This document shows positions 1 to 38,303 of a stretch of 38,303 nt of DNA, piece after piece. The DNA lies in the NCBI GenBank assembly GCA_028683655.1, contig JAQUHK010000006.1, forward strand, positions 1-38,303. The letters are read 5' to 3'. The notes below the pieces were generated by a model. The model saw nothing but the letters and a program-made list of their open reading frames with translations. It ran no database searches and was not told the origin of the DNA. The translations under genes were made by a program, and so were the position numbers. The stretch comes from Alphaproteobacteria bacterium. GTDB taxonomy: Bacteria; Pseudomonadota; Alphaproteobacteria; UBA9219. Position 1 is the first letter of the stretch; every line of letters starts with the position of its first letter.

Positions 1-45
1 ATCATCCCCGATGGCTGGTTGAAGGAAGAAAAAAAAGATGAATGA
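1..45 (+). CDS. rimM: 3' end of rimM (partial)
   Basis: Frame 1 is open from the window edge and ends at TGA 43-45, giving a 14-residue acidic/basic tail ([14 protein letters not shown]). RimM, the 16S rRNA processing and 30S maturation factor, normally sits directly upstream of trmD, and RimM proteins often end in a hydrophobic-proline stretch followed by a charged tail. The identification rests on position and this short tail only. The reading frame overlaps the trmD start by 8 bases, which suggests translational coupling. Confidence 0.5.
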
Positions 46-808
46 TCCTCTTCTTCCCCCGACCCCCGAATGCCGACCCCCGAATGCCCCCCCTTGGTAC
101 GCCCAAGTCCTGACGTTGTTTCCCGAAATGTTTCCCGGCCCTTTGGGCGGGAGCCTTGCGGGGCGGGCGCTTGAGGATGGGCTGTGGCGGCTGGATGTGG
201 CGAATATCCGCGACTTTGCGACCGATCGGCACAAAACGGTGGACGACACGCCTTATGGCGGTGGGGCGGGCATGGTGATGAAGCCCGACGTCGTGGCGGC
301 GGCACTTCGGGGGATGGAAGAAAAGTTCGGGCGAGCAGCGCGGCGCGTTTACCTTTCGCCGCGAGGCCGTGTCCTTAACCAAGAACTGGTTGAGGAGCTC
401 GTTGCGGCCCCCTCGCTTTTGCTTTTGTGCGGGCGTTATGAAGGCCTCGATCAGCGCGTTCTGGAGGCCGAGGAGCTAGAGGAAGTCTCGCTGGGTGACT
501 TTGTGCTGGCGGGCGGGGAAGTGGCCTCTCTGGCCCTTCTGGAGGCCTGTGTCCGGCTTATTCCCAGCGTCATGGGCAATGCCGAAACAGTGGTCGAGGA
601 AAGCTTTACCGGCGGCCTTTTGGAATACCCCCATTATACGCGCCCCCCTGTGTGGGAGGGGCGGGCGGTGCCAGAGGTCCTGCTTTCCGGTCATCATGAA
701 AAGGTTAATGCGTGGCGACAGGAAAAAGCGCAGGAAATCACCCGTTTGCGCCGCCCCGATTTATGGGAAAACTGGCTTCAAAGCAAAAAAGATGAAAAAA
801 AGCGTTAA
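38..808 (+). CDS. trmD: tRNA (guanine-N1)-methyltransferase TrmD
   Basis: TrmD uses S-adenosylmethionine to methylate G37 next to the anticodon of tRNAs reading CNN codons, which prevents +1 frameshifting. The protein is 256 residues, normal for the family. It shows the N-terminal VLTLFPEMF start of the SPOUT fold, the [15 protein letters not shown] segment, and the trefoil-knot AdoMet-binding region with [13 protein letters not shown] and [10 protein letters not shown]. The ATG at 38 has an AAGGA ribosome site at about 22-26 and overlaps the preceding rimM tail. rplS follows after 68 bases, so the three form the usual ribosome/tRNA maturation operon. The first 20 residues are a Pro-rich extension in front of the conserved core, so a slightly later start cannot be excluded. 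Confidence 0.97.
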
Positions 809-876
809 AAGGCCATCGAAACCATTGAGCTTTGCGCAAAGACCATGTATAGGGACAACCCTCAAGGAGAAAAAAG

Positions 877-1263
877 ATGAACTTGTTACAGAAATTTGAA
901 CAGCAGCAGCTTGAAAAGCTAGCCGCTTCGATCCCCGACTTTGGACCCGGTGATACGGTCCGCGTCAATGTGAAAGTTGTTGAAGGCACGCGTTCGCGTA
1001 TTCAGGCCTATGAAGGCGTCTGCATCGCTCGTAAGAATGCCGGTATCAACTCGTCCTTTACCGTTCGCAAGATTAGCTATGGCGAAGGGGTGGAGCGCGT
1101 GTTCCCGCTTTACAGCCCGAACCTCGAATCGATCACGCTGATCCGTCGTGGTGATGTCCGCCGCGCCAAGCTTTACTATCTGCGCTCGCGTCGCGGCAAA
1201 TCTGCCCGCATCGCGGAAAAGACAACCTATAACAAGCCTGAAAAGGCCGCCAAGGCTTCGTAA
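877..1263 (+). CDS. rplS: 50S ribosomal protein L19
   Basis: L19 lies at the 30S-50S interface of the ribosome. The 128-residue product has the family signature throughout: the N-terminal helix [66 protein letters not shown] and the basic [14 protein letters not shown] segment. The Ala/Lys-rich tail is common in alphaproteobacteria. The start is fixed by an AAGGAG ribosome site 8 bases upstream of the ATG. It is the last gene of the rimM-trmD-rplS group, and a strong rho-independent terminator follows 22 bases after the stop. Confidence 0.98.
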
Positions 1264-1285
1264 GCTTAGGCAAGGAGCCGTTTTC

Positions 1286-1321
1286 AAAAACCCCTCTTTT
1301 GGTTTCAGAAGAGGGGTTTTT
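1286..1321 (+). terminator. Rho-independent terminator after rplS
   Basis: A perfect 13-base inverted repeat (AAAAACCCCTCTT at 1286-1298, AAGAGGGGTTTTT at 1309-1321) encloses a 10-base loop, and the 3' arm ends in a T run. It ends the rimM-trmD-rplS transcript. The A/T-flanked arms could make it work in both directions. Confidence 0.92.
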
Positions 1322-1423
1322 GTTTGGGAAAAGCAATAAACGGCTTGTTTGAAAGGCGGTCTTTGTTGTATGGAATCGAGAGCGATATTGCTTTGAAGAT
1401 AAACTTGAAAAGAGGATTTTAAC

Positions 1424-2170
1424 ATGCCTTGTGCCGACTCATCGATATGGACACTCAAAGATACCGTTCGTTTTGGAGCAGGTTTGCTTGGTGCGTTTGT
1501 CGCGGTTTCGTTGATTCCTACGTTTAAAAGTGAACCAACGCCAGCCGATGTTTTTAAGGCTGCCCAAACCAAACTGACTCAACAAAAGCGCAAGTGCCTT
1601 GTCGAAAAGCAGCCTGATTTTTTGCGCAAGGTTTCTATGCGTGATGGTGGTGATGCTTATCAATTTGCACAATTTGCTTTGTCGTCTTTGTCTGGACAGA
1701 GCGGAGATAATCTCTGCAGTAGTGAAGAGACCTTTTTCTTGCCTTCGGGTGAAGTTTCTATTCACAACGCTTGCCTCAACGCCCAGCCCAAGTCGGTGCT
1801 TAAGGGGGGTGCTTTAAGCGACAAGCAGCGTCAGACCTTTGCCGACATTGAAACCTGTGAGGGTCTCACCGTGCCTATGCCGGAGGTTGTCAGGCAAAGC
1901 GTTGAGACTTGCGCCCAACAACAGACGGGCATGTACGTCGAGATGACAGGCGGCCTCCCGACGATGGCCATCGCCGTTGGGCCTGCTTCGAGGCCCGACG
2001 AGCAGGTTTTTTATTCATATCAGTTGTCGGAGACGACCTATAATAAAGGGGCTGGAAAAGCCAATGCCACTTCGGATGCGATAGAGACCAAACTGGAAGG
2101 CTGTATGAGCCAAGCTGGCATCACGGGCATGTCGCGTCGATTCGGCATCATTGGCATATTTCCTCAATAA
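1424..2170 (+). CDS. Membrane-anchored Cys-rich protein of unknown function
   Basis: This 248-residue protein is not recognised. Residues about 15-32 form one hydrophobic segment (FGAGLLGAFVAVSLIP), followed by a long soluble part. That reads as an N-terminal signal anchor with the rest in the periplasm. The soluble part holds six cysteines (in KRKC, DNLC, HNAC, IETC, VETC and LEGC contexts), which would allow three disulfides. The C-terminal half has a Gly/Thr-rich stretch around METTGG-like MTGGLPTM. The ATG has a purine-rich site (AAAAGAGG) about 9 bases upstream. It sits between two terminators, so it is probably a single-gene transcript. Codon choice appears AT-richer than trmD or tilS, which hints at different ancestry but proves nothing. 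Confidence 0.75.
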   Translation: MPCADSSIWTLKDTVRFGAGLLGAFVAVSLIPTFKSEPTPADVFKAAQTKLTQQKRKCLVEKQPDFLRKVSMRDGGDAYQFAQFALSSLSGQSGDNLCSSEETFFLPSGEVSIHNACLNAQPKSVLKGGALSDKQRQTFADIETCEGLTVPMPEVVRQSVETCAQQQTGMYVEMTGGLPTMAIAVGPASRPDEQVFYSYQLSETTYNKGAGKANATSDAIETKLEGCMSQAGITGMSRRFGIIGIFPQ

Positions 2171-2195
2171 CAAAGGCCTGTTCGTCCTTTCATCC

Positions 2196-2232
2196 AAAAC
2201 CTTTCCCTGATAAAACGGGGAAAGGTTTTTTT
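2196..2232 (+). terminator. Rho-independent terminator
   Basis: A 12-base perfect stem (AAAACCTTTCCC at 2196-2207 with GGGAAAGGTTTT at 2218-2229) has a 10-base loop and continues into a T run. It follows the orphan gene ending at 2170 and separates it from the transporter gene. Confidence 0.9.
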
Positions 2233-2250
2233 GTTATTGGGGTTGTGTTG

Positions 2251-3177
2251 ATGTCATTGTTCTTTGTGATGCTTTCGAAACTCTTTCCCCTATACGCAAC
2301 GATGGGGGCTGGTTATGGCCTTGCTCGAGCGTTTGGCAATATGAGCAAGTCACTTGCACAGATTCAAATATATTTCATTGTGCCTGTTATTGTTCTTGTT
2401 AATATGATGAAGCTGGATTTTACACCAGACTTGTTCATGTTGCCGTGCACTTATGGTTTTTTGTGTGTCGTCATCAGCTCGACAACGAATTTCTTGGCGC
2501 GCAAGGTGGGGACGGACTACGCCCCCTTGTTGGCACAAGGAAGTGGTTCCGCGAATATAGGTTATTTGGGGATACCGATTGCTGCAATTTTGTTCCCCGA
2601 TAATTTTATGCCCGTGTACATACTGGCGATGGTAGGAGGGCAAATTTACGAATCGACACTTGGGTACTACTGGGTTGCGCGAGGGCGATACACGGCGCGT
2701 GATGCGGTTAAAAGTCTTTTGCGCTTACCCCTCGTTTACGCCCTCATTTGCGGCTTGGTTCTAAACAAGTTGGGTGCTGTTCTGCCTAAAGTATGGGAGA
2801 ACACGCCACGGGATTTCTTGGGGGCGTATGTTGTTCTTGGGGCTTTGATTATCGGACTTGGGCTTGCTCAAAATAAAAAGCTGGTCTTGAATGTTAAATT
2901 GCTTAGTGTTTTTTATGGCATCAAGTTCATCCTTTGGCCGGTATCTACCCTCACGGTTTTGGCTGGGCTTCGTTTAACGCCCTTTGCTGTTCCGTCCCAA
3001 TACGAACCCATCCTGCTCCTTTTCAGCTTCTTGCCCATGGCTGCGAATACAGCTGCTTTGGCAGCGTTGTTGGATGTGCACCCAGACGAGGCGGCTACAG
3101 CTGTTGCGGGCTCAACTCTTTTGTCGTTAGTCATTGTTCCCGCTTATGTCTTATTGTTTGGTTTGGCCCATGGGTGA
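2251..3177 (+). CDS. AEC (auxin efflux carrier)-type transporter
   Basis: The 308-residue product is almost entirely hydrophobic, with about ten membrane segments. It has the layout of the AEC/BART permease family: an N-terminal five-helix block, the conserved Asn/Gly-containing region around GSGSANIGYLGIPI (GN..G.P-like), a short basic loop (ARGRYTARD), and a second five-helix block ending LLFGLAHG. Family members export small organic acids or amino acids such as malate; the substrate cannot be told from sequence. The ATG at 2251 was chosen over GTG 2245 because it is the stronger codon; no good ribosome site is visible for either. Its stop overlaps the tilS start by 8 bases, which suggests coupled translation although the functions are unrelated. 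Confidence 0.85.
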   Translation: MSLFFVMLSKLFPLYATMGAGYGLARAFGNMSKSLAQIQIYFIVPVIVLVNMMKLDFTPDLFMLPCTYGFLCVVISSTTNFLARKVGTDYAPLLAQGSGSANIGYLGIPIAAILFPDNFMPVYILAMVGGQIYESTLGYYWVARGRYTARDAVKSLLRLPLVYALICGLVLNKLGAVLPKVWENTPRDFLGAYVVLGALIIGLGLAQNKKLVLNVKLLSVFYGIKFILWPVSTLTVLAGLRLTPFAVPSQYEPILLLFSFLPMAANTAALAALLDVHPDEAATAVAGSTLLSLVIVPAYVLLFGLAHG

Positions 3178-4468
3178 GGATGGAATTACACAAGATGATT
3201 TTGCGCAGTTGATGCGTCGTCTCGCTGTGCCGGTGGGCGAGCGGGTGGCGGTGGCTGTCTCTGGCGGTCCGGACAGTATGGCTTTGGCTTTTTGTTTGAA
3301 GCGGTATGGGGGCGAGGGGGCGGACGGCAGGCTCCTCGGCCTCATCGTTGAGCATGGACTACGTGATGAATCGGCGGCTGAGGCGGCAGCGGTGGCGGCG
3401 CGGCTAGCGGCCATGGGGATTGAGGCACGGATCTTGCCGTGGGTGCATGGGGCTGTGGACAGCCGCATTCATGTGCGGGCACGAGACGCGCGGTATGCCC
3501 TGTTGCTACAGGCTTGCCGCGAAGCAGGCATTCGCCATCTGTTTTTAGCTCACCATGCAGGCGATCAGGCCGAAACCATTCTGATGCGCTTTGCCAAGGG
3601 CAGCGGGATAGACGGGCTGGCGGGGATGGCTCTCGCTACCTCTATGGGAGATGTAACCTTGTGGCGGCCTTTGCTGGAGGTGCCCAAGGCGCGGCTTGAG
3701 GCGACCTGCGCGGCGGCGGGGATCGCCTTTGTCACGGACCCCAGCAACGAAAAGGACAAATATGCGCGGGGCCGCCTGCGACGTCTGGGGCCCTTGCTTG
3801 AAGAAGAAGGCTTTACGGTTGAGCGGCTCCTTGACCTTGGGGCGCGCGCGCGGGAGGCCAAGGAGGCCCTTGACCACTATGCCTCGGCCCTGCTGCGCGA
3901 GAGTGTGACGCGGCTGGATGGCGGGATGGTCCGGCTTGATCTGGTGGCCCTGCGCGGGGTGCCTCGGGCCGTGGGGCTGCGGGCGGTGACAAGGCTGCTG
4001 GAAGCTATCAACCGGAGCGAAGATTACGCCCCTCGTCGCCGCCAACTGCTGCCGCTTATGGACTGGCTGGCCGATCAGGATGAGGAGGGCGCGCGGACGC
4101 TGGCCGGTTGCCTGATTGTGAAGGGCGAGCTGTGCGCCAAGGCCCTTTTCATCCGCGAGGCTGCCGATGCGACCGACGTGCTGCCCATCGCAGCGGGGCA
4201 AAGCGTCCTGTGGGATGGGCGGTGGCAGGTTCGTTACGAGGGCGATGAGACTGGGCTGGAAGTCCGCGCTTTGGGCCGTCAGCCGCATGAGCTTCTGGAC
4301 CGTTTGGCCCCCTCTTTGCGCAAGCGGGTGCCGTGGGGACGGGCGCGGGCCGCGCTGCCTGCCTTGTGGGCTGGAGACGAGCTTAAGGTTCTCCCCGACT
4401 TCTTTGAGGAAAACCAGTCTGTTGTAACCGCTTTTTATCAGGAGGCTCTGGGCGAGAAATCCGCCTGA
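3170..4468 (+). CDS. tilS: tRNA(Ile)-lysidine synthase TilS
   Basis: TilS attaches lysine to C34 of tRNA-Ile(CAU) with ATP, changing its reading from AUG to AUA; it is essential in most bacteria. The N-terminal PP-loop SGGPDS (residues about 31-36) defines the N-type ATP pyrophosphatase. It is followed by EHGLRDES, HHAGDQAETILMR and VTDPSNEKDKYARGRLRR, all hallmarks of the family. A C-terminal substrate-binding domain follows, giving 432 residues, a usual length. The ATG at 3170 was chosen over an upstream in-frame TTG at 3134 because it lies in the usual place ahead of the PP-loop and overlaps the transporter stop by only 8 bases. ftsH follows after a palindromic repeat, matching the common tilS-ftsH order. 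Confidence 0.95.
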   Translation: MGEDGITQDDFAQLMRRLAVPVGERVAVAVSGGPDSMALAFCLKRYGGEGADGRLLGLIVEHGLRDESAAEAAAVAARLAAMGIEARILPWVHGAVDSRIHVRARDARYALLLQACREAGIRHLFLAHHAGDQAETILMRFAKGSGIDGLAGMALATSMGDVTLWRPLLEVPKARLEATCAAAGIAFVTDPSNEKDKYARGRLRRLGPLLEEEGFTVERLLDLGARAREAKEALDHYASALLRESVTRLDGGMVRLDLVALRGVPRAVGLRAVTRLLEAINRSEDYAPRRRQLLPLMDWLADQDEEGARTLAGCLIVKGELCAKALFIREAADATDVLPIAAGQSVLWDGRWQVRYEGDETGLEVRALGRQPHELLDRLAPSLRKRVPWGRARAALPALWAGDELKVLPDFFEENQSVVTAFYQEALGEKSA

Positions 4469-4553
4469 GTAAGGTTGCAAAGGGGGCAGGATTTCCTATA
4501 TCTTAGGGTGATGGCCTGATGGAATGACCCGGATTGAGGGCGTGTATCTCAGT

Positions 4554-4651
4554 CGTCATCGCGAGGAGCGTAGCGACGTGGCGATCCAGTCCCCAGCTTT
4601 CAGACAGCAGGGCTGGATTGCTTCGTCGGCCAAGGCCTCCTCGCAATGACG
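4554..4651. repeat. Palindromic intergenic repeat (CGTCATyGCGAGGAG type)
   Basis: Inverted ends CGTCATCGCGAGGAG (4554-4568) and CTCCTCGCAATGACG (4637-4651) differ at one base. An inner pair, GGCGATCCAG against CTGGATTGC, extends the fold. This is the well-known alphaproteobacterial dispersed element that would form a long imperfect hairpin. It fills most of the 277-base tilS-ftsH gap. No other copy of this family is seen in the window. Confidence 0.85.
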
Positions 4652-4745
4652 ATACGGAAAAATCTTATCGGGTCATAGCGTGAGCCCAGTCGTGCGGGTC
4701 CCTCCAAGGCCTCGCACTCCCTTCCTTTGCCGAAAGGTCAGGACG

Positions 4746-6662
4746 TTGAATATCACCACGAAGAATATCCTTTTGATTGTTGGCATCGGCCTGATGCTTT
4801 ATGCGCTGGCCAGTCTCGTCGAGGAGGCCAATCCCGCCAAGCAGGCCATGATGCCGTTCAGCGATTTTCTGGCGCGGGTGGACGAAGGGCATGTCTCTGA
4901 CGTGCGGATGAAGGGCAACCTGATTTATGGTCATATGGCCGATGGCGGGGCGGGGTTTGTGACCTATCTTCCCGAAAACACGACTATTGTTGACCGCCTT
5001 ATTACCCACAATGTGAAGGTAGAGGCCGTTCCGGCCACGAATGACGAGGTGACTTTCTGGAGCGTTTTGATTTCCTCTTGGCCGATGCTGCTGATGATCG
5101 CGGTCTATGTTTTTTATATGCGCCAGATGAACGCGGGCGGCGGGCGCGGGGCCATGAGCTTTGGCCGCAGCAAGGCGCGTCTTCTGACCGAGAAAACGGG
5201 CAAGGTCATGTTCGAGGATGTGGCGGGCGTCGAGGAAGCGAAGCAGGAGCTGGAAGAAGTCGTCGAGTTCCTGCGCGATCCGCAGAAGTTCCAGAAGCTA
5301 GGCGGCAAAATCCCCAAGGGCGTTTTGCTGGTCGGCCCGCCGGGAACGGGTAAAACCCTGATCGCGCGGGCGGTAGCGGGCGAGGCCGATGTGCCGTTCT
5401 TCACGATCTCCGGTTCCGACTTTGTCGAGATGTTTGTTGGCGTCGGGGCCAGCCGCGTTCGCGATATGTTTGAGCAAGGCAAGAAGAACGCGCCCTGCAT
5501 CATCTTTATCGACGAGATTGACGCCGTAGGCCGTCATCGCGGCGCAGGCCTTGGCGGCGGCAATGATGAGCGCGAACAAACGCTCAACCAATTGCTGGTG
5601 GAGATGGACGGATTTGAAGCGAATGAGGGCGTGATCCTGATCGCCGCGACCAACCGCCCCGATGTGCTGGACCCTGCTTTGCTGCGTCCGGGCCGCTTTG
5701 ACCGTCAGGTCGTGGTGCCCAACCCCGACATCATGGGACGCGAGCGTATCTTGAAGGTGCATATGCGTAAAGTCCCGCTGGCGGCCAATGTCGATGCGCG
5801 GACGATCGCGCGGGGGACTCCGGGTTTCTCGGGGGCGGATTTGGCGAACCTTGTCAACGAAGCGGCCTTGATGGCGGCGCGGCGGAACAAGGGCAGCGTC
5901 GAGATGGAGGATTTTGAATCAGCCAAGGACAAGGTGATGATGGGCGCAGAGCGTCGTTCCATGGTCATGACGGATAAGGAGCGCGAGCTGACGGCCTATC
6001 ACGAGGCTGGCCATGCGCTGGTCGGGATTCACACGCCGCAAAGCGACCCGCTGCACAAAGTGACCATCATTCCGCGAGGCCGCGCCCTCGGCGTGACCAT
6101 GAACCTGCCAGAGCGCGACAAGTACAGCCAGACCTATATCGAGCTGACCTCACGTTTGGCTATGCTGTTTGGCGGGCGTATGGCGGAAGAGCTGACCTTC
6201 GGCAAGGAGAACATCACGACGGGCGCAAGCAGTGATATTTCCCAAGCGACCAACCTGGCGCGTCGTATGGTGACCGAGTTCGGCATGTCCGACAAGCTGG
6301 GCCGCGTGCGCTATAACGCGAACGAGCAAGAAGTCTTCTTGGGGCATTCCGTCGCGCAAACACAAAATATGTCGGAAGAAACGGCTAAGATGATCGATGA
6401 TGAAGTGCGGGGCCTGATCGAAGGCGGCGAAGCCAAGGCGCGGGAGATTCTAACGTCCTACAGCGCGGATTTGAAAAAAATCGCCGAAGCACTTTTGGAA
6501 TATGAAACACTGTCGGGCGATGAGGTGGACGCGCTGTTGCGCGGCGAAACAATCGATCGCCGTGACGTGGTTTCCAAGCCTCCATCGAGCGACAAGCCGA
6601 CGGGTAGCCGTCGCGGCTCGGTGCCGACGGCGACCTCTGAAGGAACGGGGATTATCGTATGA
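4746..6662 (+). CDS. ftsH: ATP-dependent zinc metalloprotease FtsH
   Basis: FtsH is the membrane-bound hexameric AAA+ protease that degrades misfolded membrane proteins and short-lived regulators. Two membrane segments (about residues 8-24 and 98-116) flank a periplasmic loop. Walker A GPPGTGKT lies at about 197-204, followed by Walker B IIFIDEID, the second region of homology ending RPGRFDRQ, and the zinc site HEAGH at 419-423. I chose the TTG at 4746: AAAGG lies 8 bases upstream, and this gives 638 residues with the family's usual short N-terminus. An in-frame GTG at 4680 would add 22 Pro/Arg-rich residues. The stop overlaps the glmM start in an ATGA, so the two are translationally coupled. 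Confidence 0.97.
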
Positions 6663-7990
6663 AACGCAAATTTTTCGGCACGGACGGGATTCGGGGCCGC
6701 GCCAATCAGGAACCGATGACGGCCACTACCGCTTTGCGTGTGGCCATGGCAGCGGCGCGGCTTTTCCGTCGCGGCGAGCATACGCATCGTGTTGTGATCG
6801 GCAAGGACACGCGCCTGTCGGGTTATTTGCTGGAGCCCGCGCTCACCGCCGGTTTTATTGCGCAGGGCATGGATGTGATTTTGCTCAGCCCCATTCCGAC
6901 GCCTGCCGTCGCCATGCTGACCAAAAGCTTGCGGGCCGATTTGGGGGTGATGATTTCGGCCTCGCACAATCCTTATGAAGATAACGGCATCAAGCTGTTC
7001 GGGCCGGATGGCCAGAAACTGTCGGACGAGCTGGAAAGCCAGATCGAGAAGTTGATGGAAGACGAAGATCAGGACCTCGCGCCTTCGGGTAAGCTGGGCA
7101 AGGCCTCGCGGCTTGAAGATGCGGCGGGCCGCTATGTGGAGTTTGTGAAGGGCACGTTTCCCAATGGCCTGCGTCTTGACGGGCTGAAGATCATTGTCGA
7201 TTGCGCCAATGGCGCGGCGTACAAGGTTGCGCCGACGGTGCTGTGGGAACTGGGCGCGGAAGTGATTGCCATCGATGTGCATCCCGATGGACGCAACATC
7301 AATGATCGTTGTGGCGCGACGCATACCAATTTGCTGCGCGAGACGGTGCTTTTGCATGGCGCGGATGTCGGCATCGCGCTGGATGGCGACGCGGATCGCC
7401 TCATTATGGTGGATGAAAAAGGCCAAGTGATTGATGGCGACCAACTGATGGGGCTGATCGCGCTGGCGTGGCAGAAAAGCGGTCAATTGAAGGGCGGCAA
7501 GCTGGTCACGACCGTCATGTCCAATCTGGGTTTAGAGCGTTTTTTGAAGGCGAATGGCATCGGCATGGCCCGCACGGCTGTGGGCGATCGTTATGTCGTG
7601 GAAGAAATGCGCGCGAGCGGCTGCAACCTTGGCGGCGAGCAATCGGGCCATATGGTGCTCAGCGACTACAGCACCACCGGCGACGGCCTTTTGACCGCGC
7701 TGCAAGTTCTGGCTGTGATCTGTGACCGCCGTGCCCCAGCCAGCCAAGTCTGCCGCGTCTTCGAGCCCGTGCCCCAACTTCTGAAAAGCGTGCGCGTCAG
7801 CCGCGACGTGATGAACGATCCGGCCTTCCAAGCCGCCATCAAAACCGCTGAAGACAAACTCAACGGCTCTGGCCGCGTCCTCGTCCGCAAGTCGGGCACC
7901 GAAGCCCTTGTGCGCGTGATGGCCGAAGGCGACGACCAAACCCTCGTCCAACAAATCGTGAGCGATTTGACGGGGATGATCGCGGCTTAG
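6659..7990 (+). CDS. glmM: Phosphoglucosamine mutase GlmM
   Basis: GlmM converts glucosamine-6-phosphate to glucosamine-1-phosphate on the path to UDP-GlcNAc for peptidoglycan and lipopolysaccharide. The 443-residue protein starts with [13 protein letters not shown]. It has the phosphoserine loop ISASHNP with the catalytic serine at residue 102, the metal-binding DGDADR loop, the sugar-binding GGEQSGH loop and the phosphate-binding [12 protein letters not shown] loop, in the expected order. Its ATG overlaps the ftsH TGA (ATGA), an arrangement consistent with coupled synthesis. Many alphaproteobacteria carry folP between ftsH and glmM; it is absent here. Confidence 0.97.
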
Positions 7991-8257
7991 TTACGGCTTA
8001 GGTGTAAGCGATTCGGGATAAAAGAGACGACGGTGTGTAGAAACACAATGCCCTATCAAGGCTACGCCACATAATGCCCCAACAAAGGGCAACCAAAATG
8101 GGTGGTTGGGATCGCCTGCTAAGAGTCGTTGAACGCCCAAAACAGCGTTGACGGTGCTCACTGCCGTGGATGCCGCAATCACAAAAATACTGCTCCGAGC
8201 TGATTCCCAGTCCGAACGAATGCCTTCTGTGGACGGGATAGAAACAGGTTTGCCCAT
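7991..8257 (-). CDS. Small two-helix membrane protein
   Basis: An 88-residue product with a polar N-terminus and two hydrophobic segments (about residues 23-45 and 53-71, the second containing FVGALCGVALIGHC) is read from the minus strand. Its stop abuts the glmM stop, so the two are convergent. AGGATA lies about 8 bases upstream of the ATG. No family is recognised and the function is unknown. The hydrophobic pattern and ribosome site support it as real, but its small size leaves doubt. Confidence 0.55.
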   Translation of the reverse strand: MGKPVSIPSTEGIRSDWESARSSIFVIAASTAVSTVNAVLGVQRLLAGDPNHPFWLPFVGALCGVALIGHCVSTHRRLFYPESLTPKP

Positions 8258-8405
8258 GTGAAATATCCTATCATCGAAATGAGTATGGTAAAATAGGTGG
8301 TCTAATTTTTGTTCGTCGCCATGTAGTTAAGGCATGGCCAGTGTAACATATTTTCCTGAAACTAATGCAACTATAGCGGTCGTATAGCTGAAGGACTTGT
8401 TTTGG

Positions 8406-8530
8406 CGTTAACCCTAAAACGAGAACAAAACGTGAAATAGTCCCAGGATGCGTTTTAAGGCTCGTAGAGAGGTTTTTATTCCTGTCAGGTAGGGGTGTAG
8501 CGGGGTCCTTCGTTTCGCGCGTCCTAGGGG
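8406..8530. repeat. Conserved intergenic element, copy 1
   Basis: This stretch aligns without gaps to 33317-33441 in the same orientation. Three blocks carry the similarity at identical spacing: the first 35 bases (three differences), AGGTTTTTATTCCT (8470-8483, identical) and CGTTTCGCGC (8511-8520, identical); the bases between them are diverged. Block 1 contains GAAC-N7-GAAA (8423-8437), one base from the alphaproteobacterial LexA box GAAC-N7-GAAC. On the minus strand both copies also translate to a similar peptide, with RNKNL and ISRFVL in common. It is not a family I can name. Confidence 0.8.
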
Positions 8531-8580
8531 CCTTCAGGGCCCCGGAATCGGTATTTCCAGCCCCGATCCTAGGACTTTTT
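8521..8580 (+). terminator. Candidate terminator hairpin at the end of the element
   Basis: GTCCTAGG (8521-8528) pairs perfectly with CCTAGGAC (8568-8575), which runs directly into five Ts. An inner GGGGCC/GGCCCC hairpin lies close to the left arm. A second small hairpin, GGGGC/GCCCC, sits at 8587-8604. If transcribed rightward this could end a short RNA made from the element. No equivalent structure follows the second copy, so the link is weak. Confidence 0.4.
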
Positions 8581-8700
8581 GCCGATGGGGCGATTTCAAG
8601 CCCCAAAACGCTTTTTAAGAGGGAAAATAAGGTTAACAGACCAAAGCGGCTCGTGTCCTGCGCCACAAGAGTCTCTGGTGCTTCACCCGCGCCAAAGTCG

Positions 8701-8728
8701 TTGTCTTTCGATAATGGTTTGATACACT
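8701..8728 (+). promoter_or_regulatory. Possible sigma70 promoter for the 8766 gene
   Basis: TTGTCT (8701-8706) and TACACT (8723-8728) are separated by 16 bases and lie about 40 bases ahead of the ATG at 8766. Each hexamer has two or more departures from consensus, so this is only a candidate. Confidence 0.3.
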
Positions 8729-8765
8729 CGCCTACAACCAAGCCCCTATTTTGAAAGAAGACGTT

Positions 8766-9533
8766 ATGACAGAAGCTTCCCAAAACACTCCCACCGTCTT
8801 TTCGCTCAACGACGTTGCCTTGCGGGCCAATAAACTGATCCTTGAAACGGAGGAGACGCCAGGAGATCATCGGCTTTTTTTCATTGAAGACAGCGAAGGG
8901 GATTGCACCCTTTTTATGTGCCTTGGGTCACAATTTTGTACCCATGATCCGTTTGATACAAATTTCCGTCCGTGGTGGGCGAATGAGTCAGGCATCAAGG
9001 CCCTCGGCCTTCCTGATTACTTTATGTACGCGAACCATGGGCATTTTGATTTTGCTCTGGAATGTTTTGAAATGCAGGCATCGTCGCCGCAGGATGCGAT
9101 GAATAAGCTGGACGCTCTTGAAAACGCCGTTCCCGATGGATCGGGCACAAGCCAATTAGATCGCGTCCAGTATTGCATTCGCGATATGTATCATATGTTG
9201 CGGTTCCGTCAGTTTTTGCCTGACGCGCATCCAGAGCATCAAAAAGAGGTCGACGCATGGGAGGCCGCGAACAAGCCAGAGATTATAACAAGTGAATTTA
9301 TTGATGCTTCTTCTGCCGTCTTTAAGCGGTTGCTTGAAACAACGCCGCGTTATCAGGACTGGTATGATTATGCCGAGCAACTTGAAAGCCTTCCGCTTGC
9401 GCAGGCTCTTCGTGCGTTGAAGGAGCCTGAAGAACGGTATGCCGAAACGGCGGCGGTGATGCGCGGCGACATCGCGCGGCGCTATCCTTTGCTGAAAGGC
9501 GAGTTAGGGTTCCGTGAGGTTTGCCAGCCCTAA
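8766..9533 (+). CDS. Soluble protein of unknown function
   Basis: This 255-residue acidic protein has no signal peptide or membrane segment and is not recognised. It contains several aromatic and His residues in the middle (a DYFMYANHGHFDF stretch) and a predicted helical C-terminal half. ATG 8766 was preferred to TTG 8751 five codons upstream because it has a purine-rich GAAAGAAGA stretch in front of it. Its stop is followed by a palindromic repeat. It is transcribed alone, toward znuA. Length and uninterrupted frame argue that it is a real gene; no function can be offered. Confidence 0.75.
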   Translation: MTEASQNTPTVFSLNDVALRANKLILETEETPGDHRLFFIEDSEGDCTLFMCLGSQFCTHDPFDTNFRPWWANESGIKALGLPDYFMYANHGHFDFALECFEMQASSPQDAMNKLDALENAVPDGSGTSQLDRVQYCIRDMYHMLRFRQFLPDAHPEHQKEVDAWEAANKPEIITSEFIDASSAVFKRLLETTPRYQDWYDYAEQLESLPLAQALRALKEPEERYAETAAVMRGDIARRYPLLKGELGFREVCQP

Positions 9534-9560
9534 TCCTTCATGGCGACCAAGAAAAAACCT

Positions 9561-9647
9561 GCGTCATTCCCGCGAAAGCGGGAATCTAGATTTCTAGTTA
9601 ATGCGTGTTGCCGAGTTATGGATCCCCGCTTTCGCGGGGATGACTCG
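9561..9647. repeat. REP-like palindrome, GTCATTCCCGCG family, copy 1
   Basis: The 24-base GTCATTCCCGCGAAAGCGGG... arm (9563-9586) is mirrored by GATCCCCGCTTTCGCGGGGATGAC (split here as GATCCCCGC + TTTCGCGGGGATGAC, 9621-9644). Each arm is itself a hairpin. Copies 2 and 3 lie at 13328-13408 and 33562-33641. It sits between convergent genes, as is typical of such elements. Confidence 0.9.
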
Positions 9648-9666
9648 GGGGGCTTTTCTCCGAGAC

Positions 9667-10617
9667 CTAATCCTTCATGGCGGCCAGCAGGCGTGAGCTG
9701 TTCAGGCGCATAAGGTCGAGATAGGTCGCCGCTTCGTTATCGGCGGCGGTCAGCGTGTCGGCGTAAAGCGTGCCGCCGATTTTGGCTCCGGTTTCCTCGG
9801 CAATTTGCTGCATCAGACGTGGCGACGCCATGGACTCGACAAACAGGGCGCGAACCTTCTCGGCTTTGACTTGTTCAATCAGTTTGGAAAGGCTGGCGGC
9901 GGAGGGCTCTTCTTCGGTGCTGATCCCGACGGGCGCAAGAAAGGTTACGCCATAGGCCGCGCCGTAATAACCGAACGCATCGTGGCTGGTGATGACCTTG
10001 CGCCGTTCCTGAGGAATCGCGGCGAAGTCTTCTTTAATCTGCGCATCCAGCTTGGCGCATTCGTTTAGAAAGTTCCGCGCCCGTTGCTTGTAAAAGTCGG
10101 CATAGGCTGGTTTGGCTTCGATCAACGCGGCCGTGATGTTTTTGATGTATATCGGCGCATTGCCAAGGTCCTGCCACGCGTGGGGATCGGGCGTGATCTC
10201 GCCTTTTTCATGGTCATGGTGGTGGTGGCCTTGCGCCGCTTCGTCGTTATGCTCGTCTTCCATCAAGACGCGCGGCTTAAGGCCCGCCGTCGCCACAAGC
10301 AATTTGGCCTTGCTGCCAGACGCTTTGATCAGGCGGCCCATCCATAGCTCGAACTTCAAGCCATTGATTGCGATGATCTGCGCACCCGCCAGTTTTTTGG
10401 CATCATCAGGTGTCGGCTGGAAGCTGTGCGCATCTTGCCCTTCGGCAACAAGCGTTTCGACGACCACGTGCTCGCCGCCGATTTCGCGGATCATATCGGC
10501 CAGAATGGGAAAGCTGGCAACGACGCGGGCGGGCTCGAAGGTCGGTGCCTCCTTGGCCTGTGCCTGCGGCAGTGTTACGCAACAAACGAGAGAGAGAAGA
10601 AGCAGGAAGCGGCGCAT
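9667..10617 (-). CDS. znuA: Zinc ABC transporter substrate-binding protein ZnuA
   Basis: This is a periplasmic cluster A-I metal-binding protein of 316 residues with a signal peptide cleaved after AQA (about residue 21). Predicted ligands are His64 (DAHSFQPTP), His146 (DPHAW), His212 (SHDAFGYYG) and an acidic residue near Asp287. A His/Asp/Glu-rich loop (residues 123-137, including HHHHDH) is the zinc-type hallmark that separates ZnuA from manganese binders. It is divergent from zur-znuC-znuB, with a Zur operator 38 bases upstream of its start. It would deliver Zn(II) to the ZnuB/ZnuC permease. Repression by Zur when zinc is plentiful is inferred from the operator. Confidence 0.95.
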   Translation of the reverse strand: MRRFLLLLSLVCCVTLPQAQAKEAPTFEPARVVASFPILADMIREIGGEHVVVETLVAEGQDAHSFQPTPDDAKKLAGAQIIAINGLKFELWMGRLIKASGSKAKLLVATAGLKPRVLMEDEHNDEAAQGHHHHDHEKGEITPDPHAWQDLGNAPIYIKNITAALIEAKPAYADFYKQRARNFLNECAKLDAQIKEDFAAIPQERRKVITSHDAFGYYGAAYGVTFLAPVGISTEEEPSAASLSKLIEQVKAEKVRALFVESMASPRLMQQIAEETGAKIGGTLYADTLTAADNEAATYLDLMRLNSSRLLAAMKD

Positions 10618-10655
10618 TTGGGAATCCTTTAGGCCTTGTTGGGCGGGCGTGAAGC

Positions 10656-10675
10656 TGTTATGTTATAACGTAACA
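10656..10675. promoter_or_regulatory. Zur operator (Zur box)
   Basis: TGTTATGTTATAACGTAACA is a 20-base palindrome with one mismatch and closely matches the known proteobacterial Zur box core (GTTATAnnATAAC-like). It lies 38 bases upstream of the znuA start and 192 bases upstream of the zur start, so it is placed to control znuA directly. Control of the rightward operon from the same site would need a long leader. Confidence 0.85.
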
Positions 10676-10713
10676 AGATGGGAAGCAAGAGGGGGAGAGG
10701 CAAGAAACAGGAA

Positions 10714-10833
10714 ATGGGATGCCAGCCTTCGCTGGCATGACAAGTTTTTTCAAATCTACCGCACAAAAACTAACAGCGTTTTATCCCGCACTATCCCCAA
10801 AAGGTGTCATGCCAGCGAAGGCTGGCATCCCAT
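10714..10833. repeat. Inverted pair of 29-base palindromic units
   Basis: Positions 10714-10742 and 10805-10833 are perfect 29-base inverted copies, each containing the palindrome ATGCCAGC-CTTC-GCTGGCAT or its complement. They enclose a 62-base AT-rich spacer. The unit matches the widespread TGCCAGCnnnnGCTGGCA type of alphaproteobacterial repeat. It lies between the Zur box and the zur start. Confidence 0.88.
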
Positions 10834-10867
10834 ATGGTTTTTTATATTGAAGATTAAAAGGCACGAC

Positions 10868-11305
10868 ATGGAACTCACGACGCAACAAGAAAAGGTGCTT
10901 TCGGCCCTGCGGAAGGCGAAAAAGCCACTCTCGGCCTATGCGGTGCTGGACGCGCTGCGCACACAAGGTGTGCGCTCGCCGCCGATTGTGTATCGGGCTT
11001 TGGAGAAATTACAGGGCGCGGGACTGGTGCATCGCGTCGAGTCGCTGGGGGCTTTTGTGGCGTGTCGCCACACGCATGGCAAAGGGCCTGACGGGATTCA
11101 CGCCTTTGCGATTTGCAGCCAGTGCGGCGCGGTTGAGGAGCTGTGCGCGCCTTCTTTGGCGAAAAGCCTTGGCCGGAAGAGCGGCGGATTGCTGGCGGAA
11201 ATCAACCACAGCATGCTGGAGATTTCCGGCCTTTGTCACGGTTGCGTGCGCGGTGCCTGTGCCAAGAAAAACACGAAAAAGGGAAGCGGCGCATGTTCAC
11301 AATGA
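10868..11305 (+). CDS. zur: Zinc uptake regulator, Fur family (Zur)
   Basis: The 145-residue protein has the Fur-family winged helix (about residues 1-65, with PLSAYAVLDALR and SPPIVYRALEKLQGAGLVHRVES) and a dimerisation domain with structural-zinc cysteines in CSQC (83-86) and CHGC (123-126). HAFAICSQCG is typical of Zur rather than Fur or PerR. With Zn(II) bound it should repress zinc uptake. The ATG has AAAAGG 7 bases upstream. It leads an operon with a membrane microgene, znuC and znuB, and is divergent from znuA. The Cys/Lys-rich tail beyond the second CxxC extends slightly past the usual end. Confidence 0.93.
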   Translation: MELTTQQEKVLSALRKAKKPLSAYAVLDALRTQGVRSPPIVYRALEKLQGAGLVHRVESLGAFVACRHTHGKGPDGIHAFAICSQCGAVEELCAPSLAKSLGRKSGGLLAEINHSMLEISGLCHGCVRGACAKKNTKKGSGACSQ

Positions 11306-11379
11306 GTCTTTATCAGCGGCTTGGCATCGCCTTGGCTCTTTGTTGTGTGGTGCTTGCCCTTGCCTTTTGGGCTTTGTGA
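11302..11379 (+). CDS. 25-residue single-helix membrane microprotein
   Basis: Between zur and znuC the only open frame encodes MSLYQRLGIALALCCVVLAL followed by AFWAL: a short polar start, then one hydrophobic helix with two adjacent cysteines. Its ATG overlaps the zur stop in an ATGA, and znuC begins 7 bases after its stop, so it fits tightly in the operon. An ATG three codons earlier (11293) is also possible. No family is recognised. It could assist assembly of the ZnuB permease, or could simply be a spacer; coding is inferred from spacing and hydrophobicity only. Confidence 0.5.
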   Translation: MSLYQRLGIALALCCVVLALAFWAL

Positions 11380-11386
11380 GGAAGCG

Positions 11387-12142
11387 ATGGCACAACCACT
11401 TATCCTTCTTGATTCTGTTTGCTTCGCCTATGGCCGCCATAAGGCGTTGCATGATGTGTCGGGCAGTTTTACGGCGGGATCGCTCACGGCGATTGCGGGG
11501 CCAAACGGCGCGGGCAAAAGCACGCTGCTGAAAGCCATTGCGGGCGTGATTAAACCACAGCGGGGCTTTGTCCGGCTTGATCCATCAATCAAGGGGCGCA
11601 TCGGCTATCTGACGCAGACCAGCGCGATGAAGCGGCACTATCCCGTGAATGTCGGGCAAGTCGCCGCCGCCGGATTGTGGCCAGAGCTGGGAAGCTTTGG
11701 GCGGATGGGGCCTACGCACAAAGCCAAAGTTGCCGCTGCGCTGCGCGAAGTTGGGCTTGAGGGGTTTGAAGACAGGCAGATCGGCGCGTTGTCGGGTGGG
11801 CAGTTCCAGCGTCTTCTTTTCGCGCGGCTTCTGGTGCAGGATCCTCAGGTTTTGTTGCTTGATGAGCCGTTCGCCGCCGTGGATGCCGAAACGACCGCGC
11901 GGCTAATGCAGCTTTTGCTGCGTTGGCACGGGCAGGGGCGGACGATCATTTGCGTGCTGCATGATCTGATGCTGATCCACAAGTATTTTCCTGAATCGTT
12001 TGTCTTGGCGGGCAAGTGCATGGGGCGCGGGCACACGCATACGCTGTTTGAACAAAAGCTTTTATCTTTCGATCTGGATATGGCCGAGCTTTTGTCGCCC
12101 ACAGAATCCCAAACGCACGGAGGGCCTCATGACGCCGTATGA
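11387..12142 (+). CDS. znuC: Zinc ABC transporter ATPase ZnuC
   Basis: This 251-residue ATPase subunit powers zinc import. Motifs appear in order: Walker A GPNGAGKST (38-46), Q-loop Gln77, signature LSGGQ (135-139), Walker B LLLDE (to Glu160), D-loop and switch His192 in VLHD. The His-containing segment GRGHTHTLFEQ near the C-terminus suits a metal transporter. ATG 11387 follows GAGG and gives the usual short N-terminus; the open frame extends 22 codons further upstream, into the microgene. Its stop lies 14 bases past the znuB start, so the two are translationally coupled. Confidence 0.96.
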   Translation: MAQPLILLDSVCFAYGRHKALHDVSGSFTAGSLTAIAGPNGAGKSTLLKAIAGVIKPQRGFVRLDPSIKGRIGYLTQTSAMKRHYPVNVGQVAAAGLWPELGSFGRMGPTHKAKVAAALREVGLEGFEDRQIGALSGGQFQRLLFARLLVQDPQVLLLDEPFAAVDAETTARLMQLLLRWHGQGRTIICVLHDLMLIHKYFPESFVLAGKCMGRGHTHTLFEQKLLSFDLDMAELLSPTESQTHGGPHDAV

Positions 12143-12992
12143 TTTTCTGGTTGCGCCGTTTGCAGATTATGTGTTCATGAAACGCGCCTTGGCGGCCGCG
12201 TTGATGATTGTTTTGGCCAGCGCGCCGATGGGCGTTTTCATGTCGCTGCGGCGCATGACATTGGTCGGTGATGCGCTGGCCCATGCGCTTTTACCCGGTG
12301 TTGCGGCGGCGGTGCTGATCGCAGGCTTGTCCCTGTGGGCGATGACGCTGGGCGGGCTCGTTGCGGCTTTGGTCGTGGCGGGAATGGCCGTGTTTTTAAC
12401 GCGCACGACGCAAATCGAAGAAGATGCTGCGTTTTCGATCCTCTATCTTTTCGCGTTGGCCATCGGCGTGACACTGGTTTCTGTGAAGGGCAGCGGGATG
12501 AACCTGCTTCACCTGTTGTTCGGTGATATTCTGGCGATCGACGAGGCCAGTTTGGCTCTGGTCGCGGGCGTGACATGCGCCACGCTGGTGGGTCTTGCCG
12601 TTCTCTATCGCCGCTTGGTGGTTGAGGGGTTTGATGCCGATTATCTCGCTGTCGTCGCGGCGGGGCATCCGCTCACGGGGCTAACCCATCCTGCTTTCTT
12701 TATGCTGCTCATGCTCAATCTGGTGGCCTCGTTCCAGACGATGGGCACGTTGATGGCTTTGGGCTTGATGATCCTGCCCGCGCTGGCCGCACGGTTCTGG
12801 GCCAGCAATATCGACCGGATTGTGCCCCTGTCTGTCGTCTTGGCCGCTTTATGCAGCTATGTGGGGCTTTTGCTGTCCTATCATGCAGGTGTGCCCGCCG
12901 GACCCGCTATCGTTCTGGTAGCGAGCAGCCTAGCCCTCCTCTCCGCCCTTGTTGGCCGCGTGGGGAGCTTCAGGAACTATTTGCAGAAGTAG
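12129..12992 (+). CDS. znuB: Zinc ABC transporter permease ZnuB
   Basis: This is an ABC-3 family permease of 287 residues with about eight membrane helices. Characteristic segments are MSLRRMTLVGDALAHALLPGVA near the start, LHLLFGDILAID in the middle and GTLMALGLMILPALAARFWA toward the end. The start has GGAGG 7 bases upstream and overlaps the end of znuC. With ZnuC and ZnuA it forms the high-affinity zinc importer in the inner membrane. Confidence 0.96.
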   Translation: MTPYDFLVAPFADYVFMKRALAAALMIVLASAPMGVFMSLRRMTLVGDALAHALLPGVAAAVLIAGLSLWAMTLGGLVAALVVAGMAVFLTRTTQIEEDAAFSILYLFALAIGVTLVSVKGSGMNLLHLLFGDILAIDEASLALVAGVTCATLVGLAVLYRRLVVEGFDADYLAVVAAGHPLTGLTHPAFFMLLMLNLVASFQTMGTLMALGLMILPALAARFWASNIDRIVPLSVVLAALCSYVGLLLSYHAGVPAGPAIVLVASSLALLSALVGRVGSFRNYLQK

Positions 12993-12995
12993 AGG

Positions 12996-13262
12996 TTAGT
13001 AGCCCTTTTTGTCGAGATAGTCATAGGCATAGCCTGCGCCTGCGCCGACTGCGCCACCGATGGCCGCGCCACAGGCAAGGCAGCCACCTGTCATGGCTGT
13101 GCCGACCACGCCCGCCGTCGCACCGATCGCGCCGCCGGACAGCACGCGTTGCTGGGTGTCGCTCATGTTGCTGCAAGCACCCGCGCCGATCAGGCAAAGG
13201 GTCAAAAGGCTGATCTGGGCAAAGCGGGTGGGGGCGTGAAAACGGGCGGTCTGGGCGGTCAT
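12996..13262 (-). CDS. Small exported glycine-zipper protein
   Basis: The 88-residue product has a hydrophobic signal (ISLLTLCLIGAGAC, Cys30 a possible but imperfect lipobox) and a Gly/Ala-rich zipper (GGAIGATAGVVGTAMTGG... GGAVGAGAGYAYDYL). Glycine-zipper proteins of this kind (SlyB/OsmB-like) sit in or at the outer membrane and are often stress-related. GGAG lies about 8 bases upstream of the ATG. It is convergent with znuB, with only three bases between the stops. The precise role is unknown. Confidence 0.75.
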   Translation of the reverse strand: MTAQTARFHAPTRFAQISLLTLCLIGAGACSNMSDTQQRVLSGGAIGATAGVVGTAMTGGCLACGAAIGGAVGAGAGYAYDYLDKKGY

Positions 13263-13327
13263 ATTTCTTCTCCAAAAAATAGAGTATACCTATTGCACTC
13301 AAAGAGCTGGGCCATCGACTAAAGTGA

Positions 13328-13408
13328 GTCATTCCCGCGAAAGCGGGAATCTACATGCTGAAGGAATCCCCTATGACAAACATGGACCCCCGCTTTCGCG
13401 GGGATGAC
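13328..13408. repeat. REP-like palindrome, GTCATTCCCGCG family, copy 2
   Basis: The arm at 13328-13351 matches copy 1 at 9563-9586, and the complementary arm ends at 13408. It lies in the 368-base gap between the glycine-zipper gene and gyrA. The rest of that gap (13409-13630) is AT-rich and presumably holds the gyrA promoter, but no convincing hexamer pair was picked out. Confidence 0.9.
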
Positions 13409-13630
13409 GCAATTTCTTGAAAGAGCCCATCCCTTTTACAAGTGCAAGTGGTGTCTCCTTCAGGGCGTAGCAGAAGAGTGCTACTAAAACGTTTACACTA
13501 TCTAACCCCTTGAACAAAATGATTTTTGGCTGTCGTTTTTGTTTGGTCTTTATGTTGCCTGGTGCTAAGTTAGTCAGCGGCTCAAAAGTCGCTGATTCTT
13601 TATTATTCAACAGTTTTTCCAAGGTGTGCC

Positions 13631-16411
13631 TTGACCGAGTCCCAAGACCAGAATTCTTTGCCGTCCGACATTCTTCCCGTTACGATTGAAGAGGAAATGC
13701 GCCGCTCCTATCTCGATTACGCCATGAGCGTGATCGTCTCGCGCGCGTTGCCCGATGTTCGGGACGGGTTGAAGCCTGTGCATCGTCGCATTCTCTATGC
13801 GATGAAAGAGGGCGGCTATGACAGTTCCAAGCCCTATAAGAAATCAGCGCGTATCGTCGGTGATGTCATGGGTAAATATCACCCTCATGGCGACAGCGCG
13901 ATTTACGATGCCATGGTCCGTATGGCGCAGGATTTCTCGATGCGCCTGCCGCTCGTGGACGGGCAGGGGAACTTTGGCTCCATGGATGGTGATCCTCCGG
14001 CGGCCATGCGTTATACTGAAGCGCGTCTGGCCAAGTCGGCTGAAACGCTGCTTGAGGATATTGACAAGGACACCGTCAATTTCCAGCCGAACTATGACGA
14101 AATCACTGTCGAGCCTGTGGTGCTTCCGGCGCGGTTCCCGAACTTGCTGGTCAACGGCGCGGGCGGCATCGCGGTCGGTATGGCGACGAACATTCCCTCG
14201 CACAATCTGGTCGAGGTGTGCAACGCCTGTATCGTGACGATTGACAACCCCGACATCACGATTGAGGAATTGCTTGAGATCGTCCCCGGGCCTGATTTTC
14301 CAACAGGTGGCCTGATTCTGGGCCATACGGGATGTCGCGCAGCGGCGCACACAGGGCGGGGCAGCATCATCATGCGCGCACGTACCTCAATCGAGGAAGT
14401 GCGTAAAGACAGGCAAGCGATTGTCGTCACCGAGATTCCCTATCAGCAAAACAAGAAACGCCTGATCGAGATCATCGCCGAGACGGTTCAGAGCAAGACG
14501 GTTGAGGGTATTTCCGACCTGCGCGATGAATCCGACCGCGACGGCGTGCGCATTGTGATCGAGCTGAAGCGCGACGCCGTTCCCGATGTCGTGCTCAACC
14601 AGCTTTTCAAGCATACGCCGCTGCAAACAAGCTTTGGCGTGAACATGCTGGCCCTGTATAAGGGGCGGCCCGAGCAGATGACGCTCCGTGCCGTGATCAA
14701 GGCCTTTCTTGAATTCCGCGAAGAAGTCATCACCCGCCGCACCGTGTTTGAACTGGGACAGGCGCGGGCTCGTGCCCACATCTTGGTTGGTCTGGCCGTT
14801 GCCGTCGCCAATATCGACGAAGTGATCGCGCTGATCCGCAAGGCGGCCGACCCCGCGATTGCCAAACAACAATTGCTGGAACGTAACTGGCCTGCCGAAG
14901 ATATCGCGCCGCTGATTGCTTTGGTTGATGAAGACGGGCTCAGCGAAACCAAGACCTATCGCATGTCGGAAACGCAGGCCAAGGCGATCCTTGACCTGCG
15001 CCTGCACCGCCTCACCGGGCTGGAGCGTGACAAGATCGGCAACGATCTGCGTGCCGTGGTGGACCAGATCAGCGACTATCTCGATATTCTGGCGAACCGC
15101 AGCCGCGTGCTGACGATCATGAAGGACGAGATCACGGAAGTGCGCGACCGCTTCGGCAATCCGCGCCGCACGAGCATTGAAACGCAGGAGTTCGAGGAAG
15201 ACATCGAAGACCTGATCCAGCGCGAAGACATGGTTGTGACGGTCAGCATGTCCGGCTATATCAAGCGCGTGCCGCTTTCGGCCTATCGCGCCCAGCGGCG
15301 TGGCGGCAAGGGCAAGTCCGGCATGTCCACGAAGGACGAGGATTTTGTCACCGAGATTTTTGTCGCCAGCACGCACACGCCAATGCTGTTCTTCTCGTCC
15401 ATGGGCAAGGCCTATAAATTGAAGGTCTATAAACTGCCGCTTTCTACGCCGCAAGCGCGGGGCAAGGCTCTGGTCAACTTGCTGCCGATGGAACTGGGCG
15501 AGACGATCACCGCGTCGCTGGCGTTGCCGGAAGACGAGGCCACATGGACCGAGCTTGACGCGATGTTCGCCACGGCGGCGGGCACAGTTCGGCGCAACAA
15601 GCTTTCGGACTTCGCCAACGTGCGCTCCAACGGCATCATCGCCATGAAGCTTGACGAAGGAGATCGTCTGATCGCGGTGCGCGCCTGCACACCTGCCAAC
15701 GATGTGTTGCTTGCCACCCGCAATGGCAAGGCGATCCGCTTTGCTGTGGACGACGTTCGCGTGTTTGCCAGCCGCGCGTCAACAGGCGTGCGCGGCGTCA
15801 GGCTTTTGGCGCAAGACGATGCGGTGATGTCCATGTCGATCCTGACCCATGTGGAAACGACGGTGGAAGAACGCGCCGCCTATCTCAAGCAGAGCCGGGC
15901 CCTACGCGCTTCGGCTGGCGAAGAGGTTCTTGTCGAGCAAGGCAGCGATGAAGAGGAAGAGACGACGACAGAGATCACGCTCTCGCCCGAGCGTTTTGCC
16001 GAGCTGGCCGCCAAGGAGGAGTTCCTTCTGGCGATCTCTGACAAGGGGTTTGGCAAACGGTCTTCGTCCTATGAGTACCGCATCAGCAATCGGGGCGGTT
16101 TGGGTATCGTGAATATGAAACTGGCGGATAAAACCGGCAGCATCGTCGCAACCTTCCCCGTCACCGAAAAGCAGGAAGTGATGATGGTCACCGATGGCGG
16201 CCAGATCATCCGTATGCCGATCCACGATGTGCGCATTACGGGCCGCTCCTCCTCCGGCGTCATTCTCTTCCGCGTTGGCGAAGGCGAAAAAGTCGTCTCC
16301 GTCGCCGCTCTGGAGGTTGACGAAACCGCCGAGGATGGGGCCGAAGAAGGTATCGAGATTGAGGTCACAGAAGCTGTGGAACAAGCTCCCGAAGTGCCCG
16401 ACAACGCCTAA
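13631..16411 (+). CDS. gyrA: DNA gyrase subunit A
   Basis: GyrA is the breakage-reunion subunit that, with GyrB, introduces negative supercoils. The 926-residue protein opens with [23 protein letters not shown]. The active-site tyrosine is Tyr128 (AMRYTEARL). The quinolone-resistance region reads GDSAIYD with Ser89 and Asp93, the sensitive-type residues. The GyrA box [10 protein letters not shown] in the C-terminal beta-pinwheel separates it from ParC. An acidic insert ([10 protein letters not shown]) and an acidic tail are present in the C-terminal domain. The start is TTG 13631, with AAGG 6 bases upstream; the next ATG would cut into the conserved N-terminus. coaD follows. Confidence 0.97.
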
Positions 16412-16534
16412 AAAAGTGTAAAACCACACCAACGTAAGTTCATTGTGCCGCCGTTTAGCCTATTTTGTTTGAAAAAGAGGCCAAACAGCGGCAAACTCTG
16501 CGGCGAATCAGTTACGGCAGGGAAGCCACGGCTC

Positions 16535-17077
16535 ATGAAAAGCAAACTGCGTGTCGGTCTTTATCCGGGCACCTTCGATCCCATCACCCTTGGTCATTAC
16601 GAGATTATCTGCCGCGCGTCAAAGCTGGTGGACAAGCTCGTCATCGGCGTGGCGAAGAACGCGGGCAAAGGACCGCTGTTCGATACGAAAATGCGCGTGA
16701 AGCTGGTGGAGGCCGAGGTTGCGCCGCTGATTGAAAATGGCGCACATATCGAGGTCATGTCGTTCGATAATCTTTTGGTCAATTATGCGCAGGAAATCGG
16801 CGCGGATGTCATCATCCGTGGCCTGCGCGCTGTCTCGGATTTTGAATACGAGTTTCAGATGGCTGGTATGAACCATCGCATGTGCCGCGAGGTCGAAACT
16901 GTCTTTCTCATGGCTTCGGACCGGCACCAGTTCATCTCCTCGCGCTTCGTCAAGGAAATCGCGGTCCTCGGCGGGGACATCAGCACGTTTGTCAGCGAGC
17001 GCATCGTCAAGGTCCTCGAAAAACGCTTCAGCACCGAGTCAGGCCGCAAAAAAATATCCCCCGAAGTCAGGGATTAA
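16535..17077 (+). CDS. coaD: Phosphopantetheine adenylyltransferase CoaD
   Basis: CoaD catalyses the fourth step of coenzyme A synthesis, adenylating 4'-phosphopantetheine. The 180-residue protein has the nucleotidyltransferase start GLYPGTFDPITLGH with the T-x-G-H motif at 18-21, the IIRGLRAVSDFEYEFQMAGMN segment and the ISSRFVKEIA loop. ATG 16535 gives the standard N-terminus; an open frame extends 30 codons upstream without similarity. It lies 123 bases after gyrA in the same direction, an order common in alphaproteobacteria. The C-terminus is a little longer than the usual 160-170 residues. Confidence 0.96.
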   Translation: MKSKLRVGLYPGTFDPITLGHYEIICRASKLVDKLVIGVAKNAGKGPLFDTKMRVKLVEAEVAPLIENGAHIEVMSFDNLLVNYAQEIGADVIIRGLRAVSDFEYEFQMAGMNHRMCREVETVFLMASDRHQFISSRFVKEIAVLGGDISTFVSERIVKVLEKRFSTESGRKKISPEVRD

Positions 17078-17161
17078 GGCTCTTTTTTCGCCCTTCTTAA
17101 GGGAACCCTAAGCTTTTTACGAGATTATGGCGCGTTGGCGTGGTTAACGCCCACTTTCTTG

Positions 17162-17190
17162 TTGACCTGAGGGCCACAGGTTCTTAGGTT
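17162..17190 (+). promoter_or_regulatory. Sigma70-type promoter of tRNA-Lys
   Basis: TTGACC (17162-17167) and TAGGTT (17185-17190) are spaced by 17 bases. They would start transcription about 8 bases before the tRNA. Confidence 0.6.
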
Positions 17191-17204
17191 GACTTCCTTC
17201 GTGT

Positions 17205-17280
17205 GACCTCGTAGCTCAGCTGGTAGAGCATTTGACTTTTAATCAGAGGGCCATGGGTTCGAGTCCCATCGGGGTCACCA
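17205..17280 (+). tRNA. tRNA-Lys (anticodon UUU)
   Basis: A 76-base cloverleaf can be drawn. The acceptor arms are GACCTCG and CGGGGTC with one G-T pair, followed by A and an encoded CCA. The D arm is GCTC/GAGC. The anticodon stem TTTGA/TCAGA has one mismatch-like pair and carries loop CTTTTAA with anticodon TTT. The T arm is ATGGG-TTCGAGT-CCCAT. It precedes an AT-rich accessory stretch, so its 3' end is a plausible integration site. No second copy of the 3' end was found in the window. Confidence 0.96.
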
Positions 17281-17360
17281 TTCACTCAAAGTACGTGCTT
17301 TTTCGAACCAGCCTTCCGCCGGAAGAGTTCATTATAAATTGAATTAACCATTAACATCCA

Positions 17361-17391
17361 TTGACAAAATCTGTCCTACATGTGGTTTATA
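17361..17391 (+). promoter_or_regulatory. Candidate promoter for the 17428 gene
   Basis: A perfect TTGACA (17361-17366) is followed by TTTATA (17386-17391) at 19 bases, longer than ideal. It sits 37 bases before the ATG in the otherwise empty stretch 17281-17427. Confidence 0.4.
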
Positions 17392-17427
17392 TGCGGTGCA
17401 TACTTTGAAAAAACAATAGAGATATAA

Positions 17428-18195
17428 ATGCCGAAGAAGAACATTTATCGCTGGCCCCTTCTTCAAAAAGGGCAATTTGGGAAGGCCATAATTCGCTGCC
17501 AGGCTCTCGACGAAATAAATGGGTCCAATGCGATTGCTCCGATTACTGATGATTACAGGTCTTTCCTTCATTCTTTTGTTAGGGTGTTAGGGGATGATGA
17601 TCCGTACTCTGAAAGAAGTGTTTTGAATGAGTTTGAAAACTTCACGTTATGTGCAGGATACACTGGAAAAGCCGTTATTTTTGACTCAATAGCAGCAACC
17701 CTTATTTCGCCCGCATTAATTATTCATCTGATCTCTCCTATAGGAATGGAAGGAGATATTCACGAAATTGCAATTATAAAAGACAACAAAACAAAGCATT
17801 ATATCGTCCTCAAAAAAAGAGATGACGATATTTGGGGAAGGGCAGCCACTGCGTTTTCTGTGTGCGGGTATGGTCTTCCACTTGTGAATCCTGTTCAAGA
17901 AGTCCGAGATATTGTCTCCTTATGGACAGCCTTTTTTCAATCAGTAAAACAAGAAGCGAGAAAACCTGAACTCAACACAATGTTTTTTAAGTTAACGCCT
18001 TATGTTCATCCCACAGGCATAAATCTTCGCAACGTGCTTAAAAAATATGTCCGACATAACGAATATAGCCCTCCTATAGTTCCGGCACCTATTCATAAGC
18101 TACTCACATGTGCGCCTAGTACCCCAAGGCATCAATTACAAAAACTTCATAATGTCCTTACCTCTGTATTACAAAAGAAAGTGGCCCTGTCATAG
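17428..18195 (+). CDS. Accessory protein of unknown function
   Basis: The 255-residue product is not recognised. It looks soluble apart from a moderately hydrophobic segment (residues about 86-106, TLISPALIIHLISPIG). A Lys/Asp-rich strand-like region (HEIAIIKDNKTKHYIVLKKRDDD) follows, then an aromatic region, and a basic C-terminus. The gene is AT-rich and uses AT-ending codons more than flanking core genes, which suggests acquisition. The ribosome site is weak. It is the first gene after tRNA-Lys, in the same direction. Confidence 0.7.
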   Translation: MPKKNIYRWPLLQKGQFGKAIIRCQALDEINGSNAIAPITDDYRSFLHSFVRVLGDDDPYSERSVLNEFENFTLCAGYTGKAVIFDSIAATLISPALIIHLISPIGMEGDIHEIAIIKDNKTKHYIVLKKRDDDIWGRAATAFSVCGYGLPLVNPVQEVRDIVSLWTAFFQSVKQEARKPELNTMFFKLTPYVHPTGINLRNVLKKYVRHNEYSPPIVPAPIHKLLTCAPSTPRHQLQKLHNVLTSVLQKKVALS

Positions 18196-18236
18196 CCTCT
18201 CAATAAAAAACAGGATAACGCATGCTGCTTAAGGAC

Positions 18237-18260
18237 AAATCGTTAAAATCTTAACGATTT
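18237..18260. repeat. Inverted repeat AAATCGTTAA / TTAACGATTT
   Basis: A 10-base arm AAATCGTTAA (18237-18246) is mirrored by TTAACGATTT (18251-18260) around AATC. The first 18 bases recur exactly at 19085-19102, where the right arm is degraded. The two copies bracket the zeta remnant, its partner gene and the small membrane protein. It could be an operator, a terminator or a mobile-element scar. Confidence 0.6.
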
Positions 18261-18321
18261 GGTTTTCTAATCGGTATTCAAAGCAGAATAGGTCTTAACG
18301 AAGCATAGCTGCGATAGACCT

Positions 18322-18588
18322 TTGATTTTGCTGAAGGTTGTTAGCCGTGTGCTACAAGGAGGGCATAATATCCCTGAATCAACCATCCGGCGGCGTTATG
18401 CCGCAGGGCTGACCAATCTGACGAAACTTTTCTTGCCGCTTGTCGATAAGGCGGTGGTTTATGACAACACGACGGCCAGTCCGTCAGACTTTCGCAAAAT
18501 TGCCGAAAAGAATGAGAATGGCTTGAGCGTTTTTGATAGCTCACTGTGGGACGAGATCACTCATTTTTCTGGAGGAGAAGAAACATGA
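18322..18588 (+). pseudogene. C-terminal remnant of a zeta-toxin-like kinase
   Basis: The 88-codon frame carries RVLQGGHNIPESTIRRRYAAGL followed by LFLPLVDKAVVYDNT (split here). This is the signature C-terminal third of bacterial zeta-toxin-family ATPases (RV..GGHNVPE..IRRR....L.NF...Y.PL.D.W..YDNS). The N-terminal two thirds, including the Walker A GPNGAGKTT and catalytic Asp/Arg, are absent: the sequence just upstream has an in-frame stop at 18289-18291 and no matching motif in any nearby frame. It therefore cannot be an active kinase. The stop overlaps the following small gene in an ATGA, so the original operon junction survives. Confidence 0.75.
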
Positions 18589-18770
18589 TACAACGATCAA
18601 CCGATGGAACGATCCAAAAAATCGATACGGGCTTTCCCGCCGTTGCACACGCCGCCATCGAAAAGGCTCGTCAAACAAAAACAAAACTGGTGGTTTTGCG
18701 CGATGGCAAGATCGTCGAAATTGATCCGGATGAAGTGAATGCTGAGGAGAAATCCGTTGAAGGGATTTAA
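18585..18770 (+). CDS. Small partner gene of the zeta-like remnant
   Basis: The 61-residue product begins MIQRSTDGTIQKID and ends with a strand-like KLVVLRDGKIVEIDPDEV. Short proteins with a VVxRDGKIVxIxPxE-type end are, to my knowledge, often encoded beside zeta-like kinases in alphaproteobacteria, so an antitoxin-like or accessory role is possible; this is inference. The ATG overlaps the remnant's stop (ATGA), with GGAGGAG about 8 bases upstream, a strong ribosome site. The gene looks intact although its neighbour is not. Confidence 0.65.
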   Translation: MIQRSTDGTIQKIDTGFPAVAHAAIEKARQTKTKLVVLRDGKIVEIDPDEVNAEEKSVEGI

Positions 18771-18771
18771 A

Positions 18772-19086
18772 ATGCCCCCTTCATGTAAGATTTGCCGCGT
18801 CACGTATTTTTCTCTTTTAGGAATGGTCTGTATTGCGAGCTATTATTCTTTTTTTCGTAATCCTGCCGACGGTGGTCCCCCGGGTCCTGGAGATGGGTTG
18901 CTCTTCTTTTTCCAGTTAATAGTCTCGAATTTAATTATCCTGCCGTTGTGTTTGCGCCTTTGGAGAATCGGGTTTCACGAAATACGCTTCCGAAAAACTG
19001 TTCTGATCTTTGGCCTCTTTGTTATAGATTGGCCTATACTACTGTTGTTGTGTGCTGCTGCTTTTGCTTCTTTGAACAGTCTCTAA
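18772..19086 (+). CDS. Small membrane protein, about three helices
   Basis: The 104-residue product has hydrophobic segments at about residues 10-27, 39-59 and 74-100, a Pro/Gly-rich loop (NPADGGPPGPGDG) between the first two, and an N-terminal CKIC pair. It is not recognised. The ATG at 18772 lies one base after the previous stop, with GAAGGGA 6 bases upstream, so it is likely cotranscribed with the 61-residue gene. The frame is open 11 codons further upstream, but those overlap the preceding gene. The following 19087-19281 stretch shows only the half-copy of the AAATCGTTAA repeat. Confidence 0.6.
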   Translation: MPPSCKICRVTYFSLLGMVCIASYYSFFRNPADGGPPGPGDGLLFFFQLIVSNLIILPLCLRLWRIGFHEIRFRKTVLIFGLFVIDWPILLLLCAAAFASLNSL

Positions 19087-19281
19087 ATCGTTAAAATCTT
19101 AATCATACACTTTTGTTTGAAGAAGAAGGCGGGTATCCGCCTTAGAAAATGCGCTGTCTCATAGACGCTTGATCTTGTGAAAGATTATTGAGTGAGAGTG
19201 CCCAATCGGCCATGACATCAAGGGCTTTTTCGGCCTCAAAATGGTTCGATAAATTTTGACGATCCTTCACCACTTCACAAT

Positions 19282-19860
19282 TCACCCTAACGCACGAACA
19301 GATTTTGGAGCAAATCGCTTGGCTAATTTCTCACGTGCTTCAGGGCTCATCCATTTAGGGTAAGCTTCTGTCCACCCGGAAAAAGGCACAGCGAAGAACC
19401 CAATATATTTTTTCTCCGTTCCTATCGTATGAATGAGATTGCAGGTTAAGGGGTTTGTAATCATTTTGCTGTCGTCATCAAGTTGAGAGATGTCGCTTTT
19501 CCCATGTTTATGAGACCAGAGACCGTCGCTGTCCTGCCGAAGGAAATGAGAGTCTTTATCTCCTCTAAGTGCGATGACTAGGTAATGGTTGTTAGGTGCG
19601 GCGGGCACTATTAATCCAGTGTGATTAACAAAAACACATCCGTCCATCCCCATGTACTTGACGAAGTCATGTGTTGCATTAAACCCTATGGCTCCAGTCA
19701 GGCATCCCGGCATTTGTTCAGCGGAAACCTCAGCTGCAGCCCTTTTAAATTGTTCCATTAGATGTAAAGAAACGGGATTATACCTGACGTTCATCGCGTA
19801 TATATAACAGTTCGCGTCGCGTCCGGTGGTATGCCAATAAGCTTTGTCAAAATGCAACAT
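19282..19860 (-). CDS. CY-x-YA-x-N / WSHKxG family protein, function unknown
   Basis: The 192-residue soluble protein shows the landmarks of an uncharacterised family I know from Legionella and other bacteria. These are an N-terminal NCYIYAMN (Cys18), a PGCLTGA-type PG motif, a region ending DGLWSHKHGKSD, an ITNP motif and a terminal YIGFFAVP. The conserved Cys plus His residues resemble a papain-like or NlpC-like catalytic pair, but that is a guess. Here the usual second Pro of the WSHKPG motif is His. No signal peptide is seen. It is minus-strand and stands alone in the AT-rich stretch. The ribosome site is weak. The gap 19861-20022 shows nothing recognisable. Confidence 0.65.
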   Translation of the reverse strand: MLHFDKAYWHTTGRDANCYIYAMNVRYNPVSLHLMEQFKRAAAEVSAEQMPGCLTGAIGFNATHDFVKYMGMDGCVFVNHTGLIVPAAPNNHYLVIALRGDKDSHFLRQDSDGLWSHKHGKSDISQLDDDSKMITNPLTCNLIHTIGTEKKYIGFFAVPFSGWTEAYPKWMSPEAREKLAKRFAPKSVRALG

Positions 19861-20022
19861 GCTAATATCTTTTGTATATGAACGTATAGGCCATATCTTA
19901 CCACAAAATGACCGAAGTTTTTAGTTTCAAGCCATGTTGGGGATCATTAAGCCCTTTAAAAAAATTAACCATTCCTCAATGCAAGGTAGGGCGAAGCCTC
20001 TATTGCCTAAAATCAGCGCGCC

Positions 20023-21861
20023 TTACCTTCCATACCCCTTGATGGCGTCTAAAAACGCTTGGCCGTAGCGGGTTAGTTTGGCGGTGCCTAGACCGGGGAG
20101 GGTAGCCATCGTGTCGAGGGTTTGGGGGCGGGCTTTGGCGAGGGCGATTAGCGTGGTGTCGTGGAAGATGACGTAGGGCGGGACGTTTTGCGTTTTGGCG
20201 ATCGTCAGGCGCAGGGCGCGGAGCGTTTGGAAAAGCTTCTCGTCGTCGGCCTTCTCGAGGGTCGGTTTGCCGTGGGGACCACCGGGGGCGGCGGCTCTAT
20301 TTCTTTTGGTTTCCTGCTTCAGGGCGAAGGTGGCGTCTTCGCGCAGGGTGACTTTTTGCTCGCCGCGCAGGACGGGGCGACAGCGTGCGTCGGGGCCCAG
20401 CCTCAGGCCGCCATGGCCTTCCATATCCGTGACCAGAAGGCCATGCACGACAAGCTGGCGGAAGATGTCGCGCCACTGGGCGCGGGTGAAGTCTTTGCCG
20501 ATGCCATAGGTGGGGAGTTGGTCATGGTTGAACTGCTTGACGCGCTCAGTGTCCGCGCCGACAAGCACGTCCGTCAGGTGGACCGCGCCGAACCGCTGGC
20601 CGGTACGAAAGACGCAGGACAGGGCTTTTTGCGCGGCCACGGTGCCGTCGAAGGTCGGCACGGGGTGCAGACACAGATCGCAATTGCCGCAGGGCTCGGC
20701 CAGCGTTTCACCGAAATAGTCCAGCAAAACCTGTCTGCGGCAGCGCGGACTTGAGCAATAGCCGATCAGGGAGTCCAGCTTGCGGCGTTCCAGTTGCTTG
20801 CGCTGGGCATCGGCTTCGCCGTTCTCGATCATGGAGCCTAGCTTGGCGACATCGTCGATGCCATAGAGCAGCAAGGCTTCGGACGGCAGCCCGTCGCGTC
20901 CGGCGCGGCCCGTTTCCTGATAATAGGCTTCGATGCTTTTGGGCATGTTCATGTGAATGACAAAGCGCACATCGGGCTTGTCGATCCCCATACCGAACGC
21001 GATCGTCGCCACGACGATCACGCCTTCGTCTTTGATGAAGGCGTCCTGATTGCGGGCGCGAACCTGTGGCGACAAACCGGCATGATAGGGCAGCGCGTGA
21101 TAGCCCTGCCGCGCCAGCCACGTGGCGGTTTCTTCCACCTTCGCGCGGGATAGGCAATAGATGATGCCGGACTCGCCCGCGTGGTCTTCCTTCAGGAAAC
21201 GCAGAATTTGCTCACGCGGTTTGATCTTGGGCGTGACGTGATAGCGAATGTTCGGACGGTCAAAGCTGGAGATAAAGACCCGCCCGCTCTCCAGTTTCAA
21301 TTTCTTGACGATCTCGCCGCGTGTCGGCACATCGGCGGTGGCGGTCAGCGCGACGCGCGGGACGTTGGGAAAGCGTTCATGCAGGATGGCGAGTTGCAGA
21401 TATTCGGGCCGAAAATCATGCCCCCACTGGGATACGCAATGGGCCTCGTCGATGGCAAAGAGCGAAAGCTTGCATTTGTCCAGCAGGTTCAGCGTGCTGT
21501 CCATCAGCAGACGCTCTGGCGCGATATAAAGAAGGTCGATCTTGCCGCTTTGCATTTGATCGATAAGGCGTCCGGCCTCGCCGTTTTCAAGCGTCGAGTT
21601 CAACGCTGCCGCGCGCACGCCCAGTTGTTTGAGGGCCTCGACCTGATCACGCATCAGGGCGATCAGCGGCGACACCACCACGCCCATCCCCGTGCGGCAC
21701 AAAGCCGGAATCTGATAGCACAGCGACTTGCCCCCACCCGTCGGCATCAGCACGAGGGCCTCGCCGCCACCCGTCACATGCGCGATAATCTCCGCCTGCC
21801 TGCCCCGAAAGGAGTCAAAGCCAAAGATGTCGCGCAAAATGTCTTGGGGAGAGGTGGGCAT
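20023..21861 (-). CDS. recQ: ATP-dependent DNA helicase RecQ
   Basis: RecQ is a 3'-5' helicase acting in recombination and fork repair. The 612-residue protein carries Walker A PTGGGKS (40-46), the DEAH box (138-141) followed by the aromatic loop [13 protein letters not shown], motif VI ([13 protein letters not shown]), the RecQ-C-terminal zinc cluster (CSSPRCRRQ ... CGNCDLC) and a C-terminal HRDC domain (about 535-610). Length and domain order are standard. The ATG shares its A with the TGA of the upstream membrane protein (TGATG), so translation is coupled. No promoter of its own is obvious. Confidence 0.97.
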
Positions 21862-23909
21862 CAGCCAGCGCGACGGGACTTCACGGGGCCGCAGGGGGCG
21901 TTCATGTAGAGCTCGTCTTCGGCGTAGAGAAGGGCTTCCAGCTCCTCTTCCGACAGATTGGCGTAGTCGGGGATGGTATAATCCGCCAGAACGGGATCGA
22001 GCGGCAGCGGCTCTTCGATTTTGGCGCGCGAGGCCGCCTTGCTTTTCATCTCAGCCAGTTTCTCAAGGATCGGGGCTTTGAGGTTCAGCGTGGTTACGGA
22101 CTGAAGCGCGGTTTGCGCCGCATCATGCAGCTTGCTCGCCGTTTTGGTTAGGGCTTGTTGTTGTTTGGTGGCTGTCTGGCGCAGGTAAAGCGCAACCGGT
22201 GCTGTCTTTTTCTTTGCGTCGGGGGCTGGTGTCACCGTCTTTTGAACGGAGGCCTTGCTTGTGGTGGCGGATTGCTGGGGTTTTCCCTTGCTGGCCGTTA
22301 TTTGTTGCTGCCGTTGCCGCGCGGCGGCAATGCGGGCCCTCAGGTGCGAAACCGGCTCGGCAACGATTTCAGCCTTGGCTTTTGAAATATCGGCGGTGAT
22401 GTCAAAGGTCGATTTGTGTTTTTCATCGGCTTGGAGAACCGGCGTGCTTCCCATCGGTTTGCCAGGACCGTCCGGCGGTGTGTCGTAGGATGAGGTCAGA
22501 TGGATCGGTTTGCTGCCGGGGGAGGGAAGAACGGAGGTGAAGGCAACAGCCTTGGGGGCGGGTGGAATCTTGCCCGACTCTTCGATTTGAGCGAGGCGGG
22601 GAGTCACTTCCTCGATATGGCGGATCAAGGCTTCAAGGGCTCGCTGTTTCGAGGCGTCTTCGCTGCGGGCCTCGGTGGTGTTGTAATAGGACGCATAATC
22701 GGCGGCCATCCCGTAAATCGAGGCGATTTGGCGTGAGAGTTCGGAGCCAAGGCAGCCCAGCCGTCCGACATAGGCCTGAAACACGAGGGTGCGGATGCGC
22801 GGCCAACTTGTGCCCGCAGCGGTGCCGTCATGGGCGATCTTGGACAGGCGGGCCTGACAAACCGAGCGGGCGGCCATCAACTCCCCGCGCAAGGCGGCGG
22901 CGGTCGCGCGAAGCTCTTCCTTGCTTTGCCGCGCTCTGAGCAGGAAAACAGACAGGGAGATCGTTACGGCGGTGCCAAGCGCGATCAGCGTGGAGAGAAG
23001 AAGCTGGTAACGCTCGAAGAAATTCATCGGCGGCGCGACAGGCGCAAGGGCGGGCTGGCCAGCACCAAGCAAAAGAGGCTGAAGATCGTCGGCTGTCAAG
23101 CCCGCCGCCGCATCAATGGACGCATCGGGCTTAAGCTGGGGTAGGGGCGGCTTGACCGTTCCCGTGGCCAGACTGATTTCAACGGGCTTGGCCTCGGCGG
23201 CCTTTTTCTCGGCCTCTTTCTTGGCGGCGGCTTCCGCAGCGGTTTGGGCCTTGGCTTCGGCCTCGGCCTTTTCTTTTTCAAGGCGGGCTTGTTCTTCTTT
23301 TTTGGCCTTCTCGGCTTCTATCTTGTCGGCCTCGGCTTTCTGGGCTGCCTCTCGGATGCTTTTTTCGGAAGCAGCGGTGGGGATCGCGTTACTCCAAAGG
23401 CCGAGTTTCTGGGTTTGCGCCGCCTGTTCAGCGGCGAGATAGGGAGCTTGATAGTCGCTGGAGCGCAGCGAACCCCGCGCGGCAACGGCCAAGCCGCGAC
23501 GCAGAAGCTCAAGGCCAAAATCTGCATTGCTGCCGTTCGAACAAGAAGCCAGATAGCCGCCCGTTTTCTCGCGGTCCCTGATCTGACAGGTGACGGAGCC
23601 TTGCGCCAGCGAATCGATAACGGCCCGCGCCTGTGGGCCATAGGAAGCCCCCATTTGTGGCGGGACAACACCGAACAGGCGAACTTCGATTCCATTGATG
23701 CGCAGATGCTCGGAATCGACGACAGTCGCAAGCCCTTCAAGCAGGCGCGAGTCGGGGATGGCGGGAGCATTCTTTCCGGCTAGGGCCTCTTTGCTGACGG
23801 GCGTGCTGGGCGCTTTTTTGGGCGTCGGCGCGTATTGGGCGTAGGAAGGGCCCGCAGCCAAAAGCAAAGCCACACCCAAAAGACTGCCTGTCTTTAACGC
23901 GTTTTTCAT
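21861..23909 (-). CDS. Membrane protein with a degenerate SNase-like domain
   Basis: The 682-residue protein has a signal peptide (cleavage after SYA, residue 24) and a thermonuclease-like domain (about 57-175). A charged Lys/Glu/Ala coiled coil follows (185-242), then one membrane helix (303-325) and a long C-terminal part with Gln/Thr/Lys-rich low complexity and an acidic end ([17 protein letters not shown]). In the SNase core, the RLxGIDxPE motif reads RLFGVVPPQ: Arg77 is kept but the metal Asp is Val82 and the general-base Glu is Gln85. The second Arg of the YGR motif is Gly118. Nuclease activity is therefore unlikely. Its stop overlaps the recQ start by one base. An extracytoplasmic binding role is inferred. 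Confidence 0.8.
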
Positions 23910-24063
23910 CGAAGGTCCTTAACCAAATCACTTCCCATGGTTTACCTTAGCTTTTGACGCGCTGAAAGCAAGAAATTCGTCGAGCCTTAAGGGTGTTTTT
24001 CGTGCTTGCAAGGTGTTAAGGGGCGGAGTCATAAGGGGTTAACGCATTTTAAGGGGACAGGAC

Positions 24064-25149
24064 ATGAACGATACGGCTGCGAAAACACCTGTGACGGTCT
24101 TAACGGGCTTTCTGGGGGCGGGCAAAACGACCCTGCTCAATCGCTTGCTCAGCGAAAGCCACGGGCGCAACTATGCCGTGATCGTCAACGAGTTTGGCGA
24201 GATCGGTATTGATAATGAGCTGATTGTTTCCTCGGACGAAGAAATCTATGAGATGAGCAATGGCTGCGTGTGCTGTACCGTGCGCGGGGATTTAATTCGC
24301 GTACTGTCGGGACTGCTGCGCCGCTCTACCACTTTTGACGGGATTTTGGTCGAGACGACGGGCCTTGCCGATCCCGCGCCCGTAGCTCAAACTTTTTTCA
24401 CCGATCGCGACATTGCCGCCAAAACAAGGCTGGACAGCGTGATCGCGCTGGTTGACGCCGCGCATGTGCGCGACCAGCTTCAAGCCTCGCCCGAGGTGGA
24501 GCAGCAAATCGCTTTCGCCGACAGTATTGTGCTGAACAAGGTCGATCTGGTTGACGAGGCTGCCATCAAGGAAATCGAGGCCGCGATCCGCAGGCTCAAT
24601 CCCTTCGCCACGATCCACAAAACAACGCGCGGCGAGATGGATGTGCGCAAGCTGATCGGGATCGGCGGGTTTGATCTGTCGCGCATCACGGAAACGATTC
24701 CTGATTTCCTTGAGGAGCCAGAGGCGGCGCACCCTCATGATCATCATCATCACGATCATGATCATGGCGAGGGCTGTGGCTGCGCTTCCTGTACGGAAGA
24801 ACATCAACATAGCTCGCATGAAAAAGCCTTCTTCCGTCATGATAGCGCGATTTCCAGCTTGTCGCTTGTCACCGATAAAGCTCTTGATGCCGAGAAACTG
24901 CAAAACTGGATGGGCGAGCTGTCCGCCACGAAGGGACAGGATTTGCTGCGCTATAAAGGTATCTTCCACTTTGCGGGCGAAGACCGCCGCATCGTGATCC
25001 AAGGCGTCCACATGATGATGGAAGGCTCCGCCCTCACCCCTTGGCCCGAAGGCCAGCCCCGCACCAGCCGCCTCGTCCTGATCGGCCGCAACCTGAACCC
25101 GCAACAGCTCCGCGTTGATTTTCTGGCATGTGTGAAGGTGGAGGGGTGA
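24064..25149 (+). CDS. COG0523 (CobW/P47K) GTPase metallochaperone
   Basis: COG0523 GTPases deliver or insert metals; the best known members handle zinc or serve cobalt in B12 synthesis. The 361-residue protein has Walker A GFLGAGKTT (15-23), the metal-binding CxCC motif (GCVCC, Cys68/70/71), VETTGLADP, the GTP-specificity NKVD (158-161), and a His/Asp-rich linker (HPHDHHHHDHDHG, about residues 224-236) followed by a Cys pair. A CobW C-terminal domain ends the protein. It sits 2-5 kb from cobT/cobS, which would favour cobalt, while the genome's Zur system makes zinc possible; no Zur box is seen upstream. The substrate is undecided. Confidence 0.9.
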   Translation: MNDTAAKTPVTVLTGFLGAGKTTLLNRLLSESHGRNYAVIVNEFGEIGIDNELIVSSDEEIYEMSNGCVCCTVRGDLIRVLSGLLRRSTTFDGILVETTGLADPAPVAQTFFTDRDIAAKTRLDSVIALVDAAHVRDQLQASPEVEQQIAFADSIVLNKVDLVDEAAIKEIEAAIRRLNPFATIHKTTRGEMDVRKLIGIGGFDLSRITETIPDFLEEPEAAHPHDHHHHDHDHGEGCGCASCTEEHQHSSHEKAFFRHDSAISSLSLVTDKALDAEKLQNWMGELSATKGQDLLRYKGIFHFAGEDRRIVIQGVHMMMEGSALTPWPEGQPRTSRLVLIGRNLNPQQLRVDFLACVKVEG

Positions 25150-25226
25150 GGTCAGTATTTTTGCTGATGTCGTTGGTGTGGAAGATATAGGCTTGCTGAA
25201 TCTAAATGATATAAGAGGAGTCCCCT

Positions 25227-25676
25227 ATGTATCTTGTTAGCGCATGCCTCGTTGGATGTCCTTGCAGATATAACGCGACCAGTTGTGCGAGTGAGGTTGT
25301 GCAACGTCTCGTTAAGGAGGGTAAGGCCGTTCCAGTTTGCCCAGAACAACTTGCTTCTCTCCCTACCCCTAGGGAGAGTTGTGAGATCGTTTTTGACGAA
25401 AGCGGGAACAAAAAGGTTGTAGGGCGGAGTGGAACTGATCTAACCGAAGCGTACACACAGGCAGCCACGAAGACATTGGCCATCTGTAAGGCACTGGGTA
25501 TTAATCAAGCTATCCTCAAGTCAAAAAGTCCTTCATGTGGCAGCGGGCAGATTTACGATGGAACTTTTTCCGGGCAGACTGTCGCTGGCGATGGATTGAC
25601 GGCTGAAGAACTTAAACGAAACGGCGTTCGCGTTATGACAGAGTTAGAAGCTGAATCCCTGATTTTGTCTCTTTGA
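25227..25676 (+). CDS. DUF523 family protein
   Basis: The 149-residue protein matches DUF523 along its whole length. It has SACLVGCPCRYNA at the N-terminus (Cys7, Cys11, Cys13), VPVCPEQLASLPTPRE (Cys38), AILKSKSPSCGSGQIYDGTFSG (split motif; Cys104) and GDGLTAEELKRNGV. The conserved cysteines suggest metal or Fe-S binding, but no function is established as far as I know. GAGG lies about 9 bases before the ATG. It is probably a single gene. Confidence 0.9.
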   Translation: MYLVSACLVGCPCRYNATSCASEVVQRLVKEGKAVPVCPEQLASLPTPRESCEIVFDESGNKKVVGRSGTDLTEAYTQAATKTLAICKALGINQAILKSKSPSCGSGQIYDGTFSGQTVAGDGLTAEELKRNGVRVMTELEAESLILSL

Positions 25677-26186
25677 GCAGGTTGGAACCTTGTCCCATCC
25701 CCCTCCATTTTGCCCCCTTTTTCAATTCAGAAAAAACCGTTTAGAATCAACGAATCTAGGGTAAAAAGGGCTCTGTGACGCAGCTGAGCCGACATTTGGT
25801 ACGCCCGAGGGCCTGTTCGGGAGGCTTTTTGGGCTAAGTCCATGATATATAACGACATTCTCAAAATCGAAGACCAAGACTAACCCTTTGATATAAAACG
25901 ATTTTCCAAATAACCTCGTTTGCGAAGTCAAAAATCGGGAAAGTTTCACGATCTGCGCCCTTTTCTCGTCTTCCCGCACAGCAGACGGCGCGAAGCGCGG
26001 GCTGCGTGATGCGGGACCCAGCCACACTTGGACGCGAGGGCCTCTGACTTGGATTTCACGTCGAGGCCTCGCTGGACCCCGCATCAAGTGCGGGGTGACG
26101 AGGGGGAGGGATTCTTTCTTGCTTTTTCTGTTCTTATGACACGATCCTTTCATGTTGGAGCCTCTATAGGCTCGCTTCAAAGCGAC
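25677..26186. repeat. Gene-free gap with dispersed palindromic repeat
   Basis: No convincing gene is seen in these 510 bases. The clearest structure is at about 26005-26100. GATGCGGGACCCAGC (26008-26022) is roughly mirrored by GCTGGACCCCGCATC (26071-26085), and the hairpin CCCCGCA-TCAAG-TGCGGGG (26077-26095) is the common GACCCCGCATCAAGTGCGGGG-type repeat of alphaproteobacteria. At 25804-25821 a weak CCCGA/TCGGG hairpin precedes GGCTTTTT and could end the DUF523 transcript. Confidence 0.7.
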
Positions 26187-27983
26187 CTATCCCTTCTGAA
26201 ACAACCCAGCCAGTTGTTCGGTGATGGTGCCGCCTAGTTGCTCGACGTCGGAGAGGGTGACGGCGCGTTTGTAATAGCGGGTGACGTCGTGGCCGATGCC
26301 AATGGCGATGAGTTCGACGTTGGACTTGCGCTCGATCCAGTCGATAACGGTGCGTAGGTGCAGATCAAGATAGTTTTGCGGATTGGCGGACAGGGTGGAA
26401 TCATCCACGGGCGCACCGTCTGAAATCACCATCAGGATGCGGCGGTCTTCGGGTCGGGCGAGCAGGCGGCCGTGCGCCCACAGCAAAGCCTCGCCATCGA
26501 TATTTTCTTTGAGCAAGCCTTCGCGCAGCATCAGGCCCAAATGAGTCTTGGCGCGTCGCCATGGTACATCGGCGTCTTTATAGATGATATGGCGCACGTC
26601 GTTCAGGCGGCCCGGTTGTGGCGTTTTGCCATCCGTGACCCATTGCTCGCGTGCGCGGCCTCCTTTCCAGCCGCGTGTGGTGAAGCCAAGGATTTCCGTT
26701 TTCACGCCGCACCGCTCCAGCGTTCTTGCCAGAATATCCGCGCTGATCGCCGCCAGCGTGATGGGCCGCCCGCGCATAGAGCCGGAATTGTCGATGAGCA
26801 AGGTGACGACCGTATCGCGAAAATCGGTGTCCTTTTCCATTTTAAAGGAAAGCGGCAGCATCGGGTTGGCGACGACGCGGGCGAGACGGGCGGCATCGAG
26901 AATCCCTTCCTCCAGATCAAAATCCCACGCGCGGGATTGCTGGGCCATCAAGCGGCGTTGCAGTTTGTTGGCAAGGCGGATGATGATGTTCTGGCTGTGC
27001 CGAACTTGATAATCCAAAAGACGGCGCAGGCGGGCCAGCTCTTGCGGCGGGCAAAGGTCTTGCGCCTTGATGATCTCGTCAAAAGCGGTTGTATAGGCGC
27101 GATAGGTCGTGACGGGGCCGAAGGCCTCAGGCGCGTTTGAAGAAGCCAGCGACTCCTCGTCGCCTTCCTCTTCCTCATCTGTTTGTGTGCCGTCCTGTTC
27201 GCGTGCGGTTTCGGCATCGCTTTCTTTGTCCGCAGAATCAGTATCGGGCGACGGCGTTTGCTGTTGTTCCTCCTCGTTATCTTGAGGCAGGTTTTCATCG
27301 GAAGGCGGCGGCTCATCCTTGGGAAGGGAGTCTTCGGGCGGCGCGTCCTTGTCCTGTTTCTTCACAAGATGGAGCGAAGCAAGCAGGTCTATGGCTTCGC
27401 GGGCAAAGGCTTCCTGATCGGGGAGCAGCTCTTTGAGCTTGACCATATGCGGCGCGATTTTCGCGTCGATCAGCGGCTTCCAGTGGTCCAGCGTCTCGCG
27501 CACCTCCTGCGGGACTTCGGTGCCGGAGAGCTGTTCATGCGCGATCAGATGCAGGATCGACGCCATCGGGATTTTGGTCGGCGCGGTGAGGGCTTCACCT
27601 TGAAGACATTGGGCCGCCAGCCGCGCCGTGATGTTACTTCCAAGCCCTGCCAGTCGGTGCGTGCCAAGAGCCTCACAGCGCGTTTGCTCCAGAATATCGA
27701 ACAATGTCCCCGCCTGTGTGGTGGCGGGCCTTGCAGCTTGGTGAAGCTTGGGGTCGTGATAGCGCAGCTTGACCGCCGCCGCATCCGCCGCGCCGCGCGA
27801 GAGCGTGCGTTCTTCGTTTGTCGGATGCGCGGAAAGGGAGGGAAGAATGACGCGCTCGGACGACACGCCGCCTTCCTGCGCGGCAAAAGCAACCTCCAGC
27901 TCGGCGCAATGGCCGATGGCCTTCAGGGCGATGCCTGTGGCGCGCTTGAAACTTTCGGTGGACTCTGTCTCGTCGCTGGACAT
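26187..27983 (-). CDS. cobT: Aerobic cobaltochelatase subunit CobT
   Basis: CobT pairs with CobS as the AAA+/MIDAS chaperone complex that, with CobN, inserts cobalt into hydrogenobyrinate a,c-diamide in aerobic B12 synthesis. The 598-residue protein has the CobT N-terminal region, a long acidic Glu/Asp/Gln-rich linker (about 215-285) and a C-terminal von Willebrand A domain. Its MIDAS motif is DNSGS (Asp398, Ser400, Ser402), followed by [33 protein letters not shown] is typical of the family. It follows cobS by 13 bases and is the last gene of the minus-strand operon. cobN is not in the window. Confidence 0.96.
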
Positions 27984-27996
27984 GGGGCTTGGCCTT

Positions 27997-28974
27997 TTAA
28001 TCCCGTACGGCAGCGTGGCCTGTCAGTGGCAGTTCTTCATTCATGCAGCGTTGATAAAACTCCGCAATCGCGGGGCGTTCGGCCTCGTCGCATTTGTTGA
28101 GGAAGCTCAGGCGAAACGCGGTAGCGAGTGAGCCGAAGATCGCGTAATTCTCCGCCCATGTGATCACCGTTCGCGGCGACATGACGGTGGCGATATCGCC
28201 GTTCATAAAGCTTTGCCGCGTGAGGTTGGCCAGCGCCACCATCGCGGCGACTTGCTTTTTCTTGTCTTTGCTCGCGAAAGCCGGAGCCTTCGCCTGCACA
28301 ATCGCGACTTCCTCTTCTTCGGGCAGGTAGTTTAGCGTCGCAACAATGTTCCAGCGGTCCATCTGGCCTTGGTTGATTTGCTGGGTGCCGTGATAAAGCC
28401 CTGTCGTGTCGCCCAGCCCGACGGTGTTGGCGGTGGCAAACAAACGAAAAGCGGGGTGAGGGTGGATCACGCGGTTCTGGTCAAGCAGCGTTAGCTTGCC
28501 TTCGACTTCCAAAACGCGCTGGATCACGAACATCACATCGGCGCGTCCGGCGTCATATTCGTCGAACACAAGGGCGCAGGCATGTTGCAGGGCCCACGGC
28601 AAAATACCCTCGCGGAACTCGGTGATCTGCATCCCGTCGCGGATGACAATCGCATCTTTGCCGATCAGGTCGATGCGGCTGATATGGCTGTCCAGATTGA
28701 TGCGAATGCACGGCCAGTTTAGCCGCGCAGCGATTTGCTCGATATGCGATGATTTGCCGGTGCCGTGATAGCCTTGGATCATCACGCGGCGGTTATGCGC
28801 AAAGCCTGCAAGGATCGCCAGCGTCGTGTCATGGTCAAAGCGATAGGCCGGATCAATATCGGGTACATGCTCGCCGCGCTGTGAAAAGGCGGGGACTTCC
28901 CAATCCGTATCAAGGGCAAAGGTTTTGCGCACGCAAAGCGTGCAATCGGGAAGGCCTGTTTCTTCTTGAGTCAT
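27997..28974 (-). CDS. cobS: Aerobic cobaltochelatase subunit CobS
   Basis: CobS is the AAA+ ATPase of the cobalt chelatase. The 325-residue form shows the N-terminal [16 protein letters not shown] region, Walker [10 protein letters not shown] (about 68-76), Walker B ALVFDEYD (Asp138, Glu139), a sensor region [12 protein letters not shown] and a C-terminal [11 protein letters not shown] chose the ATG at 28974 because AAGGA lies 8 bases upstream and it gives the family's usual N-terminus; an in-frame start at 29028 would add 18 polar residues and run into the J-protein gene. It lies between the J-protein gene and cobT. Confidence 0.95.
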
Positions 28975-29002
28975 CTCTGGTTCCTTGTTGTCTTGGCTAT
29001 CG

Positions 29003-29515
29003 TCACGCGCCTGTGCGTTTTTTAGCATAATAGTTTTTCAAAGTCCCGAAAGCTTCTTGGACGGCGTGAAACTTGGCAATGTCGCTTGAGCCGCTGCCGT
29101 TGGTGTCGGGGTGATAGCGTTTGGCCAGAGCGCGATAGCGGGCTTTGATCGCCTCCCACGAAACCGGTTCCCGCAGCGCAAGAAAATGAAGGGCCTTCCT
29201 GACTTTTTCCGGCAGCGCAGGGGAGGCTGGCGGCCCTGTTCTTTGCGTGCGTTTGGCCGCCAGAGGGCCTTTGCTGAAAGGCCATGTCGGGCGTTCCCAG
29301 ACAGTAGCTTGCCGAATGGTTTTCTCGATTTCCTGCGGTGTCGCCGAGTCCAAATAGTTCCAGCGCGCATTATGCTCACGGATATGCTCAAGGCAAAACC
29401 ACAGGATAACATCGAGTTCTTTGGGGCTTTGGGGGGCTCGGTAAGTCCCTTCTTTGACGCAGCCTTTGCAATGACAGTTGCGCGTCGTGGTTGTTTTGGT
29501 GTCAGGGCTGTTCAT
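29003..29515 (-). CDS. J-domain protein upstream of cobS
   Basis: The 170-residue protein ends in a J domain (about 105-165) with HPD at 135-137 (KRYHPDTNG). The preceding helix SWEAIKARYRALAKR is the DnaK-contacting helix II. An N-terminal region holds Cys14, Cys16, Cys19 and Cys41 (CHCKGC ... FCLEH), a possible zinc site. J proteins in this position ahead of cobS/cobT are common in alphaproteobacteria. They presumably recruit DnaK to some client, perhaps the chelatase, but the client is not established. The 28-base gap to cobS supports cotranscription. Confidence 0.88.
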   Translation of the reverse strand: MNSPDTKTTTTRNCHCKGCVKEGTYRAPQSPKELDVILWFCLEHIREHNARWNYLDSATPQEIEKTIRQATVWERPTWPFSKGPLAAKRTQRTGPPASPALPEKVRKALHFLALREPVSWEAIKARYRALAKRYHPDTNGSGSSDIAKFHAVQEAFGTLKNYYAKKRTGA

Positions 29516-29723
29516 GGGCGATTTAAAGATGGTTTGGCCGCATCATGCCTCACAGCGGCAGGAAAGCAAGATTCTTTGCCGTTTTTTGGGAAGAATCAGC
29601 CTTTCCCATCGCGTTAAAAATACAACCGCTAGTTGCGCTCTTAAGATATGGAATATTCATGACTGTTTGGCGAAAGGGACTTAACACGCTGTAAAAGAAT
29701 GGATATTGTTACGCACATATTTC

Positions 29724-29753
29724 TTGATCAATACACCAATGCGTGTATATACT
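29724..29753 (+). promoter_or_regulatory. Promoter with internal operator-like repeat
   Basis: TTGATC (29724-29729) and TATACT (29748-29753) are separated by 18 bases, a good sigma70 match 47 bases upstream of the RHH gene. The spacer contains the inverted repeat ATACAC-CAATGC-GTGTAT (29731-29748), which touches the -10 box. A repressor bound there would block transcription. The remainder of 29516-29723 shows no gene. Confidence 0.6.
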
Positions 29754-29799
29754 TTGGTTAATACCCGCACAACGCACTTAGGAATAAAGGAGATCCCCT

Positions 29800-30261
29800 A
29801 TGCGTCCACAGGCAGAACTACAGGCTCAGGCAGGCTTTATGGGGCAGTCCGCCACCAGCGGCATGGCTCAAGAGCGCATCAGGCAAGAGCGTAGCAGTCT
29901 GGTCAGTCGTAATGTGACCATTGGCAATCATCGGACATCCATTCGGCTGGAGCCGGACATGTGGAACGGTTTGCGCGACATATGTCGAAGAGAGCATGTT
30001 TCGATTCACGATATTGCAACGGTTGTGTCGACGCGTAAAGCGGTGAATACCTCTTTGACGGCAGCCATCCGCGTTTTTGTGATGGCCTATTTTCGCATGG
30101 CGGCAACGGAAGACGGACATAACAATGCCGGCCATGGTCCGGGCGGATCGTTCATGAGCGCTCTCATGCAACGCAAGAGCGATGAACAAGATAATGGCGG
30201 GGATAAGCCATTCGTCGCGGCAGTGTATATGGGCGGCATGCGTCGGCCCGTGTCGCGCTAG
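29800..30261 (+). CDS. Ribbon-helix-helix domain protein
   Basis: The 153-residue protein has a central RHH_4-like domain (about 38-105). NVTIGNHRTSIRLEPDMWNGLRDICRRE is followed by SIHDIATVVSTRK and SLTAAIRVFVMAYFR, here cited in parts. The HRTSIRLE strand would contact DNA as a dimer. The Gln/Ala-rich N-terminus and Gly-rich C-terminus look disordered. Such proteins are widespread in Rhodospirillales-type genomes and presumed to be regulators. The ATG has AAAGGAG 8 bases upstream. The promoter spacer repeat suggests autoregulation. A strong terminator follows. Confidence 0.85.
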   Translation: MRPQAELQAQAGFMGQSATSGMAQERIRQERSSLVSRNVTIGNHRTSIRLEPDMWNGLRDICRREHVSIHDIATVVSTRKAVNTSLTAAIRVFVMAYFRMAATEDGHNNAGHGPGGSFMSALMQRKSDEQDNGGDKPFVAAVYMGGMRRPVSR

Positions 30262-30285
30262 GATTAAAACGAGTGATTTGTTTTT

Positions 30286-30310
30286 GAGGGGCTTCGGCCC
30301 CTCTTTTTTT
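30286..30310 (+). terminator. Rho-independent terminator after the RHH gene
   Basis: GAGGGGC (30286-30292), loop TTCG, GCCCCTC (30297-30303), then seven Ts. The TTCG tetraloop makes it a very stable terminator. Confidence 0.95.
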
Positions 30311-30453
30311 ACGCCGCGCAGGCGGGAATAGGCCTGTATGTGGGTGGGCATTTTTTGTTTGTCTGCTCAGCGTAAACACAGTAAGGAGAAAGTTGCTTGC
30401 CTTTGAAGGGATGTTCTTTCCCTCTTCCCCACCGCTATCATGGAGACCTTGCG

Positions 30454-32007
30454 ATGAAAAAGATACGTGCGCTCTTGTTGGCCACAACGGCCTTGACTTT
30501 TCTAAGTGGCAGCGCGGCCTATGCCGCCGATAATACGTCGGATGCCATTAAGGCTCTTCAAGAACAGGTGACCGCGCTGCAAAAGCAGCTGACGGCAATG
30601 CAGGCCAAGGAAAACGCCAAGACGGAAGTGGTGGCTCCTGCTGCTGCGGCCCCTGCGCCTGCCGCCGTGGCAACGACGGAATCGTCTGCGGGCAAGAAAG
30701 AGATTCTTCCGGGCGTGACGCTCAAGTTCGGCGGTTATTTGACGGCGGATGGCGTGTATCGTTCACATAATCAGGGAACGGGTTCCAGCTCGAGTTTGAA
30801 CACGGGCATTCCTTACGACAATGCGGCTGGCGCAAACCAGGACGAGTTTCACTTGACCTCGAACGCGACGCGCCTGTCGGTTTTGGCCGAAGGCAATGTC
30901 GATAAAGACATGAAGATTGCCGGTTATCTGGAAGGCGATTTCATGGGAGGCTCGACATCGACGGTCGCTTCTGTTGAATCCAACAGCTATACGCCGCGCC
31001 TTCGCCATGCTTATGCGACGGTCGATCGCAATGATTGGGGCGTCCATTTCCTCGCCGGTCAGACATGGAGCCTTGCCTCTTTGTATAAAAACGGCCTGAC
31101 GCCGCGAACGGAAGTCGGACCTATTGGCATCGATTCGGTTGGGGCTCCGGGCTATGTTTACACGCGCGCGCCGCAAGTTCGCATTGTGAAGGATTTTGCC
31201 GACAACAAGGCCCATTTCGGTTTGTCTTTGGAGGATCCAGAAATCAACCTTTCCGGCCTTCGTTGTACCAACACGGCGACGGGAACATGCGCCACCTTCC
31301 CCTTCACGACGACGTCGTCAGGAGCTGGTGGTCTGGCGGGCAACCAGTCGGCTGACTATGCGCCTGATGTGATCGCCAAGGTGGCTTATGACACTGGCTT
31401 TGGTCATTTTGAGGCTTTCGGTCTGTCGCGTTTCTTCCAGAGCACTTATGCGACCACCGGCAATTTTGACAATCAGTACGCTGTTGGTCTTGGCGGCGGT
31501 GTCGGGGCTTATATCCCCGTTATTGCCAAGAAACTCGACCTGCAAGCCAATTTCCTTGGTGGTCGTGGCATAGGCCGTTATTCGGCGGCCCAGATGCCCG
31601 ACATGGCCTTTACGACGGCAGGCGATATCAAGCCGATCACCCAGATGGTCGGGTTGTTGGGTGTGATCGGTCACCCAACGCCGACTTGGGATATCTATAC
31701 CTATGTCGGGGCTGAAAAGGCGATGCGGGTGGATTCGTCCAATACGCTGTATGGCTATGGCAGCTCGTCGCTTGACAATTCGCCGTGCTATACCCAGAAC
31801 AATTCGTCCTGCTTTGCCCAGACCGAGATGGTCTGGTCCATCACGCCGGGTTTCTGGAACACAGTGTATAAGGGTGATTACGGCAGCCTGAAGCTGGGGG
31901 CCCAATACATGTTCACACGTAAGGATGCGTTTAGCGGGTTGAACGATCAATCGCCGCATGCGTATGATAACACGGTCATGACATCGGTCCGTTATTACCC
32001 CTTCTAA
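30454..32007 (+). CDS. DcaP-like outer-membrane porin
   Basis: The 517-residue protein has a signal peptide (cleavage after AYA, residue 24) and a heptad helix (about 28-55, IKALQEQVTALQKQLTAMQ) that can trimerise. An Ala/Pro linker leads into a beta-barrel of alternating polar/aromatic strands ending in YYPF. A C-terminal Phe is the usual BAM recognition signal. The helix-plus-barrel layout and GVTLKFGGYLTADGVY match DcaP-type trimeric porins, which pass negatively charged small organics. ATG 30454 was chosen because it starts the signal peptide, with GGAGA upstream; the frame runs 19 codons further upstream. A terminator follows. The substrate is unknown. Confidence 0.85.
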   Translation: MKKIRALLLATTALTFLSGSAAYAADNTSDAIKALQEQVTALQKQLTAMQAKENAKTEVVAPAAAAPAPAAVATTESSAGKKEILPGVTLKFGGYLTADGVYRSHNQGTGSSSSLNTGIPYDNAAGANQDEFHLTSNATRLSVLAEGNVDKDMKIAGYLEGDFMGGSTSTVASVESNSYTPRLRHAYATVDRNDWGVHFLAGQTWSLASLYKNGLTPRTEVGPIGIDSVGAPGYVYTRAPQVRIVKDFADNKAHFGLSLEDPEINLSGLRCTNTATGTCATFPFTTTSSGAGGLAGNQSADYAPDVIAKVAYDTGFGHFEAFGLSRFFQSTYATTGNFDNQYAVGLGGGVGAYIPVIAKKLDLQANFLGGRGIGRYSAAQMPDMAFTTAGDIKPITQMVGLLGVIGHPTPTWDIYTYVGAEKAMRVDSSNTLYGYGSSSLDNSPCYTQNNSSCFAQTEMVWSITPGFWNTVYKGDYGSLKLGAQYMFTRKDAFSGLNDQSPHAYDNTVMTSVRYYPF

Positions 32008-32029
32008 AAAAGGATTAACGGCTTGAGAC

Positions 32030-32065
32030 AAAAGGGCGAAGAGGCTTTGGTTTCTTCGCCCTTTT
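32030..32065 (+). terminator. Rho-independent terminator after the porin gene
   Basis: A perfect 13-base stem (AAAAGGGCGAAGA at 32030-32042, TCTTCGCCCTTTT at 32053-32065) with a 10-base loop ends in four Ts. Confidence 0.9.
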
Positions 32066-32205
32066 ACCTTCTCCCTATATTCAGTTTGGTAACGATTTTT
32101 TCAGTTTCTTCAGGCATTTTCGACAGGAGTCGACAACCCCTGTCCCGTGCTTGTGGAAAAGGGCGGCTTGGACCAAACAGAAGCGTTCACATAAAGGAGC
32201 CAGCC

Positions 32206-32592
32206 ATGGCCGTTGATATGAATATGCAAATTCTCATCGTCGACGATTATAAGACGATGTTGCGCATCATTGAAAACCTGCTCAAACAGCTTGGGTTCAA
32301 GAATGTGGCGCAGGCGACGGACGGGTCGATGGCCCTGAAAATGTTGCGTGAGGCAAGCTATGGCCTGGTCATTTCCGACTGGAATATGGAGCCGATGACG
32401 GGCTTGCAGTTGCTTAAAGAAGTTCGCGCGGACGCCAAGTTGAAAGGCATGCCCTTCATCATGGTCACGGCGGAAAGCAAGGTTGAAAATGTCGCAGCGG
32501 CCAAAGAAGCCGGTGTGAACAACTATATCGTCAAACCGTTTAATGCCGAGACGCTGAAGCAGAAGATATCGGCTGTTTTAGGTGCTTTTTAA
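32206..32592 (+). CDS. cheY: Chemotaxis response regulator CheY
   Basis: The 128-residue single-domain receiver has Asp13/Asp14 (IVDDYKT), phosphoacceptor Asp58 (SDWNMEP), Thr88, Tyr107 and Lys110 (VKPF), matching CheY of Escherichia coli position for position. Phospho-CheY binds the flagellar motor switch. The ATG has AAAGGAG about 7 bases upstream; the open frame extends 61 codons further but without similarity. cheZ follows after 24 bases. No DNA-binding output domain is present. Confidence 0.95.
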   Translation: MAVDMNMQILIVDDYKTMLRIIENLLKQLGFKNVAQATDGSMALKMLREASYGLVISDWNMEPMTGLQLLKEVRADAKLKGMPFIMVTAESKVENVAAAKEAGVNNYIVKPFNAETLKQKISAVLGAF

Positions 32593-32616
32593 CGCGCAAA
32601 TTACCGGAGAATAACG

Positions 32617-33276
32617 ATGACCGATCGTGATGGACTGGCTAAGCTGGAGACCACGCTGCACCAGAAGATTCGTGTGGCAACCGAAGCGGCTCAAACCCCG
32701 TTATCGCCCGAGGATGTGACAAACATTGTGCGCGAGGTTGTCTCGACTCTCAGTGGCGATATTACCGTATCGGATTTGAAATTTTATGCCGAACTTGAAG
32801 AGCTGGCCGGTTATATCCGCCACGCGAAGCAGGAAATCGCGGCGATCCAGCCCAAAGATATTTCGGCCAGCCATATTCCCCACGCGACGGACGAGCTTGA
32901 TGCCGTTGTCGGCGCGACGGAAGAGGCGACCAACAAGATCATGGATGTCTGTGACACGATCAGCAGCATTGCAGGCAACTGTACGCCGGAAATCAGCGAC
33001 CAGCTGGTGACTTGTACGACGCGTATTTTTGAAGCCTGTAACTTTCAGGATATCACCGGCCAGCGCATCACCAAGGTTGTGCAAACCCTCAAATATATCG
33101 ACACCAAGGTCGAGGCCTTGCTTAAGGCCCTTGGTGAAGAGATTCATCGCGATGGCGGTGAGGGGCTGCCGCCAATGGGTGAGGTTGATGCCGAGAAAGC
33201 TCTGCTCAACGGCCCGCAATTGCCGCACAAAGCGATTGATCAGGATGAAATCGACCGGATGCTCTCGGAGTTCTAA
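32617..33276 (+). CDS. cheZ: CheY-P phosphatase CheZ
   Basis: CheZ speeds dephosphorylation of CheY. The 219-residue helical protein has the family motif NFQDITGQRI. Asp145 and Gln149 correspond to E. coli Asp143 and the catalytic Gln147. A long helical hairpin with ATDELDAVVGATEEATNKIMD precedes it. The extreme C-terminus DQDEIDRMLSEF is the expected CheY-binding helix; it also resembles the FliM N-terminal CheY-binding motif LSQxEIDALL. An AT-rich stretch with CCGGAGA provides the ribosome site. It is cotranscribed with cheY. Confidence 0.93.
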   Translation: MTDRDGLAKLETTLHQKIRVATEAAQTPLSPEDVTNIVREVVSTLSGDITVSDLKFYAELEELAGYIRHAKQEIAAIQPKDISASHIPHATDELDAVVGATEEATNKIMDVCDTISSIAGNCTPEISDQLVTCTTRIFEACNFQDITGQRITKVVQTLKYIDTKVEALLKALGEEIHRDGGEGLPPMGEVDAEKALLNGPQLPHKAIDQDEIDRMLSEF

Positions 33277-33316
33277 TCGAGCCTTCGCGGGGGCGAGACG
33301 GGCCCCCTGTGCCCTT

Positions 33317-33441
33317 CGTTAACCATAAAATGAGAACAAAACGAGAAATAGCCCGCAATCGCGTCAGGATCGCCGCACAAAGGTTTTTATTCCTACCGTG
33401 TAGGGGGATAGCTGCCGCCTCCGTTTCGCGCATCCCTGAGG
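33317..33441. repeat. Conserved intergenic element, copy 2
   Basis: Gap-free counterpart of 8406-8530, same orientation, offset 24911. The GAAC-N7-GAAA box is at 33334-33348, AGGTTTTTATTCCT at 33381-33394 and CGTTTCGCGC at 33422-33431. It begins 40 bases after the cheZ stop. The terminator-like hairpin that follows copy 1 is not conserved here; a smaller GAGGC/GCCTC hairpin lies just downstream. Confidence 0.8.
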
Positions 33442-33561
33442 CCTCCAAGCCTCCGTAAACAGCATCCAAGAACCCAGTTTAGGACATATATCTCCTGTGG
33501 CGGGTTTTGATGCCGGTACGCTTCGTACTTCAAAAGTTGGTGCTGTGACCTAAAAACATGC

Positions 33562-33641
33562 GTCATTCCCGCGAAAGCAGGAATCTATATGTTGACGTTA
33601 TCCCTTTGGATCAACGTGGATCCTGCTTGCGCGGGAATGAC
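33562..33641. repeat. REP-like palindrome, GTCATTCCCGCG family, copy 3
   Basis: GTCATTCCCGCGAAAGCAGG... at the left and its near-complement ending GCGCGGGAATGAC at 33641 match copies 1 and 2, with a few changes (AGCAGG for AGCGGG) mirrored in the other arm by CCTGCT, which preserves pairing. It lies between convergent genes. Confidence 0.88.
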
Positions 33642-33707
33642 GCCATTTTTAAGCATCGCCCCCAACTCTTGAAGCGCGATGGGTATATACACGACCAGAT
33701 AAAATTA

Positions 33708-33745
33708 AGGCCCCGTTCCGGTTTCCGAAACGGGGCCTCGTTCTT
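33708..33745. terminator. Terminator between convergent genes
   Basis: AGGCCCCGTT (33708-33717) pairs with AACGGGGCCT (33729-33738). Rightward it is followed by CGTTCTTTT; leftward by TAATTTTA. It could end the cheY-cheZ transcript and the minus-strand gene that stops at 33767. Confidence 0.8.
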
Positions 33746-33766
33746 TTGCGTCAGGGCGATACGCGG

Positions 33767-34645
33767 CTAGCTGACCAACGGTGCGCGTTTGGCCGATGAA
33801 GCGGATGCCTTGCAAAGCTGGCGAACCTCGCCATCGATTTGTTGCCTGAGCCGCACGGTTTCGCCATCGCGGTCGGGACGGTCCACAACATCTTCAAGCA
33901 AGACGAGTAAATCGCAAAGCCCCTGTTTGTGGCCCAGAGACGAATCTGGATTGTGCGCGTGTCGTTTGATGCCACCCGCCAAAAGAGTCAGGCGGATGGG
34001 CTTGATATGGCTGTGGACATAGTCCGAGGCTGCTACGCGTAGGCAAGGTGGGGTGTCCTTGTCTTCAAGAGTCGATCGTGCCGGTTCCATGGCCGTAGTG
34101 GGCGAGAAGGTGTGGATGGTCTCAAGCGTTTCACGCCAAGACGCGGCGGCACCTTCCGCCAACAAGGGATTGTCACAATCAAGACAGTCACGAACCATTT
34201 CGTGCGTGCAAGCCAGGTCCTTGAGTAAATCTTCAAGGGCTGCTTCGGTTTCCGGCTGTCGTTGTTCAGCCGTTAAGGGGGCCGTGGCCTGACGGGCCAG
34301 ATGCTGTGTTTGCTCTGGATTCATCTTGAAGAAGTCGCTGACTTCAGCGGGGATATGATAGTCCGGCGTGGGCTTGACCACATTGAGTGAGAACAGTTCC
34401 GCAAGGACGCCCTCAAGCGTTTCGAGGATGGTTCCCGGTTTCATGGCCTCTGTTGGTGCTTTGTTGGGCTTTGGAGTCCACACTTCAGCGGCTGCACCGC
34501 GCAGGATTTCTGCGAAGGGTTCCTGTTCTTCGTTTGGTGGTGTGGCCTGATCAGTGGGCTGCCGGGCGTCGGGATGCGGTGCTGCGCATATCTCGGCGAA
34601 CAATTCTTGGGCGATGGCACCAAGACCTTTACCTGTCTCACTCAT
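33767..34645 (-). CDS. Acidic protein of unknown function near cheYZ
   Basis: The 292-residue product is soluble, acidic and Pro/Gln/Thr-rich in its first 130 residues, with a more structured C-terminal half. Cysteines lie in ACTHEMVRDCLDCDN, and His/Lys in SDYVHSHIKPIRL. No signal peptide or membrane segment is seen and no family is recognised. GGAG lies about 9 bases before the ATG. It is divergent from the large TPR gene and convergent with cheZ. Placement between a chemotaxis pair and a large exported TPR protein is only weak evidence for a motility role. Confidence 0.75.
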   Translation of the reverse strand: MSETGKGLGAIAQELFAEICAAPHPDARQPTDQATPPNEEQEPFAEILRGAAAEVWTPKPNKAPTEAMKPGTILETLEGVLAELFSLNVVKPTPDYHIPAEVSDFFKMNPEQTQHLARQATAPLTAEQRQPETEAALEDLLKDLACTHEMVRDCLDCDNPLLAEGAAASWRETLETIHTFSPTTAMEPARSTLEDKDTPPCLRVAASDYVHSHIKPIRLTLLAGGIKRHAHNPDSSLGHKQGLCDLLVLLEDVVDRPDRDGETVRLRQQIDGEVRQLCKASASSAKRAPLVS

Positions 34646-34750
34646 AAATAAGCTCCAATGAACGGGTTTGTTGGAATGGTGGGGACGCTATTCCATTTCT
34701 AAGGGCTTGTCAAAAAAACGGTCTGACTTTTTTAACGATTTACCCTATAA

Positions 34751-34772
34751 GGTTAACAGGATTCTGTTAACC
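34751..34772. promoter_or_regulatory. Perfect palindrome before the TPR gene
   Basis: GGTTAACAG (34751-34759) and CTGTTAACC (34764-34772) are perfect inverted copies around GATT. The site ends 13 bases before the ATG at 34786 and directly follows a TATAAG hexamer (34747-34752). It could be an operator or a leader hairpin that limits ribosome access. Each arm carries a GTTAAC core resembling a CtrA half-site, but the spacing does not fit the CtrA consensus. Confidence 0.55.
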
Positions 34773-34785
34773 TTGCTTGGTTTCT

Positions 34786-37700
34786 ATGCCGCGAGCCATT
34801 TCACTGCGCCTTGTCTGTGCCTTTGCGGCCCTGTTGTCTTTGACGGGGACGGGGACGGCTGCCGACAAAGGCGTGGAAAAGACGGGGGGCGGGCTGGCCC
34901 TGATCCCCATGCGGGTTGGCGAACATCCCGATTTTGACCGGATCGTTTTCGATGCGCCCCAAGGCACCAGTTATAGCCTGAAAAGAAATGGCGATAGCCT
35001 GACGGTGACGTTTTCGCGCGCGGCGCGGGTGACGCTGGCGCGTCAGACCCTTGCGCGGGCCAAAGGATTCACGGTCGTTTCTGGCGCGGATGGGGCTGAG
35101 GCCTTGGCTGTGCGGTTTACGCTTGCCCCCAAGGCCGTGGTCAACGATTTTTACAGCGGCGCGTCGATTGTCCTTGATGTGAAAGGCGCGGCGGTTGCCG
35201 AAGGTGCAGCTTCCTCGGCTCCGGTTGCGGAAAAAGCAGCTCCTGCGGCGGCTCCGTCAATCCCTGTGATCACGCCGGAGCCCCTTCCTCCCAAGGCAGA
35301 GCAAGCCAAGCCCGCCGCGCCCGTTGAAAAGGCCGAGGCCAAAAAGGAACCCCAAGCCGCCGTTGTGGTTCAGGATGTTCACGATCTTGAGAAACTGAAA
35401 GATGTTGCTCCGCCAGCGCAGGCGGCTCCCGCGACGCCTGTCACGCCGCCTAAGCCGCTTCCTGAACAAAAAAGTGCGCCCCGCCGTCCGCTGGTCGGCG
35501 AGGTTCCCTTTGATCCGGCGGCATTGGCCCAGATCCGTTCCATTTTGAAAGAGACGCCGTCCAAGCCCGTGGCCATCCTCGATCCGAAAGTGTCCGTCGG
35601 GGCTGCGGTTTTTGCGCGGGGCGGGTATGTGACCCTTCTGTTCGACCGTAAGCTGATCGGTGATTCGCTGATCGGTTCGCCGCCGCCGCGCGTGAAGCTG
35701 GAGCCTTTGGAGTTGCCACAGAATACGGGCTATCGCATCGCCGTTCCTGCCGGAGTCGGCGTGCGGGCGACACGCAATGATACGGCGTGGGAAATCTATC
35801 TGGTCCGCGAAGGCACGGAAAAAGCCCTTTCAACCGAGTTTGTGGTCCAGCCGTCTTTTGCGCTCGGTGCGCGGCTTTTGGTGCCGACGGGCAATCCGCC
35901 CGCGCCGATCTATTTCAACGATCCTGTTGTCGGCGACGACGTGATCGTGTTGCCGCTGCGTGAAACGGGCGCGTTTACAAACCGGCGGCGCATGGCTGAT
36001 TTTCAGGTCGTTCCTGCTGCTCAGGGGCTTGTGATCAAGCCGCTGCGCGATCGTGTGATTGCGCGGGCGTCGGCTGACGGGGTCGAGATCACCGCCGAAG
36101 GCGGGTTGAAGCTTTCGCCGGTGCAGGATACGGGTGATTACGGCGCGGCGCGGCAAGGGGACCAGCGGGGCAAGATTTTGTTCGACTTCGCGCGCTGGAA
36201 GGGCACGGTTGGCGACAGTTTCACGCGCACGCGGCAAAAGCTGATGCAAACGATCATCGAGGTCGCCGACGACGAACGCGTTTTGGCGCGGCTGGATCTG
36301 GCTCGTTTTTTCTTTGCGAACGGCATGGGAAACGAGGCCCTGTCTATCCTGAATTACATTGTTGGCAAGTTGCCTGAAATCGAACAGCACCCTGATTTTC
36401 TGGCGGTGCGGGCGGGGGCGAATGTGCTGGCTGATCACTATCAGGCCGCGATTCAGGATTTGACGACGCCGTCTTTGCAAAACCAGCCAGAGGCGATCTT
36501 GTGGCAGGCCATCGCTGCGGCCGGTGTGCGGGACTGGCAGACGTCTTTTGAGGATTTCAGCCGCACGATGGACATCCTGCTGGATTATCCCGAGCCGATG
36601 CGGTCGCGTTTTGCTGTTTTGGCGATTGAATCGGCTTCGGCGGTTGGTAATGACCCAAAGATGCTCGACTGGATCAATCGCCTTGAGAAGGGCGGCTATA
36701 CGTCCGAGGCCGAGCCCGCCCTTCGTTACTTGCGCGGCGTGCTTTACAGCAAGACCGGCAAGACGGAGATGGCGGAAAAGCTGTGGCACGAAGTCGTCAA
36801 GAAGCAAGACCGGCTTTATAAAATCAGGGCCGAGCTGGCCTTGGTCGATCTTGGGGTCGCCTCCAAGTCGCTCACGCCCAAACAGGCGGTCGGTCGGCTT
36901 GAGGGGTTGCGGTTCGCTTGGCGCGGCGACGATCTGGAGTTTGATATCCTGCGGCGGTTGGGCGGGTTTTATCTGGATGCGAAGGATTTCAAGAACGGCT
37001 TTGCCGTTCTGTCGCGCGCGCTGACCCTTTTCCCTGACTCGCCGGATACCAAGGCCTTGCGGGTTGATATGGTCAAGACGTTCAGCTCTGTCTTTTTGAC
37101 CGATATGGGCAAGGATATGTCGCCGATTGATGCGCTGACTCTCTATACAGAGTACAAGACCCTGATCCCTGCCGGAGCCGAAGGCAACGCCGTGCGCAAG
37201 AATCTGGCCGAACGGCTGATTAGTATCGACCTTCTGGATCAGGCGACCAAGCTGTTGGATGACGATCTGAAAAACGCGCCGACACCTGAAGAGCGGGTCA
37301 AGACCGCCACGCGCCTTGCCGGAGTCCAGCTGCTTGACCATAAGGCCGAGGCGGCTTTGGCCTATCTTGATAAAAGCCAGGAAGAGGCGCAGGGCCAGCC
37401 ACAGGCCGTTCGGGATGAGCGTCAGCTTTTACGCGTGCGGGCTTTGTCCGAGATGGGGAAGGTGCAGGCGGCTGTTGAGGCTCTGCCTGCCAACCATGAC
37501 AAGACGACCCTGTTGCTCCGTGCCGACATCGCGATGCGGGGCAAGAACTGGGCCGATGCGGCGGCCACGCTGATGGACCTTGTTGGCCCGCTTCAGGCCG
37601 ACAAGCCCTTGACCGATGAAAGGGCCCAGTGGCTCGTTCAGGCCGCCGTTGCGATGGCGCAGGCGGGCGATACTGGCGGGCTTGATCGGCTGGCTGTCGA

Positions 37701-37878
37701 TTACGGCACAGCTATGGACAGGACGAACAAGGGGAACCTGTTCAAAATCATCACGCGGCCCGAAACGATGGGGGCGATGAAAGACCTACAGGCCGCCCAA
37801 AGCCGCCTGTCCGAGGTGGATATGTTCCGCGACGTTCTTGAGGCATATCGAACGGACAAAAATCAAACAAAACAATAG
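34786..37878 (+). CDS. Large exported AMIN-like and TPR protein
   Basis: The 1030-residue protein has a signal peptide (about 1-26, ending GTGTAA). An AMIN-like beta domain follows (about 33-130, GEHPDFDRIVFDAP), then a Pro/Ala/Lys-rich linker (about 135-245). A second beta-rich region (about 260-460) precedes a long helical tetratricopeptide-type solenoid to the end (repeated LARFFFANGMGNEALSIL-like and AEPALRYLRGVLYSKTGK-like units). AMIN domains bind peptidoglycan or envelope partners, so a periplasmic scaffold is likely. Similar proteins occur near motility genes in related bacteria, and cheY/cheZ are close. ATG 34786 was preferred to TTG 34777; no good ribosome site is visible for either. 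Confidence 0.8.
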   Translation: MPRAISLRLVCAFAALLSLTGTGTAADKGVEKTGGGLALIPMRVGEHPDFDRIVFDAPQGTSYSLKRNGDSLTVTFSRAARVTLARQTLARAKGFTVVSGADGAEALAVRFTLAPKAVVNDFYSGASIVLDVKGAAVAEGAASSAPVAEKAAPAAAPSIPVITPEPLPPKAEQAKPAAPVEKAEAKKEPQAAVVVQDVHDLEKLKDVAPPAQAAPATPVTPPKPLPEQKSAPRRPLVGEVPFDPAALAQIRSILKETPSKPVAILDPKVSVGAAVFARGGYVTLLFDRKLIGDSLIGSPPPRVKLEPLELPQNTGYRIAVPAGVGVRATRNDTAWEIYLVREGTEKALSTEFVVQPSFALGARLLVPTGNPPAPIYFNDPVVGDDVIVLPLRETGAFTNRRRMADFQVVPAAQGLVIKPLRDRVIARASADGVEITAEGGLKLSPVQDTGDYGAARQGDQRGKILFDFARWKGTVGDSFTRTRQKLMQTIIEVADDERVLARLDLARFFFANGMGNEALSILNYIVGKLPEIEQHPDFLAVRAGANVLADHYQAAIQDLTTPSLQNQPEAILWQAIAAAGVRDWQTSFEDFSRTMDILLDYPEPMRSRFAVLAIESASAVGNDPKMLDWINRLEKGGYTSEAEPALRYLRGVLYSKTGKTEMAEKLWHEVVKKQDRLYKIRAELALVDLGVASKSLTPKQAVGRLEGLRFAWRGDDLEFDILRRLGGFYLDAKDFKNGFAVLSRALTLFPDSPDTKALRVDMVKTFSSVFLTDMGKDMSPIDALTLYTEYKTLIPAGAEGNAVRKNLAERLISIDLLDQATKLLDDDLKNAPTPEERVKTATRLAGVQLLDHKAEAALAYLDKSQEEAQGQPQAVRDERQLLRVRALSEMGKVQAAVEALPANHDKTTLLLRADIAMRGKNWADAAATLMDLVGPLQADKPLTDERAQWLVQAAVAMAQAGDTGGLDRLAVDYGTAMDRTNKGNLFKIITRPETMGAMKDLQAAQSRLSEVDMFRDVLEAYRTDKNQTKQ

Positions 37879-37951
37879 GCTATAATTTATATTTTACAGG
37901 ATAGGTTAAAGACGTAGGTGGGCTCTTATTTATTTCGAAACCAATATGACG

Positions 37952-37957
37952 TATAAT
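37952..37957 (+). promoter_or_regulatory. Possible -10 box
   Basis: A perfect TATAAT lies 38 bases before the ATG of the 56-codon gene at 37996. No convincing -35 hexamer is seen at 16-18 bases, so the site is tentative. Confidence 0.35.
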
Positions 37958-37995
37958 GAACCTCAAGGATATCCTCATAAGTAAAGGAGAGTCCA

Positions 37996-38166
37996 ATGTC
38001 CACAATAGGCCCCGTGGCGGGGCAGGGAGTCATTTCGACACAGGCCCAATTGGCTCAAAGTGAAACCCCCGCCGTCGTAGAACAACCACGTCAGGCTGAG
38101 GTTCAAGCTTCTGTACCGCCGCCATCCGATTCCGGTCGCGGAACAAAGCTAGATACCTCGGCGTAA
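37996..38166 (+). CDS. Small disordered protein, 56 residues
   Basis: ATG 37996 is preceded by AAAGGAGA at 7 bases, one of the best ribosome sites in the window. The product starts MSTIGPVAGQGVISTQAQLA, is rich in Gln, Ala, Pro and Ser, and ends GRGTKLDTSA. It has no Cys, signal or membrane segment and is probably disordered. I recall short alphaproteobacterial proteins with similar starts and G-x-x-LDxSA-like ends, but cannot name a family. A TATAAT upstream suggests its own transcript. Confidence 0.65.
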   Translation: MSTIGPVAGQGVISTQAQLAQSETPAVVEQPRQAEVQASVPPPSDSGRGTKLDTSA

Positions 38167-38237
38167 TATTTTTTAAAAACTCTTGGGGTATGATGCACCA
38201 TTTTTTCTAGACAAAGAATAACAATTAACTTATTGTA

Positions 38238-38266
38238 TGATGTACGGCAGTTTTTGCCGTACATCA
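38238..38266. promoter_or_regulatory. Perfect 12-base hairpin upstream of the next gene
   Basis: TGATGTACGGCA (38238-38249) and TGCCGTACATCA (38255-38266) flank GTTTT. No T run follows (AATTGAATGG), so it is a poor terminator. It lies 24 bases before an ATG with GGGAGA in front, where it could be an operator or a leader structure. Confidence 0.55.
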
Positions 38267-38290
38267 AATTGAATGGGAGACGGTTCTACG

Positions 38291-38303
38291 ATGCTAGCAT
38301 ATA
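38291..38303 (+). CDS. Start of a gene leaving the window (partial)
   Basis: ATG 38291 is followed by CTA GCA TAT A and preceded by GGGAGA at about 10 bases. Only four codons are visible, so nothing can be said about the product, and the start itself is tentative. Confidence 0.3.

Follow-up and report, generated by a model that had tools for sequence, protein, structure and literature searches.

The window, a stretch of 38,303 nucleotides from an alphaproteobacterial genome (contig JAQUHK010000006.1, lineage UBA9219), contains two copies of an intergenic repeat and, on the + strand, a tRNA gene at 17205-17277 (Rfam tRNA, 72 bits). When the two stretches at 8406-8530 and 33317-33441 are aligned without gaps in the same orientation, 89 of 125 bases are equal (71%, 12 sd over base shuffles), in agreement with the preliminary description of a paired, gap-free element at these positions. 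The motif GAAC-N7-GAAA, which that description placed in block 1, is found in both copies. The element is longer than the 125 bases first delimited, as the extent of the model matches indicates (Table 1). Copy 1 can be followed from one TTAA to another, while the 3' GGTTAA was not found for copy 2 (33318..33487).

Table 1. Coordinates of the two repeat copies and of their conserved parts in the window.
Feature	Position	Strand	Remarks
Repeat copy 1, 5' TTAA to 3' TTAA, 229 bp	8408..8636	+	Model match 8407-8580, E 6e-38 (copy in training set); first seen by blastn to other copies; ends TTAACC / GGTTAA
Repeat copy 2	33318..33487	+	blastn 73% over 142 bases, E 1.5e-15; model match 33318-33487; 5' GTTAACC present
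5' end GTTAACC of copy 1	8407..8413	+	Common to most copies
3' end GGTTAA of copy 1	8631..8636	+	Inverse of 5' end (TTAACC at 8408)
Block 1 of copy 1, GAACAAAACGTGAAATAG	8423..8440	+	LexA-box-like part 8423-8437; 97% pairwise identity among copies
Block 1 of copy 2, GAACAAAACGAGAAATAG	33334..33351	+	LexA-box-like part 33334-33348; recA+lexA matrix rank 1 of 76,578 window positions
Block 2 of copy 1, GTAGAGAGGTTTTTATTCCT	8464..8483	+	Left arm of imperfect palindrome
Block 2 of copy 2, AAGGTTTTTATTCCT	33380..33394	+	
Central block of copy 1, GTAGGGGTGTAGC	8489..8501	+	Dyad form in relatives is GCTAGGGnnGTAGC
Central block of copy 2, GTAGGGGGATAGC	33400..33412	+	

Other palindromic sequences occur in the window as well. 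CGTC-type REP hairpins (TGCGTCATTCCCGCGAAAGCGGGAATC) lie at 9553-9593, 13325-13418 and 33550-33653, some of them as inverted pairs; one such pair is found about 60 bp past repeat copy 2, and others adjoin repeat copies L002 and L006 elsewhere. A further inverted pair at 10705-10842 (GGGATGCCAGCCTTCGCTGGCATGAC) has arms of 44 nt that are 86% complementary. CGTC-tagged REP families are common in alphaproteobacteria (PMC3733652). Like the repeat, those in the window are dispersed palindromes, but they are hairpins of 20-40 bp and of unrelated sequence. The element had been described as none of the common REP types, and its length of 170-230 bp, compared with 20-40 bp for a single tagged hairpin (GTAG/CGTC), bears this out.

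The repeat is not restricted to the window. At least 18 dispersed copies are present in the 2.28-Mb genome to which the window belongs, and copy numbers are to be read as lower bounds. The assembly is fragmented (207 contigs, 94% complete). A blastn search of this genome with positions 8380-8560 returned about a dozen more copies at E-values down to 1e-24. The sequence-only profile R1 recovered 17 copies at E < 1e-8 and one centre-deleted copy (C125:5608-5710); model E-values are partly circular, as most copies trained the model, whereas the blastn E-values are independent of it. Two outcomes had been named as counting against the element, namely that only these two copies exist as recent duplicates and that all copies belong to one protein family, and neither came true. 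Across copies, the blocks TTAACC..AAAA, GAGAACAAAACGTGAAATAG, GTACAGAGGTTTT, GTAGGGGGATAGC, GGTATTC and GATTCTCGG are held at constant distances, with single-base indels only. The bases between the blocks are indeed scrambled, as first noted: in 11 copies carrying block 1, this 18-bp block is 97% identical in pairwise comparison versus 54% for the rest of the element. One copy (L003, G000:C160:6372-6544) carries its central block in inverted orientation, as GCTATCCCCCTAC rather than GTAGGGGGATAGC, with the spacing unchanged. In two others (L004 and L010, on G000:C79 and C145), a different 5' part, TTATAGTTAATCGCCGC, replaces TTAACC and block 1, which suggests module exchange.

Both ends of the element, TTAACC...GGTTAA, are kept in six loci, where they lie 206-252 bp apart, and the TTAA at each end is compatible with an inferred target-site duplication. 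In six of the 11 copies in a species of the same genus (G003), the same interval is matched by the combined model, R2, on both strands, as also in a copy from another genus (G006), and the element is thus an imperfect palindrome. Compensatory pairs between the arms were observed in 11 cells, compared with 4.1 in shuffles (none of 500 shuffles reached this count, and slid controls stayed far below it), although relatedness can raise such counts and gene conversion from one arm to the other is another possible cause. The symmetry is evident in the G003 sister subfamily and weak in the window species' own copies.

The possibility that these conserved blocks are read as protein or as RNA has to be weighed at this point. 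The similar minus-strand reading of both window copies, pointed out in the preliminary description, would fit a small conserved protein, but in other copies the reading of the peptide does not stay open. No frame on either strand is open across copies and stops occur in every frame, so the peptide is a by-product of conserved DNA. The protein-coding reading was rejected on this ground, such a protein is hardly conceivable, and the original preference for conserved DNA blocks over a protein is upheld. That the copies are small-RNA genes, as also proposed at the outset, or otherwise structured RNAs is very unlikely. Some sister copies do fold 4-5 sd better than shuffles, alike on both strands, and past the 3' block there is a variable hairpin. 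In the window species, however, RNAalifold predicts no pair in the alignment, the window copies fold about like shuffles (z near -1), neither of them contains a promoter-like site, and no Rfam match to the repeat was obtained. A structured RNA was rejected in view of the missing consensus pairs, the fold score and the Rfam search. A promoter or terminator within the window copies was discarded too; of the terminator-like sites around copy 2, all but a weak one are external to the copy.

Relatives of the repeat are found close to the window species. The 11 copies in G003 form a diverged sister subfamily, which, being without the GAACAAAACGTGAAATAG block, is about 23 bp shorter, and their centre is GCTAGGGCCCTAGC or near it. 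Flanking-protein comparison of G003 with the window's genome (G000) revealed no shared orthologous insertion context. G006, from a different genus within the taxonomic family, has a third family of the repeat, with seven matches of 81-85% identity, and weak matches with the same centre type (e.g., GGCTAGGGTGGTGGCC) in the further genus members G001 and G004 are likely relatives. Most sister copies (L094-L101 and L075 in G003) end with a short T/A-loop hairpin, such as TTTTGCCTAAAAAAGAGGCAAAA, about 30-60 bp past the CTCGCCC block, and at the corresponding place G006 copies have GGCCTTTTTGAGGGGGTGA. Other members of the order gave no match, and among 385 genomes sampled across the class and searched with stricter filters, only the window's own matched. 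Phage or plasmid cargo was rejected, as phage and plasmid records contained no match, and pattern matches in GTDB genomes and IMG/VR were judged to be due to chance, with little coverage past a seed of 18-19 bases. The repeat changes rapidly and has been multiplied independently by each species.

How such an element would move can be considered from its ends. Transposition into TTAA would be carried out by an enzyme acting in trans. Piggybac-like elements use TTAA targets, and for this reason the IS1380 family was considered; no IS1380-type transposase was detected in the six genus members searched, and an IS1380/piggyBac-like mobiliser was therefore rejected. Neither the 20 flanking proteins scanned with Pfam nor the window's own neighbours include a transposase, and among these and the IS1380 family none sharing the TTAACC...GGTTAA ends was found. 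An empty site at base resolution was not seen among the relatives compared, which are too diverged. At the glmM-side locus, one downstream gene is common to the relatives, but the neighbours of the element differ, and consequently no empty site is readable there. The copies, the palindrome and the unrelated insertion sites are observed directly, and the element is small, non-coding, multi-copy and intergenic in the manner of a MITE. The suggestion of a mobile non-coding element is supported, in that the repeat is probably mobile.

Among known systems, the repeat is closest in form to ERIC and YPAL and in host class to the Caulobacter CcrM-associated intergenic repeats (CIR). ERIC/IRU (RU-1) and YPAL (RU-2) are enterobacterial non-coding, intergenic, dispersed imperfect palindromes of 127-168 bp, and YPAL, like the present repeat, has no TA ends, is not A+T-rich and contains internal inverted repeats (PMC2229807). 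The repeat described here is likewise non-coding, intergenic, dispersed and imperfectly palindromic with pairing arms, a likeness of form, but it belongs to another host group, carries a LexA-like block and is bounded by TTAACC...GGTTAA. CIR elements are about 110 bp long, consist of two arms joined by a linker, carry a conserved GANTC and are found across alphaproteobacteria (PMC2229807). Inverted arms and the absence of an open frame are common to CIR and the present repeat, both of which are alphaproteobacterial and intergenic, and GANTC is present in many copies here, about 19 of 33 from three genomes having it at the corresponding 3' position. It is nevertheless highly improbable that the repeat is a relative of CIR that is read via GANTC methylation. 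The excess of GANTC is small (30 versus 21.8, sd 4.6), both window copies are without it at the homologous position, and the model has no match in the 385 class-wide genomes besides the window's own. Set against the description of CIR, the repeat also falls outside that group in size (170-230 bp), in layout (one central dyad) and in its optional rather than constant GANTC, and within the genomes searched it occurs in one family only. The Correia/NEMIS element of Neisseria is a MITE with a site for a host protein (IHF) inside it (PMC2229807). The present repeat also holds an internal site resembling that of a host protein, but this site is LexA-operator-like and long terminal inverted repeats are lacking.

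The internal site is block 1. In alphaproteobacteria, the LexA box is GTTCN7GTTC / GAACN7GAAC (PMC12700426, PMC3091678), and block 1 has the same spacing with A instead of C as the last base. All intact copies have GAAA in place of GAAC as the second half-site, which leaves seven of the eight bases of GAACN7GAAC in agreement and the two halves short of a perfect direct repeat. None of 5000 column permutations gave a stretch of the alignment as conserved as block 1, and detection bias is limited, as the model also recovered copies without the block. The intact block is missing in six of the 18 copies, some of which are without it while others retain degraded likenesses only (L013, L062). Genome-wide, GAACAAAACGNGA occurs exactly 13 times, in 12 repeat copies and in the promoter of lexA, a gene whose identity is confirmed by TIGR00498. 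In this promoter, GAGAACAAAACGAGATAATATGTTCTACTTTAGTTCTCGTTTTGTTG, the repeat's word occurs in two inverted versions, one on each side of a canonical GAACN7GAAC box. The lexA promoter (L016 1490-1570; G000:C3, about 12036-12116) can be described as a triple operator, in which the canonical box stands between two inverted near-copies of GAGAACAAAACGAGA. The GAACN7GAAC boxes, together with the LexA sequence itself and the CGTC-type REPs, point to an alphaproteobacterial host. The recA promoter carries GAACAAAAATAGAAC and GAACAAAGCAGAAAC, and GAGAACAAAGCAGAAAC lies further on from GAACAAAAATAGAAC. Both window sites match the genome's own recA and lexA boxes. In a matrix built from the canonical recA and lexA boxes only, the 33334 site ranks 1st and the 8423 site 6th of 76,578 window positions, and with the two lexA side boxes added they rank 1st and 2nd; two to four sites went into the matrix, and the repeat was not used to train it. 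The genome's own promoters thus strengthen the LexA-like box first proposed from the motif, and it is rather probable that LexA binds block 1 in many copies.

A different protein may recognise the block. The repeat would then be the same mobile palindromic element, with block 1 serving as a site for its own transposase or for another host protein, and its likeness to the lexA promoter would reflect convergence or a repeat fragment taken into that promoter. Transposase sites usually lie just inside element ends, and block 1 is located 15 bp inside the TTAACC end. The constant GAAA half-site points in the same direction, as does the lack of genome-wide enrichment of canonical GAACN7GAAC (54 matches versus 134 for a reversed control). 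However, the sole exact match outside the repeat is the lexA promoter, with two inverted versions around the canonical box, and GAGAACAAA is also present in the recA promoter. In addition, the sister subfamily has spread too, yet without block 1, which indicates that the block is not needed for spreading. Such a transposase or host-protein site is possible but clearly the less probable explanation. The account that is moderately favoured as a whole is that the repeat is dispersed, non-coding and imperfectly palindromic, measures about 170-230 bp, belongs to the MITE/ERIC/YPAL kind with TTAACC...GGTTAA ends and a central dyad GCTAGGGnnGTAGC, has expanded separately in different species of one alphaproteobacterial family and, in the window species, is most likely bound by LexA at block 1 in many copies.

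If block 1 is a LexA site, bound LexA may locally repress transcription or movement from the end of the element; alternatively, the copies may simply be extra LexA-binding sites that act on free LexA. An effect on neighbouring genes would be less likely than one on the element or on free LexA; the consequence of binding is the weakest step of this scheme. The preliminary description had considered a regulator-binding cassette, and one that puts neighbouring genes under SOS control is very unlikely. The LexA-like box is there, and copy 1 is situated between two divergent reading frames, but control of neighbours finds little in its favour. By reading-frame heuristics, only two of 25 copy contexts are divergent, with 15 tandem and eight convergent, and ten copies start no more than 40 bp past the upstream stop codon. 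The copies are mostly at the 3' ends of genes, and the neighbours are unrelated housekeeping genes such as folD, scpB, acetate kinase, a lepA-like gene and others.

Small palindromic repeats are common, while a recognisable regulator site within them is rare, and no report of a LexA operator linked to a MITE was found in the open-access literature. It is a tentative and rather doubtful proposal that a mobile palindromic repeat acquired a LexA operator and carried it around the genome, with LexA restraining mobility until DNA damage occurs, or with a dozen extra sites titrating LexA and thereby shifting the set-point of the SOS response. Ultimately, if LexA does bind the copies, the genus would offer a natural comparison between one species whose repeats contain the site and a sister whose repeats are without it, and one could test whether a mobile repeat has become coupled to the SOS response or has shifted it.
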